Positions 1-64,000 of a DNA stretch of 64,000 nucleotides are shown here, in pieces (the stretch's first letter is position 1; each line of letters starts with the position of its first letter). A program made the translations under genes and the position numbers. The stretch spans positions 1,148,501 to 1,212,500 of the forward strand of contig NC_018485.1 of NCBI RefSeq assembly GCF_000304315.1, read 5' to 3'. The DNA comes from Methylocystis sp. SC2 (lineage in GTDB: Bacteria; Pseudomonadota; Alphaproteobacteria; Rhizobiales; Beijerinckiaceae). The notes below the pieces were generated by a model. That model was not told where the DNA came from. It was given only the letters and a program-made list of their open reading frames with translations, and did no database searches.

Positions 1-68
1 TCGTAATTGTAGCGCGCCTTGCGATTGTCGGCGACGACCTTGAAATTCGGATCCGGCTTTGCGGCCAC
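1..68 (-). CDS. smpB: SsrA-binding protein SmpB, N-terminal fragment (runs off left edge)
   Basis: Minus-strand translation from a GTG at 68 gives VAAKPDPNFKVVADNRKARY, the usual alphaproteobacterial SmpB beginning (the N-R-K-A-R-Y-N-Y block is family-typical). SmpB binds tmRNA and delivers it to stalled ribosomes for trans-translation. Only about 22 codons are in the window. It lies downstream of dapA on the same strand, the arrangement common in Rhizobiales. The GTG start is inferred because no ATG lies just upstream in frame. Confidence 0.85.
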   Translation of the reverse strand, partial: MAAKPDPNFKVVADNRKARYNY

Positions 69-120
69 TGATTTTCCTCAAAGCGTCTCGACACAGGCGA
101 GACGAGAATCTGGCGCCTTA

Positions 121-217
121 GAGCAGGTTCCCAAAAAGATGCGAACCTGCTCCACCATTTTGATTTCGAGCAATTCCTATCGATCACATGATTTCGTGTG
201 ATCGGGAAGCGCTCTAG
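121..217. repeat. Two-hairpin intergenic repeat, copy 1 (dapA-smpB gap)
   Basis: The unit starts GAGCAGGTTC and ends AAGCGCTCTAG. It holds two stem-loops: GAGCAGGTTC pairs with GAACCTGCTC (121-152), and GATCACATGA... pairs with ...TGTGATC (182-203). A second copy lies at 51817-51933 in the same orientation with nearly the same sequence, including the ATTTTGATTT and GATCACATGATT blocks. The CTAG at its right end contains the dapA stop codon on the minus strand. It resembles the small palindromic intergenic repeats known in Rhizobiales. No coding role is seen. Confidence 0.8.
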
Positions 218-1107
218 GCGGGGAGCACGCCGGCGTGGATCATCGCCGCGCGTATGCGATCCTTCGTCGGTTGCGTGCACGGCACCAGCGGGAGACGCAC
301 CTCTTCTTCAGCCTTGCCGAGAAGCGACAAGCCGTATTTAGCGCCCGTGACGCCGGCCTCAAGAAAAGTCGCGACATGCAGCGGCGTCAGCCTGTCCTGG
401 ATCTCCAGCGCTTTGGCGTAGTCGCCGGCGAGACAGGCGTTCTGCAGATCGGCGCAAAGCCGCGGCGCGATGTTGGCGACGACGGAGATGCAGCCATGCG
501 CGCCCGCCGCCATGCAGGCGAGCGCCGTGAGATCGTCGCCCGAAAGCTGGATGAACTCCGGCCCCATCGCCGCGCGCTGCAGCGAAATGCGGCCGATATT
601 GCCGGTGGCGTCCTTCACGCCGACCACATTCTTCAATTCGGCGCAGCGCTTCATGGTCTCGACGCTCATGTCGATGACCGAGCGCGGCGGGATATTGTAG
701 ATGATGATGGGAATCGAGACGGCGTCGTTGATCGCCTTGAAGTGCAGATACAGCCCTTCCTGATTGGGCTTATTATAATAAGGCGTGACGATCAGGAGCC
801 CGTCGGCGCCGGCGCGTTCGGCGTGGCCGGCGATGGCGATCGCCTCGCGGGTGTTGTTCGAGCCCGCGCCGGCGACGACCGGCGCCCGCCCTCGCGCGGC
901 GCGAATCGTCTCGGTGATGACCCGCCCATGCTCCTCGTGGCTCAGCGTCGGGCTCTCGCCCGTCGTGCCGACGGGCACGAGGCCATGCGTTCCATTTTCG
1001 ATCTGCCAATCGATCAGCGCGCGCAGTGCGTCATAATCGACCTCTCCATGGGAAAACGGCGTGACAAGGGCCGTCATCGACCCATGAAAAATCGGCTTTA
1101 CGCTCAT
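214..1107 (-). CDS. dapA: 4-hydroxy-tetrahydrodipicolinate synthase
   Basis: DapA condenses pyruvate with aspartate semialdehyde, the first committed step of lysine and diaminopimelate synthesis in the cytoplasm. The 297-residue protein has the usual family length. It shows the GTTGES substrate loop (residues 47-52), the catalytic tyrosine in [10 protein letters not shown] (Y137) and the Schiff-base lysine in [10 protein letters not shown] (K165). It starts at the ATG at 1107, and its TAG stop lies inside the flanking repeat. smpB follows on the same strand. The divergent gene is a cell-wall transglycosylase; both relate to peptidoglycan because DapA makes the DAP precursor. Confidence 0.96.
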
Positions 1108-1310
1108 AGAATCAATGCTTTCCCTACGCCTCAGAGCCGCCGTAATCGCGTCGCTAAGATTGAACGCCCTTCATAGCCGTTGGGCTGCGTTGAGGAAAGC
1201 CCCACGCTATACTGGGAAGCGGCGAGAGATCGAAGACCACAGATGGCGCGCGAAGTTGACCCTTCGTAAACCAAATGAGCGCAGCTTTCTCATACCAGTA
1301 GGGAAACGCG

Positions 1311-3563
1311 GTGATAATGTTGCCTCGACGTGTCGCGACGCGGTTCAAACTGACGGTCGGCATCGCCGCCCTCGTGATCGCCGCGCCTGCTTTCACCGGC
1401 CTTGACCGTCTTGGCGACGGAGAGGCGAAGCGCAAAGCCTCCGGGGGTTGGACGCCTTCGATCCCTTTCAGTCTCGGCGCTTGGCGCTCGCGGGTCGGCA
1501 CGTTGCAGGAGGCTGTGCACGAGTTCGTCGACCGCAAACACGCTGACGACGAGGCCGCGCATCCTCTGGAAAATTCACTCTTTGCCGCCGACGAAGGCGG
1601 GCTGCCGCCGATCGTCGCCTACGTTCCTGCGCAGGGCTGGCTCAACGGCGCTGCGGCGAAGGCGAATCTCGCCGCGCTGCTGGGCGGCGACACAGACGGC
1701 TTCATACAAGCGGTCGCCATATATAAAGCCGGAGATTTCGCTCAAGGTGACGACGCCGCGTCGCGACTCGATGCGCCGCTCGCCGACGCCGCGCGGTGGA
1801 CCGGCCTTCGGCTGCATCCCCGCGAAGCCGGGTTCAGGCGCATCGCCGAATTCCTTGCGGCTCACCCGGACTGGCCCGCCGGCGACTGGTTGCGCCGTCG
1901 CGCCGAGCAGGCGCTCGTCGCCGAGCGCCACGCCGACAAGAGCGTGCTGGCTTGGTTCGCGGACAACAAGCCGCTCACCGGCTTTGGCAAATATGCCCTC
2001 GCGCGGGCGATCGCGCGCGAAGGCGATTTCGAAACGGCGGCGGCGCTGGCGCGCGACGCCTGGCGCAACGACGATATCGGACAGGGATTCGATACGATCT
2101 TCAACAAGGAGCTCGGCGAGTTTCTGACGCCGGCCGATCACAAGTTCCGCGCCGATCGTCTGCTCTACGCCGGAAAGAATACGCTCGCCTTGCGCAGCGC
2201 GGAGCTCGCCGGCAAGGACGTCGCGCTGCTCGCCCGCGCGCGCATTTCCGGCGTCGAAAGGCTGGCGGCCGCTTTGCCGGCGTCTGTGCAGAACGACCCC
2301 GGACTGCTTTACGGACGCGTGCACAAGCTGCGCAACGACAAGAAATTCGCTGAAGCGGGCGCGCTGCTGCGCAATGCGCCGCGCGACATCGAGAAGGTCA
2401 TCGACGGCGACGCCTGGTGGGAGGAGCGGCGCATCATCGCCCGCAAGCTTCTCGACCAGGGAGATCCGCAGACCGCATACAAGCTTTGCGCGGATCATGC
2501 CGCCGTCAAAACCAGCAACAAGGTCGACGCCGAATTCAACGCCGGCTGGATCGCTCTGCGGTTCTTGAACGACCCGATCAAGGCCGAGCGCCATTTCGCC
2601 CGGCTCGCAGAGGTCGCCGAGACGCCGCTGCAAAAGTCTCGCGCGTTTTACTGGCTGGGACGCGCGGCGGAAACCGCGCACGCCGAGGATGACTCCAAAG
2701 CGCGCAATTTCTATCTCCAGGCGGCCACGCATTCGACGACGTTCTACGGGCAGCTCGCCAATTCCCGCCTCGGCGCCGACGAGCGCCCGCTTCGCCGGCC
2801 GCCAACAGCCGCCTCAGGCGACAGCCGCGCCGAAGCGGTTCGCGTCGCGGAGCTGCTGTTCGCCGTGGGCGAGAAGGAGGTCGCGGCGCCGCTTGCGCTC
2901 GACAGCGCAAAATACTTGCAGGACGAGGCGCAGGTCGCGGCGCTCGGGGAAGTCATTGCGCGCCAGGGCGACGCGAAACTCTCGCTCATTTACGGCAAGG
3001 CCGCCTCCTATAGGGGAATCGCGCTCGACGACGTCGCCTTCCCCGCCTATGGCGTTCCGGATTTCAACGCGCTTCCCGGCTCCGCGTCCCGTTCGATGGT
3101 CTTCGCCGTCGCACGCCAGGAAAGCGCCTTCGATCCCAAGGCCGTCTCCTCCGCCGGCGCCATGGGACTGATGCAGATGATCGCCTCGACGGCGCGGCAC
3201 ACCGCCTATATGCGCGGCGTCAGCTTCGACATGTCGCGGATGCTGAGCGATCCGCCCTTCAACGCCCAGCTCGGCGCGGCGCATCTCGGCATTCTGCTGG
3301 GCGAATATCGCGGCGCCTATCTCCTCACCTTCGCCGCCTACAACGCCGGCGGCGGTCGGGTGAAGCAATGGATCGACGCCTATGGCGATCCACGCAAGCC
3401 CAATGTCGATCCGATCGACTGGGTCGAGCGGATTCCGATCACCGAAACGCGCAATTACGTGCAGCGGGTGATGGAGAATTTCGTCGTCTACCGGGCGAAG
3501 TTCGAGGATAAGGCGACGCGGTCGCCGCAGGTCGAACTCGCGCGCGCCGGCGACAGCCTGTGA
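1311..3563 (+). CDS. slt: Soluble lytic murein transglycosylase, Slt family
   Basis: A periplasmic enzyme that cleaves the MurNAc-GlcNAc bond of peptidoglycan to form 1,6-anhydro ends. The 750-residue protein has an N-terminal hydrophobic export segment (LTVGIAALVIAAPAFTG), a long alpha-helical superhelix region, and a C-terminal SLT domain with the catalytic Glu in ARQESAFDP. That is followed by GAMGLMQMI and by AAYNAGGGRVKQW, the three signatures of family 1. I used the GTG at 1311, which has AGTAGGGA upstream; an ATG at 1317 is equally possible. It is divergent from dapA across a ~200 bp promoter gap, and only one base separates its stop from the convergent next gene. Confidence 0.93.
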   Translation: MIMLPRRVATRFKLTVGIAALVIAAPAFTGLDRLGDGEAKRKASGGWTPSIPFSLGAWRSRVGTLQEAVHEFVDRKHADDEAAHPLENSLFAADEGGLPPIVAYVPAQGWLNGAAAKANLAALLGGDTDGFIQAVAIYKAGDFAQGDDAASRLDAPLADAARWTGLRLHPREAGFRRIAEFLAAHPDWPAGDWLRRRAEQALVAERHADKSVLAWFADNKPLTGFGKYALARAIAREGDFETAAALARDAWRNDDIGQGFDTIFNKELGEFLTPADHKFRADRLLYAGKNTLALRSAELAGKDVALLARARISGVERLAAALPASVQNDPGLLYGRVHKLRNDKKFAEAGALLRNAPRDIEKVIDGDAWWEERRIIARKLLDQGDPQTAYKLCADHAAVKTSNKVDAEFNAGWIALRFLNDPIKAERHFARLAEVAETPLQKSRAFYWLGRAAETAHAEDDSKARNFYLQAATHSTTFYGQLANSRLGADERPLRRPPTAASGDSRAEAVRVAELLFAVGEKEVAAPLALDSAKYLQDEAQVAALGEVIARQGDAKLSLIYGKAASYRGIALDDVAFPAYGVPDFNALPGSASRSMVFAVARQESAFDPKAVSSAGAMGLMQMIASTARHTAYMRGVSFDMSRMLSDPPFNAQLGAAHLGILLGEYRGAYLLTFAAYNAGGGRVKQWIDAYGDPRKPNVDPIDWVERIPITETRNYVQRVMENFVVYRAKFEDKATRSPQVELARAGDSL

Positions 3564-3564
3564 T

Positions 3565-3957
3565 CTAGCAAGGAAAGCGGTTATGATAGCCGAGCAGGTC
3601 GCCAAGCGGCCAGCTGTGGCGCAACTCCGCTAACGGCGAGGCGAAATATTGGGTGCTGCCCGAATAGGGATAGCCGAAATCGCAGCCTGACGTCTGGGTG
3701 ACCCTCGACGACATGAACACAAGCTCTAGGGTCGCGACGAAAAAGCGCCTGTTGTCGATGGCGATGCGCGTCCAGCTTGGATCGTCGCGGATGATTTTGA
3801 TTTCCGTTCCCGCCGGCGCGGTCGTGATCGCCGCATAATTCTCCCCTGGACCGGCGCGCAGCACCGCCGGATAGGCGAGCGTCAGCTTTATCGCCGCCGC
3901 CTGCTCACCGCAGGAGAGCGCGCCGAAAAGAACAAAGGCGAATAGCGACCGACGCAT
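3565..3957 (-). CDS. Small exported protein with an SH3b-like domain
   Basis: The 130-residue product begins with a clear signal peptide (MRRSLFAFVLFGALSCGEQAAA). It continues with a stretch resembling bacterial SH3 domains: AVLRAGPGENYAAI, then PAGTEIKII and W-T-R-I. Such domains often bind cell-wall peptides, but binding here is inference. The C-terminal part (DFGYPYSGSTQYF) is rich in aromatic residues and not recognised. It is convergent with the lytic transglycosylase, which may place it in the same envelope context. Exact function unknown. Confidence 0.7.
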   Translation of the reverse strand: MRRSLFAFVLFGALSCGEQAAAIKLTLAYPAVLRAGPGENYAAITTAPAGTEIKIIRDDPSWTRIAIDNRRFFVATLELVFMSSRVTQTSGCDFGYPYSGSTQYFASPLAELRHSWPLGDLLGYHNRFPC

Positions 3958-4200
3958 GCCGACTTCCCTGGTTTTGATGTGCGCTCGCGCAATCCCCAGA
4001 CACGGAGCCTAGCCTAAAAGATATTCCCGCCGGCTCCAAATGGCGTCGGTCGAACAAGCGCATAGGACAGCGGCATGGACGAATCGGCGGCGCAACGAGA
4101 GGCGCGTGGCTCTCGACTCAGGCGCGGCGCGCGGCCTATGCTTGGCTCCAGCGGCGGCGCGGCCTTTCCGGCAAGTCCGCCGCTGGCTTACGGTGCGCTC

Positions 4201-7200
4201 ATGCGGCGGATCGCGTTTTCTCTTGTCGCCGCCTTCGCGGCCTATTTTGCGCAGCCGTTGTGGCGCGCCACGCAAAACGCAATCGCCGAGACGAGAGCCA
4301 AACCGAGCTCGATCAGCATTTCGCCAGGCGAGTTGCCGGCGGATCGCGACGGCGCGAGTCTTCTTACCGTTCCCGCGCCCGGCCGCTATTCGATCCGCGC
4401 CAAGAGCCCCTCCGGCGCGCGCATCGAACTCGTCGACATGATCGCCGGCCCGCTCGATTCGAGCGGCGCGCCCGGTCTGCGCGATGGACGAATCGACGCG
4501 CTGCTCGACAAGGGCGTCTACAAGCTGCGGGTTTCCGGCGCTAAAGGCGCGAACGGCAAGACGACGCTCTCCGCCAAGCCATTCGTCGAAGCCGACGCGT
4601 CGAAGCCAATGCTCGCGCCCGGACGCATTCAAGGCGGCGAACTCGGCGATCTGCAGCAACGCTCCTACGCTTTCGACGTCGGCGCCGAGGGTCGCGTGAG
4701 CCTTGAGGCGATCGGTCGCGCGCTCAGCGACCTGCGCGTCTGGCGCAGCGACGGCGAACTCGTCGATCTCGCCTTCGAGCAGGAGACGGTCGAAACAAAG
4801 CCGGGCCGCGCGATGAATCGGCTGCGTGTTGAAGGCGCGCTGGAGCCCGGGCGCTATGTCGTCACCGCCTATGGCGGCGAGAAGCTCGTCTGGGCGCAAG
4901 GCGATACGGCCCAGCCCTTCCTGCTGCGGCTTGACGCGCCGGCGCTGCTCGCGGCGGGCGTCGCCGAGGGCGTGATCGGCCCCTTCGGCGCCGCGCGCTT
5001 CGACGCGCCTTCAAGCTATGACGCGTTCCGTCTCGATCTACCGCAGACGACGCCGGCGCGGCTTGACGCACGACGCAACGATACGAAAGAGATCGCGACG
5101 ATCTCGAAGAACAGTCGCACGCCCTCCGTAAATCTTAGGCTCGCATCCGACGGCAAAAGCAACGCGCGACTCGAAGTGTCGGGCTATGAGGGGCAGGCGT
5201 TCACGCTGCGCGGTCTGCGCCAATCAGACCGCGAAACATTCGAAGCGTCGGGACCGCATCTTGTCAGCATCGATCTTGCTGGCGAGGGCGGCGACGAAGC
5301 GCCGGCGACGGCGCTCTTCGCGCGCATCGAAAGCGACGGCAAGACGCGGGTGATCGCGTCAGACGCGCCGCGCATCGGCGCAGGGAAAGCATGGCGCGGA
5401 AAGTTCAATCTGTTCGGCCCGACGTCGATCCTCTTCGAGGCGACGCGCGACGGGCCCGTCGCGATCGACGCGAAAGGCGTGAAGGTCGACGCCACGATTG
5501 AACCGGCGCTCGGCGCACAGGCCGCGCGCGCCGACGGCAAAAACGCCGCGCGCTACGATCTACAGGCGGGCTATTATTTTCTCAGGCTGGAGCCGAAGGG
5601 CGAGTCGGGCGGCGTGATCGATGTGACGCTCGGTCCGCCCGGACTCTCCGTATCAGCGCCGGCGCCGGCGCCCGCGCGCGCAACGATGTCCTTCGGGACG
5701 CAGACCCTCGAAAGGGACGGCTCCTATCTCATCCTGACGAATGTCGCGCCGCAACTCCTGACCGGACCGCGCGTCGTCGCGCTTCCGGCCGAGCTCGACA
5801 AGGCGCCATTGGCGCTCTGGCAGGACGCGGGGAAGGACGTTGCGTTGCCGGTGCGGCTTCCAAAGACCGGCAAGATTATTGCGCGCGATTCGCATGGCGC
5901 GGATGTCGCGCTGACCCTCGCCGATCAAAAGGAACAGAATGAGCAGCGTCTCGCGACGATAAACATCGCGGCCGCGGAAAAACCGCGCGCGCTGGGCCTC
6001 ATCTTCGTTCCCGAATCGACGGCGGCAAAGCCCGAGGAGCCGGGCAAGCCCGCGCCGACGACGCTTTCCGCTTCAGTCGCGCGTCCGGCGTATTTCGATC
6101 TTGCCCGCGACGAGACGAAGCGGTTGCGCTTCGACGTGCCGCAGGGCGGGCTCTACCGCGTCGAGACGCTGGGGCGCATGAAGACCGCGCTGCGCGTCGG
6201 CGCGACTGTTTCGCCGCGGCTTGGCGAAGGCGATGCGAATGGCCCCGGCGCCAACGCGCTGGTGACGGCCTTTCTGCGCGCCGGCGGCTATCGCGCGGCC
6301 GTAACGGCGAAGGAGTCCGCCGGACATCTTGGCCTTGCCGTCTCGCCTGCGACTCTCGCGCCGACGGCGAAACTCGTCGATGCGGGAATCGCCCGCGCGA
6401 CGCTCGATTCAGGCAAAGGCGCGGTCACGCCGATCGAGATCACGCGCGAGGGCGAATATCGCATCGAGCTTCTCGGCCTGAAGCAGAAGTGGCGCGCAAG
6501 ACTGGAGGACGCCGACGGCTGGCCGCTCGCGGCGCCGGGCGAAATGCAGCGAATCACGCGCCGATTCGAGAAAGGCGTCTATCGGCTGGTCGTCATGCCG
6601 AGAGACGTCGAAGCGCGGATGGTCGCGCGACTAACGCCGATCGTCGCCGCGAAGGCGCTGGAAGGCCATGGTCCGCATCCCCTGCCCTTCGGCAAAGCGC
6701 AAAGCTTGCAGTGGCGAGAGCCGCAGGCGCGCGATGCGCCGCGCGCGCCCGACGTCTGGCGTTTCACGCTCCACGGCGATTCCGACATCGAACTTTCGAT
6801 CGGCGAAGGCATGGTGGGCGAGATTTTCAAAGGCGAGACGGACAGCGTCGGCAAAGTTGCCGCGGGCAGGCCGTTCAAGTCGAAGCTGTCGGCCGGCGAC
6901 TATCGGGTCGAGGCGCGAAGCCTCGCGCATGACGATCGTCTCGACTACGAGATCTCACTCGATTCGAAGGAGCTGCAGCCGGATGCGCCCCGCGCCGTCG
7001 AACCGCCGACGCGCGTCGACTTCTCGCTGGCCAAGGACAGCGTCGTCGATCTTTCCAGCTTCAGCGCCATCGAGACCATCGGCGTGTTGACGGACCACAA
7101 AGGCGATGTGATCGAGCGTCTGCAGCCGCGCGCCGACGACTGGAACGTCGCACTGTCGCGACGCCTGCCCGCCGGCGACTACCGGCTCGCGCTCGAACCG

Positions 7201-9303
7201 CTCGGCGCTGCGCCGAGCGCCTCGGTGGAAGCTCAGGAAGAACCAAGCGAAGAGACCGAAGACTCTTCAAATGAAGAACAGGTCGCGGAAAGTGCAGAAG
7301 CGCCATTGAGCGGCGTCGAGCTTCGCTTGTCGCTGCTTGAGGAGAAGAATGACGGCGCGCTGACGCTCTCGGGCGAGAAAACGCTGAATGGCGCCGGCGC
7401 GCATGTTCTTGCCCTCGCGCCTTCGCCCGCCGGCAGTCTCGCGCTGGTCGCGGCCCGCGCCGAAGGCGACGTCGCCATCTCGATCGAACGGCGCGGCGCT
7501 GACGGAAAATGGCGCGCCATCGGCGTCGAGCGCGGCCCTGCGCCAGTCGCCGCATGGCCCGCGGCCGACGAAGGCGAAACGCGCGCGGTCGTCTGGGCGA
7601 TTGGCGGCGGGGACGCGCCGATTGCGGTCTCCGCGCGCGCGATCGAACGCCGCGCGCGCCGGCTCGGCGACATCGCCCTTGATCCCGTCGACGGCGTCGC
7701 CGGTCTCTGCGTCGCCAAGGTTGCAACGCCCGACGCGGCCCTCGTGACGCTGGCGACGCAGGAGGACATCGCCGCCGGCTCGATGGCGGGATCGTTGTTG
7801 CGTGCGGCGCGCGCCGGAACGCTTGCGCCGCAAGCGCAGGATTTGTGGCTGATGGGGCGCGGCGACTGCGCGGCGCGCGTCGGCGTCGCCGCCTTCGATT
7901 GGAAGGGCGCCGAATTTTCGCTCGATATCGGCGAGGGCGAGCGCGCGCATCTTGCCGCTCTTGCGCCGCCTGCCGGCAGACTGCGGCTGTGGCTCGCCCG
8001 GTCCGCCTTCGCGCAGCCGGCGCTCGATGGCGGCCAGGGCGTCGGCGTGGCGAAGGGCGCGGCGCTGGCGCTTGCCGGGGAGGCGCCGCTCGAACTTTGG
8101 AATGCCGAAGGCGCCGCGCCGATGCGCGTCGCGCTGAACGCGATCGACGTCGCGACGCGGCCGGCGGTGAAAGGCGGCGCGCTGTTTTCGGGGATCATCG
8201 CGCCGATGAGCGCGCAGCCTGTCGACATGGATGACGCCGCCGGGCCGCTCGCGCTCGACCTTGCCGGAGGGCTCGCCGCTTTTGCGCAGCCGCGCGTCGT
8301 CTTTAACGACGGCGCCGCCACGTCGCGCATTCTGCACGGCGTCAAATCGCGCGTGCTTCTCGTCAATCTGACGCAGGCGCCGCTACCGGCGCGCATCGCG
8401 CGCGAGACCGGCGAGAACCGACGGCTCGACGCTACGCGCGTATTCACGCGCTTCTTCCCCGCGGCGGGGCAGGTTTCGCTGCCGCTCGACGCGCAAAAGA
8501 ACGACAGGCTGATCGTCAGCGGCGCTGGGGCGACAATCCTGTCCGACAGCGGGCGAGTTTCGCGCGGCGATGACATGACGCTCGACGGCGCCGGCGAAGC
8601 GATCATCGAGCATGGCCCCGGGCTCGTCGCCTTCTGGATCGAACGCGCCGGCGCGTCGCCCTGGCCCGCGGCCGCGGCGCGCGCGCTCAATCCGCCGCAG
8701 CGCGTAATGTTAGAGGGCGCGGCGACGCGCTTGTCGATCAAGGGCGACAGACCGGCGCTGTTGAAAGCGACGGGCGGCGCGCCGGCGATCGTGAGCTTTA
8801 CGCAGAACGGCAGGCGCGAGACATTCGCCTTCGCCAATGGCGTCGATCTTTATCGCTACATGACGCCGGGCGAAGCGATCATCGACATTTACGCGCCCTA
8901 TGAGGGGACGCTCTCCGGCGCGCTCGACATTTCGACGCAGCCCGTCATCGAGGCGCATGAGGGCGTGAATGACGCGGTGGCGGTTTCGCCCGGCGCGCGC
9001 GCGCTCTTCAGCTTCGAGGTCAAGGAAGCGCGCGACATCGGCCTCGGCGTGCGCGCCGAGCCTGATCGCGTCACGGCGCGCCTCTTCGACGCGCAGGGCA
9101 AGACGCTCGGCGAAGGCGTCGCGCAAACGGTGAAACTTTCGCCCGGCCGCTATTTCGTCGAGGCGCGAACGCCGGCCGACGCGCCGACGACGACGATCCG
9201 CGTCGCGATCGTCGGACTGTCGCCGCCGGTGAACGCGCCGCCGGCGGAGATCGTCGCGGAGCTGCTCGACAAAGCCGGGATGAAGAAAAGCAAGGCGCAA
9301 TGA
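4201..9303 (+). CDS. Giant exported repeat protein (~1700 aa) of the alpha-2-macroglobulin/PbpC operon
   Basis: The frame is open from an ATG at 4075, but the ATG at 4201 is preferred because it starts a signal sequence (MRRIAFSLVAAFAAYFAQPL). The rest is a chain of beta-rich units that each end in a short motif of the form L/F-x-x-G-x-Y-R/K followed by alternating hydrophobics: PAPGRYSI, LDKGVYKL, LEPGRYVV, LQAGYYFL, PQGGLYRV, ITREGEYRI, FEKGVYRL, LSAGDYRV, LPAGDYRL, LSPGRYFV. This is what tandem pre-peptidase C-terminal-like beta-sandwich domains look like. An acidic linker (QEEPSEETEDSSNEEQ) sits near 7230-7290. The stop overlaps the next start by ATGA, so it is coupled to the alpha-2-macroglobulin. 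I infer a periplasmic structural or binding partner of that system; no catalytic motif is visible. Confidence 0.8.
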   Translation: MRRIAFSLVAAFAAYFAQPLWRATQNAIAETRAKPSSISISPGELPADRDGASLLTVPAPGRYSIRAKSPSGARIELVDMIAGPLDSSGAPGLRDGRIDALLDKGVYKLRVSGAKGANGKTTLSAKPFVEADASKPMLAPGRIQGGELGDLQQRSYAFDVGAEGRVSLEAIGRALSDLRVWRSDGELVDLAFEQETVETKPGRAMNRLRVEGALEPGRYVVTAYGGEKLVWAQGDTAQPFLLRLDAPALLAAGVAEGVIGPFGAARFDAPSSYDAFRLDLPQTTPARLDARRNDTKEIATISKNSRTPSVNLRLASDGKSNARLEVSGYEGQAFTLRGLRQSDRETFEASGPHLVSIDLAGEGGDEAPATALFARIESDGKTRVIASDAPRIGAGKAWRGKFNLFGPTSILFEATRDGPVAIDAKGVKVDATIEPALGAQAARADGKNAARYDLQAGYYFLRLEPKGESGGVIDVTLGPPGLSVSAPAPAPARATMSFGTQTLERDGSYLILTNVAPQLLTGPRVVALPAELDKAPLALWQDAGKDVALPVRLPKTGKIIARDSHGADVALTLADQKEQNEQRLATINIAAAEKPRALGLIFVPESTAAKPEEPGKPAPTTLSASVARPAYFDLARDETKRLRFDVPQGGLYRVETLGRMKTALRVGATVSPRLGEGDANGPGANALVTAFLRAGGYRAAVTAKESAGHLGLAVSPATLAPTAKLVDAGIARATLDSGKGAVTPIEITREGEYRIELLGLKQKWRARLEDADGWPLAAPGEMQRITRRFEKGVYRLVVMPRDVEARMVARLTPIVAAKALEGHGPHPLPFGKAQSLQWREPQARDAPRAPDVWRFTLHGDSDIELSIGEGMVGEIFKGETDSVGKVAAGRPFKSKLSAGDYRVEARSLAHDDRLDYEISLDSKELQPDAPRAVEPPTRVDFSLAKDSVVDLSSFSAIETIGVLTDHKGDVIERLQPRADDWNVALSRRLPAGDYRLALEPLGAAPSASVEAQEEPSEETEDSSNEEQVAESAEAPLSGVELRLSLLEEKNDGALTLSGEKTLNGAGAHVLALAPSPAGSLALVAARAEGDVAISIERRGADGKWRAIGVERGPAPVAAWPAADEGETRAVVWAIGGGDAPIAVSARAIERRARRLGDIALDPVDGVAGLCVAKVATPDAALVTLATQEDIAAGSMAGSLLRAARAGTLAPQAQDLWLMGRGDCAARVGVAAFDWKGAEFSLDIGEGERAHLAALAPPAGRLRLWLARSAFAQPALDGGQGVGVAKGAALALAGEAPLELWNAEGAAPMRVALNAIDVATRPAVKGGALFSGIIAPMSAQPVDMDDAAGPLALDLAGGLAAFAQPRVVFNDGAATSRILHGVKSRVLLVNLTQAPLPARIARETGENRRLDATRVFTRFFPAAGQVSLPLDAQKNDRLIVSGAGATILSDSGRVSRGDDMTLDGAGEAIIEHGPGLVAFWIERAGASPWPAAAARALNPPQRVMLEGAATRLSIKGDRPALLKATGGAPAIVSFTQNGRRETFAFANGVDLYRYMTPGEAIIDIYAPYEGTLSGALDISTQPVIEAHEGVNDAVAVSPGARALFSFEVKEARDIGLGVRAEPDRVTARLFDAQGKTLGEGVAQTVKLSPGRYFVEARTPADAPTTTIRVAIVGLSPPVNAPPAEIVAELLDKAGMKKSKAQ

Positions 9304-12300
9304 TTGCGAAAGGCGCGGCGATGAAAAGACTTCTGCTTCTCTCTCTTTGCGCGCTTCTCGCCGCGGCGACGCCGCTGCGCGCGGAAGCGCCGCCGGTCTT
9401 CGATCGCGCGCAACGCGCCGACGGCGCGCGCGTCGCGCCCGACCGATTCCTGCGCGCCTATGACCCGGTGACCATCTTTTTCCCCAGCGACGCCGGACCG
9501 AAGAACGGCGGCGCGGAGGACTCGCCGCAAAAATATGCGACGATGATTCCGCAGCCCGCCGGCGAATGGCGCTGGCTCGGTCCGCGCGCGTTGCAGTTTC
9601 GTCCCGCCGACGCCTGGAAGCCGCTCTCGCGCGTGAACGTAAAACTTGGCGCGGCGGAGACCAGGCTCATCGCGCTGCTGCCGACGCCGCGTTCGACGAA
9701 TCCCGCCGAGGGCGCCGATCCGCAGCTCGAACTGACGCAGATCGCCCTGACCTTCGCCGAGCCGGTCCACCTCGCCGCGCTCACGCGGCTACTGACGATC
9801 GAAGTGCGTCCGGCGCCGGGCGTTTCGCCGCAAGGCGGACAATTGCTCAGCGCCTCGGCCTATGAGATTCGCGCGCTGGAGCGCGGCGAGCGCGCCCAAG
9901 AACAGACCTATGTCATCCGTTTCAAAGAAAGGATCGCCGACGGGAGAGTCGCGATCCTGCGGCTGCGCCTTTCCGACGAAGCCGGGCTCGACGACCAGAC
10001 CTATGAATTGCGGCTGCGCACGGCGCCGCCTTTCGCGGCGACCGAAGCAAGCTGCGGGCGCGGCTGGAGCGACGACCGCGCCGACAATGTGCTGCGCTGC
10101 GCCTCCTATCTCATGTCGCCGGAGAGCGGCGAGGAGGAAAGCGAAGGCGCCGCCATCCCCTATGCGCCGGCGAGCAAGCGGCTGCTCGCGCTGTCCTTCA
10201 ACGCGACGCCCGAGACGCTCGACATTCTGCGCGCGCGCGAAGCGCTGCGGATCACGCCGCCCGTCGACGACCTTGCCGTCGAGACCGACGGCAGGCGCCT
10301 GCGTATCGTCGCGAAGTTCCTGTCGGATCGCGTTTACGAACTTTCTATCGCCGAAGGCGCGCTGAAAGATTCGCAGGGGCGTGCGCTGGCGAGCCCCTTT
10401 ACCCAGCGCTTCGCCTTCACACGCGACGCGCCGGCATTGCAGTGGGACGCGGGCTATGGCGTCGCCGAGCGCTTTGGCCCGCAACTTTTGCCGGCGCGCG
10501 GCCGCGGCTATGAGCGCGCCGACATTCGCATCCACGCCATCGATCCGCTGTCACGCGATTTCTTCCCCTTCCCGGCGCATGGCGTCGACACCAGCGACAC
10601 CGACGCGCCGCCTTTGCCCGGCAATGAGCCGAAGCTTTGGAGCGAGAGCGCCAACATCGATTCGGACGCGATCAAGCAGCGCATCAAATTGCTCGGCTCG
10701 CCCGCCGTGTCGCGGCTCGTCGATCTGCCGATCCGCCGCAACGGGCCCGACGCGAAATTCGGCGTCGATCTCAAGGAAGATTTCGCCAAGGTCAGCGGCC
10801 GCGATCAGCCGGGGACCTATCTCGTGGGGCTGCGCGCGGTCGATGAGGACAAGCGCCGCTGGCTGCGCGTGCAGATCACCGACCTCTCGCTGTCCGCCGT
10901 CGAGGAGCCGACGCGGGTGCGTTTCGCCGTGACGTCGCTCGCGACGACGCAGCCTGTGAGCGGCGCGCAGATCCGCGTCGAAGGGATCAAGGACGAGAAA
11001 TTCGTCACGCTCGCGAGCGGAACGACCGACGCTTCGGGCTTCTTCTCCTGGACGCCCGACAGGCGCGGCGGCGGCGAAGCGCGCCGTATCGTCGTGAACA
11101 AGGGATTGGACACGCTCGTCGTCGACCCCAACAGCGCGCCTTCGGAATATTCGCGGGAACTCTGGTCGAAGCCGGAATCGGAATGGCTCGCCTGGACAAG
11201 CGAGGCGGACCAGCCGCGCGCCGAAAAGCCGCGAACGCTGTGCCATCTCTTCTCCGAGCGGCCCATTTATCGGCCGGAAGAATTCGCGCACATCAAAGGC
11301 TTTGTGCGCAGCTACCGGGGCGGCGCGCTGAGCCTCACAAAGACCGGCGGCACGCTTGTCGTCACAGGCCCGGGCAATCAGGAATGGCGCATTCCCGTGA
11401 AGCTCGACGCGAGCGGCGGCTTCTATCACAAATTCGACGCGCAAACCCAGGCGACCGGAGACTATTCGGCAAGGTTCGAGCCGGACGCGCCGAAAAAGGC
11501 GGAGGCGCAAAAAGACGAAGCGGCCGAGGGAGAAAGCGAAGCGGCCGAAGCCTCGCAGGACATTTCCTGCGGACAATTCTCGTTCAAGAAGGAAGCCTAT
11601 CGTCTGCCGACTTTCGAAGTCGTGCTCAACGCGCCGCAGACCGTCGCGCTCGACGGAACCTTCGACGTCGATCTCCTCGCCCGCTATTTCGCCGGCGGGC
11701 TTGCGGCGGAGCGTCCCGTCAAATGGCGCGCGGCGCAATTTCCGCATGTCTTCACGCCGCCGGGACGCGAGGGCTTTCTCTTCTCGACCGATGCGCGCTT
11801 CTCGGGCGACGGCAAATTCAAATCGACCGCCGTGCTGGAGCGCGATCAGCGCACCGACGCCGGCGGCGCCGCGCGCATGACCTTCGACACGACGATCGAG
11901 CCGACGGCGCAGCCCCGCCGCTATTCGATCGAAGCGACGGTGACCGGCGACGACGGCGTCGAAGTGCGCAATGTGCAGAACGTCATTGCGCTGCCGCCCT
12001 TCGTGCTCGGCGTGAAAACGCCGCGCTATGTCGAGCGCCCCGGCGCCGTTACGCCGCAGCTCGCCGCCATCGACGGCAAGGGCGACGCCGTCGTCGGCCT
12101 GGAGATGACGCTGCGGCTGATCAAGCGCAACTGGATTTCGACGCTGCAGGCCTCCGACTTCGCGCAAGGCGCGGCGAAATATGTCACGCAGGCGCAGGAC
12201 GACGTTCTGATTGAACGCAAGGTGACGAGCGCCAAAGAGGCGCAGCAGGTCGAATTGCAGACGCCCGACGCTGGCGTCTATGTCGTGCAGCTCGAGGCCT

Positions 12301-15131
12301 ATGATCGGCTGAAGCGCCGGCAGCAGGTGAGCGTCGATTTTTTCGTCGACGGCGATACGCCCGTCACTTTCGCACGGCCGCCGGCGGAATCCGCGACGAT
12401 CACGACCGACAAGGACAAATATGCGCCGGGCGAGACCGCGACGCTCATCATCCAGTCGCCCTTCCAGAATGCGCGCGCGCTCGCCATCGTCGAACAGCCG
12501 AGCGGCGTCTATGATTATAGTTTCGTCGACATCGCCAATGGCTTCGGCCGCTATGCTCTGCCAATAAAAAAGGAGCAGACGCCGAAGCTCGCCGTGCATT
12601 TCCTGATCATGCGCGGACGGCTCAAGGATGCGCCGCCACAGCCAACCGCGAGTTTCGACCAGGGCAAGCCGGTCACCATCGCCGCGACGAAATGGGTAGA
12701 GGTGACGCCGGTCAAGAACATCGTCAATGTGAAGCTCGAACATCCGGCGAAGGCGCGCCCGGGCGATGCGATCGAGGTCACGCTGCGGCTCTCCGACGAT
12801 ACGGGCAAACCGCTCGCCGGCGAAGCGACCTTCTGGATGGTCGATCAGGCGGTGCTGTCGCTCGCCAAGGAACGCCCGCTCGATCCCCTGCCCGACTTCA
12901 TCGTCGAGCGCGAGACGAAAATGGCGGCGCGCGATACGCGCAACATGGCCTTCGGCGTCATTCCGCTGGAGGAGATCGCCGGCGGCGACGGCGACGAACT
13001 GCAGGAATGGGGCGCCGAAAACAACATTTCCGTGCGCAAGAATTTCACGCCCGTGCCGATCTATCTGCCGAGCGTGAAGGTCGGTCCCGACGGCGTTGCG
13101 AAAATCAAAGTGCAACTTCCCGACACGCTGACCGTTTTCAAGCTGCGCGCCAAGGCGGTGAGCGGACCGGACCGCTTCGGCGCGGCGGGCGGCGAGATGC
13201 TGATCCGTCAGGCCCTCGTCGCGCAGCCCGCGCTGCCGCGCTTTATCCGGCCGGGCGACGCCTTCGACATTGGCCTCGTCGCGCGCATCGTCGAAGGGCC
13301 GGGCGGCGCCGGCAAGGCGTCGATCGCCGCGCCGGCGCTGACGCTCTCCGGCGAGACGAGCCGCAAGATCGACTGGGCGCAGAACAAGCCCGTGCGCGTC
13401 GATCTGCGCGCGCAGGCGCCGGCCCAGCTCGCAGGCGACGCGACGCTCGCCTTCCGCATTGAACGCGACGGCGACCGCGCGAAGGACGCCGTCGAGATCG
13501 CTTTGCCGGTGAAGCAGGATCGCGAAGCGACGCGACGCTTCGAATTGGTCGAGATCGCGCCTGGCGAAACGAAGACGCTTGCGCCGATCGGTGAACCGGC
13601 GCGCCCCGGCAGCTTCTCGCGCGAGACGATCGTCGCCGCCGACCCGTCGATCGTAAAGCTCGTCGCCGGCTTGAACGGGCTCGTCGAATATCCCTATGGC
13701 TGCACCGAGCAGCGCCTATCGCTCGCGCGCGGCGGGCTGGCGCTCAAGAGCTTCGCGCCAATTCTCGCGGCCGCGGGGCTCGAGGACCGCGTCTCCGCCA
13801 ATGTGAAATCGACGGCGCAAATCATCGACCAGTCGATCGACGCCGACGGACTGGTCGCCTTCTGGCCGCGCGCGCGCGGCACCGTTTCGCTGACCGCCTG
13901 GGCTTATGATTTTCTGGCGCGGGCGGAGCGCGCGGGAGAGGCGATCGACAAGACGCTGCTGGATCGTCTGGCCAATATTCTGAAACTCTCGCTGCGCTCG
14001 GATTATCCGCGACTGCTTTCCGGCGATGAATCGCGCGAGCGCGTCGAGGCGCTGTCGGCGCTCGCCGAGGGCGGCAAGCTCGACGAATCCTATGTCGCTG
14101 AATTCGCGCGACGGGCCGATTTCCTGCCCAACATCAGCGTCGCGCAGATGGCTTCGGCCGCCGCGCGTCTCCCCAATGTCGATCAGCGCGCGATCGCTTC
14201 GCTTGTCGACACGATGTGGAGCCGCGTTAAGTTCGCCAGCCGCAATGGCGTGCAGGTCTATGCCGGTCAGGCCGCGGAAAGCGCTTCGCCGCTCATTCTG
14301 CCGTCGGAGACGCGCAGCATCGCCGAAATGACGCGCGCCGCGGCGCTGACGGCCTCTGGCGATCCGCGCGCCAATGCGCTGCGCGACGCCCTGCTCCGGC
14401 TTGGCGAGGGCGACGGCTGGGGAACCACCAACGCCAACGCCGCAGCGATTGAAGCGCTCGCCGAAGGCTGGCGGCGGCCGGTTGCGCCGATCGCCGTAAC
14501 TGTCAACGATGGCGGACAGGATCGCGCGCTGACGCTCGACGCCAGCAATCCCGTCGCGCGGCACGTGACAAAGACCGACGCGCCGCTGAAGATCGCCAAC
14601 GGCTCCAATGCGCCGCTCGTCGCCATGATCGAGACAAGCTACATGCCGGTCGAGCCCGGCGCAAAAGCGCAGCCGACGAGCGACGGCTTTACGATCACGA
14701 GGCAGAGCTGGCGCATCGGAAGCGGGAAGGCGCCGGAGAAGATCGACTCTCGGGACGGCGTTCTGGACGTGAAACAGGGCGACCTCATCGAAGAGACGGC
14801 GGAACTGGTCAATCCCGAGGATCGCACCCATGTCGCGATCTCGATCCCGCTCGCCGCGGGCTACGAGCCGCTCAATCCCAATATCGCGACGGCGCCGGCC
14901 GAAGCGCAGCCGTCAACTGCGCCGACGCTGCAGCCGAGCTGGGTCTCCTTTGGCGATGATCGCGTGTTCTACGCTTACGATTCGCTGCCGAAGGGAACCT
15001 ACCGCTTCGCCTTTCGCCTGCGCGCGCAAACGGCGGGCGCTTACACGCAGCCGCCCGCGCTTGTCGAGGCGATGTACAAGAAAGGCCTTCGAGCGACGAG
15101 CGCCGGGGCGCGCGTGGAGATCGGCAAGTGA
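9300..15131 (+). CDS. Bacterial alpha-2-macroglobulin with intact thioester motif
   Basis: A 1943-residue YfhM/ECAM-type protein, thought to trap foreign proteases in the periplasm by bait cleavage followed by thioester cross-linking. Visible parts are a signal peptide (MKRLLLLSLCALLAAATPLRA; an alternative ATG is at 9321), an N-terminal macroglobulin domain with FSERPIYRPEEFAHIKGFVR near residue 650, and the A2M domain with LPDTLTVFKLRAKAVSG near 1280. The thioester PYGCTEQR has its Cys at residue 1468 (codon at 13701), followed by a terpenoid-cyclase-like helical region. The cysteine in the signal peptide is not in a good lipobox, so it may be soluble rather than a lipoprotein like E. coli YfhM. 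pbpC follows, the classic pairing. Confidence 0.93.
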   Translation: MIAKGAAMKRLLLLSLCALLAAATPLRAEAPPVFDRAQRADGARVAPDRFLRAYDPVTIFFPSDAGPKNGGAEDSPQKYATMIPQPAGEWRWLGPRALQFRPADAWKPLSRVNVKLGAAETRLIALLPTPRSTNPAEGADPQLELTQIALTFAEPVHLAALTRLLTIEVRPAPGVSPQGGQLLSASAYEIRALERGERAQEQTYVIRFKERIADGRVAILRLRLSDEAGLDDQTYELRLRTAPPFAATEASCGRGWSDDRADNVLRCASYLMSPESGEEESEGAAIPYAPASKRLLALSFNATPETLDILRAREALRITPPVDDLAVETDGRRLRIVAKFLSDRVYELSIAEGALKDSQGRALASPFTQRFAFTRDAPALQWDAGYGVAERFGPQLLPARGRGYERADIRIHAIDPLSRDFFPFPAHGVDTSDTDAPPLPGNEPKLWSESANIDSDAIKQRIKLLGSPAVSRLVDLPIRRNGPDAKFGVDLKEDFAKVSGRDQPGTYLVGLRAVDEDKRRWLRVQITDLSLSAVEEPTRVRFAVTSLATTQPVSGAQIRVEGIKDEKFVTLASGTTDASGFFSWTPDRRGGGEARRIVVNKGLDTLVVDPNSAPSEYSRELWSKPESEWLAWTSEADQPRAEKPRTLCHLFSERPIYRPEEFAHIKGFVRSYRGGALSLTKTGGTLVVTGPGNQEWRIPVKLDASGGFYHKFDAQTQATGDYSARFEPDAPKKAEAQKDEAAEGESEAAEASQDISCGQFSFKKEAYRLPTFEVVLNAPQTVALDGTFDVDLLARYFAGGLAAERPVKWRAAQFPHVFTPPGREGFLFSTDARFSGDGKFKSTAVLERDQRTDAGGAARMTFDTTIEPTAQPRRYSIEATVTGDDGVEVRNVQNVIALPPFVLGVKTPRYVERPGAVTPQLAAIDGKGDAVVGLEMTLRLIKRNWISTLQASDFAQGAAKYVTQAQDDVLIERKVTSAKEAQQVELQTPDAGVYVVQLEAYDRLKRRQQVSVDFFVDGDTPVTFARPPAESATITTDKDKYAPGETATLIIQSPFQNARALAIVEQPSGVYDYSFVDIANGFGRYALPIKKEQTPKLAVHFLIMRGRLKDAPPQPTASFDQGKPVTIAATKWVEVTPVKNIVNVKLEHPAKARPGDAIEVTLRLSDDTGKPLAGEATFWMVDQAVLSLAKERPLDPLPDFIVERETKMAARDTRNMAFGVIPLEEIAGGDGDELQEWGAENNISVRKNFTPVPIYLPSVKVGPDGVAKIKVQLPDTLTVFKLRAKAVSGPDRFGAAGGEMLIRQALVAQPALPRFIRPGDAFDIGLVARIVEGPGGAGKASIAAPALTLSGETSRKIDWAQNKPVRVDLRAQAPAQLAGDATLAFRIERDGDRAKDAVEIALPVKQDREATRRFELVEIAPGETKTLAPIGEPARPGSFSRETIVAADPSIVKLVAGLNGLVEYPYGCTEQRLSLARGGLALKSFAPILAAAGLEDRVSANVKSTAQIIDQSIDADGLVAFWPRARGTVSLTAWAYDFLARAERAGEAIDKTLLDRLANILKLSLRSDYPRLLSGDESRERVEALSALAEGGKLDESYVAEFARRADFLPNISVAQMASAAARLPNVDQRAIASLVDTMWSRVKFASRNGVQVYAGQAAESASPLILPSETRSIAEMTRAAALTASGDPRANALRDALLRLGEGDGWGTTNANAAAIEALAEGWRRPVAPIAVTVNDGGQDRALTLDASNPVARHVTKTDAPLKIANGSNAPLVAMIETSYMPVEPGAKAQPTSDGFTITRQSWRIGSGKAPEKIDSRDGVLDVKQGDLIEETAELVNPEDRTHVAISIPLAAGYEPLNPNIATAPAEAQPSTAPTLQPSWVSFGDDRVFYAYDSLPKGTYRFAFRLRAQTAGAYTQPPALVEAMYKKGLRATSAGARVEIGK

Positions 15132-15159
15132 TGAAAGTTAGCGGCGGCGCCTCGATTGC

Positions 15160-15274
15160 GCCCTTCTCCCGCTCGCGGGAGAAGACGTCATGCGAAGCAT
15201 GACGGATGAGGGTCGCGTGGATCACCCTCACCCGACCTCGCTTTGCGGGGCCACCCTCTCCCAAAGGGAGGGGG
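15160..15274. repeat. Chain of palindromic repeat units upstream of and overlapping the pbpC start
   Basis: Successive short hairpins are visible: TCTCCCGCTCGCGGGAGA, GTCATGCGAAGCATGAC, a GATGAGGGT/ACCCTCA pair, and CCCTCTCCCAAAGGGAGGG. This composition (CCCTCACCCGACCTCGC, CTTTGCGGGGCC) is that of extragenic palindromic repeats common in Rhizobiales. The first possible pbpC start (15206) lies inside it. The AAAGGGAGGGGG end sits just before an in-frame TTG, so the element may supply the ribosome-binding site. Confidence 0.7.
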
Positions 15275-17605
15275 TTGGCGTGCGGAATCATTCTCGCTGT
15301 CGTTGCGGCGTTCATCGCCTGCGCCGCCTGGCTGTCGCATGAGGCGCTGTCGCGCGCCGAACTCAATTCTCCACGCGCCAGCGCCATCCTCTACGACCGC
15401 AACGGCGCCTTTCTCACGCAGATCGGCGAAAGGACCCGCGATCCGGCGACGAACGCGCCGCGCATCGATTATGGCTATTGGCCGCTGAAGACCGTCCCGC
15501 ACAAAATTGCCCGCGCGACGCTCGCTCTCGAAGATCGCCGCTTCTACGATCATGCTGGCGTCGACGTCCGCGCGCTGTTGCGCGCCGCCTGGCGCAACCT
15601 CGTTTCGCGCGGCAGACGCGAAGGCGCCTCGACCATCGCGATGCAGGTCGCGCGCATGCAGGGCGAGCGACCGCGCGCGTTCTTCGAGAAACTGATGCAG
15701 GCGGCGACGGCGATCGCCATCATCGCGCGTCACGGGCATGAAACGACGCTGGCGCATTATCTGCGGCTCGCGCCCTATGGCCTTAACGGCCATGGCGTCG
15801 CCTACGCCGCGCGATTTTATTTCGACAAGCCCGTCGACGACCTTTCCTGGGCGCAGGCGGCGCTTCTCGCCGCCATCCCGCAATCGCCCGGACGGATGAA
15901 CATTACGCGCGAGAGCGGATTGAAATTGGCGGCGGCGCGCGCGCGTTACGCCATCGCCCGGCTCGAAACGGAAGGCGCGCTCGACGCGGCGCAGGCGGCG
16001 CTCGCGCGCGCCGAGCTCGATCATATGCGGCCGCTCGACGCCAAGCGCCGTCCGGAAACATTGCATCTCGCGCTGCGCTACGAAGCGCTGGCCCGCGAGG
16101 GCCACGCGCGCCAGATCTCTGAAGACGATCCGCGCGTCAACGCCACGATCGACTTGAGCGTCGAGGGCGACGTTGCGCGTCTCGCGCGCCGCTATCTTTC
16201 GATGTTTCGCGTCCGCGGCGCGCGCCAAGTCGCCGTCATGGTCGTTGAGCGCGGAACCAACGCGGTCATCGCCGACGTCGGCTCCTCCGACTATTACGAC
16301 CCGCAGGCGGGGGCTTTCGATTTCACCCGCGTGCGGCGCTCTCCGGGCTCGACATTGAAGCCGTTCATTTATGCGCTGGCCTTCGAGCGCGGCGTTCTCA
16401 AGACGACGGATCTCTTGAACGACATTCCTGAAGGCGCCTCGGGCGTGTCGAACGCCGACGGGCTCTATCTTGGACCGCTGACGCCGCGTCAGGCGCTCGC
16501 CAATTCCCGCAACGTGCCGGCGACCAATCTGCTGCGGCGCGTGGGGCTCGAGGCGAATTTCAACTTCCTTCGCGACCTCGGCCTGCACGATCTCGAAACG
16601 CCGGCGGAGAGTTTCGGAATTTCCATGGCGATCGGCGCGCTGCCGACGCGGCTCGAGGACGTGATGCGCGCCTATGCCGCGCTCGCGGACGATGGGATCA
16701 TGCGCGAACTTGCCTTCACGCGCGACGAATCGCGACGTCCGGCGCGGCGCGTCTTGTCGGTCGACAGCGCGCGGCTGATCGCCTCGATGCTCGCCGATCC
16801 CCAGGCGCGGCTTCCGTCCTTTCCGCGCTACGGACCGCTCGAATATCCCTTCGCGGTCGCCGTGAAGACCGGCACGTCGCAAGCCTATCGCGACGCCTGG
16901 ACGATCGCCTTTTCGCATAAATTTATCGTCGGCGTATGGCTCGGGCGTGGCGACGCCGGCGCGATGCGCGCGATGACCGGCGTTTCATCGGCGGCGCGGC
17001 TCGCCCATGGCGTGCTGGCGAAGCTGCATGACGCGAAGCCCGGAGACATCGCGCCGGAAACATTTGCGCCGCCGCCGGGACGAATCGCCATCGATCTCTG
17101 TCGCGCTGGAGATGGCGCCGACTGCGCGCAGACAGTGCGCGAATGGGTGAAGCCGGAGGACGCCCGTTGGAGCCAGACGCAACATCCGCGTCCTCATCCT
17201 GAGGAGCCGCGAAGCGGCGTCTCGAAGGATGTTCCGGAAACGGCGCTCTGCGCGCCGCCGGCCTTCGAGGCACGCATTTCCGGCGCTCCGCAGGGGGAGA
17301 AAGCGGATCGCGCGTGCGACTCGCAAGCAATGAGCGTCGCGCCGCTCGTCATCGCGACGCCGGAACACAACACGCATATCTGGCGAAACCCGGAGCAGCC
17401 CGAGCGCTTCAACCGACTCGCGTTGAAACTCGCGCCCTCAGGCGCGGATGCGCAGATCGTCTGGACGATCGACGGCGAACCTTTCGCGACGGCGCAGGCG
17501 GACGAAACTGTGTTCTGGCCGATGACGCCCGGCCGACATCGCATTCAGGCGCGGCTGGCGCTCGCGCCTGTCGCGTCGCGCGCGGTGAGGGTTGTGATTG
17601 AGTGA
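15206..17605 (+). CDS. pbpC: Penicillin-binding protein 1C (bifunctional transglycosylase/transpeptidase)
   Basis: An inner-membrane enzyme with a periplasmic body. A membrane anchor (GIILAVVAAFIACAAWL) precedes a GT51 glycosyltransferase domain, with LEDRRFYDHAGVD and GASTIAMQVAR at ~residues 108-150. The transpeptidase domain has SxxK in PGSTLKPF (~S381), SxN in LANSRNVPATN, and KTG in AVKTGTSQAYRD (~553). The C-terminal ~90 residues match the BiPBP_C module typical of PbpC. The start is uncertain: the ATG at 15206 and the TTG at 15275 both fall in or next to a repeat cluster. A second repeat element is translated in frame between the transpeptidase and C-terminal modules. It pairs functionally with the upstream alpha-2-macroglobulin, probably for repair of breached cell wall (known association; role inferred). 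Confidence 0.93.
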   Translation: MRVAWITLTRPRFAGPPSPKGRGLACGIILAVVAAFIACAAWLSHEALSRAELNSPRASAILYDRNGAFLTQIGERTRDPATNAPRIDYGYWPLKTVPHKIARATLALEDRRFYDHAGVDVRALLRAAWRNLVSRGRREGASTIAMQVARMQGERPRAFFEKLMQAATAIAIIARHGHETTLAHYLRLAPYGLNGHGVAYAARFYFDKPVDDLSWAQAALLAAIPQSPGRMNITRESGLKLAAARARYAIARLETEGALDAAQAALARAELDHMRPLDAKRRPETLHLALRYEALAREGHARQISEDDPRVNATIDLSVEGDVARLARRYLSMFRVRGARQVAVMVVERGTNAVIADVGSSDYYDPQAGAFDFTRVRRSPGSTLKPFIYALAFERGVLKTTDLLNDIPEGASGVSNADGLYLGPLTPRQALANSRNVPATNLLRRVGLEANFNFLRDLGLHDLETPAESFGISMAIGALPTRLEDVMRAYAALADDGIMRELAFTRDESRRPARRVLSVDSARLIASMLADPQARLPSFPRYGPLEYPFAVAVKTGTSQAYRDAWTIAFSHKFIVGVWLGRGDAGAMRAMTGVSSAARLAHGVLAKLHDAKPGDIAPETFAPPPGRIAIDLCRAGDGADCAQTVREWVKPEDARWSQTQHPRPHPEEPRSGVSKDVPETALCAPPAFEARISGAPQGEKADRACDSQAMSVAPLVIATPEHNTHIWRNPEQPERFNRLALKLAPSGADAQIVWTIDGEPFATAQADETVFWPMTPGRHRIQARLALAPVASRAVRVVIE
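17190..17302. repeat. Palindromic repeat element inserted in frame within pbpC
   Basis: Begins CCTCATCCTGAGGAGCCGCG, with the inner hairpins CTCATCCTGAG and GCCGCGAAGCGGC, then GTCTCGAAGGATG. The far half has GGCCTTCGAGGCACGC and GGCGCTCCGCAGG, a degenerate mirror of the first half. This is the layout of an alphaproteobacterial extragenic palindromic element. It is read through as roughly 38 residues rich in Pro, Glu, Arg and Ser between two PbpC domains, with no stop codon. Confidence 0.65.
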
Positions 17606-17731
17606 CGCTTGGGCGTCCGTCGTCGAACGCAGCGCGGCGCCTGAAGCCTCATAGACAAGACTGACGGTCGCGGCCGTTCCCGTCGTTCCATCAGTGCGCG
17701 TGAAGATCGTCTGGCCGTCGATCGACGAGGA
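17604..17731 (-). pseudogene. GC-rich fragment of an RTX-type surface protein (C-side piece)
   Basis: Minus-strand translation gives an open stretch beginning SSSIDGQTIFTRTDGTTG and continuing TAATVSLVYEASGAAL, with no start codon. It begins directly after the TAA of the upstream AT-rich gene and runs into the antisense of the pbpC 3' end. The wording (DGQT-FTR-TDGTTG) is that of linker regions in large hemolysin-type calcium-binding proteins. It reads as the continuation of the fragment at 20263-20388, so I treat it as half of one interrupted domain. This is inference. Confidence 0.45.
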
Positions 17732-17732
17732 A

Positions 17733-18218
17733 TTAAGGTGAGGCGGTCATTAGAATCCGAAAGATCAAAATCAGAAGAACACTCGATATAGCTAAAGGCG
17801 TCCAGATATTCTCATAAGCGTCTACAAGCTGACAATTTAGTGCATTATTTTTGTCGCATGTCAATAAAACTTTGTCGCCTGATTTTATATGGAGGTGCCC
17901 CGCATTAACTTTCACAGTTATCTGCTCACATCCTTCCGAATACTGTACTAGCAACTCATACAAATAGTTGTTGTCGCTGTACAATTTTCCTTTACAGTTA
18001 AGCACAACTCCTTCACATTTTTTCCAATCACGTGACCGGAAATAGTAAGTAACAATTCTGTGCCAAGACCATACGAGGCCCACTGACGCAAAAATTAGGA
18101 AAGCAACTAGTTGCAGCTCATTGGACAATTTGGATACTCTTCTCATTCCGCTTTTTATCTGGCGAAGCCAGCGGAGAATTTTGCTGTCACTGGCCAGAGC
18201 GAGTCGGAACTCGCTCAA
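17733..18218 (-). CDS. Small two-TM membrane protein, DUF3592-like, immunity candidate
   Basis: 161 residues from a TTG at 18218, or ~137 from an ATG at 18146. Hydrophobic segment LQLVAFLIFASVGLVWSW is followed by an external domain with four cysteines (KKCEGVVLNCKG, SEGCEQ, LTCDKNNALNC) and a second segment PLAISSVLLILIFRIL. Two membrane helices around a small beta domain resemble DUF3592 proteins, which often occur as immunity proteins. Base composition is strongly AT-rich compared with the flanking pbpC and murA, indicating transfer. It is followed immediately by a GC-rich RTX-like fragment. Function not proven. Confidence 0.6.
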   Translation of the reverse strand: MSEFRLALASDSKILRWLRQIKSGMRRVSKLSNELQLVAFLIFASVGLVWSWHRIVTYYFRSRDWKKCEGVVLNCKGKLYSDNNYLYELLVQYSEGCEQITVKVNAGHLHIKSGDKVLLTCDKNNALNCQLVDAYENIWTPLAISSVLLILIFRILMTASP

Positions 18219-18264
18219 TGAACGGCCACCGAGTCTCGAGGCAGGACTTTCTCACTTGGATATG

Positions 18265-18706
18265 TCAGCCATCGTCATCCTCCAAATCAGCAGGAATTCC
18301 GGCGGAGCCATACAGCGTGGCCGGATCGCCGGCTTCGTATTCTCGAATTTTCGTTTCGAAGAACCTTGCCAAACTATTGCGCAGATGGCGCGTGTCTCGC
18401 CCGCCAACTACGTTTTGGTAATTCCAGCGTCCCGAACACGTCGTGATTTCGCTTAACATATGCGCTTGCGTCCACATCATGTGCAGCGGATCGCCAGGGA
18501 TGACGCGGCAGCTGCGCAAAGCCATCCGGCCAGGCCGGGTGGGCGAGGTGCGAACCGCATGCCTGCAAGCGCTCCCTATTCGCCAACTCGAAGAAAGGCG
18601 GGCGCACAGTATGCGCCGCGCTGAACCTGTAATATTGAGGCGCCTTCGGCTTTCGTCCGCGCATGCGCCGAGTCTGCGCTGCAATTTCAGTCGCCGCCTG
18701 CATCAT
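18265..18706 (-). pseudogene. Conserved-looking hypothetical gene broken by a frameshift
   Basis: Two overlapping minus-strand frames each hold half of a plausible protein. From ATGATG at 18706 one reads MMQAATEIAAQTRRMRGRK up to PDGFAQLPR. The continuation IPGDPLHMMWTQAHMLSEI to the stop at 18265 lies one frame away; the switch is near 18505. The start overlaps the stop of a short GC-rich fragment ending GNLPGKGGA by ATGA, as in a toxin-tail/immunity junction. I do not recognise the protein. No intact alternative is evident on the plus strand. Confidence 0.45.
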
Positions 18707-18773
18707 GCGCCGCCCTTGCCGGGCAGATTGCCGTCGCCGTAATCATTGCCCAAGGAGGAGCTCCCCCAAGCAC

Positions 18774-19220
18774 TTAGTTGACATTTAACCGAGGAACAAA
18801 TGCGCCATCGCGTATTTCACAAATAGTCTGATCGGACGGCATGTATAATATATATTTATACATATCAAGAAAGATATAGTATTCCATAGAATCCGCTATG
18901 ATTAGCAGCGCAGCGCTGTGATCGCCAAGATACACATCATGAAGGTTTTTGAACGCTGTTTTTAGTAGCGTATTCCAATATTTATCGATGACGTTCGTCA
19001 TAATTATTGAATTTATTAGTTTTCCAGAGCCGCCTGGAATGTAGCAGACCAGGTAACGATGGCCAGCTTTGAGCTTTAGTCCGGCCACATCCTCCTTACG
19101 GCTGACGTCGACTGTGTTAGGATACGCCATTAGAAGCTCTCCAATGTCGAATTCGAAAGCGTACAGCAAAACGCCTGCGACCAACACCATTGATACAAGA
19201 ATAGAGATCATCATTTTCAT
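18774..19220 (-). CDS. AT-rich single-TM hypothetical protein, immunity candidate
   Basis: 148 residues. An N-terminal membrane or signal segment (MMISILVSMVLVAGVLLYAF) precedes a ~120-residue domain with many Tyr and Ile residues (KYILYMPSDQTIC near the end). It begins 3 nt after the stop of a GC-rich fragment ending SRDAGGVGSES. Base composition is much lower in GC than the chromosome. It is intact, unlike its two upstream neighbours. A GC-rich piece followed at once by a small AT-rich gene suggests an immunity protein to a lost toxin tail. Not recognised by family. Confidence 0.55.
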   Translation of the reverse strand: MKMMISILVSMVLVAGVLLYAFEFDIGELLMAYPNTVDVSRKEDVAGLKLKAGHRYLVCYIPGGSGKLINSIIMTNVIDKYWNTLLKTAFKNLHDVYLGDHSAALLIIADSMEYYIFLDMYKYILYMPSDQTICEIRDGAFVPRLNVN

Positions 19221-19223
19221 GTT

Positions 19224-19304
19224 CTATGATTCCGATCCGACGCCGCCGGCGTCGCGGCTGAGCTTGATCGGCGGCTTCCGATCGCCGGCATACTGACCAG
19301 CATC
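19224..19304 (-). pseudogene. Short GC-rich coding remnant between AT-rich genes
   Basis: The minus strand reads PDDAGQYAGDRKPPIKLSRD and ends GGVGSES before a TAG at 19224-19226. The composition contrasts sharply with the AT-rich genes on both sides, and no start codon or upstream continuation in frame exists. It begins right after a CTCCTCCTCCT run at the end of the preceding gene. I interpret it as a displaced piece of a larger surface or toxin protein. Confidence 0.35.
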
Positions 19305-19305
19305 G

Positions 19306-19689
19306 TCAGGAGGAGGAGAATTTAGAAAGAGACGTAGCCAATAGTTCAAACTCCTCCTTATTTAGATAGTACCTGCACACTACATCACTTTCACTAATGG
19401 TCATGACACCGAAATAACCGTCTTGATTTCTACGGCATTCAATAGTGATTGAGTATTCTCCGTTCATAGAAAATTCACCTTTGCTATGGATTTTATCTCC
19501 TTCAAGAGTTCGCTATTCTCTCTTGGATCGGAGAAGATAGAGGACAGCCACCGTTTAAAGGAAAGAGCCACATCGATGCTCCAAGCTATTCGCCCAATCC
19601 ACACTTCATTGTCACAGGCCAACGAGCCTCTTAATCCCTCAGCAGCGAACGGGCGCGTCAGATCCAGCTTGTCTGAGTTTAACGCCCAT
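19306..19689 (-). pseudogene. AT-rich immunity-like gene interrupted by single-base frameshifts
   Basis: An ATG at 19689, preceded by GGAG, shifts frame within a few codons into WALNSDKLDLTRPFAAEGLR and on to LLKEIKSIAKVNFL. That frame stops in ATGA at 19464-19467. The next frame continues smoothly as KGEFSMNGEYSITIECRRN to CRYYLNKEEFELLATSLSKF and stops at 19306. Joined, these make one ~125-residue protein, with the second break at an A-run (GCAAAGG). The 53-codon ORF from 19467 could be expressed by coupling. Family not recognised. Confidence 0.5.
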
Positions 19690-19708
19690 GATTCTCACTC
19701 CAGCTCTC

Positions 19709-20194
19709 TTAATCTTGTAGCAGCAGCTTCATGGCCTGAGTAATGAACAATCTGGTCGAGGATTGCACGTCCCCATAGAGCAAGTAATAGCCAGCGATTT
19801 GTGATCATGGTCTAGGAACTCATAAACAAAATCTACTGTTATAACTTCATTGTAAGGGAACCTATTTTCTCGAGAGACATACCACATGCCTTTACTTCCT
19901 TTCTGGCGCCGCCTACTAACATAATCCTCCGACGCACTGACTTCAGGATAATTTTCGAGAAAAAATTTCACCTCAGGAGACTTTTTAACAAAGTCAATTC
20001 CATTTCATCTGACTGAACACGTTTATTATCGTCGCAAAAAAAGTTGTCTCTGGTATCCCGGTAGAACCCTACTGCAACTTCCACCGCTAGTAGCACGAAG
20101 AGAAGGATAAGCGGCAATGAAATGAGAGTAGCTCCAGCTAGAGCGACCGTCTTTCTTCTTTTATAGCTCGTTTTCTAAGGCTATCTAAATTCAA
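19709..20194 (-). pseudogene. AT-rich membrane-anchored immunity-like gene with several frameshifts
   Basis: Reading starts at a TTG (20194) overlapping the TGA of the upstream RTX-like ORF (NLDSLRKRAIKEER). After one shift it enters a membrane segment (LAGATLISLPLILLFVLLAV) followed by FYRDTRDNFFCDDNKRV. A missing base in an A-run near 19985 switches to SPEVKFFLENYPEVSASEDY, and a further shift near 19795 gives GYYLLYGDVQSSTRLFITQA up to the stop at 19709. The joined product is a ~160-residue N-anchored protein. Single-base losses in homopolymers could also be assembly error. Confidence 0.5.
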
Positions 20195-20490
20195 TTCGAT
20201 ACCCCAATTTGATTATTTTGCGATCGGCTCGACTCCTTATGCCGTTTTAGATGAGCTAGCGAATTGGCGATACCCGCCTGCGCCAGCGTCTGCGTCTGCA
20301 GCGTCTGCGTGCCGTCGGCGTTGGTGACGATCAGCTTGAACTGCGAGAAATTTGCGTCGCCGGCGCTGAGCTTGCCGTCGTGGGGACCCCTCCTCCCCAA
20401 CCAAGTAAATAATTGTATAAATACGAGCCCGTATCTAAGGAGTAGCTTGTAATAATATTCGCCATAGATGTCTCTCCGCTTGATTAACAA
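20191..20490 (-). CDS. Chimeric ORF: AT-rich N-terminus fused to an RTX-type fragment
   Basis: 99 residues in one frame but of two compositions. Residues 1-32 (MLIKRRDIYGEYYYKLLLRY...) are AT-rich and hydrophobic. From about 20388 the sequence becomes GC-rich and reads DGKLSAGDANFSQFKLIVTN and DGTQTLQTQTLAQAGI. This is the EF-hand-like calcium loop plus the L-A-Q-A-G-I motif found in large hemolysin-type proteins. From 20262 it becomes AT-rich again up to the stop. It is probably a remnant rather than a functional gene. The stop overlaps the next gene's TTG. Confidence 0.45.
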   Translation of the reverse strand: MLIKRRDIYGEYYYKLLLRYGLVFIQLFTWLGRRGPHDGKLSAGDANFSQFKLIVTNADGTQTLQTQTLAQAGIANSLAHLKRHKESSRSQNNQIGVSN

Positions 20491-20508
20491 GAGGGCTTAT
20501 TAGGCGGC

Positions 20509-21165
20509 TCAACTCGACGATTGCCCCGACCTATAAAAAATGGACCACAGCAAGTGAAAAAACCCAAATCCAACAGAAAAGCTAGCGCCGCACAATACAA
20601 ACATTGTTATAAACCACGTCTTTTTCACAAAAGCTGAATCAATTACACCAGATGGAGGGCTATACTGATAGACTAAGAACATCAAAATGTAAATTGATAG
20701 GCCAAAGCTAAGCGCTAAGGTAGTAAAATTCCAAAAATTGGGGGCAGACTTCCCCCGAATCTTCCCCCTCCGAATCAACAATGGAGGCATTGCCTTACCG
20801 AAGTATATAAATCCAACAATAACAGCGACTGAGTAGTATAAGAAAGCCCGCTCAAAGGAGCATACCTCCTGCGGAAACAGGAATTTATACTCGATGAACT
20901 TCTGAACCAAAGGCAGACCGGACAAGAGGCCATGTGGGCTGCGACATAAGTCAACTCTTGTTGATATTAGCGGAACAAGAAATGCAATAACCGCGGTGCC
21001 TGCCATGAAGCCTTCGAATACCTTTTCCTCAAGGGAAGTTGCCTCCCCTAGCAGTCCGTCTCCCTCGCCTTTCAATGCGCTGGGAGCGCGCCGTTCCTGA
21101 CCAGAATTTTTACACATAGTTCTGCCAGGCGTGAGGTTGCCGGGTTCAGTTGTCGAGAAGGGCAT
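20509..21165 (-). CDS. Four-TM hypothetical membrane protein
   Basis: About 218 residues from the ATG at 21165, which has GAGAGAAG upstream; the frame stays open to 21225. Hydrophobic segments are GTAVIAFLVPLIS, FLYYSVAVIVGFIYF, FTTLALSFGLSIYILMFLVY and WFITMFVLCGASFSVGFGFF. The N-terminal ~40 codons are GC-rich and the remainder AT-rich, as if a chromosomal 5' end were joined to foreign sequence. It follows murA on the same strand and starts the AT-rich island. Family unknown; it may belong to the toxin/immunity cassette set. Confidence 0.55.
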   Translation of the reverse strand: MPFSTTEPGNLTPGRTMCKNSGQERRAPSALKGEGDGLLGEATSLEEKVFEGFMAGTAVIAFLVPLISTRVDLCRSPHGLLSGLPLVQKFIEYKFLFPQEVCSFERAFLYYSVAVIVGFIYFGKAMPPLLIRRGKIRGKSAPNFWNFTTLALSFGLSIYILMFLVYQYSPPSGVIDSAFVKKTWFITMFVLCGASFSVGFGFFHLLWSIFYRSGQSSS

Positions 21166-21273
21166 GTCTTCTCTCGCGCGTGATTTACGCTTCACGGTCG
21201 CCATCGGCGACCGAGGCCAGTTCATTCACGCCGATGCGAGGAATGGGAAATCGTCGATAAACGACCTCCGCCC

Positions 21274-22572
21274 TCACCCCGCGGCGGTAATGCGCTCGAT
21301 TTCCGCGCCGCAGCCCGAAAGCTTCTTCTCCAGCCGCTCGAAGCCGCGATCGAGATGATAGACGCGGTTGATCGTCGTCTCGCCGCGCGCGGCGAGCGCC
21401 GCGATGACGAGCGAGACGGAGGCGCGCAGATCTGTCGCCATGACCGGCGCGCCATCGAGGTGATCGGCTCCCGTCACGATCGCCGTATCCCCTTCAAGCT
21501 TGATTTGAGCGCCGAGGCGCGCGAGCTCCTGCACATGCATGAAGCGGTTCTCGAAAATCGTCTCGGTGATGCGCGAAACGCCCTTGGCGCGCGTCATCAG
21601 CGCCATGAACTGCGCCTGCAGATCGGTCGGGAAGGCGGGGAACGGCGCCGTCGTGACGTCGACCGGCGAAATGCCCGCGCCGTTACGCGTCACCCGCAGT
21701 CCTTCATTCGTCTCGGTGACGCTGGCGCCGGCCTGCACGAGGGCGTCGAGCCCCGCCTGCAGAAGATCGGCGCGCGCGCCGGCGAGCAGAACGTCGCCGC
21801 CCGTCATCGCCACCGCCATGGCGTAGGTGCCGGCCTCGATGCGATCGGGCATGACGGCATGCCGCGCGCCGTATAGCGAACCGACGCCCTCGATCTCGAT
21901 CGTCGATTGCCCCGCGCCCTTGATGCGCGCGCCCATTTTCACGAGGCAGTCGGCAAGATCGACGACTTCCGGCTCGCGCGCGGCGTTGCGCAGCACGGTG
22001 GTTCCGCGCGCGAGCGACGCCGCCATCAGCGCCGTATGCGTGCCGCCCACCGTGACCTTGGGGAATTCGATCTCGGCGCCGACAAGGCCGTTCTTCGCCG
22101 TCGCGACGACATAGCCATTCTCGATGTCTATCTTCGCGCCGAGCTTTTCCAGCGCCATAAGCAGCAGATCGACGGGGCGCGTGCCAATCGCGCAGCCGCC
22201 CGGCAGCGACACGCGCGCCTCGCCGCAACGCGCGACGAGCGGCGCGAGCACCCAGAAGCTGGCGCGCATGCGCGAGACGAGATCATAGGGCGCGGTGGTG
22301 TCGACGATTTCACGCGCGGTGAGATGAACGGTGCGGCCGGCGTCGACGGACTCGCCGGTGCGCTTGCCGGCAATGGCGTAATCCACGCCATGATTGCCGA
22401 GGATGCGCTCGAGAAGCATCACGTCCGCGAGGAGCGGCATATTGGCGAGCGTCACGGTTTCGCGCGTCAGGAGCGATGCGATCATCAACGGCAAGGCGGC
22501 GTTCTTGGCGCCGGAAATCGGGATCACGCCATTGAGCCTGGTCCCGCCGACGATCTTGATCTTATCCATCAC
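21274..22572 (-). CDS. murA: UDP-N-acetylglucosamine 1-carboxyvinyltransferase
   Basis: MurA transfers enolpyruvate from PEP to UDP-GlcNAc, the first committed step of peptidoglycan synthesis, and is the fosfomycin target. The 432-residue length is normal. It shows the [20 protein letters not shown] start (K23 equals E. coli K22) and the active-site cysteine C127 in [13 protein letters not shown]. Being Cys rather than Asp, it predicts fosfomycin sensitivity at the enzyme level. Its ATG overlaps the TGA of the small upstream gene. Confidence 0.97.
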
Positions 22573-22775
22573 CCCTCGCTGTCGGTTTTCGAGTTCCCGC
22601 CGTGTGTCGCTGGCGCCTGGTTCCGCAGCGCGCGTTCGCGCGCCTTGCGACGGGCAAGATTGGCGCGCAAGGCGGCGGCAAGCGCCGCCTTCTTCTTCGG
22701 CTCGCCGTTAGACTTCGGGCTAAAATCCGCCCCTTTTGGGGCGCCGCCCCTGCCCTCCTCGTCGTTCTCTGTCAT
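22569..22775 (-). CDS. Small basic hypothetical protein coupled to murA
   Basis: 68 residues: a polar N-terminus ([11 protein letters not shown]), then a lysine/arginine- and alanine-rich helix ([20 protein letters not shown]) and a polar tail. Its TGA overlaps the murA ATG by 4 bp. Short proteins with this Arg/Ala helix occur upstream of murA in other Rhizobiales (recalled, not checked). No domain or enzymatic motif is visible. The coupling and strand support a real gene despite its size. Confidence 0.6.
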
Positions 22776-22827
22776 CGCGGTCGACTGCCCCTTTGCAAAA
22801 CTACTGCGATTCTAGGGCTCTATCCGA

Positions 22828-24051
22828 TCAAGTCATCGCCCGCACGGCGAGCGCCGCGTTGATGCCGCCAAAGGCGAAAGAATTCGAGAGCGCGACGCGA
22901 ATCGGCATTTGCCGCGCGACATTGGGAATGGCGTCGACAGCGCATTTGGGGTCAGGCTCAAGAAAATTGATCGTCGGCGGCGCGATCTGATCGCGCAGCG
23001 CGGAAACGGTCACGACGAGCTCCAGCCCCCCGCTTGCGCCGAGCGCATGGCCATGCACGGGCTTCGTCGACGAGACCGGCGGCGGCGCGTCGCCGAAGAC
23101 GGCGCGCATCGCCTGGGACTCGGTGATGTCATTGGCGTAGGTCGCCGTGCCATGGGCGTTGAGATAGTCGACGTCGCCGGGCGCCAATCCGGCGCTTTCG
23201 AGCGCAAGCCGCATGCAGCGCGACGGGCCTTCCACATCGGCGCGCAGCGGATCGAACGCGTCGCTCGTCGTGCCATAGCCGGCGAGTTCGCAGAGCGGCG
23301 TCGCGCCGCGCGCCAGCGCGCCCTCCAGAGTTTCGAGAATGACGACGGCGGCGCCTTCGCCAAGCGTCATGCCGTTGCGCTTCAGCGAAAACGGGCGACA
23401 GAGATCCGGCGTGAGAACGCGCAGCGCCTCCCATGAACGAATCGAGCCGTTGATCACGCAGGCTTCGGCGCCGCCGGCGATCGCGCGATCGGCGCGGCCG
23501 GCGCGCAGCATTTCAAAGGCCTCGCCGATGGCCTGCGCCGCCGAGGAACAGGCCGAGGCGAGCGCGAAGGTCGGTCCCTTGGCGCCGTAGCGCATGCCGA
23601 GAGTCGTCGGCGCGGCGCTCGGTATCAGGCGCGGCACGGTCAACGTATCGGGACGGCCGTCGAGCTTATATTCGAGATAGGCGTTGTTATCGATGGTCGT
23701 GGCGCCGCCGATGCCGGTGCCGATGATGACCGCGGTGCGCGGCCCGCCGACTTGCTTGCGCTCGAACCCCGCCTGCGCCAGCGCCTCGTCGGCGGCGACG
23801 ATGGAAAATTGGGTGAAGGGATCGCAGTAGGGGAGCAGTTCGGCCTCGATATGCGCCGACGGATCGAAATCCGGGACCTGCGCGGCGATCTTGATTCTCC
23901 CCACATAGGGGCGCGCCGATCTCAGCGGGCGCACGCAAGACACGCCGTCGCGCGCCGCGCGCCACAGCGGCGTCGCGCCAACGCCGGCGGCCGACACGGC
24001 GCCCATTCCAGTAATGACGATTCTGCGCGCGGCGCCTTGTTGCGGCATCAA
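22828..24051 (-). CDS. Beta-ketoacyl-ACP synthase, KAS I/II (FabB/FabF) type
   Basis: Condenses malonyl-ACP with acyl-ACP in fatty acid elongation. The 407-residue protein keeps the Cys-His-His triad: C168 in ASACSSAAQAIGE, H300 in LNAHGTATYANDITE, and H335 in VHGHALGASGGLE, with the upstream Lys of SSTKP. It is less canonical than housekeeping FabF (GHALGASG instead of GHLLGAAG). It stands alone without acpP or fabG, so it is probably a second, specialised KAS, for example for long or modified acyl chains. That role is inference. Confidence 0.88.
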   Translation of the reverse strand: MMPQQGAARRIVITGMGAVSAAGVGATPLWRAARDGVSCVRPLRSARPYVGRIKIAAQVPDFDPSAHIEAELLPYCDPFTQFSIVAADEALAQAGFERKQVGGPRTAVIIGTGIGGATTIDNNAYLEYKLDGRPDTLTVPRLIPSAAPTTLGMRYGAKGPTFALASACSSAAQAIGEAFEMLRAGRADRAIAGGAEACVINGSIRSWEALRVLTPDLCRPFSLKRNGMTLGEGAAVVILETLEGALARGATPLCELAGYGTTSDAFDPLRADVEGPSRCMRLALESAGLAPGDVDYLNAHGTATYANDITESQAMRAVFGDAPPPVSSTKPVHGHALGASGGLELVVTVSALRDQIAPPTINFLEPDPKCAVDAIPNVARQMPIRVALSNSFAFGGINAALAVRAMT

Positions 24052-24159
24052 TGTTCAATCCTTTGCTTGATTTAAACCACGCGCGCCATGCGCCGATCTT
24101 AAGAATCGTTTGAAGGTTTAATGAGGCGCGCGCCGGCGTCAAACGCGGGACCGCGCCTC

Positions 24160-24204
24160 AGACAGGGGCCGCAGTTCGCCCAAGACGGGCGTAAGCCCCT
24201 GTCT
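24160..24204. terminator. Stem-loop between galU and the ketoacyl synthase
   Basis: A 10-bp perfect inverted repeat, AGACAGGGGC / GCCCCTGTCT, with a ~25-nt loop lies just past the galU stop. On the plus strand it is followed by CTTTAG; on the minus strand no U-run follows. It could end or attenuate galU transcription, but a canonical intrinsic terminator on the coding strand is not shown. Confidence 0.4.
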
Positions 24205-24220
24205 CTTTAGGGTATACACT

Positions 24221-25117
24221 CTAATCGAGCATCTTCTTCAGCTCGGCGCGCAGGCCCTCCGCGACGTCCGGCCGCGCCAGGCCGAAGGCGACATTGGCCA
24301 CGAGAAATCCAAGCTTTGAACCCGTGTCATAGGTCCGCCCGTCGAAGCGCACGGCGTGGAAGGGCCGCGTCTTCGCAAGATGAATCATGGCGTCGGTAAG
24401 CTGAATTTCGCCGCCGGCGCCTTTTTCATGCCTTTCGAGCAGCGCGAAAATTTCCGGCTCCAGAATATAGCGACCGGAAATGATGAAATTGCTGGGCGCC
24501 GTCCCCTGCGGCGGCTTTTCGACCATCCCTGTGATTTCGAACGTCGCCCCGTAGTCCTTGCCGCGCGCGACGATGCCGTATTGATGCGTCTCTTCCGGCT
24601 TCACTTCCTCGACCGCGATGATATTGCCGCCGTGTGTTTCGTAAGCCGCGACCGCTTCCGCGAGACAGCGCGCGCTTTTGCCTCGCGCGGGAAGCGTGAT
24701 CATGTCGGGCAGCAGCACCGCGAAGGGCTCGTCGCCGATAATGTCGCGCGCGCACCACACGGCGTGGCCGAGGCCAAGCGGGGCCTGCTGGCGGGTGAAG
24801 CTCGTCGCGCCCGCGGCTGGCAGGTCTGACATCAGCGCTTCATATTCCTTGGACTTGTTGCGGCGGCGCAGCGTGTCCTCAAGCTCATAGGCCATGTCGA
24901 AGTGATCCTCGATGGCCCCCTTGCCGCGCCCGGTGACGAAAATGAAATGCTCGATTCCGGCTTCTCGCGCCTCGTCCACGACATGCTGCACGACCGGGCG
25001 GTCGACGACGGTCAGCATCTCCTTGGGCACGGCCTTGGTGGCCGGCAGGAAGCGCGTGCCGAGCCCGGCGACGGGGAAAACAGCCTTGCGAATGCGTTTG
25101 CTCATGGAGAGGCCCAT
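24221..25117 (-). CDS. galU: UTP-glucose-1-phosphate uridylyltransferase
   Basis: Makes UDP-glucose from UTP and glucose-1-phosphate for exopolysaccharide, LPS and trehalose synthesis. 298 residues with the nucleotidyltransferase signature AVFPVAGLGTRFLPATKAVP and PKEML near the N-terminus, E-D-H-F-D-M-A-Y-E-L-E, and the VEKPPQG sugar-nucleotide loop. The ATG at 25105 (MSKRIRKAV) is an equally good start. galE is ~200 bp away, divergent, and acts on the product. Confidence 0.96.
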   Translation of the reverse strand: MGLSMSKRIRKAVFPVAGLGTRFLPATKAVPKEMLTVVDRPVVQHVVDEAREAGIEHFIFVTGRGKGAIEDHFDMAYELEDTLRRRNKSKEYEALMSDLPAAGATSFTRQQAPLGLGHAVWCARDIIGDEPFAVLLPDMITLPARGKSARCLAEAVAAYETHGGNIIAVEEVKPEETHQYGIVARGKDYGATFEITGMVEKPPQGTAPSNFIISGRYILEPEIFALLERHEKGAGGEIQLTDAMIHLAKTRPFHAVRFDGRTYDTGSKLGFLVANVAFGLARPDVAEGLRAELKKMLD

Positions 25118-25324
25118 TGGGAGGTGAGACGGCGAAGGGTGATAGCGGCGAATCGCTCCGGAGGCGACTCGCCGCCGGATCGATGGAAGAAGTCTTGAAA
25201 AACGAGCCGTTTAGCACGATTTGGCTGGATCGTAGAGTTCGCCACGCGAATGGCGCAAAGACATGAGGCGTTAAAGGCCGCGCGGCGTTACCATCCGCCG
25301 AAGATATGAGAGGAAGGTTTTGGC

Positions 25325-26314
25325 ATGACGGTTCTGGTTACGGGGGGCGCCGGCTATATCGGCAGTCATACGGTTCTCGAACTGCTCGACGCCGGCGAAC
25401 CTGCGCCCGTCGTGCTCGACGATCTCTCGACAGGCTTCCGCTGGTCGGTTCCCGAGGGGACGCCGCTCGTGGTCGGCGATTTTGGCGACGTGGATCTCGT
25501 CGCGGATTTGATCGAGCGCTACGCCATTGATGAGATCATCCATTTCGCCGCAAAGATCGTCGTTCCCGATTCCGTCGCCGATCCTCTCGGTTATTACCTC
25601 AACAATACGGCGAAAGCGCGCACGCTGCTCGCGACGTCGGTGGCGCGTCGCGTCAAACGCTTTATCTTTTCTTCGACCGCCGCCGTCTACGGCGATCCTC
25701 TGCATAATCCGGTGACCGAGGACGAGCCGCTAAAGCCGGTGTCGCCCTATGGGCGATCGAAGCTCATGGTCGAGTGGATGCTGGAGGATACGGCGCGCGC
25801 GCATGACCTCGCCTATGTCGCCCTGCGCTATTTCAACGTCGCCGGCGCGGATCCGAAGGGTCGTTCGGGGCAATCGACGCCGAACGCCACGCATCTCATC
25901 AAGGTCGCCGTGCAGACGGCGCTCGGCCTGCGCCCAAAACTGCAGGTCTTCGGCGACGATTACCCGACGCCCGACGGCACATGCGTGCGCGACTATATCC
26001 AGGTCACCGATCTCGCGCGCGCCCATCTCGACGCCTTGCGCTATCTGCGCGAGGGCGGCGCCAACCTAACGGCCAATTGCGGCTATGAGCGCGGCTTTTC
26101 GGTTCTCGAAGTGATCGAATCGGTCAAGCGGGTTTCCGGCGTTGATTTCGACGTCGAAATGTCGCCGCGCCGTCCAGGCGACCCTGCCGCGATCGTCGCG
26201 GCGAACGAGCGAATCCGCCGAACGCTCGGTTGGACGCCGCGGCATGACGATCTTGACGAGATCGTTCGTCAGGCGCTGGAGTGGGAAAAGCGCCTCATGG
26301 CGCGCGGCGGCTGA
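25325..26314 (+). CDS. galE: UDP-glucose 4-epimerase
   Basis: Interconverts UDP-glucose and UDP-galactose with bound NAD. The 329-residue extended short-chain dehydrogenase has the Rossmann motif VTGGAGYIGSHT (residues 5-16), the catalytic serine in FIFSSTAAVYG and the Tyr/Lys pair in SPYGRSKLMVE (Y142, K146). SD-like AGAGGAAGG precedes the ATG. It stands divergent from galU, forming a UDP-sugar module. Its stop lies in the first TGACGCAGCGCA repeat. Confidence 0.96.
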   Translation: MTVLVTGGAGYIGSHTVLELLDAGEPAPVVLDDLSTGFRWSVPEGTPLVVGDFGDVDLVADLIERYAIDEIIHFAAKIVVPDSVADPLGYYLNNTAKARTLLATSVARRVKRFIFSSTAAVYGDPLHNPVTEDEPLKPVSPYGRSKLMVEWMLEDTARAHDLAYVALRYFNVAGADPKGRSGQSTPNATHLIKVAVQTALGLRPKLQVFGDDYPTPDGTCVRDYIQVTDLARAHLDALRYLREGGANLTANCGYERGFSVLEVIESVKRVSGVDFDVEMSPRRPGDPAAIVAANERIRRTLGWTPRHDDLDEIVRQALEWEKRLMARGG

Positions 26315-26398
26315 CGCAGCGCAGGAACGCGTCGTCCAACACTTAAGCAGTTCATGAAGTTTCTGTTGCGGATGACGCAGCGCAATGATACTTAAGCA
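26312..26398. promoter_or_regulatory. Paired direct repeats in front of the ArsR gene
   Basis: TGACGCAGCGCA occurs at 26312-26323 and again at 26373-26384. ACTTAAGCA occurs at 26341-26349 and 26390-26398. The second set abuts or overlaps the first possible ArsR start. ArsR-family regulators usually bind dyads at their own promoter, so ACTTAAGCA (containing palindromic CTTAAG) is a candidate operator. It also hints that the true start is the ATG at 26400. No binding data. Confidence 0.4.
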
Positions 26399-26729
26399 CA
26401 TGCCTAAGCGTTCCGAGAGTCTCGATCGCATGTTCTCGGCGCTCGCCGATCCGACGCGACGCGCCATGGTCGAGCGCCTTGCGCGCGGGCCGGCGAATGT
26501 CAGCGAATTGGCCGGGCCGCTCAACATGTCGCTGCCTGCGGTCATGCAGCATCTGCAGACTCTGGAGCGGAGCGGGCTCGTGACGAGTCGAAAGGTCGGT
26601 CGCGTGCGCACCTGCCGCATCCAGCCAAAAAGATTCGACGCCGCGCAGGCGTGGCTCGCGCGGCAACGCGCGCATTGGGAGGCGCGCTTCGATGGTTTGG
26701 ACGCGTTCCTTGAGAAAAGCGAGGATTAA
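26385..26729 (+). CDS. ArsR/SmtB-family transcriptional regulator
   Basis: 114 residues with a winged helix-turn-helix: MFSALADPTRRAMVERLARG, then NVSELAGPLNMSLPAVMQHL and LVTSRKVGRVRTCRIQP. No metal-binding ELCVCDL-type motif is visible, so it belongs to the metal-independent SdpR/YgaV-like subgroup that is normally paired with an SRPBCC protein. The next gene is exactly that, 2 nt downstream. ATG at 26385 or 26400; the second leaves the ACTTAAGCA repeat outside the gene. Probably autorepresses the pair. Confidence 0.9.
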   Translation: MILKHMPKRSESLDRMFSALADPTRRAMVERLARGPANVSELAGPLNMSLPAVMQHLQTLERSGLVTSRKVGRVRTCRIQPKRFDAAQAWLARQRAHWEARFDGLDAFLEKSED

Positions 26730-26731
26730 GG

Positions 26732-27199
26732 ATGGGCGATCAGAAACTCGATCTTGAAATTTCCCGCTTCGTGGCCGCCCCTCGCGCGCGCGTCTGGAAG
26801 GCGTGGACCGACCCTGAGATCCTTCAGCAATGGTGGTGCCCGCGGCCCTGGACAACCGAGATTCGCGCCTTCGACTTCCACCCCGGCGGCGCCTTCCACA
26901 CGTTCATGAGCGGGCCGGATGGCGGAGAAAGCGACAATCCCGGCTGCTTTCTCGACATCGCGCCACAGGAGCGCATCATCTTCACCTCGATGCTGGTCGG
27001 CGGCTGGCGTCCCGCCTCGCCCTGGCTCGCCTTTACGGCGATTCTGACCATGGCCGACGAGGGCTCCGGCACGCGCTACGTCGCGCGCGTCATGCACAAG
27101 GACGAGGCCGAACGCCGCCGCCATGAAGAATTGGGATTCTACGACGGCTGGGGCGCATGCATCGCGCAGCTCGAGGAAGCGGCCCGGAATATTTCCTGA
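26732..27199 (+). CDS. SRPBCC (AHSA1-type) domain protein
   Basis: 155 residues of the AHSA1/START-like fold: ISRFVAAPRARVWKAWTDPE, WWCPRPWTTEIRAFDFHPGG, then a LGFYDGWGACIAQLEE C-terminal helix. The family makes a hydrophobic cavity for a small ligand; ArsR-linked members are poorly understood and sometimes relate to stress. Co-transcribed with the ArsR regulator, from which it is separated by two bases. Ligand unknown. Confidence 0.9.
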   Translation: MGDQKLDLEISRFVAAPRARVWKAWTDPEILQQWWCPRPWTTEIRAFDFHPGGAFHTFMSGPDGGESDNPGCFLDIAPQERIIFTSMLVGGWRPASPWLAFTAILTMADEGSGTRYVARVMHKDEAERRRHEELGFYDGWGACIAQLEEAARNIS

Positions 27200-27278
27200 G
27201 GAGTAACGCCCCGAAAGCGCCGGCCGGCGCGCGCACGGAATTTTTTTAAAGCGCGCGCCGTGCTAAAGAAGCTCGCAC

Positions 27279-27355
27279 GGTCCCGTAGCTCAGCAGGATA
27301 GAGCAGCGGTTTCCTAAACCGAAGGTCAGGGGTTCGAATCCCTTCGGGACCGCCA
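27279..27355 (+). tRNA. tRNA-Arg (anticodon CCT)
   Basis: A 77-nt cloverleaf: acceptor GGTCCCG pairs with CGGGACC, D arm GCTCAGCAGGATAGAGC, anticodon loop TTCCTAA (anticodon CCT, reading AGG), T arm with GGTTCGAATCC, and encoded CCA. Clear canonical tRNA; the identity follows from the anticodon. Confidence 0.97.
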
Positions 27356-27363
27356 GCAACGCC

Positions 27364-28176
27364 TCAGCGCGCCTCCGGGAAGGCGCCCAGCACCGCTTCA
27401 AGCGGCCCTGAGTCGACCGTCATGCCGCCGTTGAATGGATTGTCCATCGCGGCGATCAGAAAGATCACCGAGCCAAGAAACAGCGCCATCGCGCCGCTCA
27501 GGATCAGATGGACATGGAGCTCCATGTCGAAGATGCATATCAGGCCCAGCAACAACAAACCGCCGAGACAGACCACCAGCCACAGCTCCTTTGGAATGCC
27601 ATTCGCGCCGGCGGCGATGAGATAGCGGCGATGCTCGACCAGCGTGTTCAGACGGCTGAACGCCTCGGTCTGAACGATTTCCTCGCTTTTCAGCTTGGCC
27701 TGAAAACTCATCACCTGCGCGAAGAGCGCCGTCAATCCAGGCGAACGCGAATGGGGGTCCTGAGGAACATTGGGCGGCGGATGGACAGTGTCGATCGCCT
27801 CGCGCGCATAGTTGTGCAGATCGCGCTGAAGCTCGCCCCGAGTCGGCTGCGGAAAGCCGTCGAAATCTCGATGAAGGGTGGCGATCGTCAACGCCTCCTT
27901 AGAGACGATGTCCTGAACGGAAGAAAAATCCTGATAGGCCTCGACCGCGAGCAATCCCAACAAGATTCCGTAAAGCGTCGAATAGGCGGCGAGCGTCAGT
28001 CCGATCATTTCATTGGCGTTGCGACGCCCATGAATCCACGCATGCGCGAGCCGATTGAAAAGAAAAACGCCGAGCCAAGTCACGGCGACCGAGCCGACGC
28101 AGAGCAGAACCGCCATTTGCGGAACGGACAAAGTTTTAAACGACTGCGGCACCGGCGCCTCCTTCTTCGGCGACAT
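27364..28176 (-). CDS. DUF4239 (bestrophin-like) membrane protein
   Basis: 270 residues with four membrane segments in two pairs: MAVLLCVGSVAVTWLGVFLF, then GLTLAAYSTLYGILLGLLAV near the N-terminus; WLVVCLGGLLLLGLICIF and HLILSGAMALFLGSVIFLI near the C-terminus. A soluble helical middle begins with FSSVQDIVSKEALTIATLHR. The E-A-x-x-x-x-x-L-Y-R/HRDF pattern after the second helix is typical of DUF4239. The family is thought to be channel-like; function here is unproven. Its 3' end converges on the tRNA-Arg. Confidence 0.75.
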   Translation of the reverse strand: MSPKKEAPVPQSFKTLSVPQMAVLLCVGSVAVTWLGVFLFNRLAHAWIHGRRNANEMIGLTLAAYSTLYGILLGLLAVEAYQDFSSVQDIVSKEALTIATLHRDFDGFPQPTRGELQRDLHNYAREAIDTVHPPPNVPQDPHSRSPGLTALFAQVMSFQAKLKSEEIVQTEAFSRLNTLVEHRRYLIAAGANGIPKELWLVVCLGGLLLLGLICIFDMELHVHLILSGAMALFLGSVIFLIAAMDNPFNGGMTVDSGPLEAVLGAFPEAR

Positions 28177-28207
28177 TACGGACGCCCGCGTCGAATTGTC
28201 AAAAGGC

Positions 28208-28408
28208 TCACCGACTGAATATCCACAAGAGCAGACTGCCGACGACGCTCAAAATGAGCGACGTGGCGAGTGGAAAATAGAATTTGAAATTGCCGCGCTC
28301 GACGACGAGATCGCCTGGCAGGCGCCCAAGGCCAAATCTCTCGCCGACCATCCACAGAAGGCCGAGGCCGGCCATGACGAGCCCCGCAATGATGACAAAC
28401 CTGGCCAT
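28208..28408 (-). CDS. DUF2905 family small membrane protein
   Basis: 66 residues, two membrane helices (FVIIAGLVMAGLGLLWMVGE and PLATSLILSVVGSLLLWIF) joined by the diagnostic loop GRLPGDLVVERGNFKFYFP. This matches DUF2905, a widespread family of unknown function. It lies upstream of the DUF4239 gene on the same strand, 31 bases away, so the two may be co-transcribed. Confidence 0.85.
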   Translation of the reverse strand: MARFVIIAGLVMAGLGLLWMVGERFGLGRLPGDLVVERGNFKFYFPLATSLILSVVGSLLLWIFSR

Positions 28409-28993
28409 AGGGTCAGCCTTTCTTCGCGTTCCTGATCGATGACTTTCCTATCGCTATTTCGTGCATTTCGGCGAAATCGCCAGCGGCGCCGGGACGATGC
28501 TCCGCAGCGCGCTTTCAGGTGACACATTGTCGCAAAGCCAGGAAACTCAGCGCGCTTCGCTTGACCGGCGCGTCGTCAAAGTTTAGGTGCCGACGAAGGG
28601 TTCGACGCCATTACTTTCTTTCGCCTGCGGCGAACCGACGCAATCGAACCGACGGCGCATGGCGCGGCTCTTGCGGGAGCCGGTTCGAGACGCGGGCCGC
28701 GCGACGCTTCGCAAAGCAACTGTCTCACTCCAATGGGTCGCTCCTGATGCGATCGCCGGCGCGCAGCGTTTGCGTGCGACTATGAGGGTTTTCATGAGGC
28801 CTGATCACATCTATCTCGCCATGACCATGGTCAAGCACAGCACGCTGGCCGCCGCTTGCATCTATGCGTTCAAGATCGTCTCGTTTTTCGTTAAGACCTT
28901 ATAGTATAGCGATAGTTTCGCGCGCCGTTGCGCCGGCGCCGCGCTTCGCGCATAACCTCGCCACGCATCGATGCGACGAAGGGGCGCAGGTTC
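28409..28993. other. 585-bp gap, one weak small ORF
   Basis: No convincing long gene. A plus-strand 36-codon ORF at 28794-28904 (MRPDHIYLAMTMVKHSTLAA, then a hydrophobic YAFKIVSFFVKTL) could encode a small membrane peptide, but it lacks a good ribosome-binding site. The stretch around 28610-28710 holds several short GC-rich inverted repeats such as CGCCTGCGGCG. The promoter for the following hydrolase should lie near TTATAGTATAGCG at 28899-28912. Confidence 0.3.
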
Positions 28994-29677
28994 ATGGCGG
29001 CGATTGACGGTCCGAGAGTGCAGGCGCGTTCCGGCAAGCCGAAGCAGCTCGTAGTTTTTCTTCACGGCTACGGCGCCGACGGCGCCGATCTCATCGAGAT
29101 CGGCCGCCAATGGCGCGCCTTCCTTCCCGACGCCGATTTCGTCGCGCCGCACGCGCCCGACCGATGCGCCGCGTCGCCGACCGGACGACAATGGTTTCCG
29201 CTCACCATGCGCGATCCCGAAGAACGCTGGCGCGGCTGCGTCGCTGCGCGCCCGACGCTCGACGCCTTTCTGGACGCCGAGCTCGACAAGCGCGGGTTCG
29301 ACGATCGCGCGCTGGCGCTGGTCGGATTCAGCCAGGGCACGATGATGGCGCTGCATACGGGACTGCGCCGCAAGCGCGCGCCGCGCGCGATTCTCGGCTA
29401 TTCGGGAGTCTATGTGCTCGGGCCGGCGGAGGCGGACGAAGCGCCGACGGCCTATGAGAAACCGCCCGCCGTCCTCTTGGCGCACGGCGAAGAAGACGAA
29501 ATGATCCCGGTCGAGGCGCTGCTCATGTCCGCCAATGCGCTTGCCGACTCCGGCGTGCCGACCCAATGGCACCTATCGGCGCGGCTTGGCCATGGAATCG
29601 ACGAAACCGGATTGATCCACGGCGCGCTGTTCCTGGCGCAGTCCTTCGGCGTCGCCGTCGAACTCCGCCGGCGGTGA
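28994..29677 (+). CDS. Phospholipase/carboxylesterase-type alpha/beta hydrolase
   Basis: 227 residues from the ATG at 28994, which follows AAGGGGCGCAGG; the frame extends to 28928 without support. It has the family hallmarks: VVFLHGYGADGADLIEIG oxyanion strand, nucleophile in VGFSQGTMMAL, acid in HGEEDEMIPVE and histidine in LGHGIDETG. Members hydrolyse short acyl esters, acyl-proteins or lysophospholipids; the substrate here is unknown. Cytoplasmic, with no signal peptide. Confidence 0.9.
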   Translation: MAAIDGPRVQARSGKPKQLVVFLHGYGADGADLIEIGRQWRAFLPDADFVAPHAPDRCAASPTGRQWFPLTMRDPEERWRGCVAARPTLDAFLDAELDKRGFDDRALALVGFSQGTMMALHTGLRRKRAPRAILGYSGVYVLGPAEADEAPTAYEKPPAVLLAHGEEDEMIPVEALLMSANALADSGVPTQWHLSARLGHGIDETGLIHGALFLAQSFGVAVELRRR

Positions 29678-29701
29678 GGCGCGAAGCCGTCGTGCGACGC
29701 T

Positions 29702-30448
29702 CTAACTTATTCCTTCCAGCCCCGCCTCGGCGCCGGCGGGCTCCATCGCCGGCTCGAGTTCGATCGGCAGGCGACGCACGGCGCGGCGCATGACCGGGCG
29801 ATAGAGCTGCTTCGTCGCCTCGACGATATGCACGCCGCCGCCGGGCAGCGAAAAGCGCCCGGCGATTCGCTCGAAGGCCGGCGCCGAGCGCAGCAGCGAC
29901 GCGCGCTGGAACGGCGGCACATAAAGCGCCTCGTCCCAATAGAGCGGCAGAAACTGCGCCGCCTGCAACAATTGCTGCAGCTGGCCGCGCGAATAGGGGT
30001 GGCCCTGTCCAAAGGGCGTCGTGTCGACGCGCGCCCAAAGCCCCGTGCGGCTCGGCGCGACGATCAGCACCCGGCCGCCCGGCGCAAGAATGCGCCAGAT
30101 CTCCTCGAGGAGATCATGCGGATGTTCGTCGGTCTCGAGCGCATGCACGATCAGGATGCGATCCATGCTGGCGTCGGGCAGCGGCGTCATCGACGGCTCC
30201 ACCAGAGCGGAGGCGGAGCGCCCGTCGAGCGGCCAATGCACGACGCCCTGAGTGGCCGGCATAAAGGCTAGAACCCGCTGCGCTTTCTCGCGAAACCCGT
30301 CAAGATAGGGGGTCGCGTAGCCAAGGCCGAGCACGCGCAGGCCGGCGTGGTCCTGCCAGCGCGCGCGCACCAGCCGCGACACGAGGCGGCGGGCGACCCC
30401 GCCCAGCGCCGTATCGTAAAACGCGCGCAATTCGACAACGTCCAGCAT
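29702..30448 (-). CDS. Class I SAM-dependent methyltransferase
   Basis: 248 residues from the ATG at 30448 (MLDVVELRAFYDTALG). Motif I is divergent (VLGLGYATPYLDGF). The acidic motif and the post-I strand appear in DRILIVHALETDEHP, and ILAPGGRVLIVAPSR is the usual motif III loop. A hydrophobic stretch GGGVHIVEATKQLYRP follows. This methyltransferase often stands divergent from gloB in alphaproteobacteria, as here. The substrate is not known. Upstream in-frame codons to 30574 run into the gloB leader and are unlikely to be translated. Confidence 0.8.
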   Translation of the reverse strand: MLDVVELRAFYDTALGGVARRLVSRLVRARWQDHAGLRVLGLGYATPYLDGFREKAQRVLAFMPATQGVVHWPLDGRSASALVEPSMTPLPDASMDRILIVHALETDEHPHDLLEEIWRILAPGGRVLIVAPSRTGLWARVDTTPFGQGHPYSRGQLQQLLQAAQFLPLYWDEALYVPPFQRASLLRSAPAFERIAGRFSLPGGGVHIVEATKQLYRPVMRRAVRRLPIELEPAMEPAGAEAGLEGIS

Positions 30449-30567
30449 GGCGCGGATCATCGGCGCAATCGCGCAACGGCGCAAGGCGCAGGGATCGTTC
30501 GCGCGCCGCAGTCGCGTTTTTTGGCGAAGCGCGTTTATGATAGGGACCGCCCGAGGAGACAAGCCCG

Positions 30568-31344
30568 ATGGCATTGGAAGTCGCGCAGTTCATCTGCCTC
30601 AACGATAATTTCGGCTTGCTCGCTCATGAGCCGGAGCTCGGCGCGACCGCGAGCGTCGATGCGCCCGACGGCGAAGCCATCGCCAATGAGGCCGAGCGGC
30701 GCGGCTGGCCGCTGACGCATTTGCTGCTGACCCATCACCACGCCGATCACGTGCAGGGAACGCAGACGCTCAGGGCGCGCTTTCCGCACATGAAGGTGAT
30801 CGGCGCCGCCAAGGACGCGCATCGCCTGCCGCCGCTCGATCGCGCGGTTTCGGAGGGCGATATCGTGGAAGTCGGCGAGGCGCGCGCGCGCGTCATCGAA
30901 ACGCCCGGCCATACGCTTGGACACATCGCCTATTATTTCGGCGACGATGAAATCCTGTTTGTCGGCGACACGCTGTTCTCGCTCGGCTGCGGCCGCGTTT
31001 TCGAGGGCACCATGGACATGATGCGTCTCACGCTCGAAGCGCTCGCCAATCTGCCCGGCGAAACGCAGGTGTATTGCGGGCACGAATATACGCAGGCCAA
31101 CGCCAAATTCGCGCTCACTGTCGATCCGGAGAACTCAGTGTTGCGCGAGCGGGCGCAGACCGTCGCCGAGCTGCGCAAGGACGGAAAATTCACGCTGCCG
31201 ACGACGATCGCGCTCGAAAACGCCACCAACCCGTTCTTGCGCGTCGAGAACCCGAGCGTGAAGGCCGCAATGGGCATGCAGGGCGCCGATCCTTTCGCCG
31301 TCTTCGCCGCGATGCGCGAGCGCAAAAACAGCTTCGCCGCATGA
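30568..31344 (+). CDS. gloB: Hydroxyacylglutathione hydrolase (glyoxalase II)
   Basis: Hydrolyses S-lactoylglutathione to lactate and glutathione, completing methylglyoxal detoxification. A 258-residue metallo-beta-lactamase-fold enzyme with the dinuclear metal motif LLTHHHADHVQG, ETPGHTLGHIAYY, FVGDTLFSLGCGR and YCGHEYT, and the C-terminal glutathione-binding half ending MRERKNSF. GAGGAGAC precedes the ATG. Its TGA overlaps the cupin gene start (ATGA). Confidence 0.95.
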   Translation: MALEVAQFICLNDNFGLLAHEPELGATASVDAPDGEAIANEAERRGWPLTHLLLTHHHADHVQGTQTLRARFPHMKVIGAAKDAHRLPPLDRAVSEGDIVEVGEARARVIETPGHTLGHIAYYFGDDEILFVGDTLFSLGCGRVFEGTMDMMRLTLEALANLPGETQVYCGHEYTQANAKFALTVDPENSVLRERAQTVAELRKDGKFTLPTTIALENATNPFLRVENPSVKAAMGMQGADPFAVFAAMRERKNSFAA

Positions 31345-31796
31345 CGAACGGGCTCTCGACTGAGGAGGTTGTGCGGCTTCTCGATCTGGCGCCCCATCCC
31401 GAGGGCGGCTTTTATCGGCAGACCTTTCGCGATTCCTTGCCGGTCGGCGGCCCCCGCGCCGCCTCGACGGCGATCTATTATCTGCTCCCTGGCGGCGGGA
31501 TATCCCGCTGGCATCGGGTCGACGCCGCCGAAGTCTGGCACTTTTACGCCGGCGCGCCGCTGGAGCTGAAGATGGCGTCGCAGGGCGCCCCGACCGAAGT
31601 CCTGCGCCTCGGCGCCGCCCTCGCGGCGGGCGAGCGGCCGCAAGCCGTGGTCCCCGCAGGCGTTTGGCAGTCGGCGAGAAGCCTCGGCCAGGGGGCGAGC
31701 GAATGGACCCTCGTCGGCTGCACGGTCGCGCCGGGCTTCGAATTCGCCGGCTTCGAGCTGGCGCCGGCGGACGCCTCGCCCGACTCTTTGCCTTGA
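31341..31796 (+). CDS. Cupin domain protein, DUF985 type
   Basis: 151 residues, starting in the ATGA overlap with gloB. Family features: LDLAPHPEGGFYRQTFRDS, TAIYYLLPGGGISRWHRVDA, EVWHFYAGAPLEL and VPAGVWQSARS, giving a single RmlC-like beta barrel with possible metal ligands H and E. The biochemical role of DUF985 proteins is not established. Coupling to gloB suggests co-expression in aldehyde stress, but that is inference. Confidence 0.88.
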   Translation: MTNGLSTEEVVRLLDLAPHPEGGFYRQTFRDSLPVGGPRAASTAIYYLLPGGGISRWHRVDAAEVWHFYAGAPLELKMASQGAPTEVLRLGAALAAGERPQAVVPAGVWQSARSLGQGASEWTLVGCTVAPGFEFAGFELAPADASPDSLP

Positions 31797-31882
31797 ACGC
31801 AAGGGCTTTCAGCCGATCGGGGGCTTTGACCGACCCGGCGGATAGTGTATCGGGTCGCAGACAATAAAAGAGGAAATGCCGA

Positions 31883-32722
31883 ATGTGTTGGAGTGGAGAG
31901 GCGTCAACGGTGTTGGCGGCGACGGGAATCGCCGGCGCGGCCTATTCGGCGCTCAAGAAGGACCCTGAACCGCTCGCTCTCTGGGTCTGCCTGCTCTACT
32001 TCGCCAGCATGGAGTCGCTTCAGGCGGTCGCCTATTCGGTTCTCAACCAATGCGACTCGCCGCTCAATCAATTGATGACCATGTTCGGTTATCTCCACAT
32101 CACCTTCCAGCCTTTCTTCATTAACGCCGTCGCGCTCTATTTCATGCCCAAGGACAGCGCCCGCATCATCGCGCCCTGGGCCTATTTCGGCTGTTTCGTG
32201 GCGGCGATCGCCATGCTGCTCCAGCTCTATCCCTTCGCCTGGGCGGGCCACTGCGCCCTGGGTCGGCCGCTCTGCGGCGACGTGCTCTGCACGGTGCGCG
32301 GCGAATGGCACATCGCCTGGCTGCTGCCGACCAACGGTATGGGCAACTCCATGGCGGACAACGCCTATCTCGGCCGCGGCTACATCGAATATCCGCTGAT
32401 GGCCTTTTATATCCCCTCGCTCTACGGCAGCTGGCGCTTCATCCTGTTCTCCTGGGTCGCTGGTCCGTTCCTGGCGAGCCTGACGACCGGCAACATCAAT
32501 GAATGGCCGGCGGTCTGGTGCCTGTTTTCGATCGGTTTGGTGCTCGCCATCATCAAGACGCCGCTGCGCTATCACCTGCATGTCGGCGACCCCTGGTGGA
32601 TGATGCTGATCAAATGGTGGAAGCGGCGCAAGGCGGCGGCAAAGGCGGCCCTGGCCGCGACGGCGCCGCAGCCGTCCGAGCCCGTCGCTCTCCTCACCGA
32701 GGTCAAGGAGCCGGCGGAATAA
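31883..32722 (+). CDS. DUF5765 multi-pass membrane protein
   Basis: 279 residues beginning MCWSGEASTVLAATGIAGAA, a start typical of DUF5765. About seven hydrophobic helices follow (for example LALWVCLLYFASMESLQAVA, WAYFGCFVAAIAMLLQLYPF, FILFSWVAGPFLASL, VWCLFSIGLVLAIIKTPL). The loop HCALGRPLCGDVLC has three cysteines and could form a disulfide or bind metal. The C-terminal cytoplasmic tail is basic. Function unknown. A good AAGAGGAAA ribosome site precedes it. Confidence 0.75.
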   Translation: MCWSGEASTVLAATGIAGAAYSALKKDPEPLALWVCLLYFASMESLQAVAYSVLNQCDSPLNQLMTMFGYLHITFQPFFINAVALYFMPKDSARIIAPWAYFGCFVAAIAMLLQLYPFAWAGHCALGRPLCGDVLCTVRGEWHIAWLLPTNGMGNSMADNAYLGRGYIEYPLMAFYIPSLYGSWRFILFSWVAGPFLASLTTGNINEWPAVWCLFSIGLVLAIIKTPLRYHLHVGDPWWMMLIKWWKRRKAAAKAALAATAPQPSEPVALLTEVKEPAE

Positions 32723-33718
32723 TCAGTCTAGCGCGTCGACGACGCCGCCGACGAGATTTTCCGCCAGCAGCGACTCGGTGGTGATCTCGGCGCTTAGAGG
32801 CTCGCGCGTCGCGCCGGCCTCGATAGCCTCAAAATAGGCGCGGCGGGCGGCGACCGCCTCGTCCCAATCCACGGCGCGGAAGGACAGGTCTTCGCCAGGA
32901 CGCAGCTGCGCCAGCCGGCCCAGATCCGCCCCGATCACCGTCGCGATTTTCGGATAGCCGCCGGTCGGCTGTCGGTCCGCCATCAGCGCCAGCGGCGCGC
33001 CGTCGCCGGGAATCTGGATCGCGCCCATGGCGACGCCGTCGGAAACGATGTCATGTCCGCGCAAATGCCGGATCGCCGGCCCTTCGAGACGATAGGCCAT
33101 GCGGTCGCTGCGCGCGCCGATGCGCCAGCGCGCGTTCAGAAAGGCCTCGATCTCCTCCTCAGCGAAATACTCCGCCTGAGGCCCAAGCAGCAGCCGGATC
33201 GGCGCGTCGCTGGCTGTCAGCCAAGGCGCCGCCAAGGCCAGCGGCTCGAGCGGCGGCGGCGCCTCTGCGAGCGAGAGCGCATCGCCGGCGGCGAGCGGCT
33301 TCGGCCCCAGCCCCGAACGGGCGTGCGCGGCGCGTGAGCCCAGCATGGGCGCGAGATCGAGCGTTCCGCCGACCGCGACATAGCACCACGCCCCCGAGCG
33401 GCCGGCGCGCAGGACGAGCCGTGCGCCATCGCCAAGCGGCAGCAGGCAGGCCGGCGGCATTGGCCGCCCGTCCAGCCGAATGTCGAAGTCGCCGCCCGCC
33501 ACCGCGACGCAAAGCCTCGCCCCTTCCGCCCGAAACGCTGCGCCGCCAACCGAAACTTCGATTGCGCTGTCGGCGCCGGCGGCGCGCGTCGCGGCAAGAT
33601 AAGCGCCACGATCCATCGGCCCCGCCGGCGTGACGCCGTAGCGCGACAGTCCGAAGCGCCCCTCGTCCTGAATCGTGACGCCGGGCCCGGCGGCCTCGAT
33701 CAGCAGCCGCGCGCTCAT
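32723..33718 (-). CDS. pxpC: 5-oxoprolinase subunit C (biotin-dependent carboxyltransferase-like)
   Basis: 331 residues of the PxpC/KipA family. It starts LLIEAAGPGVTIQDEGRFGL and contains the conserved RYGVTPAGPMD, RVL-like barrel strands and LMADRQPTGGYPKIATVIGA. With PxpA and PxpB it forms the ATP-dependent prokaryotic 5-oxoprolinase that turns pyroglutamate into glutamate. The start overlaps the pxpB stop by 4 bp. The three subunits run pxpA-pxpB-pxpC in transcription order. Confidence 0.93.
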   Translation of the reverse strand: MSARLLIEAAGPGVTIQDEGRFGLSRYGVTPAGPMDRGAYLAATRAAGADSAIEVSVGGAAFRAEGARLCVAVAGGDFDIRLDGRPMPPACLLPLGDGARLVLRAGRSGAWCYVAVGGTLDLAPMLGSRAAHARSGLGPKPLAAGDALSLAEAPPPLEPLALAAPWLTASDAPIRLLLGPQAEYFAEEEIEAFLNARWRIGARSDRMAYRLEGPAIRHLRGHDIVSDGVAMGAIQIPGDGAPLALMADRQPTGGYPKIATVIGADLGRLAQLRPGEDLSFRAVDWDEAVAARRAYFEAIEAGATREPLSAEITTESLLAENLVGGVVDALD

Positions 33719-34446
33719 TGGAGCGCCTCCCGTCGCGCCACGATCTCGCCGGCCGCCGCCCGCGCGTCCAGCGTCAGGAACGTCTTTACCTCGATCGGCT
33801 CAAAGCGCACGGCGTCGCCCGGCGCGACAAGAAAAGGCGGACTGCGGTCCCGCGCGAACATGCGCTCAGGCGTGCGTCCGACGACATACCAGCCGGTCGG
33901 CATGGGATTGGCGGCGATCAGAGAGAGCGCGCCGCCGATCAGCGCCGCGCCCGGCGGCGTCGGACCGCGGGGGCTGACGCGCCGCGGGATCGCGAGCGCC
34001 TGAGGCAGTCCGCCGAGATAGCACCATCCCGGCGCGAAACCATACATGTAGGCGCGATAGTCGGCGCCGGCGTGCAGCTGCGCGATGGCGTGCGCCGTCC
34101 GCCCGAGCAGCGCGGCGGCTTCGCCAAGATCCTCCGCGAATTCAGGATCATAGCAGCAGGGAATGGTCCAGCGCGCCGCCGGCTGCGACGCCTCAACGCC
34201 GGCAGGCCCGATCAGAGCTTCGATCGCCGCAATGAGCGCGCCGCGCGAAATTTCGAGCGGCTCGTAGCGCAGGAACAGCGCGCGGTAGGTGGGCGTCGTT
34301 TCGCGCAGCCCGGCCGGCGGCGCGGCGCGAAGACGTTCGTCAAGGGCCAGCACCCGGGCGTTGATCGCGGGATCGACGCTGTCGCCGAATTCGACCGACA
34401 GCGCCGCCTCGCCGCAGTCGAGAAAGCGCGGCGTGTCATCGTCCAT
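33715..34446 (-). CDS. pxpB: 5-oxoprolinase subunit B (KipI-like)
   Basis: 243 residues: FLDCGEAALSVEFGDSVDPA, then the AHS1-type block YMYGFAPGWCYLGGLP, IPRRVSPRGPTPPGAALIGG and GWYVVGRTPERMF. This is the PxpB/KipI family, which couples with PxpC to phosphorylate or activate oxoproline. It is 5 bp from pxpA and overlaps pxpC, so all three are made from one message. Confidence 0.94.
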   Translation of the reverse strand: MDDDTPRFLDCGEAALSVEFGDSVDPAINARVLALDERLRAAPPAGLRETTPTYRALFLRYEPLEISRGALIAAIEALIGPAGVEASQPAARWTIPCCYDPEFAEDLGEAAALLGRTAHAIAQLHAGADYRAYMYGFAPGWCYLGGLPQALAIPRRVSPRGPTPPGAALIGGALSLIAANPMPTGWYVVGRTPERMFARDRSPPFLVAPGDAVRFEPIEVKTFLTLDARAAAGEIVARREALQ

Positions 34447-34451
34447 CGCGA

Positions 34452-35228
34452 TCAGGCTCCTATGAAGGCGCGCAGCTTCCAGCCGTCGCCTGCGAGCGCG
34501 GCGCGCAGGCTGCGGGCCATTTCAACCGCAAGCGGCGAATCGCCGTGAACGCAGACCGAGTCGATCTGCGTCGGCAAGAGTCCGCCGCTGATGGTTCGCA
34601 GACCGCCGCCGGCCAGCATGTCGCGCACGCGGGCGCTCGCTCTTTCGACATCCTCGATCACCGCGCCTTCTTGCGATCTCGGCTGCAGGCGTCCGTCGTC
34701 CATATAGGCGCGGTCGGCGAAAATTTCGTTCACGACGCGCAGCCCCGCGCGCGCGCCGGCGCGCGTCTGCTCGGAGCGCGCGATCGCGAGCAGCGCGAGC
34801 GACGCATCGACGCCGCGGACCGCGCGGGCGATGGCGTTCGCGACGTCGGCGTCGCGCTCGGCGATGTTGGCGAGCGCGCCATGCGCCTTCACATGCGTGA
34901 TCCGATGTCCGCTCATAATCGCGAGCGCCTGCGCCGCGCCGAGCTGATAGGCGACCGCGCGCTCGATCTCCCGCGCGCTCATCGGCAAAGAGCGCCGTCC
35001 AAATCCTGCAAGATCCGGAAAAGCGACATGGGCGCCGACGGCGACCCCTTTTTCTTTGGCGCGCGCAAATGTCGTCGCCATGATGTCGGGGTCGCCGGCG
35101 TGGAAGCCGCAAGCGACATTGGCGCTCGTTACGATGTCGAGCATGGCGTCGTCGTCGCCCATGCGCCAATGGCCGAAACCTTCTCCGAGGTCGGCGTTAA
35201 GATCGATGGCGCGAGGGGCGGAAGTCAT
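34452..35228 (-). CDS. pxpA: 5-oxoprolinase subunit A (LamB/YcsF family)
   Basis: 258 residues from the ATG at 35228 (MTSAPRAIDLNADLGEGFGH). The LNADLGEGFG start, ANVACGFHAGDPDIM, VGAHVAFPDLAGFGRR, VKAHGALANI, EIFADRAYMDDGRLQPRSQ and CVHGDSPLAVEMA are all family-diagnostic. It opens the 5-oxoproline ring. First gene of the pxpABC operon; the frame upstream to 35291 is not needed. Confidence 0.95.
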   Translation of the reverse strand: MTSAPRAIDLNADLGEGFGHWRMGDDDAMLDIVTSANVACGFHAGDPDIMATTFARAKEKGVAVGAHVAFPDLAGFGRRSLPMSAREIERAVAYQLGAAQALAIMSGHRITHVKAHGALANIAERDADVANAIARAVRGVDASLALLAIARSEQTRAGARAGLRVVNEIFADRAYMDDGRLQPRSQEGAVIEDVERASARVRDMLAGGGLRTISGGLLPTQIDSVCVHGDSPLAVEMARSLRAALAGDGWKLRAFIGA

Positions 35229-35517
35229 GAGAAATGCGAGTCGCCTTTGAAGAGGGGCCGCGACTTTGGCGGAACCGCGCCACGGCGGCAATGCGCGACG
35301 CTCGCTCGGTCTGCGCGCCGCAATTTCTACGGGCCGGTGGCTTCAGCGCCGCGATTGTCGGCCTGCGACGAGGCGATCCGATGCAGCGAAGATCGGCACA
35401 TGCCCGCACAAATAGGGCAAGGCGGCGCTTGACAAAGACTGTGCCCTTTGGTGAAGCTATATCGCGGCGAAGCCGGAAAAAAGAGCCACTGGCTGGCTTA
35501 ACGTGGGAGGAAAAAAT

Positions 35518-35595
35518 ATGCAGTATCTTATCCCGGGACTCATGCTCGCTATCGTCGTCGGCGGCGCTCTCGTCGCGATGCGGATTGGCAAGTAA
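35518..35595 (+). CDS. 25-residue single-TM microprotein with a strong ribosome site
   Basis: The ATG at 35518 is preceded by GTGGGAGGAAAAAAT, an excellent Shine-Dalgarno at normal spacing. The product begins MQYLIPGLMLAIVVGGALVA and ends MRIGK: one hydrophobic helix with a positive C-terminus, like small membrane subunits such as the CydX or KdpF classes, without clear identity to either. A TTGACA lies ~85 bp upstream (35429). No neighbour suggests a partner: pxpA is divergent and the kinase gene convergent. Real but unassigned in my view. Confidence 0.55.
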   Translation: MQYLIPGLMLAIVVGGALVAMRIGK

Positions 35596-35607
35596 GTTCA
35601 AGAAAGC

Positions 35608-35683
35608 GGGACGTTACGTCCCATATGGTCCGTTGGCGGGCAGCTGCTTGGCCTGAGCGCCAGCGGTGTTACGCCAACGGACC
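35608..35683. terminator. Two inverted repeats after the microprotein ORF
   Basis: GGGACGT-T-ACGTCCC (35608-35622) is a near-perfect dyad. GGTCCGTTGGCG (35627-35638) pairs with CGCCAACGGACC (35672-35683), a 12-bp stem around a 33-nt loop. They lie between the convergent microprotein and histidine-kinase genes, so a bidirectional transcription end is the simplest role. No U-run is present. Confidence 0.4.
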
Positions 35684-35747
35684 GAGCTGATTTGCTTCAG
35701 CTCTCGCTTGCCGCTGCGGCGGCAATTTTCCCCATTCGCCGTTTGGA

Positions 35748-38009
35748 CTATTCCGCTGCGAGCGCTTGCGGCGGCGGAAACGCGATTTCGATCAGCGTGC
35801 CCTCGTTGTGACGGCTCTTGATGCTGAACGACGCGTGATTCGCCTCGATCAGGGCCTTTGTCAGCGGCAGTCCAAGCCCCGTTCCGCTCGCCTTGCGCGA
35901 AGCGCCGACCTGCCGGAACGGCTCCAAGGCGGTGGCGACATCCTCCTCCGACATGCCGACCCCAGTGTCTTTGACGCGGATGACGACAGAGCCGGCGTCG
36001 TTTAGCGCGCTTGACACGATGACCTGACCGCCCGGCTCGCTGAACTTCACCGCATTCGACAAAAGATTGAGAAGAATCTGCTTGAGCGATCGCGCATCGG
36101 CGCGCAGCGGCGGCAGTCCCGCGGCAAGCGCGAGACGCATGACGACGCGACCCTGATTGGCCTGGGCCTGCATGATCGACGCGCATTCGGCGATCGCCGC
36201 ATTGGCGTCAACGCGCGAGAAGGAAAGCTCCATCTTGCCCGCCTCGATCTTCGAGAGATCCAAAAGATCGTTGACGAGGGATAAGACATGCGCGCCGGAA
36301 GCGCGAATGTCCTTCAAATATTCCTTGTAGCGAGGAGAGCCGATCGGCCCGAGACGCTCCTCCATCATCACTTCCGCAAAGCCCATGATGGCGTTCAGCG
36401 GGGTGCGAATTTCATGCGATACGCGGGTGAGGAAATCGGACTTCGCGGCATTGGCGCTTTCGGCGGCCAGACGCGCCGCTTCAAGCGCGCGGTCATCCGC
36501 GGACGCGGCCTCCCGAGGCTCGGCGGAAACCACTATCATCGGCTTTCCGTCGACGGAGACCCGGCGCGGGATGAGATCGAGAGGGACGCTCCCGCGCATC
36601 GGCGTCGCGGCCAGCGACACTCGTGCGTGGACGTGCGGCTGGGCGTCAGCAAAGCTCTGACCGAGGATTCGCGCGTCGGACGGGCTGAGCAACGACGTCA
36701 GGTTGCGGCTCTCGAGCGCTGGCGCCTCTGTCGCGAAGCAAGCCGCGAATGGCGCGTTGGCTCTCACGACCATCCCGTCGGCCGACACGATCGCAAGCGG
36801 CGTGCGCGAGAGGTCGAAAGCCGCGCCAAGCAGCGCGCTCTCGGACTTCGCCCGGGCGAGCTTTTCTTCGAGCGTGCGGGCGAGCGCCAGGGCGCTTTGC
36901 TCCGGGCCTGGCGCGATGAACTCGAGATTGCGACGCGTCGGCGCCGCTTGCGCGTCAGGCTCGGGCTCCGACGGCGCGGCGGCCTCCGCTGCGGGGATGG
37001 CGAGATCGCCTTCCGTGAGCGCCCGCGCGATTTCGTCGAACGCCAGGCGTTCGCTCGAACTGAGCGCCTCTCTCACATCGGCGCGCGCCGAAGCCGGCGC
37101 GCGCAGCATCACGACATTGTCGGCCGACGGCTCGACGGCGTTCTCTTCGACGCTCGGATGGGAAGCCGTCGCCGCTGCGGGTTCGGCGACCCGCCCGCGC
37201 TCAATGTGCAACACGCCATAGCCCTGATAGCCGAGAAACCGCCCCGCGGAATCGGTCAACTGCAAAGCGCCGAGCGTCGTCGGCACACATCCGGCGTCGC
37301 CTTCCAAAGGCCACTCGACCTCGACGCCGCTCCACGCGCGGCGCGAGGCGACGGCGCGGGCGAACGCGGCGTCGAGCGTAAGGGCGTGCGCCGCATCCTG
37401 CACTGAGCGGCCGAGGATGTCGGCGGCCTTTTCGCCCACCACATCGGCGAGCGTGTGGGTCACATCGGTGAACCGTCCTGCCGCGTCGGTCTTCCACAGA
37501 AAGCGCGGCGAACGCGCGCCATGTCGCGCCGCAAGACGGCGGCGGAGGGCCGCCGTCGCGTCGGTGACCCGCGCTTCTACCGAAGCGTCGGGCGCGCGCC
37601 GGTCCTGAGCTGGCGCATCCGCGCGCACGCCAAGCGCCGCGATAACGAAACAGTCGCCGCTTTCCCCGGCGAGGCCGCGGCAGAGAAAGGTGACCGTTTG
37701 CGAAAGCGCGAAAGCGCGAAAGCAAAGCCGCTCGAGCCGAAGACCGGGGCGGCGGCGCAGTTCGCCGACAAGCTCGGCCAGACGTCGCGGCCCTGGCTCG
37801 TCGCCGCGAAACAGCCGCTCGGCGAGCCCGCCGGCGTCTTCGCCAAAGACGGCGCGCGCCGGACCGTTCATAAACGCGATGCGCAGGGGATCGCCGCTCG
37901 CCGCGATAATTGGCGCGCCGGAGGCGTCGAGCGCCGAAAAAACAGGATCCGCGGCCACGCAAGCGGCGGCTCGCGCGTCTTCCTCGAGGTCCTGGTGCGA
38001 ACCGCCCAT
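35748..38009 (-). CDS. PAS-domain sensor histidine kinase, PleC/DivJ-like
   Basis: 753 residues. The N-terminal two thirds hold divergent PAS-like segments (near residues 20-90, 170-270 and 385-490) and an Ala/Glu-rich linker; no membrane helix is evident, so it is probably cytoplasmic. The kinase core is complete: H-box SHEIRTPLNAIMGFAEVMME (His ~531), DLLDLSKIEAGKMEL, N-box QILLNLLSNAVKFSEPGG, G1 VKDTGVGMSEED, and G2 SGTGLGLPLTKALIE. The H-box and its ERLGPIGSPRY follow-up are like alphaproteobacterial cell-cycle kinases of the PleC/DivJ/PdhS group. No cognate response regulator lies nearby. Confidence 0.88.
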   Translation of the reverse strand: MGGSHQDLEEDARAAACVAADPVFSALDASGAPIIAASGDPLRIAFMNGPARAVFGEDAGGLAERLFRGDEPGPRRLAELVGELRRRPGLRLERLCFRAFALSQTVTFLCRGLAGESGDCFVIAALGVRADAPAQDRRAPDASVEARVTDATAALRRRLAARHGARSPRFLWKTDAAGRFTDVTHTLADVVGEKAADILGRSVQDAAHALTLDAAFARAVASRRAWSGVEVEWPLEGDAGCVPTTLGALQLTDSAGRFLGYQGYGVLHIERGRVAEPAAATASHPSVEENAVEPSADNVVMLRAPASARADVREALSSSERLAFDEIARALTEGDLAIPAAEAAAPSEPEPDAQAAPTRRNLEFIAPGPEQSALALARTLEEKLARAKSESALLGAAFDLSRTPLAIVSADGMVVRANAPFAACFATEAPALESRNLTSLLSPSDARILGQSFADAQPHVHARVSLAATPMRGSVPLDLIPRRVSVDGKPMIVVSAEPREAASADDRALEAARLAAESANAAKSDFLTRVSHEIRTPLNAIMGFAEVMMEERLGPIGSPRYKEYLKDIRASGAHVLSLVNDLLDLSKIEAGKMELSFSRVDANAAIAECASIMQAQANQGRVVMRLALAAGLPPLRADARSLKQILLNLLSNAVKFSEPGGQVIVSSALNDAGSVVIRVKDTGVGMSEEDVATALEPFRQVGASRKASGTGLGLPLTKALIEANHASFSIKSRHNEGTLIEIAFPPPQALAAE

Positions 38010-38214
38010 TGCCTACCGCCTCAACCGACGGTCTCGCTCGCCGCGCGCTTTCCAGGCGTCTCGTCGGCTCGACGCTAACGGAAGGAAAGCAAATTAATCG
38101 CCGCGACGCGCAAGGTCTATGATTGTCGCGCATTTTTCATAGTATTTCTGCGCTTCCGGCGCTTCCGTCCAAATCCGCGCCGCCGCCCTCGATCTGCTGC
38201 GGCGCACAAAATTA

Positions 38215-38225
38215 TTGCATTGCAA
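38215..38225. promoter_or_regulatory. Candidate PhaR operator upstream of the phasins
   Basis: TTGCATTGCAA is a perfect palindrome about 115 bp before the first phasin start, within the 331-bp gap between the divergent kinase and phasin genes. PhaR regulators of alphaproteobacteria bind TGC/GCA-containing dyads in phasin promoters (known), so this is a reasonable guess. The rest of the gap (38010-38340) shows no gene. Confidence 0.4.
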
Positions 38226-38340
38226 CATCAAATCGGGCAGTATGAGTGAGCGCCAGATCGTCATTGGGGCCGGGCGCGGCGCGGGTTACATATGGTTTAG
38301 CGCGGGGCTTGTTTGAATTTTCACCGCACGGAGGTGCGCC

Positions 38341-38697
38341 ATGGTCGAAGCTGTCTATCAAATTCCCACTGAAGTCCGCGATTTTGCGGAGAAGAGCGTC
38401 GAACAGGCGCGCAAGGCCTTTGAAGGTTTCGCCGGAGCCGCGCAGAAGGCGCTCGACACGTCGGCGGACCTGCCGTTCGGGCTGCCGAGCGCCAAGGACG
38501 TTAGCGCCAAGGCCCTGTCTTTTGCTGAGGCCAATGTCAATGCGGCCTTCGATCTCGCCCAAAAGCTCGTTCACGCCAAGGACCCGCAGGAAGTTTTCAA
38601 GCTTCAGTCGGAGTTCGTGCAGGCGCAGCTGCGCGCGATCCAGGAACAGACCACGGAGCTTGGCGCGAGCCTTCAGCGCTCGACGACGAAGTCCTAA
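38341..38697 (+). CDS. Phasin family protein
   Basis: 118 residues with the phasin_2 pattern: VRDFAEKSVEQARKAFEGFA, then a central helix ALSFAEANVNAAFDLAQKLV and the signature DPQEVFKLQSEFVQAQLRAI. Phasins coat polyhydroxyalkanoate granules and control their size. GGAGGTGC precedes the ATG. A second phasin follows 14 bp downstream. The organism is therefore a probable PHB producer, although no phaC is in view. Confidence 0.93.
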   Translation: MVEAVYQIPTEVRDFAEKSVEQARKAFEGFAGAAQKALDTSADLPFGLPSAKDVSAKALSFAEANVNAAFDLAQKLVHAKDPQEVFKLQSEFVQAQLRAIQEQTTELGASLQRSTTKS

Positions 38698-38711
38698 CGG
38701 GGAGAAGCTCA

Positions 38712-39179
38712 ATGGCCAATCCGCAGAACGGTTCCCCTAAGCCAAAGGGCCCCGAATCGAAACGCCCGGCCCCCAGCGTTCCGGAGACCGAGGCGACTCC
38801 GACGGCGAGCGAAGCTGTCAGCGCAGAGCCTGCGCCCGCTCCTGTTGAAGCGCAGACGCCGGTGGTCGTTGCGGCTCCGACGACAGCCCTCGCGATCCCC
38901 GAACCTCCAAAGCCCGCCGAAAGCGAGGCCGAAGAATTCGACCCTGCCCTCTGGCAGCAGAAGTCCATCGATCTCTGGGCGGAAAACGCCACAGCGTTCC
39001 TCGACTTCGCCGAGCGGCTCGCCAACGCCAAGACGATCGACGAGGTGACGACGCTTCAGTCGCGTTTCGTGAGCGAACGGATCGACGCGCTGCTGCGGCA
39101 GTCCACCGAATTGATGACGCTCGCGCAACGTCTGTTGAACTTCGCCATCGCGCCGATCTACGGCGCGCGCGCGGCGTAA
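38712..39179 (+). CDS. Second phasin family protein with a proline/alanine-rich N-terminus
   Basis: 155 residues. The first ~70 are low-complexity Pro/Ala/Glu (VPETEATPTASEAVSAEPAP), likely a flexible extension. The C-terminal half is phasin-like: DLWAENATAFLDFAERLANA, IDEVTTLQSRFVSERIDALL and ELMTLAQRLLNFAIAP. GGGGAGAAG precedes the start. Co-transcribed with the first phasin and closed by a strong terminator. Confidence 0.88.
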   Translation: MANPQNGSPKPKGPESKRPAPSVPETEATPTASEAVSAEPAPAPVEAQTPVVVAAPTTALAIPEPPKPAESEAEEFDPALWQQKSIDLWAENATAFLDFAERLANAKTIDEVTTLQSRFVSERIDALLRQSTELMTLAQRLLNFAIAPIYGARAA

Positions 39180-39203
39180 CGAAGCAATGAAGCAATGTCA
39201 GGA

Positions 39204-39240
39204 AGAGCGCCGCTAGCGATGTCGCGGCGCTCTTTCTTTA
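39204..39240 (+). terminator. Intrinsic terminator after the phasin pair
   Basis: AGAGCGCCGC pairs perfectly with GCGGCGCTCT around a 10-nt loop and is followed by TTCTTTATAG on the plus strand. A textbook Rho-independent terminator at the right place, 24 bp past the second phasin stop. Confidence 0.88.
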
Positions 39241-39250
39241 TAGCGTTCTT

Positions 39251-40093
39251 TTATAGCGTTGCGACGATCATGGCGCGCAGCGCCGGCGTCGCCTCCGGCA
39301 TCACGCCGGTCCAGTCGCGAAACGCCGGGCGCGCCTGATGCAGCAGCATGCCGAGCCCATCGACGGGAGTCGCGCCATGTTTGCGGGCGGCCGCCAATAA
39401 GGGCGTCTCCAGCGGCGCATAAACGATGTCGGCGACGAGCGCCGATGTCGGCAATGCCGCCAGCGACAGATCCAGCGGCGGCTGGCCGACCATGCCCTGG
39501 CTCGTCGCATTGACGAGAAGTCCCGCGCCGGCGAGCCCCGCCTGGCGTTCGTCCCAGCGCAGGGCCGACACGCGCGGGCCAAAGTCGGCGGCGAGAATTT
39601 CCGCGCGCGCGAGGGTGCGGTTGAACAGACGAATCTCGCGCGCGCCCGCCTCAAGCAAGCCGTGGACGATCGCGCGCGCGCCGCCGCCGGCGCCGATGAT
39701 GACGCAGGGCGCGCGCTCGGCGCGCCAAAGCGGCGCCGCCTCATAGAGCGACGCGATGAACCCGTAACCGTCGTAATTGCGGCCGATCAGAGCGCCGTTC
39801 CTTTCGACGACGATGCAGTTGACCGCCCCGATTCGCGCCGCCGAATCATCGACATGATCGAGAAACTGGAGCGCCGTCTCCTTATGCGGAATCGTGAGAT
39901 TGCAGCCGGCGAAGCCGAGCGCCGGCATGGCGCGCAGCGCCGCCTCCAGCCGGCCGGGCTCGACCGGCAGCGGCGCGTAGCAGCCCTCGATTCCATATTG
40001 CGCGAACCAGTGATTATGGATTTTCGGCGAGCGCGAATGCGCGATCGGCCAGCCCATGACTCCGGCGAGAACAAAGCGATGGCCGTTCGTCAT
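39251..40093 (-). CDS. aroE: Shikimate dehydrogenase
   Basis: NADPH-dependent reduction of 3-dehydroshikimate to shikimate in aromatic amino acid synthesis. 280 residues: VMGWPIAHSRSPKIHNHWF substrate site, CNLTIPHKE with the catalytic Lys, GAVNCIVV, the nucleotide loop VIIGAGGGARAIVHGLLEAG, and DIVYAPLETPLL. Ends facing the phasin terminator. Confidence 0.96.
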   Translation of the reverse strand: MTNGHRFVLAGVMGWPIAHSRSPKIHNHWFAQYGIEGCYAPLPVEPGRLEAALRAMPALGFAGCNLTIPHKETALQFLDHVDDSAARIGAVNCIVVERNGALIGRNYDGYGFIASLYEAAPLWRAERAPCVIIGAGGGARAIVHGLLEAGAREIRLFNRTLARAEILAADFGPRVSALRWDERQAGLAGAGLLVNATSQGMVGQPPLDLSLAALPTSALVADIVYAPLETPLLAAARKHGATPVDGLGMLLHQARPAFRDWTGVMPEATPALRAMIVATL

Positions 40094-40108
40094 CTTCTTC
40101 TCTCCAGC

Positions 40109-40408
40109 TCACGCGTCAGGGGCGACGGAAAATCCCGCGCCGCAAAACGCGACAAGCGCGGCTTCATCCGCCGGCTCCTCACGCAGCGCGTCGACTCGCG
40201 CGAGCCGGGGGCCCCGGCGCGCCGCAGCGATCAGCGCGGCGAGCGCCGGGCGCGGCCCAGAGACGACCGACTCGACCGCGCCGTCGCGCCTGTTGCGCGC
40301 CCAGCCGGTGAGATCGAGCGCGAGCGCCTCACGCACGAGAAAGGCGCGATAGCCGACGCCCTGCACCCGGCCTTCGATGAAAAGACGTATGATCTCCCAA
40401 TCGCTCAT
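40109..40408 (-). CDS. Acylphosphatase
   Basis: 99 residues starting at the ATG at 40408. The diagnostic motif IEGRVQGVGYRAFLVREALA carries the catalytic Arg, and LTGWARNRRDGAVESVVSGP carries the catalytic Asn. It hydrolyses acyl phosphates such as acetyl- or carbamoyl-phosphate. The start overlaps the panC stop by ATGA, making it the third gene of a tightly coupled run. Confidence 0.93.
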   Translation of the reverse strand: MSDWEIIRLFIEGRVQGVGYRAFLVREALALDLTGWARNRRDGAVESVVSGPRPALAALIAAARRGPRLARVDALREEPADEAALVAFCGAGFSVAPDA

Positions 40409-41262
40409 GATTGAACCGCGATGTTGTCGATCAGCCGCGTCGCGCCGAGCTTCGCCGCGGCGAGCAGACGCATGGGACCATCCGCGAGAGAGGCGACCGG
40501 GGCGAGCGTCTCGGCATGCCGCGCTTCGAGATAGTCGACCTCGAATCCGGCGGCGGTCAGCGCGTCCCGCGCCGCGCCCGTCGCGGCGCCGTTGTTCTCG
40601 CCCTTCAGGATGCGCCGGGCCGCCTCGCTCATTTCGCCGTGCAATTGCTTTGCGCGCGCGCGGTCCTCGCGGGAGAGATAGACGTTGCGCGAAGACATGG
40701 CGAGGCCGTCGGCTTCGCGCAGCGTCGGCGCGCCGACAATTTCGGTGGCGATGTCGAGATCGCGCGCGAGACGCTTGATCACCAGGAGCTGCTGATAATC
40801 CTTCTCGCCGAAGACCGCGACGTCGGCCTGCGCCTGATTGAGCAGCTTCGTCACCACCGTCGCCACGCCGGAAAAATGCGTCGGCCGAAATCGGTCTTCG
40901 AGGTCGGCGCGCGCAGGCCCTTCGAGCACGACTTTCGTCGCAAAGCCCGGGGGATAGATCTCGTCGACGGCGGGCGCGAAGACAAGATCCGCGGCGACGC
41001 TGCAAAGCTTCTCGACATCCGCCGCAAGCGTGCGCGGATAGCGGGCGAAATCTTCGTTCGGGCCGAACTGCGCCGGATTGACGAAGATCGTGACGATGAC
41101 GCGGTCCGCCGCCTGACGCGCCGCGTCGACGAGCGACAGATGGCCGGCGTGGAGCGCCCCCATCGTCGGCACAAGGCCGATGCGCTCGCCGGCGGCGCGG
41201 CGCGCGCGCACATAGCGGCGCAATTCGTCGACGGCGCCGACGATCGGCGTTTTCGCATTCAT
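40405..41262 (-). CDS. panC: Pantothenate synthetase
   Basis: Joins pantoate and beta-alanine with ATP in coenzyme A synthesis. 285 residues from the ATG at 41262 (MNAKTPIVGAVDELRRY). Signatures: GLVPTMGALHAGHLSLVDAA with the HxGH nucleotidylyltransferase motif, IFVNPAQFGPNEDFARYPRT, FGEKDYQQL and AMSSRNVYLS. It overlaps the GGCT-like gene upstream and acylphosphatase downstream, each by 4 bp. panB is not in the window. Confidence 0.96.
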   Translation of the reverse strand: MNAKTPIVGAVDELRRYVRARRAAGERIGLVPTMGALHAGHLSLVDAARQAADRVIVTIFVNPAQFGPNEDFARYPRTLAADVEKLCSVAADLVFAPAVDEIYPPGFATKVVLEGPARADLEDRFRPTHFSGVATVVTKLLNQAQADVAVFGEKDYQQLLVIKRLARDLDIATEIVGAPTLREADGLAMSSRNVYLSREDRARAKQLHGEMSEAARRILKGENNGAATGAARDALTAAGFEVDYLEARHAETLAPVASLADGPMRLLAAAKLGATRLIDNIAVQS

Positions 41263-41711
41263 GATCGTCGCCCTGATTGCTGAGCGGTAAGCAGGCTCGA
41301 CAGATAATCGACATACTGGCCGGGCAGCGCTTGCGCCCGCGCCGCGGCGATCACCGCCTCGAAATAGCCGCGGGGCGCCGCGCCAAGATCGAGCCGCGCG
41401 CCGACATAGGTCAGCGCGCGGACCGAGCCGACCGGTTCGCGCAGAATCGGCAGATTTTTCTTGGCGTAAAGACCGTGGGCGACGTCTTCGTAGCGATCGA
41501 GCGACGCCATGTCGCCGATCGCGACGTCCCACAGCACGCCGTGAACGCTCATGCGGCGGTCCGGCGCGACGCTGACAAAGCCTGAAGGCATGAGAATCGT
41601 CCTGAAGCCGGCAAGCCGTCCCCGCCCGAGCAGCCGGGACCGCGGACAGCGACCCGCCATGGCGGCGGCGTCCATGTTGGAGCCATAGGCGAAGTAGAGC
41701 GGCACGCGCAA
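41259..41711 (-). CDS. Gamma-glutamylcyclotransferase-like protein
   Basis: 150 residues with the GGCT/AIG2 fold: YFAYGSNMDAAAMAGRCP start, VHGVLWDVAIGDMASLDRYE with the expected acidic residue, and GQYVDYLSSLL near the end. Related enzymes release 5-oxoproline from gamma-glutamyl compounds, and the window also encodes the 5-oxoprolinase PxpABC 6 kb away. That functional link is speculative. Coupled to panC by overlap. Confidence 0.85.
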   Translation of the reverse strand: MRVPLYFAYGSNMDAAAMAGRCPRSRLLGRGRLAGFRTILMPSGFVSVAPDRRMSVHGVLWDVAIGDMASLDRYEDVAHGLYAKKNLPILREPVGSVRALTYVGARLDLGAAPRGYFEAVIAAARAQALPGQYVDYLSSLLTAQQSGRRS

Positions 41712-41757
41712 ATCCGGGTCGCGAAAAAGACGACGCGTGCTATATCACGATCGGCGC

Positions 41758-41847
41758 GGAAGGGTGGCCGAGCGGTTTAAGGCACCGGTCTTGAAAACCG
41801 GCGTGGGGGCGACTCCACCGTGGGTTCGAATCCCACCCCTTCCGCCA
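41758..41847 (+). tRNA. tRNA-Ser (anticodon TGA)
   Basis: 90 nt. Acceptor GGAAGGG pairs with CCCTTCC, anticodon loop CTTGAAA within GGTCTTGAAAACC (anticodon TGA), a long variable arm CGTGGGGGCGACTCCACCG typical of tRNA-Ser, T-loop GGTTCGAATCC, and encoded CCA. Reads UCA codons. Confidence 0.96.
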
Positions 41848-42000
41848 GTTCAGAACAGAAGTGGGCGCGCCGCCGGTAGCCGATTTTTCGCCTGCTTCTC
41901 CGGCGAGCGTCCGCCGTGAATGGCCCTTCGTTCCCCTGATTCGGACTTCGCGTTCGGCCAGCACAGATCGCGACAGAACCTCCGGCGAGTTGCGGCTCAC

Positions 42001-43392
42001 TCATGCGTGCGGCGCGGTTTTTCGTAACGCCACGCGCATCGGCATGCCGTCCTTGGGAAACAAGAACATGCGCCCGGCCGGGCGAACCTGCTGCTCCTGC
42101 GCAAGCTCGAAGTGGGCGGCTCGCACGAAGGTCGCAAGCATGATTGTAGCCTCGATCGTCGCGAAGGAGGCGCCGATGCAGATGCGCGGTCCGGCGCCAA
42201 ACGGTAGGTACTCAAACCGCGTGGGTTTCTTCGTGCTGTCGGGCGCAAAGCGAGATGGATCGAACCGGTTCGGATCTTCCCATATCCGCCGATGCCGGTG
42301 AATGGCGTAGATCGGGATGATCCCAATGCTGCCGGCGGGAACAATCGTCCCGTTAAATTCCATGTCTTCGACAATGTCGCGAATGACGATCGGCGCGGTC
42401 GGAAAGAGCCGCAGCGACTCGTTGAGCACCTGCTGCACGACGACGAGATTTGCGACATGGATCGAAGCGACGGGCGCATCCCCTACGACACGCTCCACTT
42501 CCTCCAGAATGCGGGCCTCCCACTTCGGGCTTTGCGAAAGCAAATAAAGCGTCCAGGTCAGGGCGAAAGCCGTGGTGTCATATCCCGCCACCAGGAAGGA
42601 GACGATATTGTCGACTAGAAGTTCGTGCGTGATGCTTTGTCCAGTATCTGGATCGCGGGCGCGAAGCATCCGCCCGAGCAGGTCATTATCTGCGGCGGCG
42701 CTGTCCTTCCGCTGTCGCACAATCTGTGACACCGCCTCGCGCAGGCGCCGTTCATGCGCGCGCATCCGGCGCCCGCCCGGCCGCGGCAGCCAGTGCGGCA
42801 GACCGAGCAGCTTATAAGCCACCCACCAGTTCGCGCCCCGGTAGTAGTCTGCGTGTCCGACCTCGATGGCGTCCAGCATCTGCCGCGCGCCGCCCACCAG
42901 CATCGTGTTCGAAATGACGTGAAACGCCGCGCGCATCATCTGTCTGTGGATCGGATGCGTGACGCCAGGCGCGGCCGCGCGCCACTGCGCAACGATCCCC
43001 GCCGCCGCGTCGCTCATGATCGACCCGAATTGCAGGATTTCCTCATGCCGGAATAGCGGCGCCGCCACGCTGCGCTGCCAGCGCCAGTCGCCTCCTTCCG
43101 AAGAGATCATGGCGTCGCCGAACATCGGCCGCAGCACTTCAACCTGCAACTTCCCCTTGGGAAAATCATTCGGACGCGTAACCAGAAGCTCCTTGACGAG
43201 ATCCGGGCCAGTGAAAAAAGCCATGCGGGGCGGGCCGGGAGCGACGACGAGCGTTTCGAAGTACGCCTGTTCGGGTATGGCCTCCAGATTGTTGTTGAGC
43301 AGCGCGATCAGATTGGCCGGGAACCGGAGTGGTCTGGCGGCCGGCTTCACAAATGGCGGATAAAACGGCGACGAATTGATCGTCTCGAACAT
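42001..43392 (-). CDS. Cytochrome P450
   Basis: 463-residue soluble-type P450. I-helix AGYDTTAFALTWTLYLLSQS with the oxygen-activating T, K-helix ExxR in ESLRLFPTAP, and heme loop LPFGAGPRICIGASFA with the proximal Cys at ~404. The general pattern (PPxVKPA start, WEDPNRFDPSRFAPD) is like class II fatty-acid or alkane hydroxylating P450s. No ferredoxin partner is adjacent. It is third in a minus-strand cluster with a membrane hydroxylase and an acyltransferase-like gene, suggesting oxidation of an acyl chain or lipid. Confidence 0.93.
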   Translation of the reverse strand: MFETINSSPFYPPFVKPAARPLRFPANLIALLNNNLEAIPEQAYFETLVVAPGPPRMAFFTGPDLVKELLVTRPNDFPKGKLQVEVLRPMFGDAMISSEGGDWRWQRSVAAPLFRHEEILQFGSIMSDAAAGIVAQWRAAAPGVTHPIHRQMMRAAFHVISNTMLVGGARQMLDAIEVGHADYYRGANWWVAYKLLGLPHWLPRPGGRRMRAHERRLREAVSQIVRQRKDSAAADNDLLGRMLRARDPDTGQSITHELLVDNIVSFLVAGYDTTAFALTWTLYLLSQSPKWEARILEEVERVVGDAPVASIHVANLVVVQQVLNESLRLFPTAPIVIRDIVEDMEFNGTIVPAGSIGIIPIYAIHRHRRIWEDPNRFDPSRFAPDSTKKPTRFEYLPFGAGPRICIGASFATIEATIMLATFVRAAHFELAQEQQVRPAGRMFLFPKDGMPMRVALRKTAPHA

Positions 43393-43472
43393 CTAACTTT
43401 TCCTTCCTGCGCATCCCTCGGCTCGGGGCTATCGCCTGCCGGCCGCGCCGATTTTGCGGCATGGCCAAGGGT

Positions 43473-44255
43473 CTATGGCGCAACCGGCGGCGCATCGGCC
43501 GGCGCAGCCTTCTCGCGCAGATTGCGCAGTGGCCGCCGCTCGCGATTGATGCGGTCGTAAAGCGCTTCGTAGTCAGCCCATTCAGTGCCGAAAGCGCGAT
43601 CCATGATCCGCGTTCCCAGACCATAATTGCCCGTATATCGAGAATGATGCAGCGCGTGATAGGTCGCCGTCGTCAGAACCTTTCCCGACCATTCGTTATA
43701 GTCGCGTGATTTTATTTCAAAATTCGCATGGCTGAAGGAATTGATGACGAGATAACCGATAAGCCAAGCGGCTACGCCATAAATGTTCAAGCTAACGAAA
43801 TGATCAATGACCGCCAGGGGCCCGAGCAATCCGAGGTCAAATATGAGCTTTTCAGTAAAGGAGAAGGAGATTGCGGTGAACGGGCTGTTGATCCGGCTGC
43901 GGTGATGTTCGGCGTGAATCCAATGCAGCGCGGGCAGATGGAAAGCGCGATGGGAAACATAATGCCAGACCTCCGCCCACAGCGTTGTCGCAAGCGCGGT
44001 CGCGACGAACGACGATAGGCTGCGGTTGGCGAAAAACCCGAGCAGAAGAAAGGCGCCCAGGATCGCCGCATGTATGGGTGCATGCAGCGAATTCTTCAGC
44101 TCGCGCCGGATCTGCTCCTCGCTGATCGACAGGTCATAGATCTTGCGCCCGCACAATTTCCACTCGCTCGTCGCCGCGAAGCGCCAAATCAGCGCCATCA
44201 CATGCCCGAGCGCTGCAATCGCCAGCAGCATCATCCATTCCGTCGTTGTGAACAT
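43473..44255 (-). CDS. Fatty acid hydroxylase/sterol desaturase family membrane protein
   Basis: 260 residues with membrane helices (MMLLAIAALGHVMALIWRF, AAILGAFLLLGFFANRSL) and the histidine boxes of the di-iron FA_hydroxylase family: WHYVSHRAFHLPALHWIHAE, then HHRS, and TYHALHHSRYTGNYGLGT. These enzymes hydroxylate or desaturate lipids. 80 bp separate it from the P450 and ~63 bp from the upstream FeeM-like gene, all on one strand. Confidence 0.9.
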   Translation of the reverse strand: MFTTTEWMMLLAIAALGHVMALIWRFAATSEWKLCGRKIYDLSISEEQIRRELKNSLHAPIHAAILGAFLLLGFFANRSLSSFVATALATTLWAEVWHYVSHRAFHLPALHWIHAEHHRSRINSPFTAISFSFTEKLIFDLGLLGPLAVIDHFVSLNIYGVAAWLIGYLVINSFSHANFEIKSRDYNEWSGKVLTTATYHALHHSRYTGNYGLGTRIMDRAFGTEWADYEALYDRINRERRPLRNLREKAAPADAPPVAP

Positions 44256-44318
44256 GGCCGTCTTCCCTAAATCGCCAAAACCGTTCCAATCGGTCCTTCA
44301 ACTGCGACGGAACGTCGA

Positions 44319-45290
44319 TCATTTCAGGCGCGCGGCATGTTTGACAACGTCAATCGCCATCGGCAGCGACGGACCATTTTCGACATGAAGGAACATGGGG
44401 CCTGCGACAGAAAAGCCGATCGCCTTATAGAAGGGCAAAAGCGACGGAACGCAGTCTATGAAACATTCCTTCACGCCGAGTCGAAGACCGAGGCGGACCA
44501 TTGCGGACATCAGCTTCAATGCTGCGGGACCCGTGCGCGTTGATTTCCGCACGACGAATTTTGTGCAAACTGCGACGCAGTCAGGAAAATGCGGCGACGA
44601 CTCCATTCCATAAAGCTGCGCCAGGGCGCCAAGCGGCCCCTCGCGCGGAAGATTGCCGCGTAGCGTGCCTATGGCCTCGCCCGCCTCGATCGCAATCAAC
44701 GTGCGGCCAAATTTGTCCAGGTCGTCGACGATGACCTTCTTTTCATGGTCGGCAAACGGGGATCTTCTCGCCAATTCCTCGCAGTAGACGTCATATCGCA
44801 ACCGCTGTGCGCGCGTGAGCATCTCCTCGTTGCGGCACAGCAGAACCTCGACGCCTTGCTCGCCAGCGAATTCTGTCGGCAGATAGAGAATGAGATTCTG
44901 ACTGGTTCGATCTTCAGCGATTTCCGCGAGGCGACGCAAAATCGAGGCAAATGCGGTCGGGTGCCGCGTTTCCAAGCGCAAAAAAGTGGCGTCGTCGATA
45001 CGTAACGCGCGCGTTGGCCTAAGCGCTGTGACAGTCGCCGTCGCCGGACGCCCGTGCAGAAAGCCGATTTCGCCCACGGGTTGGCCAAAACCTGTCAACA
45101 CGACCTGGCCTTTGCGGCCGGCGGGGAGGAAATCCACCTCGACGGCGCCCTCGACCAGCAGATACATGTCCTGGTAATGCTGGCCGGCCGTCCGCAGTCT
45201 CTCGCCGGCCGGAAATTCCACCTGCCCGCACTCCGCCTGCAGAGCCTGAAAGTCGACGCTGTCGGGCGTCATTTCCTGATGAACGCTCAT
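44319..45290 (-). CDS. cNMP-binding domain fused to a FeeM/GNAT-like acyltransferase
   Basis: 323 residues. Residues ~20-135 form a cyclic-nucleotide-binding beta barrel (YLLVEGAVEVDFLPAGRKGQ, GQPVGEIGFLHGRPATATV, an exact match to the phosphate-cassette style GExGFL). Residues ~150-310 resemble the FeeM/autoinducer-synthase branch of GNATs: LTRAQRLRYDVYCEEL, FGRTLIAIEAGEAIGTLRGN, CTKFVVRKSTRTGPAALKL and FIDCVPSLLPFYKAIGF. FeeM acylates an amino acid using acyl-ACP. Here the enzyme may be under nucleotide control. First gene of the cluster; product unknown. Confidence 0.8.
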   Translation of the reverse strand: MSVHQEMTPDSVDFQALQAECGQVEFPAGERLRTAGQHYQDMYLLVEGAVEVDFLPAGRKGQVVLTGFGQPVGEIGFLHGRPATATVTALRPTRALRIDDATFLRLETRHPTAFASILRRLAEIAEDRTSQNLILYLPTEFAGEQGVEVLLCRNEEMLTRAQRLRYDVYCEELARRSPFADHEKKVIVDDLDKFGRTLIAIEAGEAIGTLRGNLPREGPLGALAQLYGMESSPHFPDCVAVCTKFVVRKSTRTGPAALKLMSAMVRLGLRLGVKECFIDCVPSLLPFYKAIGFSVAGPMFLHVENGPSLPMAIDVVKHAARLK

Positions 45291-45335
45291 GTCAGATCCC
45301 GCACCGGAGCCTAACCGAGGATTTCTCCGTCTGCT

Positions 45336-45720
45336 TTAGCGGAGGTAGGTTCCACCTAGAAAGTTGTCGATTGGTCCGGCAGCTGCCGATCTGCATGAGC
45401 CATGCTGGATTTGGATGACGGCGTTAATCACGCGGCGGACTTTATCTTTGCTTGCAACTTCGACGATAAACAAATGAGGTGCGTGGAGTGTTTGACGCAG
45501 GGCGAGCAGCCAGTCTTCCTCGGCTTTCGCTGCTCGCGTAAGAAAAGAGCTTCGAACAGAGTCGAGGCGTCGATGAAAATCACGCGTGGTCGCGCTCGCC
45601 CCGATTCGCCTCAGCGAACGCCACTGAACCGGCCGTTTCCGGGCGACGGCGCACCCGCGCCCGCAACTCGTCTAGCGTTGACTGTTCCGCCACTCCACGA
45701 TTTTCGCTGAGAGATGGTTG
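45336..45720 (-). pseudogene. Degraded toxin-antitoxin pair (PIN/VapC-like)
   Basis: The minus strand first reads an antitoxin-like tail (STLDELRARVRRRPETAGSV...) with no start. Its TGA overlaps a GTG at 45583 (GTGA). The toxin begins VIFIDASTLFEALF, the PIN-domain start with its first Asp. After a frameshift near 45535 it continues EEDWLLALRQTLHAPHLFIV and EVASKDKV, the usual HAPHL.DVEV middle of VapC. No intact toxin remains. The rest of the gap, 45721-45967, shows nothing convincing. Confidence 0.45.
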
Positions 45721-45967
45721 CAAAGCGGCATGCTGGCCAACGCTGCACGCATTCTAAGCCGACGATGCAACACCTCCGCGAAATTGTGGACTCGGCCCAT
45801 CATTTCCGGGCGCAAAACTTAGGAATATGCGCATTGCATGTCAACGCCGCCATCATCGGGCGATGGCGTAGAAAAAGTTCACATCTTCGTATAGCGCGGC
45901 CCGATGCCGGCCGATCGCCACCATGGCGCGATGTCGTCCAGCGCCATGGCTACGCAACCGCCGCCGA

Positions 45968-47032
45968 TCACCCTGCGTTCCGCAGCGCATTCTCCATCGC
46001 GTAAGTCGGCGGGTTGAGGCGGGCGAAGCCCTCCTGGATCCGATAGGGAAAATGGGGGTACGGCGGCATGACGGCGCTCGCCGCGTCGAGCCGCGCGATC
46101 TGGTCGGGCGCCAGCGTCCAGCCGACGGCCCCCAAATTCTGCCGGAGCTGGGCTTCGGTCCGCGCGCCGACGATGATCGACGCCACCGTCGGGCGATTGA
46201 TCAGCCAATTGAGCGCGATCTGCGGCACGGCCTTGCCGGTCTCGCTGGCGAGCTCGTCGAGCACGTCGATGACGCGATAGAGGCGTTCCTCGTCGACCGG
46301 CGGGCCGAACCGGGCCGTTTCATGCAGTCGGCTTTCAGCCGGCGGCGGCGCGCCGCGGCGGATCTTGCCGGTCAGCCGTCCCCAACCGAGCGGGCTCCAG
46401 ACGAGGGCGCCGAGGCCCTGGTCAGCCCCCAGCGGCATCAGGTCCCATTCGTAGTCGCGGCCGACGAGCGAATAATAGACCTGATTGGCGACATAGCGCG
46501 GCCAACCGTGGGCGTCGGCGACGGCCAGCGACTTCATGATCTGCCAGCCCGCGAAATTCGACACGCCGACATAGCGAACCTTGCCGGAGCGAACGAGCGC
46601 ATCAAGCGTCGCCAGCACTTCCTCCACCGGCGTCGCGGCGTCGAAGGCATGGAGCTGCAAGAGATCGAGATAGTCTGCGCCAAGTCGCTTCAAGGCGCGC
46701 TCGACCGAGCGGATCAGGCGAAGCCGCGACGTGCCGGCGTCATTCGGCCCGTCGCCCATCGGCAGGCCGATCTTGGTGGAGATCAGCACGGCGTCGCGTC
46801 GGCCCTTGATCGCAGCGCCGAGCACTTCCTCGGAAGCGCCATCGGAATAGACGTCGGCCGTGTCGAACAGGTTGACGCCGGCGTCGAGGCAAATGTCGAC
46901 GAGGCGACGCGCCTCGATGGCGTCGCTCGTCCCCCAATTGCCGAAGAGCGGGCCGCTGCCGCCAAACGTGCCGGCGCCGAAGCTGAGGACCGGGACCTTG
47001 AGCCCCGAGCGGCCGAGAAAGCGAACGTCCAT
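45968..47032 (-). CDS. Aldo/keto reductase
   Basis: 354 residues from the ATG at 47032 (MDVRFLGRSGLKVPVLSFGA). An NADPH-dependent TIM-barrel reductase with the catalytic Asp/Tyr in LFDTADVYSDGASEEVLG, Lys in ISTKIGLPM, and His in DLLQLHAFDAATP. Nucleotide-binding SIIVGARTEAQLRQN is near the C-terminus. AKR11/12-like by the GxGTFGG and length. The neighbouring LysR and MFS stub suggest it was once in a LysR-MFS-AKR set. Confidence 0.93.
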   Translation of the reverse strand: MDVRFLGRSGLKVPVLSFGAGTFGGSGPLFGNWGTSDAIEARRLVDICLDAGVNLFDTADVYSDGASEEVLGAAIKGRRDAVLISTKIGLPMGDGPNDAGTSRLRLIRSVERALKRLGADYLDLLQLHAFDAATPVEEVLATLDALVRSGKVRYVGVSNFAGWQIMKSLAVADAHGWPRYVANQVYYSLVGRDYEWDLMPLGADQGLGALVWSPLGWGRLTGKIRRGAPPPAESRLHETARFGPPVDEERLYRVIDVLDELASETGKAVPQIALNWLINRPTVASIIVGARTEAQLRQNLGAVGWTLAPDQIARLDAASAVMPPYPHFPYRIQEGFARLNPPTYAMENALRNAG

Positions 47033-47066
47033 GGCATGCCCTTTCGCAGGATGTGGAGCGGCGGCG

Positions 47067-47290
47067 TCAGCGGGCGACGCGCTTGGCCGCGCGCTCCTCG
47101 CTGACCGCGACCCCCGCGACGAGGATCGCCGCGAGCGGAAACAGCGCCGCCCACAACGGCGCGGCGGCGAGACCGGCGCCGCGAAGCCGCCCGCGCTGGC
47201 GCCGATGGCGGCGCCGAGGTTGAAGGCGGCGAGACGACAGATAGAGATTCGGCGTCCGGTGATATAGAATGCGGATTGGAACATCATTTA
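47067..47290 (-). pseudogene. C-terminal stub of an MFS transporter
   Basis: Fragments in different minus-strand frames make a recognisable transporter end: TPNLYLSS, then AAFNLGAAIGASAGGF, then GAGLAAAPLWAALFPLAAIL and AVSEERAAKRVAR before the stop at 47067. The AFNLGxAxGAxxGG motif is typical of drug-efflux MFS helix 11. At least two frameshifts and loss of the first ~320 residues are needed to explain it. It sits between the aldo/keto reductase and the LysR gene, where an MFS gene is often found. Confidence 0.6.
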
Positions 47291-47304
47291 TGAATTGAAA
47301 GACA

Positions 47305-48210
47305 ATGGCGCGACCTGAGATCAATCGGTCCGGCGAGATGGAAATCTTCGCCCGCGTGGTCGAACACGGCGGCTTTTCCGCCGCCGCTCGCGTCTGCCGC
47401 ATGACCCCCTCGGCCGTGAGCAAGCTCGTCACCCGATTGGAGACGCGGCTCGGCGCGCGCCTCGTCAACCGATCCACGCGCGCCCTCCAGCTCACGCCGG
47501 AGGGCTGCGCCTTCTATGAAAGGGCGACCCGCATTCTGGCGGATATCGAGGACGCCGAGCGCAACGCCGGCGCCGGCGAGCAGCCGGTCGGCCGCATCCG
47601 GCTCAACACCAGCGCGTCCTACGCCGCCCATATCCTCGCGCCGATCCTGCCGGAGTTCCTGGAGCGCCACCCCGGCGTCACGCTCGATCTCGTGCAAACC
47701 GACCAGATCGTCGATCTCCTGGCGGAGCGCACGGATGTGGCGGTGCGCGCGGGTCCGTTGAAGAGTTCGAGCCTCGTCGCGCGCAAGCTCGGCGACGCCG
47801 CGATGGCGATCGTCGCTGCGCCGTCCTATCTCGCCCGCTTCGGCGCGCCGAAGACGATCGAGGACCTCGACGGCCATAGTCGCCTCGGCTTCGGATATGT
47901 CCGCACCGTCGACGGTTGGCCCCTGAAGAAGGGCGATGAAACGGTCGTGGTTCCGGCCGTCGGGCGTGTGCAGGCGAGCGACGGCGAAGCCTTGCGGCGT
48001 CTGGCCCTCGGCGGCGGCGGACTTGCCCGTCTCGCCGCCTTCACGGTGCGCGACGACATCGCCGCCGGCCGTCTCGTCCCCGTGCTCGATCACCTCAACC
48101 CTGGCGATCGCGAAGCCTTCCATGCCATCCATATCGGCCGGGGCGGACCATTGCCCTCACGCGTCCGGGCGCTGCTCGATTTCCTCGCGGAGCGGGGAAA
48201 GGTCGAATAG
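47305..48210 (+). CDS. LysR-family transcriptional regulator
   Basis: 301 residues with an N-terminal winged HTH: GEMEIFARVVEHGGFSAAAR, then VCRMTPSAVSKLVTRLETRL and VNRSTRALQLTPEG. A periplasmic-binding-like effector domain follows (residues ~90-295). It is divergent from the MFS stub and aldo/keto reductase, which it probably regulated; only the reductase survives intact. Effector unknown. Confidence 0.94.
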   Translation: MARPEINRSGEMEIFARVVEHGGFSAAARVCRMTPSAVSKLVTRLETRLGARLVNRSTRALQLTPEGCAFYERATRILADIEDAERNAGAGEQPVGRIRLNTSASYAAHILAPILPEFLERHPGVTLDLVQTDQIVDLLAERTDVAVRAGPLKSSSLVARKLGDAAMAIVAAPSYLARFGAPKTIEDLDGHSRLGFGYVRTVDGWPLKKGDETVVVPAVGRVQASDGEALRRLALGGGGLARLAAFTVRDDIAAGRLVPVLDHLNPGDREAFHAIHIGRGGPLPSRVRALLDFLAERGKVE

Positions 48211-48258
48211 CTCGTGACAGGCGGCGGGCCACGACGACATACAAGAGGAGCTAAGGCT

Positions 48259-48642
48259 ATGAGTGCGCCACAGATCATTCGGACGCCCGGCGGCGAAGAG
48301 CTGGTGGTGCTGCCCCGGGCCGAATATGAGGCGCTCGTCGACCGCGCCGATCACCAGGCCGAGGATGCCGACGACACCGCCATTTACGACGCTCGGAAGG
48401 CCGAATTGGCTGCTGGCGGCGTCGTGCTGCCCCCGGAGGTCAGCGCGGCGATTCTTCGAGGCGAGAGTCGGTTGAAAGCCATCCGCAACTGGCGCGACGA
48501 AACGCAACTCCATTTGAATTTCAAAACCGGCATCAGTCAGGGCTATCTGTCCGATCTCGAAAGCGGCCGCCGTACGGGAACCCCCGAGACCATCGCGAAG
48601 CTCGCGCAGGCTTTGAATGTGCCGGTGGAGTGGCTTTCGTAA
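48259..48642 (+). CDS. XRE-type HTH protein with antitoxin-like N-terminus
   Basis: 127 residues from the ATG at 48259, with AAGAGGAG upstream. The N-terminus (IIRTPGGEELVVLPRAEYEA) has the style of Phd/YefM-type antitoxins. The C-terminus is a Cro/C1 HTH (GISQGYLSDLESGRRTGTPE, TIAKLAQALNVPVEWL). An antitoxin or a small regulator; no toxin gene is adjacent. It begins 48 bp after LysR on the same strand. Confidence 0.75.
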   Translation: MSAPQIIRTPGGEELVVLPRAEYEALVDRADHQAEDADDTAIYDARKAELAAGGVVLPPEVSAAILRGESRLKAIRNWRDETQLHLNFKTGISQGYLSDLESGRRTGTPETIAKLAQALNVPVEWLS

Positions 48643-48720
48643 ACGATATCGCACGTCTCAAATCGCTCTGGCGTTCGAGACGGCTCTCGCGGATATACCC
48701 GTCGCAGCGCACAGTGTAGC

Positions 48721-50340
48721 TCACGCTTCTCGATAAAGCAGCAGCAAGACGCCCGAGAGCATGAATGCGACGGGCCAGACATAACCGCCAATTCGACCCG
48801 CGACGCTGTCCGACAAACGTATTTCCAGCCAGCGCGCGCTTGCGGAAACAACCCCGAGCAATGCGATCGGCGTATGACTGATCGCGATCAGAACCTCTTC
48901 CGCGCCTTCCGTGTGTCCATAATGCGTCAACAAGAACGCCGCCGCCGCGCCGGTCGTTATCGGGAAGACGAAGGCCGGCCAGTCGGACTTGAAGCGGCCT
49001 CGTCGAACCTGCCATTCGAATATCGCAAAGGTCGCAATGAGGATCGTAATGACTTTGTGTTGGACGATCTGAGGGTCGCGAAGGCTTTCAAAGAACCCGA
49101 TGGGCCCGAGGGGCCATGCGGTTTCGTCGGCGCGAATCACCAGAACGCCGCCAAGCAATAAAAACAGCAGAGGCCAATGACGCACCACCGGCGCCGTTCG
49201 CCGATGGCGCTCCAGCAAGGCGAAGACGCCCATAAGGACGACAAAAACGCCCGCCAGATGATGGTTCATCTCCGCCCAGGCGATGTCCGCCGGGCTGAGC
49301 GGGCCGGATGTTTGGGGTTCGGCTACGCTGGAGGCTGCTTTCGCGGCAGACAGCTCGGCATATGCTGGACTATGGAAACTCGGCCAACGCGGCGCAAAAC
49401 GAGCCGCGATTTCAGACAGACTCGTGCGCTCGGCGCCGCCGTCTATCGGGAGCGACGCCGATGCGAGCGCGGCGGCGCAAAACAGCGCAACGAGGCCCAG
49501 TCCCACCTCCACCTCGGCGAAACGCAATAATCTTCTGATCGGCGTGGCAGAAACGCGCCACAGTTTTCGCGTTGTTGAAAGATTTGCGGCGGCAAAGCAA
49601 AGCAAGCCAAACAGGAGCACGATCTTGGTGCTGAGCAGCATTCCGTAATTCGTTTCATACAGCGCCGTGAGATCGGGCGTATGGCGCGTCATCATCAAGA
49701 GGCCGGCGATGATCAACGCTCCCACGGCCCACATGGCGCTCCGCGAGAATCTGGAGGCGATAAACCGCCGCGCCTCGCCGCGCTTCGTCATTCCGAGCGC
49801 GACCAAAAAGAACGGTATGCCGCCGATCCAGATCGCCGCTGCGAGCACATGCACAATCTCGGTCGTCACCAGCAATGCGGAGGCGACGGGACGGCTCGCG
49901 GCATGCGTCACGCCCACATGCGCGCAAGCCAGCAGCAACGCTAAAGCGACGGCGCCCATCCGCCACATGAAAAAGCTGCGGGCGTCGAGGCGGGCGTAAA
50001 GCGCCAGCGCGCCCGACAGGATCATGGCGATGAAATGACTGACGACGGCGTCGGCGCTGGCCGCGACCGCAAAATCCACCTGCAGCGTTCCGACGAGCAT
50101 CGCGGTCAGCACGCCCACGGCGACGATCTCGCCGACGACCGAAGCACAGCAGCTCCAAAAAAGAATGCGAAGGCAACGTCGCGCGATCGGCGCCTCCTCG
50201 ACGTCTAGCTTCCCGTCAAGAGGAGACAGAACGAGCGTCAGAAACGCCACGCCGCCGACAACGACCGACTGCGTCGCGAGGAGATAGGCGCGCAGCACGA
50301 GATCCAAGAAACCGTATAACGCGATGAAGGACTGCATCAT
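48721..50340 (-). CDS. copD: Copper resistance protein D-like membrane protein, extended
   Basis: 539 residues with 12-14 hydrophobic helices. The first ~300 match CopD: LAAAIWIGGIPFFLVALGMT, FSRSAMWAVGALIIAGLLMM, GMLLSTKIVLLFGLLCFAA and HVGVTHAASRP. The C-terminal ~200 residues form extra helices with histidines (WAEMNHHLAGVFVVLMGVFA, LLTHYGHTEGAEE). CopD imports copper with periplasmic CopC, whose gene overlaps it by 4 bp upstream. In a copper-dependent methanotroph this would be notable, but that lifestyle is not shown here. Confidence 0.87.
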   Translation of the reverse strand: MMQSFIALYGFLDLVLRAYLLATQSVVVGGVAFLTLVLSPLDGKLDVEEAPIARRCLRILFWSCCASVVGEIVAVGVLTAMLVGTLQVDFAVAASADAVVSHFIAMILSGALALYARLDARSFFMWRMGAVALALLLACAHVGVTHAASRPVASALLVTTEIVHVLAAAIWIGGIPFFLVALGMTKRGEARRFIASRFSRSAMWAVGALIIAGLLMMTRHTPDLTALYETNYGMLLSTKIVLLFGLLCFAAANLSTTRKLWRVSATPIRRLLRFAEVEVGLGLVALFCAAALASASLPIDGGAERTSLSEIAARFAPRWPSFHSPAYAELSAAKAASSVAEPQTSGPLSPADIAWAEMNHHLAGVFVVLMGVFALLERHRRTAPVVRHWPLLFLLLGGVLVIRADETAWPLGPIGFFESLRDPQIVQHKVITILIATFAIFEWQVRRGRFKSDWPAFVFPITTGAAAAFLLTHYGHTEGAEEVLIAISHTPIALLGVVSASARWLEIRLSDSVAGRIGGYVWPVAFMLSGVLLLLYREA

Positions 50341-50711
50341 CGGCGTTCCACGCGAAAATTCAGCCTGCCTTGCGTCAGGTGGCCGTCAAGGCTCAGGATT
50401 TGCCACTCGAGCGTATACGCGCCCGACCGCAAGTCCGGCGCTCTCGCTTTCAGGCCTTCGGAGACCGGGCTGGTTTCGAGAGGCTGAACGACGCTTTGAT
50501 CTGCGGCGGTCTTGAGAAGCGTGAGACGCGAAAGCTTCGAGTCGATGCGGCTATTGAACCGAAGCTGAATGACGACGTCTCCGCTTGGAACCGTTGCGCC
50601 ATCCTGAGGCGAAGCCGAGATCAGAGCCGCATGAGCGAGGCAGGGAGCGCGCCCAAGCGCGAACGCGAGGATAAGCGACAGAAGAAAAGGTAATTCTTTC
50701 CGCAGGATCAT
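50337..50711 (-). CDS. copC: Copper resistance protein CopC
   Basis: 124 residues from the ATG at 50711 (MILRKELPFLLSLILAFALG), a signal peptide predicted to end in AHA before the copper-binding histidine. Then ALISASPQDGATVPSGDVVI, FNSRID, and the C-terminal TLEWQILSLDGHLTQGRLNF, with the second His of the Cu(II) site in DGH. A periplasmic copper carrier, translationally coupled to copD. The 308-bp gap 50712-51019 beyond it shows no gene apart from a weak upstream start of the next SDR. Confidence 0.92.
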   Translation of the reverse strand: MILRKELPFLLSLILAFALGRAPCLAHAALISASPQDGATVPSGDVVIQLRFNSRIDSKLSRLTLLKTAADQSVVQPLETSPVSEGLKARAPDLRSGAYTLEWQILSLDGHLTQGRLNFRVERR

Positions 50712-51019
50712 AGCGAGCCCTAGTTGAAAACCAGCGCCTTCGGCCGTTAACGTCATTGCATCTAAGTCGCGCGCGTATACCGGCAAGCGGAGCATCGCCG
50801 ATGTTTGTGCGCCGTCGCTCCGAGCATTTGCCGCCGAAAGCGCGCGCCCTGCCCTGCAGGTCGTTCGCCCGTTCGCTCTCGTCGTCGATGCTGTCGTCGT
50901 CGCGATAAAGCAGGCTTGATAACCGACGAACGAGAGGAAAAATGCGCGCGCCCATTGTCGATGTCGATGCGCGAACCAGTTCAGAAACAGGTTGTATGCA
51001 TCCCCTAAAGGAGAGCGTT

Positions 51020-51820
51020 ATGGATCATACTTCCAGCGGCCGTCCGCTTGCGGTCGTCACCGGCGCTTCCGTCGGCATCGGCTTCGAACTGGCGCAAGTT
51101 TGCGTCGTCAATAACTTCGATGTCGCAATCGCATCCAACAAGGCGCGCATCCATGACGCCGCCGCGAGTCTCGAAGCGCGAGGCGCCAGCGTCGTCGCGA
51201 TTGAAGCCGATCTTTCGACGATCGAAGGCGTCGATCGGCTTTATGACGCAGCTCAGCAATTCGGCCGGCCCGTCGACGTCCTCATCGCCAACGCGGGCAT
51301 TGGCCTGGGCAACGCCTTCCTTGATCAGGATTTTCAAAAGGTTCGCGCTGTCATCGACACCAACATCACCGGAACGGTCTATGCGATCCAGAAATTTGGC
51401 CGCGACATGCGAAACCGCAACTCCGGGCGCATTCTCATCGTCGGCTCAATCGCCGGCATGGTGCCGGGAACCTTCCAGGCCGTTTACAACGGCACCAAAG
51501 CATTTCTCGAGAATTTCGCGTTCGCGCTGCGGAGCGAACTGAAGGACACCACTGTTACGGTCTCCCTGCTTATGCCGGGCGTGACCGAAACGGACTTTTT
51601 TCGCCGCGCCGACATGTTGGACACGCGCGTCGGGCAGGCCAGGAAGGCGAATGCGGCGGACGTCGCGCGTGACGGCTTCGACGCGATGATGCAGGGTCAG
51701 GCGCAAGTCGTAAGCGGATGGAGGAACAAGATTTCCGCGACCTTCATACACGCTATGCCCGCGACCTTTCTCGCCAAACAGCATCGCAGGATGGCCAAGC
51801 CGGATTCTGCGCGGCGCTAG
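51020..51820 (+). CDS. Short-chain dehydrogenase/reductase
   Basis: 266 residues from the ATG at 51020, with AAAGGAGAG upstream. A second in-frame ATG at 50942, also with GAGAGGA, would add 26 non-conserved residues. Cofactor motif VVTGASVGIGFELAQ, NAGIGLG, catalytic Ser in ILIVGSIAGM and YxxxK in YNGTKAFLENFAF. Classical SDR, probably NADP(H)-linked; substrate unknown. Its TAG stop is supplied by the left edge of the intergenic repeat. Confidence 0.93.
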   Translation: MDHTSSGRPLAVVTGASVGIGFELAQVCVVNNFDVAIASNKARIHDAAASLEARGASVVAIEADLSTIEGVDRLYDAAQQFGRPVDVLIANAGIGLGNAFLDQDFQKVRAVIDTNITGTVYAIQKFGRDMRNRNSGRILIVGSIAGMVPGTFQAVYNGTKAFLENFAFALRSELKDTTVTVSLLMPGVTETDFFRRADMLDTRVGQARKANAADVARDGFDAMMQGQAQVVSGWRNKISATFIHAMPATFLAKQHRRMAKPDSARR

Positions 51821-51933
51821 AGCAGGTTCCGAAAAAGTTGACAGACTTATTCGATGAGAACCTGCTCCAACGTTTTGATTTGGAGCGATTCCTTATCGAT
51901 CACATGATTCCACGTGTTCGGGAAGCGCTCTAG
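51817..51933. repeat. Two-hairpin intergenic repeat, copy 2
   Basis: Starts CTAGAGCAGGTTC and ends GGGAAGCGCTCTAG. Hairpins GAGCAGGTTC/GAACCTGCTC (51820-51869) and GATCACATGATTCCACGTG. Same order and orientation as copy 1 at 121-217; the loop of the first hairpin is longer here. Its left CTAG provides the stop codon of the dehydrogenase gene. Confidence 0.8.
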
Positions 51934-52015
51934 CGGCCTGCATCATCAATTTTGACGGCGCGTTCGGCATATCGGCCCGGCGCACATCCTTTCCGCCACC
52001 CGCATCGCGCCGACG

Positions 52016-52531
52016 CTATTTCAACACGGCGCAGGCGACGCGCGCGCCGGCGCCGCCGATCGGCTGCGACATGTGGTCGTCAGGGCTCGCATGCACCACG
52101 ACCGCCGATCCGTCGGCGTCAAGGAGATTGATCTTGCCGCCGCTCAAGGACACGCCGTCGATGAACATTTCCGCCAGCGCGGAGCCATCGGCATATGCGT
52201 AGACATTCGGCAGATCGGCCGGATGCGGCCCCTTGGGATTGAGGAACCCATGTTCGGCGTTCGCCGGATTGATGTGACCCTTCGAGTGCATGAATTTTTC
52301 GATGTCGGAGCAGTCGCCAACTTCGTGCAGATGGACGCCGTGCCAGCCCGGCGTGAGCGCGCCCGGCCGCAGCATGACGCGAAGAACGACTCCATGCGGC
52401 CCCTGCTTGACCTCCATGGAGCCTATCCCCTTCCCCTTGTTGTCGATGACGTCGGCGGTTCGCTCCTCCGCGCGTGCGAAGCCGGTCATGAGAGCGATCG
52501 AAACCAGGGCGAGGACAAATTTGTCGAACAT
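52016..52531 (-). CDS. sodC: Periplasmic Cu/Zn superoxide dismutase
   Basis: 171 residues with a signal peptide (MFDKFVLALVSIALMTGFARA). Metal site: H67 and H69 in GWHGVHLHEVGDC, H86 in GHINP, H94, H103 and D106 in GPHPADLPN, and H147 in VVHASPDDH. The disulfide cysteines C74 and C167 and the active-site Arg in GARVAC are present. Dismutates superoxide in the periplasm. Complete, so expected active. Confidence 0.95.
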   Translation of the reverse strand: MFDKFVLALVSIALMTGFARAEERTADVIDNKGKGIGSMEVKQGPHGVVLRVMLRPGALTPGWHGVHLHEVGDCSDIEKFMHSKGHINPANAEHGFLNPKGPHPADLPNVYAYADGSALAEMFIDGVSLSGGKINLLDADGSAVVVHASPDDHMSQPIGGAGARVACAVLK

Positions 52532-52657
52532 GTTTCCCTCTCACGTTTTTGCGCGCCAGCGGTCGTCGCCGCGTCGCATGATATCTAGCGCGCCGGCGCA
52601 GTTCCAGGCTCTCCGACGCTGATATATGAAGGGCGGCCGGATAGGGAACGCATTCCG

Positions 52658-53599
52658 TCAAAGCGAATATAGATCCAGCGCCCCGGACAAGCGCGTGCGA
52701 TATTGTTCCAGCCGAGCTTTGTCCTTTTCCGCGGCGGCCCGCTTCACATAGGGGGCGTAATTGATGAGGTTGATCGCCTTTATAATCGGCGCCATTTCGC
52801 GGATCTTCTCCTCCGTCAGGCCATAGCCCATGAGAAATTCCTGCTTGGCGTCGACCGAGAGATCATGAAGCGCCATCGAAAGATCCCAGTACGGCGCAAC
52901 GTTGGAGGCGCAGCACTCCCAGTCGATCACGGCGGTGATCGCCCCGGAGGCGTCGGCGACCACGTTCTTTAGCCGCATGTCGCCGTGGTTGAGAACGGGC
53001 GACGGGTCCCAGCGCTCCATGTCGCGAACGACCGATCTCAGACGTTTAAGCTGGCCGACGTCCAGCATATGCTGCGCGTCGAGCAGGTCGACGCGCGCTT
53101 CAATTTCCAGTTCGCCGCGCAGATACTCCTTCCAGGTCTCCTTGCGCGAGAGCTGGTTGCCTGACCAATCGAAGGTTTGGCCAAAGCCAGACGTCTTCAC
53201 CGAGTGGATCAGAGCGGTCAGGCGTCCCATCTCCCGCAGAATCGCGAGGCGTTCGGGATGATGTGTCGCCTCCTGCCCCTCGACCTTCGGCAGCACCATA
53301 TAAGGCATGCCGATGATGTCCGCGCCGACCTCCAAAATTTTCGCGGTCGGCACGCCAGCCTCGCTGGCCTTGGTGATCGCCCATTGCTCCTTGAGATAAT
53401 CCTTCAGCTTGTCCGGCGTCGTGTTCATGCGGACGATGAAATCGCCTTCGGCGTGGCGGACCTCGAAGACGAAATTGGTGATGCCGCCGCCACGCGCGAC
53501 GATGCGCGTCGGCTTTGACCCGAGGTGATGCTCGATAATTTTGCCCGCATTGGATCGCGCCTTGCGCGGATCGATCGGCGCTTCTTGCGCAGCGGTCAT
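52658..53599 (-). CDS. Aminoglycoside/choline-kinase-like phosphotransferase
   Basis: 313 residues of the APH fold: ARGGGITNFVFEVRHAEGDF nucleotide loop, GMPYMVLPKVEGQEATHH hinge, catalytic LNHGDMRLKNVVAD (HGDxxxxN) and DWECC metal site. Probably phosphorylates a small hydroxyl compound such as a sugar, choline or amino alcohol. It overlaps the upstream HAD-phosphatase gene by 4 bp, so a kinase and a phosphatase are made together. Substrate unknown. Confidence 0.85.
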   Translation of the reverse strand: MTAAQEAPIDPRKARSNAGKIIEHHLGSKPTRIVARGGGITNFVFEVRHAEGDFIVRMNTTPDKLKDYLKEQWAITKASEAGVPTAKILEVGADIIGMPYMVLPKVEGQEATHHPERLAILREMGRLTALIHSVKTSGFGQTFDWSGNQLSRKETWKEYLRGELEIEARVDLLDAQHMLDVGQLKRLRSVVRDMERWDPSPVLNHGDMRLKNVVADASGAITAVIDWECCASNVAPYWDLSMALHDLSVDAKQEFLMGYGLTEEKIREMAPIIKAINLINYAPYVKRAAAEKDKARLEQYRTRLSGALDLYSL

Positions 53600-54516
53600 T
53601 GCAGCGCCTCGCTCTGCAGGCCGCCAAGGCGAAACAGCAGTTCGCCAAGCTCCTGGGAGCTTTCAATCTTCACCGTTCGCAGCAGTCCCTTATGTTCCAG
53701 ATCGCGCGACCCGACATGAACGGCAAGGCCGACGCCGGAAAGAAATGAATCCATTTGCGTGTCGCCGCAGCCGACAGAGGCCTGCAGATCGACGCCGAGC
53801 CGGTCCGCGATGGCGCGCACGCCGAACAATTTGTCGACGCCCTTGCGCGTCGCGAAATTCGAGCGCTTGACATGCTGATAGGCCATCAGGCGATCCTGGG
53901 GCGCTTCGACCAGCAGAAACATCATGCAGACGTCCTGGGCCATCAAGGAATCGCGAAGATCATCCACCGAGAGGCAGACGATCGACGACGCGCTCGTGTA
54001 TTTCGCGCGAAGATGGGGGATCTTCTCCCTGACAGGCGTCCAGATCGTCTCGCCAAGCGTCCAGTCGCGCGCGTAGTAGAAGACAAGCAGGTCATCGACG
54101 CCATTCGCAAGCAGCCCGCGCACGCCCGTCAGCACCTCGTCAATTTCCCCCGGCTCAAGCGGAAAGGCGTCGAGCTCCTCGAAGACGATGTCTCCAGCCG
54201 CATCCTCTCTAAGATAGCCGACGACGCCGCCATTGAGTGAGACGAGCGGCAAGGGCGCATTGGTGATCGCATACCACTCGCGCCCGAAGGTGCGGATGAC
54301 GTTCAGCGGAAACCGAAGCGTGTTCAGCACAATGGGGCGGCCAAGATCATTGAGGCGCTTCAAGCCGCAGGCGACCGGATCAGGGATGACGATGCGGCCC
54401 TCGAACTCGTGCACCGCAGTTCCGTCAAGGTCGGTAATGAGCGCGCCCGATCCGGTGAAATTGGTCTCCGCCAGAAACGCCCTGAGCGCTTCGTCGATCT
54501 GCTCCCTAAGCGCCAT
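53596..54516 (-). CDS. HAD-superfamily hydrolase, Cof/sucrose-phosphatase-like
   Basis: 306 residues. Motif I is ALITDLDGTAV (D29 and D31), motif II is IVLNTLRF, and the C-terminal motif IV is ASVGCGDTQMDSFLSGVGLA. A cap domain lies between (residues ~90-200), as in type IIB HAD phosphatases that act on sugar phosphates. First gene of the pair with the phosphotransferase. Confidence 0.83.
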   Translation of the reverse strand: MALREQIDEALRAFLAETNFTGSGALITDLDGTAVHEFEGRIVIPDPVACGLKRLNDLGRPIVLNTLRFPLNVIRTFGREWYAITNAPLPLVSLNGGVVGYLREDAAGDIVFEELDAFPLEPGEIDEVLTGVRGLLANGVDDLLVFYYARDWTLGETIWTPVREKIPHLRAKYTSASSIVCLSVDDLRDSLMAQDVCMMFLLVEAPQDRLMAYQHVKRSNFATRKGVDKLFGVRAIADRLGVDLQASVGCGDTQMDSFLSGVGLAVHVGSRDLEHKGLLRTVKIESSQELGELLFRLGGLQSEALQ

Positions 54517-55070
54517 TCCGGGCCTTCCATCCTTTGTCGCCGCTTTCGTCCTTCCACAGGCAGCGAGCTATCGCGTTGAGACCGGGGACATGATGATCGC
54601 GCCTGCAGTAGCCAGACGAGAGCCCACGATCGACGTGCGCTTGACGGCGGACACTCCGTCCTATGTGGCGCCGACGCTCTTAAGCGACAGCCTCGATGTC
54701 TAAAATACTGTCTCGCGCTTATGCGCGAAGATCGAGCTTGGAGCGGCGCAGTTCTGACGGCCAGACGCCTGCCGCGAGCTTCTCGCGCGAAGGTTCTGCG
54801 CTTCCGACGCGCTGCGCTTCTCTCGGCGCCAAGAGAATTTTTCCTGCTCGGGGAACAAGTCAGATCGCCCGAGGTTTCGCTCACGTGCGCTGCGGGCGAA
54901 TCCGTCATGGCTAACTTCGCAAAGAGCCAAACCGAACAACCCGAACTTGTCGCGGCCGAGAGTGAAATGTCTTACGCGCAGCCCGAAGGCGACGCGGTGA
55001 AACGCACCAGACCGCCACTGACGCGTCACGCCTAACAGAACAGTCAAACAACGCGCAAAGGAGAACCAGA
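54517..55070. other. 554-bp gap before the hemerythrin gene
   Basis: No supported gene. A 42-codon plus-strand ORF at 54907-55035 (MANFAKSQTEQPELVAAESE...) lies just upstream of the hemerythrin gene but has no good ribosome site. A longer frame from 54721 looks like noise. The promoter of the hemerythrin gene should lie here. Confidence 0.3.
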
Positions 55071-55592
55071 ATGCCAACGGCAAGCACGGGCGGCAGCGCC
55101 AAAGGATCGAAGCCCCGATCGGGCGCGAAGACGTCGGCCAGCGCCTCCAAAACAGCGGACGCCATCAAGCTGCTGCGGGAGGACCACCGGGAGGTGAAAA
55201 CCTGGTTCAAACAGTATGAAAAGCTCGAAAACGAATCGGAGAAGGAAGATCTCGCCCAAAAAATTTGCGCCGCGCTGACCGTTCACGCCAAGATCGAGGA
55301 GGAGATCTTCTATCCGGCGCTGCGCAGGAACATCGACGACGAAGAGCTTCTCGACGAAGCCGAAGTTGAGCACGCAAGCGCCAAACAGCTGATCGCGGAA
55401 ATTCGCTCGATGTCGCCGCAAGACCATCTCTTCGACGCAAAGGTCAAGGTGCTTGGCGAATACGTCCTGCATCATGTCCAGGAAGAAGAGCAGGAAATAT
55501 TTCCCGAGGCGCGCAAGAGCGAGGTCGATCTCGACGCCCTGGGTCAGAAGCTGTCGAAGCGTAAAGCCGAGCTGATGAAAAAAGCGGCCTGA
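55071..55592 (+). CDS. Hemerythrin HHE-domain protein
   Basis: 173 residues. A basic Ser/Lys-rich N-terminus (~22 residues) leads into a four-helix domain: LLREDHREVKTWFKQYEKL, ALTVHAKIEEEIFYPALR, VEHASAKQLIAEI and YVLHHVQEEEQEIFPEAR. The His and Glu residues fit a di-iron site for oxygen or nitric oxide, or iron sensing. CAAAGGAGAA precedes the start. Related genes are often stress-induced. Confidence 0.92.
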   Translation: MPTASTGGSAKGSKPRSGAKTSASASKTADAIKLLREDHREVKTWFKQYEKLENESEKEDLAQKICAALTVHAKIEEEIFYPALRRNIDDEELLDEAEVEHASAKQLIAEIRSMSPQDHLFDAKVKVLGEYVLHHVQEEEQEIFPEARKSEVDLDALGQKLSKRKAELMKKAA

Positions 55593-55604
55593 TCGCGGCC
55601 GCTT
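55582..55604. terminator. Bidirectional stem-loop between convergent genes
   Basis: AAGCGGCC pairs with GGCCGCTT around a 7-nt loop, lying across the hemerythrin stop and 10 bp before the end of the convergent stress-protein gene. It is preceded by an A-run (GAAAAAAG), which gives a U-run on the minus-strand transcript. Confidence 0.55.
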
Positions 55605-55613
55605 CAACGTCAT

Positions 55614-56177
55614 TCACGCCGCGGCGGCTGGCACGTCATGCGCATGCACGTCGCGGCCGGAATGTTTGGCGATAATGCGCTTGGCGGTCTCCTCAAGCGC
55701 CGCGTTTCGCGTTCGCACCCAGAGCAACAAGCCGCCATGGTCAAGTTGCTCCTGGAGATATTTCGCGTGACGCTCCTCCATGAATTCGCCAAGCACGACG
55801 CCGATGAGGCCGCCAAATTCCGCGCCGATCAGGCCGCTCACGAGAAGCATCGCCAGCGCTCCGCCCGACGCGAGCGCCGCGCCGGCCGCCACGGTGGCGC
55901 CGACATAGACAAGACCGCCAATGATCGCGCCTTCTTTTCTGCTCAAGGATTCCCTCGGCGCATAGGCCACGCGCGGGGCGGCGGCGTCGTCTTCGGCGGC
56001 CTCCACCTTTTCATATTTATGGCCGAGCTTGTCGACGATCGCCTGTTCCCCCGCAAGCAGGCTGACATCGCCAAGATCGAACCCCGACTTCAACAATTCC
56101 TCGACAGCGCTCTCGAGCACATAGCCGTCCGAGAAAACGCCGACCACCTCTCGCGCCCGCCGCTCCACACTGGACAT
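55614..56177 (-). CDS. General-stress-type protein with glycine-rich membrane segments
   Basis: 187 residues. The N-terminal part (EVVGVFSDGYVLESAVEELL, SGFDLGDVSLLAGEQAI) is ferredoxin-like, as in the 17M stress-protein/DUF1269 group. Then a Gly/Ala-rich double helix follows (AIIGGLVYVGATVAAGAALA, GALAMLLVSGLIGAEFGGLI). The C-terminus (LDHGGLLLWVRTRNAALEET, then ...AHDV) resembles DUF1269-like ends. Likely a stress-related membrane-associated protein. Confidence 0.7.
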   Translation of the reverse strand: MSSVERRAREVVGVFSDGYVLESAVEELLKSGFDLGDVSLLAGEQAIVDKLGHKYEKVEAAEDDAAAPRVAYAPRESLSRKEGAIIGGLVYVGATVAAGAALASGGALAMLLVSGLIGAEFGGLIGVVLGEFMEERHAKYLQEQLDHGGLLLWVRTRNAALEETAKRIIAKHSGRDVHAHDVPAAAA

Positions 56178-56303
56178 GCCGCCCTCCCCTAGCCTTGCAC
56201 GCCTCGATCCGCTTCGAAGCGGCCCGCCGCATCCGGCTGTTCGGAGCAGAGTGCTGCCGAAAGCCGGCCCTTGGCAAGAGCCGCATTGACGCTGGCGAGG
56301 GAG

Positions 56304-57224
56304 CTAAGGAGACCGCGCGGCGGATCGGGACGAACCGGCTGACGCCGCCAGCAGGCAGAGATATTCCCAGACCATGGTCGCGCCGGCGAGCGCGGTGATT
56401 TCGGAAACGTCATAGGCCGGCGCCACCTCGACGACGTCCATCCCGATGAAGTTCAGACCAGCGAGCTTGCGGATGATCGACTGCGCCTGCCAGGTGGCCA
56501 GGCCGCCGATTTCCGGCGTGCCGGTTCCCGGGGCGAAGGCCGGATCAAGCGCGTCGACGTCGAACGTCATATAGACCGGGGCGTCGCCGACGACTTCGAC
56601 GATCCGCGAGGCGACCGCCGCTGGCCCGATCTCATGCGCCTGCTGCGCGGCGACGATCGTGACGCCTTGTCCAAGCGTCCAGTCATAGACGTCGCGTTGC
56701 ACCGGCGAGCGAATGCCGATCTGAATCATGCGGCGCGCATCGAGGACGCCTTCGTTGATCGCATGATAGAACATCGAGCCATGCGCATAGGGCTGGCCGA
56801 AATTGTCGGGCCATGTATCGACATGGGCGTCGAAATGAATCAGCGCCAGCGGTCCGCGCTTTCTTGCGCAGGCGCGCAGCAGAGGCAGCGTGATTCCATG
56901 GTCGCCGCCCAGCGTCACGAGATGCGCATAGGCCGAGGCCTGCTCTTCGATGAGCTTGAGACTTGCGGCGATGTCGCCCAGCGCGATGGCGAAATCCCCC
57001 ACGTCGGCGAGCGGCAGATCGACGGGGGACGTCCAGTGCGCGGGGTGCGCGCCGTCGATCAACATACGGCTGGCGTGACGAATCGCCGACGGCCCGAAGC
57101 GCGCGCCGCTGCGGTTGGTCGTGCCGATGTCGAAGGGGACTCCGGCGACGACGACCGCCGCGTCAGCGCGCGGGGCGACGCCGAGGAAGGTCGGCGGCGC
57201 GGCGAATGTCGGCGCCCCGCTCAC
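56304..57224 (-). CDS. speB: Agmatinase
   Basis: Hydrolyses agmatine to putrescine and urea. 306 residues from a GTG at 57224 that overlaps the decarboxylase TGA (GTGA). Binuclear manganese motifs are complete: VTLGGDHGITLPLL, IHFDAHVDTW and MTFDVDALDPAFAPG, with IGIRSP and GMDVVEVAPAYD. A longer frame to 57281 is in the decarboxylase gene. It pairs with the upstream arginine decarboxylase to form a two-step polyamine pathway. Confidence 0.95.
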   Translation of the reverse strand: MSGAPTFAAPPTFLGVAPRADAAVVVAGVPFDIGTTNRSGARFGPSAIRHASRMLIDGAHPAHWTSPVDLPLADVGDFAIALGDIAASLKLIEEQASAYAHLVTLGGDHGITLPLLRACARKRGPLALIHFDAHVDTWPDNFGQPYAHGSMFYHAINEGVLDARRMIQIGIRSPVQRDVYDWTLGQGVTIVAAQQAHEIGPAAVASRIVEVVGDAPVYMTFDVDALDPAFAPGTGTPEIGGLATWQAQSIIRKLAGLNFIGMDVVEVAPAYDVSEITALAGATMVWEYLCLLAASAGSSRSAARSP

Positions 57225-57790
57225 GGCAAACCGTCGAGTTTGACGAAACGGAACACCGCCGCGGCCACCGCGCAGGTCCAATCGCCGTTGGCGGCGCCTT
57301 CGGCCGCCGCGGTCAAAGACAGGCTCTCGACGATCAGCTCGCTCGTTTCATAAACCTTCTTGCGCTCGTTCCAGGCGGCGTCGGGATCGAACTCGATCCC
57401 GAGCGTCGACGCGAGCATCGTCGCCGCGAGATCTTCCGCATGATCGCCGCTCTCGCGCTCCGTCATGCCATAGCCGTGATGTTCCGAAATATAGCCGTAG
57501 AGCGTCGGCTGCTTTGGCCGCGCGAGGCCGATGCTTGCCGTGACGCGCCGTCCGGGCTCGTCGGTCTCGGCGCGCGCAAGCACCGTGAAAGTGATTTCGC
57601 CAGGCTGAAGCGTCGCGACGCCCCGCTCCACCGGAACGACTTCGCATCCGGCCGGCAGAATGGACGACACCGCCACGAGATTCTGCTGTTCGATGTCGGC
57701 GTCGCGCAGCGCATATTCGAACGCCGTCAGACGATGGCGGTGAACGCCGACGCCGCGCGTGAGAAAGACGCATTGCGGAATGGGAAACAT
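57221..57790 (-). CDS. pdaD: Pyruvoyl-dependent arginine decarboxylase
   Basis: 189 residues from the ATG at 57790 (MFPIPQCVFLTRGVGVHRHR). The self-cleavage site is VSSILPAG (Ser42-Ser43), where serinolysis makes the N-terminal pyruvoyl group. The conserved active-site block is YISEHHGYGMTERESGDHAE. This PvlArgDC family, best known from archaea, converts arginine to agmatine. Agmatinase follows by a 4-bp overlap, confirming the pathway. Confidence 0.93.
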   Translation of the reverse strand: MFPIPQCVFLTRGVGVHRHRLTAFEYALRDADIEQQNLVAVSSILPAGCEVVPVERGVATLQPGEITFTVLARAETDEPGRRVTASIGLARPKQPTLYGYISEHHGYGMTERESGDHAEDLAATMLASTLGIEFDPDAAWNERKKVYETSELIVESLSLTAAAEGAANGDWTCAVAAAVFRFVKLDGLP

Positions 57791-57890
57791 CGAACGCGCT
57801 CCTGGCAGAAACCGCAAAGCTTCAATCGGGACAGGCGGGCTAGACCGTCACGCGAACTGGCCCGCTCCTTAAAACCAACAGCCGTCCACG

Positions 57891-58712
57891 CTATTTTTTG
57901 CAGGCCGGCGTCGGCTGCAAAATGAGATCCGTCATGTCGCCGCGCAAGACGAAGTCGCCATAGTCGAGCTTCAGCGCGCGCGAGACGCCGTTTTCATAAA
58001 GGTCGAAGGACAGCACATAAATCGGCTGCCCGTCTTTCTTGCCAAGGTCGAAATAGGAAATCGCGACCGGCCAGCGACGGATGTTGTTGAGCGCATTGAC
58101 GCGCGCGACCTTTTCCTGGGGCGGCTCGGTCGTCGGCTTGCCAATGACCGTCAAGGTATCGAACGCCTTCTCGCCGTCGCCCGTGCCGTCGAAGACCCGC
58201 GCTTCGAGCAGCTGTTCGCCGGCCGCGGCGGTTTCCACGATCTTGCGCAAATGTTCGGTCGGAAAGAGCATCGGACCGGCCAGCTCCAGTCGCGTGCGCT
58301 TTGGCTTTGCAAGATCAATGGCAAGCCGCGTGTCGGCGGATTTCTTGGCCTTTCCGTCGACCTCATCTGTCCGCGAATTGTCGACTTTGGTCTCCACCTT
58401 GAAGCGAAAGTCCACGCCGTCGCCGCCCTCGAATGTCGCCGAACGCATGTCGGAGAGCTTGGCCGCCCCTTCCGAGGGCTGCAATTCGGTGATCTGGCGA
58501 AAGTTCTGCACATAGCCCTCGCAGGCCGAACCGGAAAAGTCGAAGGCGATCCGGCCGCGCGCCTGCGCCGGCGCCTTCGCGCCGCTCGATTTCAACAGGC
58601 TCAGATCATAAACGGCGCGATGATTGGCGAGCGGCAATGCCCGCTCGGCGAACGCCTGGCCGAGGGGCGTCGCCGCGCAGATCGCGGCGGCCAGCACGCG
58701 TGACGAAATCAT
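57891..58712 (-). CDS. eipB: EipB/DUF1849 periplasmic envelope-integrity protein
   Basis: 273 residues from the ATG at 58712, with a signal peptide (MISSRVLAAAICAATPLGQA). It has the family features: NHRAVYDLSLL start, IAFDFSGSACEGYVQNFRQI and the terminal TDLILQPTPACKK. The two conserved cysteines are those that form the disulfide in Brucella EipB, a broken beta-barrel needed for cell-envelope integrity in alphaproteobacteria (known). Upstream in-frame codons belong to the divergent RidA region. Confidence 0.9.
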   Translation of the reverse strand: MISSRVLAAAICAATPLGQAFAERALPLANHRAVYDLSLLKSSGAKAPAQARGRIAFDFSGSACEGYVQNFRQITELQPSEGAAKLSDMRSATFEGGDGVDFRFKVETKVDNSRTDEVDGKAKKSADTRLAIDLAKPKRTRLELAGPMLFPTEHLRKIVETAAAGEQLLEARVFDGTGDGEKAFDTLTVIGKPTTEPPQEKVARVNALNNIRRWPVAISYFDLGKKDGQPIYVLSFDLYENGVSRALKLDYGDFVLRGDMTDLILQPTPACKK

Positions 58713-58820
58713 TGGTCCTCTTTCTGTGTGGCGGCGCGTGCGACGCCATTGCGTCGCGTGGAGTAGGAAACTAGGGTCGCGCTTCATTTGGAGCAACGAC
58801 TTTCTCTTTGAAGAGGCGCC

Positions 58821-59300
58821 ATGACCGCATCGTCCGACACCCCGCTCGCGCGGCTGAAAGAGCTGGGACTGACGCTGCCCGCCGCGGCGGCGCCGGTCGC
58901 CAACTATGTGCCTTTTGTCCGCACGGGCGCCTTGCTGTTCATATCGGGACAGCTGCCGCTGGGCGCCAATGGCGTCGATCCGGCGCATCGAGGCAAGCTC
59001 GGCGCCGGCGTTTCGCTTGAGGCCGGGCAGTCCGCCGCGCGTCAGGCGGCGCTCAACGTCCTCGCCCAAGCCACGGCCGCCGTCGGCGATCTTGCGAAAC
59101 TGCGCGCCGTGCGGCTCGGCGGCTACGTCAACAGCGCGCCCGACTTCGCTTCGCTGCCGCAAGTCGTCAACGGCGCTTCCGATCTCATCGCCGCCGTGCT
59201 GGGCGAGAATGGCAAACATGCGCGCTTCGCCGTCGGCGTCGCGCAATTGCCGCTCGACGCCGCGGTCGAAGTGGAAGGAATCTTCGAGATTCTTCCGTGA
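58821..59300 (+). CDS. RidA/YjgF-family protein
   Basis: 159 residues: FVRTGALLFISGQLPLGANG, ARQAALNVLAQATAAVGDLA, VRLGGYVNSAPDFASLPQVV and ARFAVGVAQLPLDAAVEVEG. The fold and the final LPLDAAVEVE are those of the longer YjgH/RidA-like group, whose archetype deaminates reactive enamine/imine intermediates. The catalytic Arg of true RidA is at the expected HARFAVGV region. Overlaps the next gene by 4 bp. Confidence 0.92.
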   Translation: MTASSDTPLARLKELGLTLPAAAAPVANYVPFVRTGALLFISGQLPLGANGVDPAHRGKLGAGVSLEAGQSAARQAALNVLAQATAAVGDLAKLRAVRLGGYVNSAPDFASLPQVVNGASDLIAAVLGENGKHARFAVGVAQLPLDAAVEVEGIFEILP

Positions 59301-60064
59301 ACTCCCGTGATTTTTTGTGGCTGACGGCGCGGCCGATCGCCCACCGCGGACTGCATGACGCCCGCAAGGGCGTGATCGAAAATTCAATTTCCGCCGCCCG
59401 CGCGGCGATCGCCGCGGGCTTTGGCGTCGAATGCGACGTGCAGCTCACCGCCGACGGCGAGCTCGTCGTATTTCACGACGAGACGCTGGAGCGGCTGACC
59501 GAAAGCGCCGGCGCTGTCGCCAAGCACAGCGCGGATGAGCTCAGCCATATGAGGCTGCGCGGCGCCGGTGACGCCATTCCGAGGTTTTCCGAGTTTCTCG
59601 CCGCGATCGGCGGGCGAACGCCGATCATTGTCGAGATCAAGAGCGCCTTCGATGGCGATACGACCGCCGCGCAGCGCTTGGCGCAGTCGCTGGCGCGTTA
59701 TGAGGGGCCCGTCGCCGTCGAAAGTTTCGATCCCGATCAGATCGCGTTTCTGCGCGCGCGCGCCGCCGCGCTGGGGATCGCGCATCGCCCGCTCGGCATC
59801 GTCGGCGAGGCGCATTACGACGCGGATGATTGGCCGCAGCTGTCCGCCGCGCAGCGCGCGGAGCTCACGCATTTTCTGCACTACAGGCGCACGCTGCCGG
59901 ATTTCCTGTCTTGGCGCGTGCGCGATCTTCCGCACGCCATTCCGCTGCTGCTGCGCGACGGGCTGAACCTTCCGGTAACCGCCTGGACCGTGCGCTCGCC
60001 GGAAATGGCGGCGCGGGCGCGAGAATGGACCGATCAGATCGTCTTCGAGGGCTTCGCGCCTTAA
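59297..60064 (+). CDS. Glycerophosphodiester phosphodiesterase
   Basis: 255-residue TIM-barrel enzyme: PIAHRGLHDARKGVIENSIS with the HR(G) catalytic start and E-N-S, FGVECDVQLTADGELVVFHD with the metal-binding E/D and general-base H. It ends with VTAWTVRSPEMAARAREWTD and IVFEG. Hydrolyses glycerophosphodiesters to glycerol-3-phosphate and an alcohol. No signal peptide, so cytoplasmic. Coupled to the RidA gene (ATGA overlap). Confidence 0.93.
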   Translation: MNSRDFLWLTARPIAHRGLHDARKGVIENSISAARAAIAAGFGVECDVQLTADGELVVFHDETLERLTESAGAVAKHSADELSHMRLRGAGDAIPRFSEFLAAIGGRTPIIVEIKSAFDGDTTAAQRLAQSLARYEGPVAVESFDPDQIAFLRARAAALGIAHRPLGIVGEAHYDADDWPQLSAAQRAELTHFLHYRRTLPDFLSWRVRDLPHAIPLLLRDGLNLPVTAWTVRSPEMAARAREWTDQIVFEGFAP

Positions 60065-60186
60065 GCGCCTGCGTCGCGCGGCGTGCGCCGCCGCATCCGC
60101 CCAAGCGCCAATTCTTGTTAGCAGAGCCGATCGGACGCGACATGGATCGTCATCGAGCGCCCTCGATCGACGGGAGCAACATCGTC

Positions 60187-60885
60187 ATGCGCCAGCGCGG
60201 ACGCTCAATTCGCCTTGTGCTAACAATCGGGATAGCGGCTCTCCTGGGAGTCGGAACGGCCATCGCCGACATTAAAAACGGATCCTTCGACGCCGACGGC
60301 GCCCGCCGCGCGACAGCCGAAATGGATCGCGACAAGACGCTGCAGTCCAGCGTCCACGCCTGTCCGGCGGACGTCTTCCGTAAGGAGGCCTCGCTTGGCG
60401 GATTGCTCCTGGGAGATGAAGCGGTCACGCGCGATCACTGCGCGGCCCGTCCTGAGGAATGCTATCACACCTGCATTGGTAAGCGCAGCGGCGAACACTG
60501 CTTCCGGTTGGCGCTGGCGTTTCAGGAGAACGAAAGCGTCATCGCGCCGCGCTACGCGCAGCTCATGTTCGCAATGGCCTGTGCGCTTGGCAAGGCCTCC
60601 GGCTGCACCAACCGCGCCGCGCATATGCGCAACGCCGCCGAAGAAGGCGATCCGCTCGAGTCGCTGTCGGCGAAGGCCAGCGAGCGCTGTCAGTTTCGCA
60701 GCTTCAAGATCGCCTGCGCCAGCAACGATCACTGGGGGTGCGCGATGCTCGGACAGGCGTACCGCAACGGCGAGGGCGTAAAGAAAAGCATCGCCCTCGC
60801 GCGTCGCTCCTACAGGAAATCCTGCAGGCTCGACCCAGAATTCGCCGCCTGCGAATTTTCCCGCCGCGCGCTGACGTCAATGTGA
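60187..60885 (+). CDS. Secreted cysteine-rich Sel1/Hcp-like repeat protein
   Basis: 232 residues from the ATG at 60187, which places a good signal peptide first (MRQRGRSIRLVLTIGIAALL...). An ATG at 60142 is also in frame. The mature part contains many paired cysteines (HCAARPEECYHTCIGKRSGE, HCF; ACALGKASGCTNRA) and a clear Sel1 unit WGCAMLGQAYRNGEGVKKSI. This is the architecture of periplasmic Hcp-type solenoids with one disulfide per repeat, which mediate protein binding. Function unknown. Confidence 0.72.
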   Translation: MRQRGRSIRLVLTIGIAALLGVGTAIADIKNGSFDADGARRATAEMDRDKTLQSSVHACPADVFRKEASLGGLLLGDEAVTRDHCAARPEECYHTCIGKRSGEHCFRLALAFQENESVIAPRYAQLMFAMACALGKASGCTNRAAHMRNAAEEGDPLESLSAKASERCQFRSFKIACASNDHWGCAMLGQAYRNGEGVKKSIALARRSYRKSCRLDPEFAACEFSRRALTSM

Positions 60886-60897
60886 TTCGCCGCGGCG

Positions 60898-62463
60898 CTA
60901 TTCCGCGGGGACCAATCCGTTGACCGGCTCCAGGCCCCGCATTTCCTTGAGCTCCACGCGAATATTGTAATCGCTCGCAGCTTTTATGAAATCCTGAATC
61001 GTCTCCATGATGTCCTGATCGATAAAGCCGGCGCGCGTGCCGTCGATCACCAGATAGCTGTCTTGCTCGACATTCTCGAGTAAGTTGCGCAGCTGCGCCT
61101 TGTTGAGGAAGGACACGTCCTTCTGCAGGCGCAGCAGGTAGTTGCGGCCGTCGCGCGTGAGCGTGAAGGCGGAGTGGTAATTCGCGCGCAACACGAAGAA
61201 GAGGCCCACGGCCATGCCGATCGCCATGCCCTTGAGGAGATCCGTCGAAAGAATGGCGCCGACGGTCACGGCGAAGGGCGCGAACTGGTTGAAGCCCTTG
61301 TCATATTGCTGAACGAAGAGCTTCGGCTTCGCGAGCTTGTAACCCGTCAGCAGCAGCACCGCGGCAAGGCATGCGAGCGGAATCATGTTGAGCAGACTCG
61401 CCAGGAACATCGCGCTGAGCAACAGCAGCACGCCATGGACAAAGGACGCCACCTTGGTGTGCGCGCCAGCGTCGATGCTGGCGGAGCTGCGCACGATCAC
61501 CGCAGTGATCGGCAATCCGCCCAACATGCCGCTCAGGAAATTGCCCACGCCCTGGGCTTTGAGCTCCTGATTGGTCGGCGCGATGCGCTTGAGCGGGTCG
61601 AGCTTATCGACCGCTTCGAGACTCAGCAGAGTCTCAAGGCTGCCGACCAGCGCCAAAGTGGCGGCCGTCACATAGATCTGGACATCGATCAGACGCGTAA
61701 AGTCCGGAAAGTTGAACTCCCGCGCGAAGTCTATCGGTCCAAAGATCGCCGGGAGATTGACGAGATGCTGCGGCGCGATCGCCAAAGAGGGAAACAGCGT
61801 CTGAGCCGCGATGTTATAGGCGACGCCAAACAGCACCGCGACGAGCGGACCGGGCGCGAGCGAAAGGTAGCGATGCTTCTTGATGTAGGGCGTTTCCCAA
61901 AGAAGCATGATCGCGAGGGAGACGATGCTCACGATCACCGCTCCCGTCGAAAAGGAGCGAAAGGCGTCAAAGATGAACGAGAGACGCGTGTGGCTATCGT
62001 CCTCGAGGAACGAGAGGTCAGCTTCCGCGTCGGCGTCGTAGCCGACCGCGTGCGGCAACTGTTTCATGATCAGGATCAACCCGATCGCCGCGAGCATGCC
62101 CTTGATGACGGCCGACGGAAAAAACGCGCCGATGACGCCCGCCCGCAGAAAGCCCATTCCCAATTGCAGGAGTCCCGACAGCGCCACCGCAAGCAGCATG
62201 GCGTCGAAGCCGAGTTTTTCGACCGCGGTCGCGACAATCACGGTCAAGCCTGCGGCAGGACCCGAAACGCTCAACTGCGAACCGCTCAGAACAGAGACGA
62301 CGAGCCCGCCGATAATCCCCGAGATAACGCCCGAAAAGGGCGGCGCGCCAGACGCGACCGCGATGCCAAGGCACAGCGGCACTGCGACGAGAAACACCAC
62401 GACGCCCGCCGGAATGTCGTGATCGAGGTAGCGGAAATAGTAGTCGAGATGCCGCCTAAACAC
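60898..62463 (-). CDS. SulP-family anion transporter with STAS domain
   Basis: 521 residues. About 10-12 helices begin PAGVVVFLVAVPLCLGIAVA, with the SulP signature GAPPFSGVISGIIGGLVVSV followed by SGPAAGLTV, and GGLPITAVIVRSSASIDAGA near the middle. A STAS-like cytoplasmic end follows (FLNKAQLRNLLENVEQDSYL, VIDGTRAGFIDQDIMETI). SulP proteins carry sulfate or bicarbonate. The upstream carbonic anhydrase gene on the same strand suggests bicarbonate. Confidence 0.9.
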   Translation of the reverse strand: MFRRHLDYYFRYLDHDIPAGVVVFLVAVPLCLGIAVASGAPPFSGVISGIIGGLVVSVLSGSQLSVSGPAAGLTVIVATAVEKLGFDAMLLAVALSGLLQLGMGFLRAGVIGAFFPSAVIKGMLAAIGLILIMKQLPHAVGYDADAEADLSFLEDDSHTRLSFIFDAFRSFSTGAVIVSIVSLAIMLLWETPYIKKHRYLSLAPGPLVAVLFGVAYNIAAQTLFPSLAIAPQHLVNLPAIFGPIDFAREFNFPDFTRLIDVQIYVTAATLALVGSLETLLSLEAVDKLDPLKRIAPTNQELKAQGVGNFLSGMLGGLPITAVIVRSSASIDAGAHTKVASFVHGVLLLLSAMFLASLLNMIPLACLAAVLLLTGYKLAKPKLFVQQYDKGFNQFAPFAVTVGAILSTDLLKGMAIGMAVGLFFVLRANYHSAFTLTRDGRNYLLRLQKDVSFLNKAQLRNLLENVEQDSYLVIDGTRAGFIDQDIMETIQDFIKAASDYNIRVELKEMRGLEPVNGLVPAE

Positions 62464-62505
62464 GCCTGAATTCTCCTTATTGGCGGCGGTGCGCCGCGCG
62501 GCCGG

Positions 62506-63156
62506 TTAGAAATCCTCGCCGCCGTGTTGCTCATAGATGACGTCGACGTCGCTGCCCGGCGGCAAGGTAATGAGCTGATGCAGTATTCCGTCATCGAGCC
62601 CGAACACCCAGCCGTGCAGCATCGGCCGCTGGTCCTCTTTCCAGGCGGTCTGCACGATCGATAATTGCGACAGTCGCATAACCTGCTCGATCACATTGAG
62701 TTCGACAAGACGGTTGGCGCGTTCGGTCTGAGAGTTGAGCGCATCGATCTCGTCTCTATGCATCCGATAGGTGTCTTTGATATGCATCAGCCATTTGTTG
62801 AGCAGCTCCAGATCGGGCCGCTGTCGGTCAAGGGCGGCGCGAACGCCGCCGCAATTGTAGTGACCGCAGACGATGACGTGCTGAACTTTGAGCACTTGCA
62901 CGGCGTATTGGATGACGCTGAGACAGTTGAAGTCCGTGCAGATCACCTGATTGGCGATGTTGCGGTGCGCGAAAATGGCGCCGGGCAGCGCATTGACGAT
63001 GATGTCGGCCGGCACGCGGCTGTCGGAGCAGCCGATCCACAAGAATTCCGGCTTCTGATCGGCCGCGAGACGCTCGAAATAGCCGGGATCGCGCTCGCGG
63101 ACTTCCTCGGCCCAAGCCTTGTTCTCAAGCAACAGTTTTTCGAAGGATTTCATCAC
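62506..63156 (-). CDS. can: Beta-class carbonic anhydrase
   Basis: 216 residues of the E. coli Can type. Zinc ligands: Cys and Asp in LWIGCSDSRVPA, His and Cys in VICGHYNCGGVRAAL. HRNIANQVICTDFNCLSVIQ and LNVIEQV support it. Interconverts CO2 and bicarbonate in the cytoplasm. Located 42 bp upstream of the SulP gene, so likely a bicarbonate uptake or supply unit. Confidence 0.96.
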   Translation of the reverse strand: MMKSFEKLLLENKAWAEEVRERDPGYFERLAADQKPEFLWIGCSDSRVPADIIVNALPGAIFAHRNIANQVICTDFNCLSVIQYAVQVLKVQHVIVCGHYNCGGVRAALDRQRPDLELLNKWLMHIKDTYRMHRDEIDALNSQTERANRLVELNVIEQVMRLSQLSIVQTAWKEDQRPMLHGWVFGLDDGILHQLITLPPGSDVDVIYEQHGGEDF

Positions 63157-63390
63157 GCCCGGTTTCTCTCAGCCGTAAGCCTCAAAAGCGGTCTGGCTGC
63201 GACAGCAATGTGACAGCGACAGGAAGCCGCTCGGAACAGGAGCGCGAACTGAGGCGATCATCGTCGGCGTCGCGCCCTCGCTCAAGCAGGGCGAGTCTAC
63301 GAAGGTCTTGAGGTGACGACAAGTCCGCCCGCGCATCGTCGCGTAGGGCCACGCTCGCGAAACGCCAAGAAGGCCGCTCGCTTCGGCCGC

Positions 63391-64000
63391 CTATTTTTGT
63401 TGAACCGCGCAGAGTTCGCCCCACACCTGCGGCAGGCTGGCGATGATGTCGTCGGCGATCAGCCCAGGACCAAAGATCTCGGCGGCGCGGGCATGCATCC
63501 AGGCGGCGCAGGACGTCGCGAGGAAGCCGTCCATGCGCTGCGCGAGCAGGCCGGCGATGACGCCGGTCAAGACGTCGCCCGAGCCCGCGGTGGCGAGCCA
63601 AGGCGTCGCATAAGGAAGGATCGAGGCGCGTCCGTCGGGCGCGGCGACGACCGTGTCCGCCCCCTTGAAGAGCACGACCGCGCCGCTGGCGCGCGCCGCC
63701 TCGCGCGCCTTGTCGAGCTTCGAGCGGCAGCCGCAGTCGCTCTCGCAAGCGGCGAAGAGCCGTGCGAATTCGCCGGCGTGCGGCGTCATCACCACCGGAC
63801 CGGGCGCGGCGCGCGTTGCGCGCCACAGCCGCTCCGGATTGGCGGCGAAGCTCGACAGGGCGTCCGCGTCGAGGACTGCGGCGCGGCGATAGGCCTGCGG
63901 CGCAAGCGCCGTTTCGACCTGCGCGCAGCTTTCCTCGCTGACGCCCAGCCCCGGACCGATCGCGACGGCGTTTTTGCGCTCGTCGGAGAGAACCTTGGCG
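63391..64000 (-). CDS. nnrD: ADP-dependent NAD(P)H-hydrate dehydratase domain (Nnr C-terminal part, runs off right edge)
   Basis: The last 203 codons of a longer protein. From the edge: VAIGPGLGVSEES, RAAVLDADALSSF, VMTPHAGEFARLF, VVLFKGADTVVAAPDGRA, and LATAGSGDVLTGVIAGLLAQ, the signatures of the ribokinase-like NnrD/CARKD domain. It dehydrates damaged NAD(P)HX back to NAD(P)H using ADP. The usual alphaproteobacterial form is fused to an N-terminal epimerase NnrE, which would lie past the window. Confidence 0.93.
   Translation of the reverse strand, partial: AKVLSDERKNAVAIGPGLGVSEESCAQVETALAPQAYRRAAVLDADALSSFAANPERLWRATRAAPGPVVMTPHAGEFARLFAACESDCGCRSKLDKAREAARASGAVVLFKGADTVVAAPDGRASILPYATPWLATAGSGDVLTGVIAGLLAQRMDGFLATSCAAWMHARAAEIFGPGLIADDIIASLPQVWGELCAVQQK

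What the first reader, a model, noticed from the sequence alone, without database searches (positions are those of the whole stretch)
17604..20490. One RTX-type domain appears split by a 2.5-kb AT-rich cassette block
A GC-rich fragment at 20263-20388 reads DGKLSAGDANFSQF...TLAQAGI. A second at 17604-17731 begins SSSIDGQTIFTRTDGTTG. Both lie on the minus strand and in the right order to be the two halves of one calcium-binding hemolysin-type segment. Between them lies AT-rich DNA holding four small immunity-like genes, each beginning at or next to a GC-rich coding remnant. This looks like toxin-tail/immunity cassettes inserted into, or left behind by, a polymorphic surface toxin whose main gene is gone. 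I recall the two sequence styles as neighbours in large RTX proteins, but could not align them.
Basis: partly seen in the sequence, partly recalled or inferred. Interest (0 to 1): 0.7.

Follow-up and report, generated by a model that had tools for sequence, protein, structure and literature searches.

The report
Orphan antitoxin island from toxin arrays
Between two housekeeping genes of a methane-eating bacterium lies a strip of small antidote-like genes stitched together by scraps of a large secreted toxin whose changeable end is its front rather than its tail, apparently the worn-down remains of several toxin-antidote units whose intact form still exists elsewhere in the same genome.

Summary
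Both GC-rich fragments match one intact 2598-aa gene elsewhere in the same genome, in order and 47 bp apart, within a domain homologous to the FrpC self-processing module (SPM; E 1.9e-15). The main gene is not gone: it sits 1.4 Mb away beside type I secretion genes. The variable part is the head, not the tail: among 15 heads one pair is alike, and one head/upstream pair is AHH nuclease/Imm11. The block is not one gene split once: DUF4261 and core scraps occur out of order, so at least two cassettes decayed here. Small AT-rich genes stay open, several under purifying selection. The murA-pbpC gap is a recurrent site: of 17 genus genomes (own included) with the genes adjacent, 7 carry such pieces and 4 are nearly empty. 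Best reading: an orphan-immunity island left by tandem, N-terminally variable, type I-secreted toxin cassettes, probably exchanged between Methylocystis species. Toxicity and protection are inferred, not shown. New variant of a known kind.

The parts
21274..22572 (-). murA, left flank of the island
   Evidence: ORF (name recalled from sequence); matched in 36 of 39 genus genomes at E 1e-60
15206..17605 (+). pbpC-like penicillin-binding protein, right flank (convergent)
   Evidence: ORF (name recalled from sequence, no family search); matched in 31 of 39 genus genomes, on the same contig within 4.2 kb of murA in 17 of 39
21145..21245 (-). scrap 1: cassette leader plus about the first 9 codons of the DUF4261 gene
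   Evidence: 77-85% to leaders in G000, G156, G181 main loci and the G168 gap
20509..21225 (-). imm-a, membrane-protein-like ORF; conserved part starts at 21117 (202 aa)
   Evidence: 45-49% to a gene in the toxin array of G181; dN/dS 0.27 with saturated dS
20384..20465 (-). start of a toxin head, cut after about 26 codons and running out of frame into SPM piece 1
   Evidence: ORF w20331-20465; resembles, by eye only, the truncated head after the imm-a homologue in G181
20266..20383 (-). SPM piece 1 (core residues 542-579)
   Evidence: 89% DNA to intact core, E 1.5e-37
19729..20117 (-). AT-rich stretch, two ORFs of 49 and 80 aa, perhaps a decayed immunity gene
   Evidence: ORFs only; no homologue in the loci compared
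19306..19639 (-). imm-c, one 98-aa ORF in G181, frame-disrupted here (52 + 53 aa)
   Evidence: 91% DNA to G181 murA-pbpC gap; 42% over 45 aa to a gene in the G181 toxin array
19232..19270 (-). scrap 2 of DUF4261 (codons about 166-178)
   Evidence: 87-90% to G168 gap, G156 and G181 main loci
18774..19220 (-). imm-d, 148 aa
   Evidence: 94% aa to G156 in the same gap; 2 of 298 family genomes, own included
18707..18766 (-). core linker scrap (residues about 300-317) running into the DUF4261 tail (codons about 258-262)
   Evidence: 87-91% to G000 main locus, G156 and G181; tail match to G168 gap
18491..18706 (-). 5' third of an Imm11 gene (first 72 of 229 codons)
   Evidence: 91% DNA to intact Imm11 gene in G168 gap; G156 copy is Pfam Imm11
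18192..18237 (-). scrap 3 of DUF4261 (codons about 129-143)
   Evidence: 87-91% to G168 gap, G156 gap and main locus, G181 main locus
17733..18218 (-). imm-f, 161 aa (compared from 18128, 131 aa)
   Evidence: 85% aa to G156, dN/dS 0.31, p 0.0003; remote homologues (24-27%) beside Imm11 in G164 and G169
17613..17729 (-). SPM piece 2 (core residues 593-635), ends by the pbpC stop
   Evidence: 85% DNA to intact core, E 2.5e-30

Best explanation
The murA-pbpC gap holds the decayed remains of several tandem cassettes, each once made of a DUF4261 gene, an immunity gene, a toxin head and part of the SPM core of a type I-secreted polymorphic toxin. Deletions removed the heads and most of DUF4261 and core, while most immunity genes stayed open. 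The result is an orphan-immunity island. Intact arrays work as follows (inferred): the T1SS exports a large protein whose N-terminal head is the toxin, the gene upstream of the head protects the producer, and new cassettes join at the SPM. Copies that lose their toxin protect against neighbours that still carry it. Shown here: homology, order, scars, rarity, recurrence of the site, constraint on several genes. Inferred: toxicity, protection, the mechanism of cassette exchange.
For: Intact gene followed by a C39-domain ABC transporter, HlyD (Pfam) and a TolC-like gene (recalled) in the same genome. AHH nuclease head (E 2e-7) preceded by Imm11 (E 1e-41) in G156. Head of own cassette 1 matches the Smlt3024 antibacterial effector model over residues 2-116 (E 9.7e-9, 34 bits, far below that model's full-length cut-off of 800). 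LprI family gene before the own intact head (E 2e-9). Of 15 heads compared, 1 pair similar. imm-a and imm-c homologues lie in the G181 array among SPM ends and a truncated head. imm-f homologues lie beside Imm11 in G164 (there also an imm1 homologue, 77%) and G169, at a site whose flanking genes are, by eye, those of the own third site. Purifying selection: imm-f p 0.0003, imm-c halves p 0.016 and 0.0017, imm-a p 4e-12. Cassette pieces in the gap in 7 of 17 genomes, 72-139 bp in 4, scattered on the tree. Carriers G164 and G168 gave no SPM core match at E 1e-5 anywhere, and G169 only the one in the gap, so there the small genes lack a toxin of this kind. Block w19269-17617 is 92% identical to G156 including relic stretches at 95-98%, while flanking synonymous distance is 0.19-0.34, which suggests exchange between species.
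Against: No small gene in the window matches a known immunity family (Pfam; PADLOC, six of them). imm-d has no homologue outside G156 in 298 family genomes, and its dN/dS of 0.57 is not different from 1 (p 0.23). imm-c is frame-disrupted. Of 16 SPM loci looked at, 3 (G151, G079b, G091) have no gene ending within 80 bp before the head, and in a fourth (G014) that gene is GC-rich and not immunity-like. Sigma-70-type promoter and terminator matches are at chance level. imm-a homologues in G157 and G193 stand alone without toxin pieces. No activity was tested; structure prediction could not be run.
Confidence: 0.75

Rival explanations
1. One SPM toxin gene once stood between murA and pbpC and was split by an inserted block of AT-rich immunity genes.
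For: The two SPM pieces are in order and 47 bp apart in the intact gene; uniform random placement of two such pieces gives this with frequency 0.006.
Against: The interval also holds core and DUF4261 scraps out of order, so a second copy is needed. G156 and G164 have the right piece with nearly the same left edge but no left piece in that order. Breaks at this part of the core recur elsewhere, so adjacency may be a breakpoint effect. Fragment 1 follows a truncated head out of frame (by eye). None of the 17 gaps is long enough for the intact gene.
Confidence: 0.12
2. Neutral debris: gene fragments accumulating at a permissive spot between convergent genes, with no retained function.
For: Most toxin parts are broken; imm-c has a frame disruption; the stretch w19729-20117 looks degenerate; imm-d shows no selection signal; six of 17 gaps hold unrelated or unidentified DNA.
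Against: dN/dS well below 1 for imm-f and both halves of imm-c. Heads are cut while a small gene stays open here and, by eye, in G181 and G169. A second site keeps immunity-like genes in three genomes.
Confidence: 0.13
3. Ordinary chromosomal genes or remains of a phage or transposon.
Against: Homologues are very rare (2-4 of 298 family genomes, own included). No phage, integrase or transposase was recognised in the gap on reading the ORFs of 40 aa or more, and the six gap ORFs plus imm-a scanned gave no Pfam family at E 0.1.
Confidence: 0.03

Closest known systems
FrpC/FrpD of Neisseria meningitidis (T1SS protein with self-processing module; passages seen in PMC7078468, abstract start in a listing for PMC5233953)
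   Same: SPM by sequence (E 1.9e-15); T1SS genes next to it; N-terminal part of FrpC is bound by a separately encoded protein
   Different: The residue before the conserved Pro was read in 10 of 16 proteins and is F (4), V (2), S (2), G or E, never Asp, so FrpC-type clip-and-link is not expected; heads vary freely
Smlt3024/Smlt3025 of Stenotrophomonas maltophilia (passages seen in PMC6759196)
   Same: Head of own cassette 1 matches the start of the Smlt3024 model (E 9.7e-9); the paper notes homology of Smlt3024 to N-termini of RTX proteins
   Different: Delivered by a type IV system there, carried on a T1SS-linked protein here
Polymorphic toxins with orphan cassettes (CdiA, Rhs; passages seen in PMC3482391, Cdi/Rhs details recalled)
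   Same: Conserved carrier, exchangeable toxin, adjacent immunity gene, tandem displaced cassettes, AHH and Imm11 domains
   Different: Recognised toxin domain at the N-terminus with the immunity gene upstream; carrier is a T1SS SPM protein; the 2012 abstract characterises the systems by C-terminal toxin domains
Orphan-immunity arrays: AID/rAID of Bacteroidales (passages seen in PMC12247911)
   Same: Arrays of short co-oriented immunity genes without toxins
   Different: Those counter T6SS effectors and rAID carries a recombinase; here the arrays retain scars of a T1SS toxin and no recombinase was recognised

Membership tests
Polymorphic toxin system | Conserved carrier with highly variable toxin domain | tested here: met
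   15 heads, one similar pair (G154/G181), all before an SPM-like core. Recognised toxin-type families in two heads only: AHH and Smlt3024-like
Polymorphic toxin system | Immunity gene next to the toxin domain | tested here: met
   13 of 16 loci have a gene ending -8 to +77 bp from the head start; one of the 13 (G014) does not look immunity-like; 3 of 16 have none. Imm11 by Pfam in G156
Polymorphic toxin system | Toxin domain at the C-terminus | tested here: not met
   The two recognised toxin-type domains are N-terminal. C-terminal parts of the other proteins were not compared
Polymorphic toxin system | Toxic activity neutralised by the immunity protein | not testable with these tools
   No experiment
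FrpC-type self-processing RTX protein | SPM homology | tested here: met
   6sjw_A, E 1.9e-15, residues 36-198 of the 240-aa query
FrpC-type self-processing RTX protein | Scissile Asp-Pro | tested here: not met
   F-P in four Methylocystis proteins, G-P, E-P, V-P (two), S-P (G091), S-P in G099 read: 10 of 16 read, no Asp. In one search two proteins (G079a, G079b) matched elsewhere, G099 too, and four gave nothing
FrpC-type self-processing RTX protein | RTX nonapeptide repeats | tested here: not met
   Pfam scan of the 2598-aa protein at E 0.1 gave DUF4214 and a weak EF-hand only
AID/rAID orphan-immunity array | Co-oriented short immunity genes without cognate toxin | tested here: inconclusive
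   Co-oriented and toxin-less; immunity function inferred
rAID orphan-immunity array | Associated tyrosine recombinase | tested here: not met
   None recognised in the gap on reading ORFs or among the ORFs scanned; no dedicated search

The most novel reading that the evidence does not exclude
Methylocystis and relatives carry an inverted class of polymorphic toxin: T1SS-exported SPM proteins whose exchangeable toxin is the N-terminal head, swapped through a join in the SPM, with tandem displaced cassettes. Toxin-free immunity genes are kept at fixed sites (murA-pbpC and one other) and pass between species there, acting as a heritable, shareable record of past toxins.
Probability: 0.5. Interest if true: 0.75.

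Novelty: new variant of a known kind. Interest (0 to 1): 0.55.

Why it matters
Polymorphic toxins are usually described with C-terminal toxins. A T1SS class with interchangeable N-terminal toxins would explain many variable starts of large secreted proteins in Alphaproteobacteria. The island records repeated toxin loss with immunity-like genes retained, so the idea of orphan immunity as defence becomes testable outside the gut and outside T6SS. Among the listings of nine searches I saw nothing on such a system in methanotrophs or on N-terminal T1SS polymorphic toxins as a class, apart from the Smlt3024-RTX remark in PMC6759196. The listings were capped and most subscription journals are not held.

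Tried and rejected
Single split gene: rejected as the whole story because of out-of-order scraps. Toxin tails: rejected, the variable part is the head. Main gene lost: rejected. Lysozyme-like own intact head: suggested by the LprI gene upstream but without Pfam or PDB sequence support, so only a guess. PoNe-like nuclease in G181/G154, PIN-like head in G134 and HExxH heads in G142/G076: motifs read by eye from recall; the scans made gave no support (G181; G134, G076; G142 and G154 not scanned). Own imm1 hit BP39L lectin in the PDB (E 1e-4); not pursued. PADLOC: nothing for six window ORFs. Promoters and terminators: chance level. Six gaps of 0.4-1.4 kb (G172, G171, G157, G173, G135, G151) hold other DNA that I did not identify.

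Dropped rows: one search left out self-matches, L010 queries beyond 15500 and L009 in its second table; one search printed plus-strand ORFs only and left out the own gap; one search cut core hits weaker than 1e-4; one search used 19 of 39 genus genomes; one search looked at 10 of the non-genus SPM places; the head comparison used 15 of 16 proteins (G091 dropped, too little before the SPM) with head ends cut by me; the upstream-gene table used 13 of 16 loci (G151, G079b, G091 have no gene ending close by).
Full report
Setting. The window is C1:1148501-1212500 of a one-contig 3.77-Mb genome. Its genus is Methylocystis by inference: the SPM match of same-genus genome G181 (contig 239, about 5.9-7.0 kb) is the place found in contig 239 of M. 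suflitae NLS-7. The block lies between murA (minus) and a pbpC-like gene (plus).

The two fragments. A search of the own genome with the block finds fragment 1 (w20383-20266) at C1:2580532-2580643 and fragment 2 (w17729-17613) at C1:2580691-2580806, same order, 47 bp apart, inside an intact ORF of 2598 aa. The region matches the self-processing module of FrpC (6sjw_A, E 1.9e-15). The finding is therefore correct as stated: two neighbouring parts of one domain.

The intact system. The 2598-aa gene is followed by an ABC transporter with a C39 match, an HlyD and a TolC-like gene (TolC by recall). Upstream lie a truncated sibling (565 aa, different head, same core) and repeated leaders. The heads of the two siblings show no similarity at E 0.01, while 843 bp of their cores are 88% identical. 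In G156 the order is DUF4261, Imm11 (E 1e-41), then a 2553-aa protein with an AHH nuclease head (E 2e-7). In G181 it is two decayed cassettes, DUF4261, a 239-aa gene without Pfam match and a 2603-aa protein. Across 15 heads from 13 genomes only G154 and G181 are alike. Of 16 loci, 13 have a gene ending -8 to +77 bp from the head start; one of these (G014) is GC-rich and not immunity-like; G151, G079b and G091 have none. The own heads and the window's small genes have GC3 0.43-0.54; the core has 0.88. This explains the alternation of AT-rich and GC-rich DNA: here the variable modules are AT-rich, the conserved ones GC-rich. SPM core matches occur in 7 of 39 genus genomes and 19 of 149 family genomes, both counts with the own genome, so the system is patchy.

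What is in the window. Reading the minus strand: DUF4261 leader scrap, imm-a, cut head start, SPM piece 1, AT-rich relic, imm-c (frame-disrupted), DUF4261 scrap, imm-d, linker scrap running into a DUF4261 tail, first third of Imm11, relic, DUF4261 scrap, imm-f, SPM piece 2, pbpC. DUF4261 codons run about 1-9, 166-178, 258-262, 129-143 and core residues 542-579, 300-317, 593-635 (positions worked out). Both are out of order, so at least two cassettes stood here; five or six is my guess from the number of immunity-like genes.

Relatives. murA and pbpC are on one contig within 4.2 kb in 17 of 39 genus genomes; some others are split over draft contigs or lack a match. Of the 17, 7 hold cassette pieces (G000, G156, G164, G168, G169, G174, G181), 4 have 72-139 bp (G177, G176, G175, G155), and 6 have 0.4-1.4 kb of other DNA. 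States are scattered on a murA+pbpC tree, some of whose nodes are weakly supported. G168 has an open DUF4261 and Imm11 pair without a head. G164 and G168 gave no SPM core match at E 1e-5 in the whole genome, G169 and G174 (59% complete) only the piece in the gap: their small genes have no intact toxin of this kind. No gap is long enough for the intact toxin gene. w19269-17617 is colinear with G156 at 92%, with 100-bp windows from 74 to 99% and relic stretches at 95-98%, while flanking dS is 0.19 (murA) and 0.34 (pbpC) and imm-d dS is 0.05 against 0.28 for imm-f. This fits exchange between species after they split, at least for part of the block; counts are small.

Breakpoints. Array copies of the core end at the NADG codons (NADS or NAEG in G181) and run into the leader (own cassette 1 and two in G181). 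SPM piece 2 starts within a base or two of the same place in G000, G156 and G164, at a 12-bp palindrome (by eye), although G164 has a different gene to its left; G169 starts about 20 bp earlier, right after murA. So the SPM middle is a recurring join. Whether this is a specific process, micro-homology or shared descent is not settled.

Selection. dN/dS (Nei-Gojobori, own script; Fisher test on rounded counts): imm-f 0.31 (p 0.0003), imm-c halves 0.34 and 0.15 (p 0.016, 0.0017), imm-a against G181 0.27 (p 4e-12, dS 1.78, saturated), imm-d 0.57 (p 0.23, not significant); intact core 0.07.

Distribution. Own genome included, imm-a is found in 4 of 298 family genomes, imm-f in 4, imm-d in 2. The imm-f homologues of G164 and G169 (24-27%) lie at a second site whose flanking genes are, by eye, those of the own third site at C1:1.536-1.540 Mb. 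In G164 it holds Imm11 (in two frames), an imm-f homologue, a 145-aa gene, an imm1 homologue (77%) and an imm-a-like gene (32% over 77 aa), with no SPM found in 10 kb; in G169 Imm11 pieces and an imm-f homologue, with a stretch of unknown bases between. The own third site holds an imm1 homologue and an Imm11 scrap. imm-a homologues in G157 and G193 stand alone between other genes; for G157 one search counts one stop inside the match, though one search lists an open 196-aa ORF there.

Mechanism. Shown: homology, order, scars, constraint on several genes, recurrence. From known families: AHH nucleases and Imm11 as toxin and immunity (recalled and Pfam names), Smlt3024 as antibacterial (PMC6759196, passages seen), T1SS export. 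Inferred only: that heads kill neighbours, that window genes protect, how cassettes move. FrpC-type clip-and-link is unlikely, as the scissile Asp is absent in the 10 of 16 proteins where the site was read.

Verdict. Observation confirmed, interpretation partly supported, new variant of a known kind.

Noticed in passing
L012:5046-8322 (C1:1.536-1.539 Mb): A second immunity-like island with imm1 and Imm11 pieces and three copies of a 77-110-bp repeat made of the imm1 end and head start; the same flanks carry immunity-like genes in G164 and G169.
   Followed up: partly
17190-17231: Sequence resembling a dispersed palindromic repeat (recalled) lies inside the pbpC coding region; one match to its 16-base half in the window. 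pbpC matches of several relatives stop near residue 652-668.
   Followed up: no
17874-17973: Within imm-f a 100-bp patch is only 74% identical to G156 while neighbouring windows are 92-93%: local recombination or diversifying change.
   Followed up: no
L163:4836-5426 (minus, G157:C11) and L164:4220-4723 (G193:C1): Single AT-rich imm-a homologues between other genes, without SPM, DUF4261 or Imm11 matches in the 9-12 kb read.
   Followed up: partly
L147:6993-7741 (G134): Two tandem genes (143 and 132 aa by ORF listing), alike by eye, directly before an SPM protein with a new head.
   Followed up: no
L010:11696-12865: LprI (lysozyme inhibitor) family gene with a sub-threshold DUF3298 match directly before the own intact head: suggests, no more, a peptidoglycan-directed head.
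   Followed up: partly
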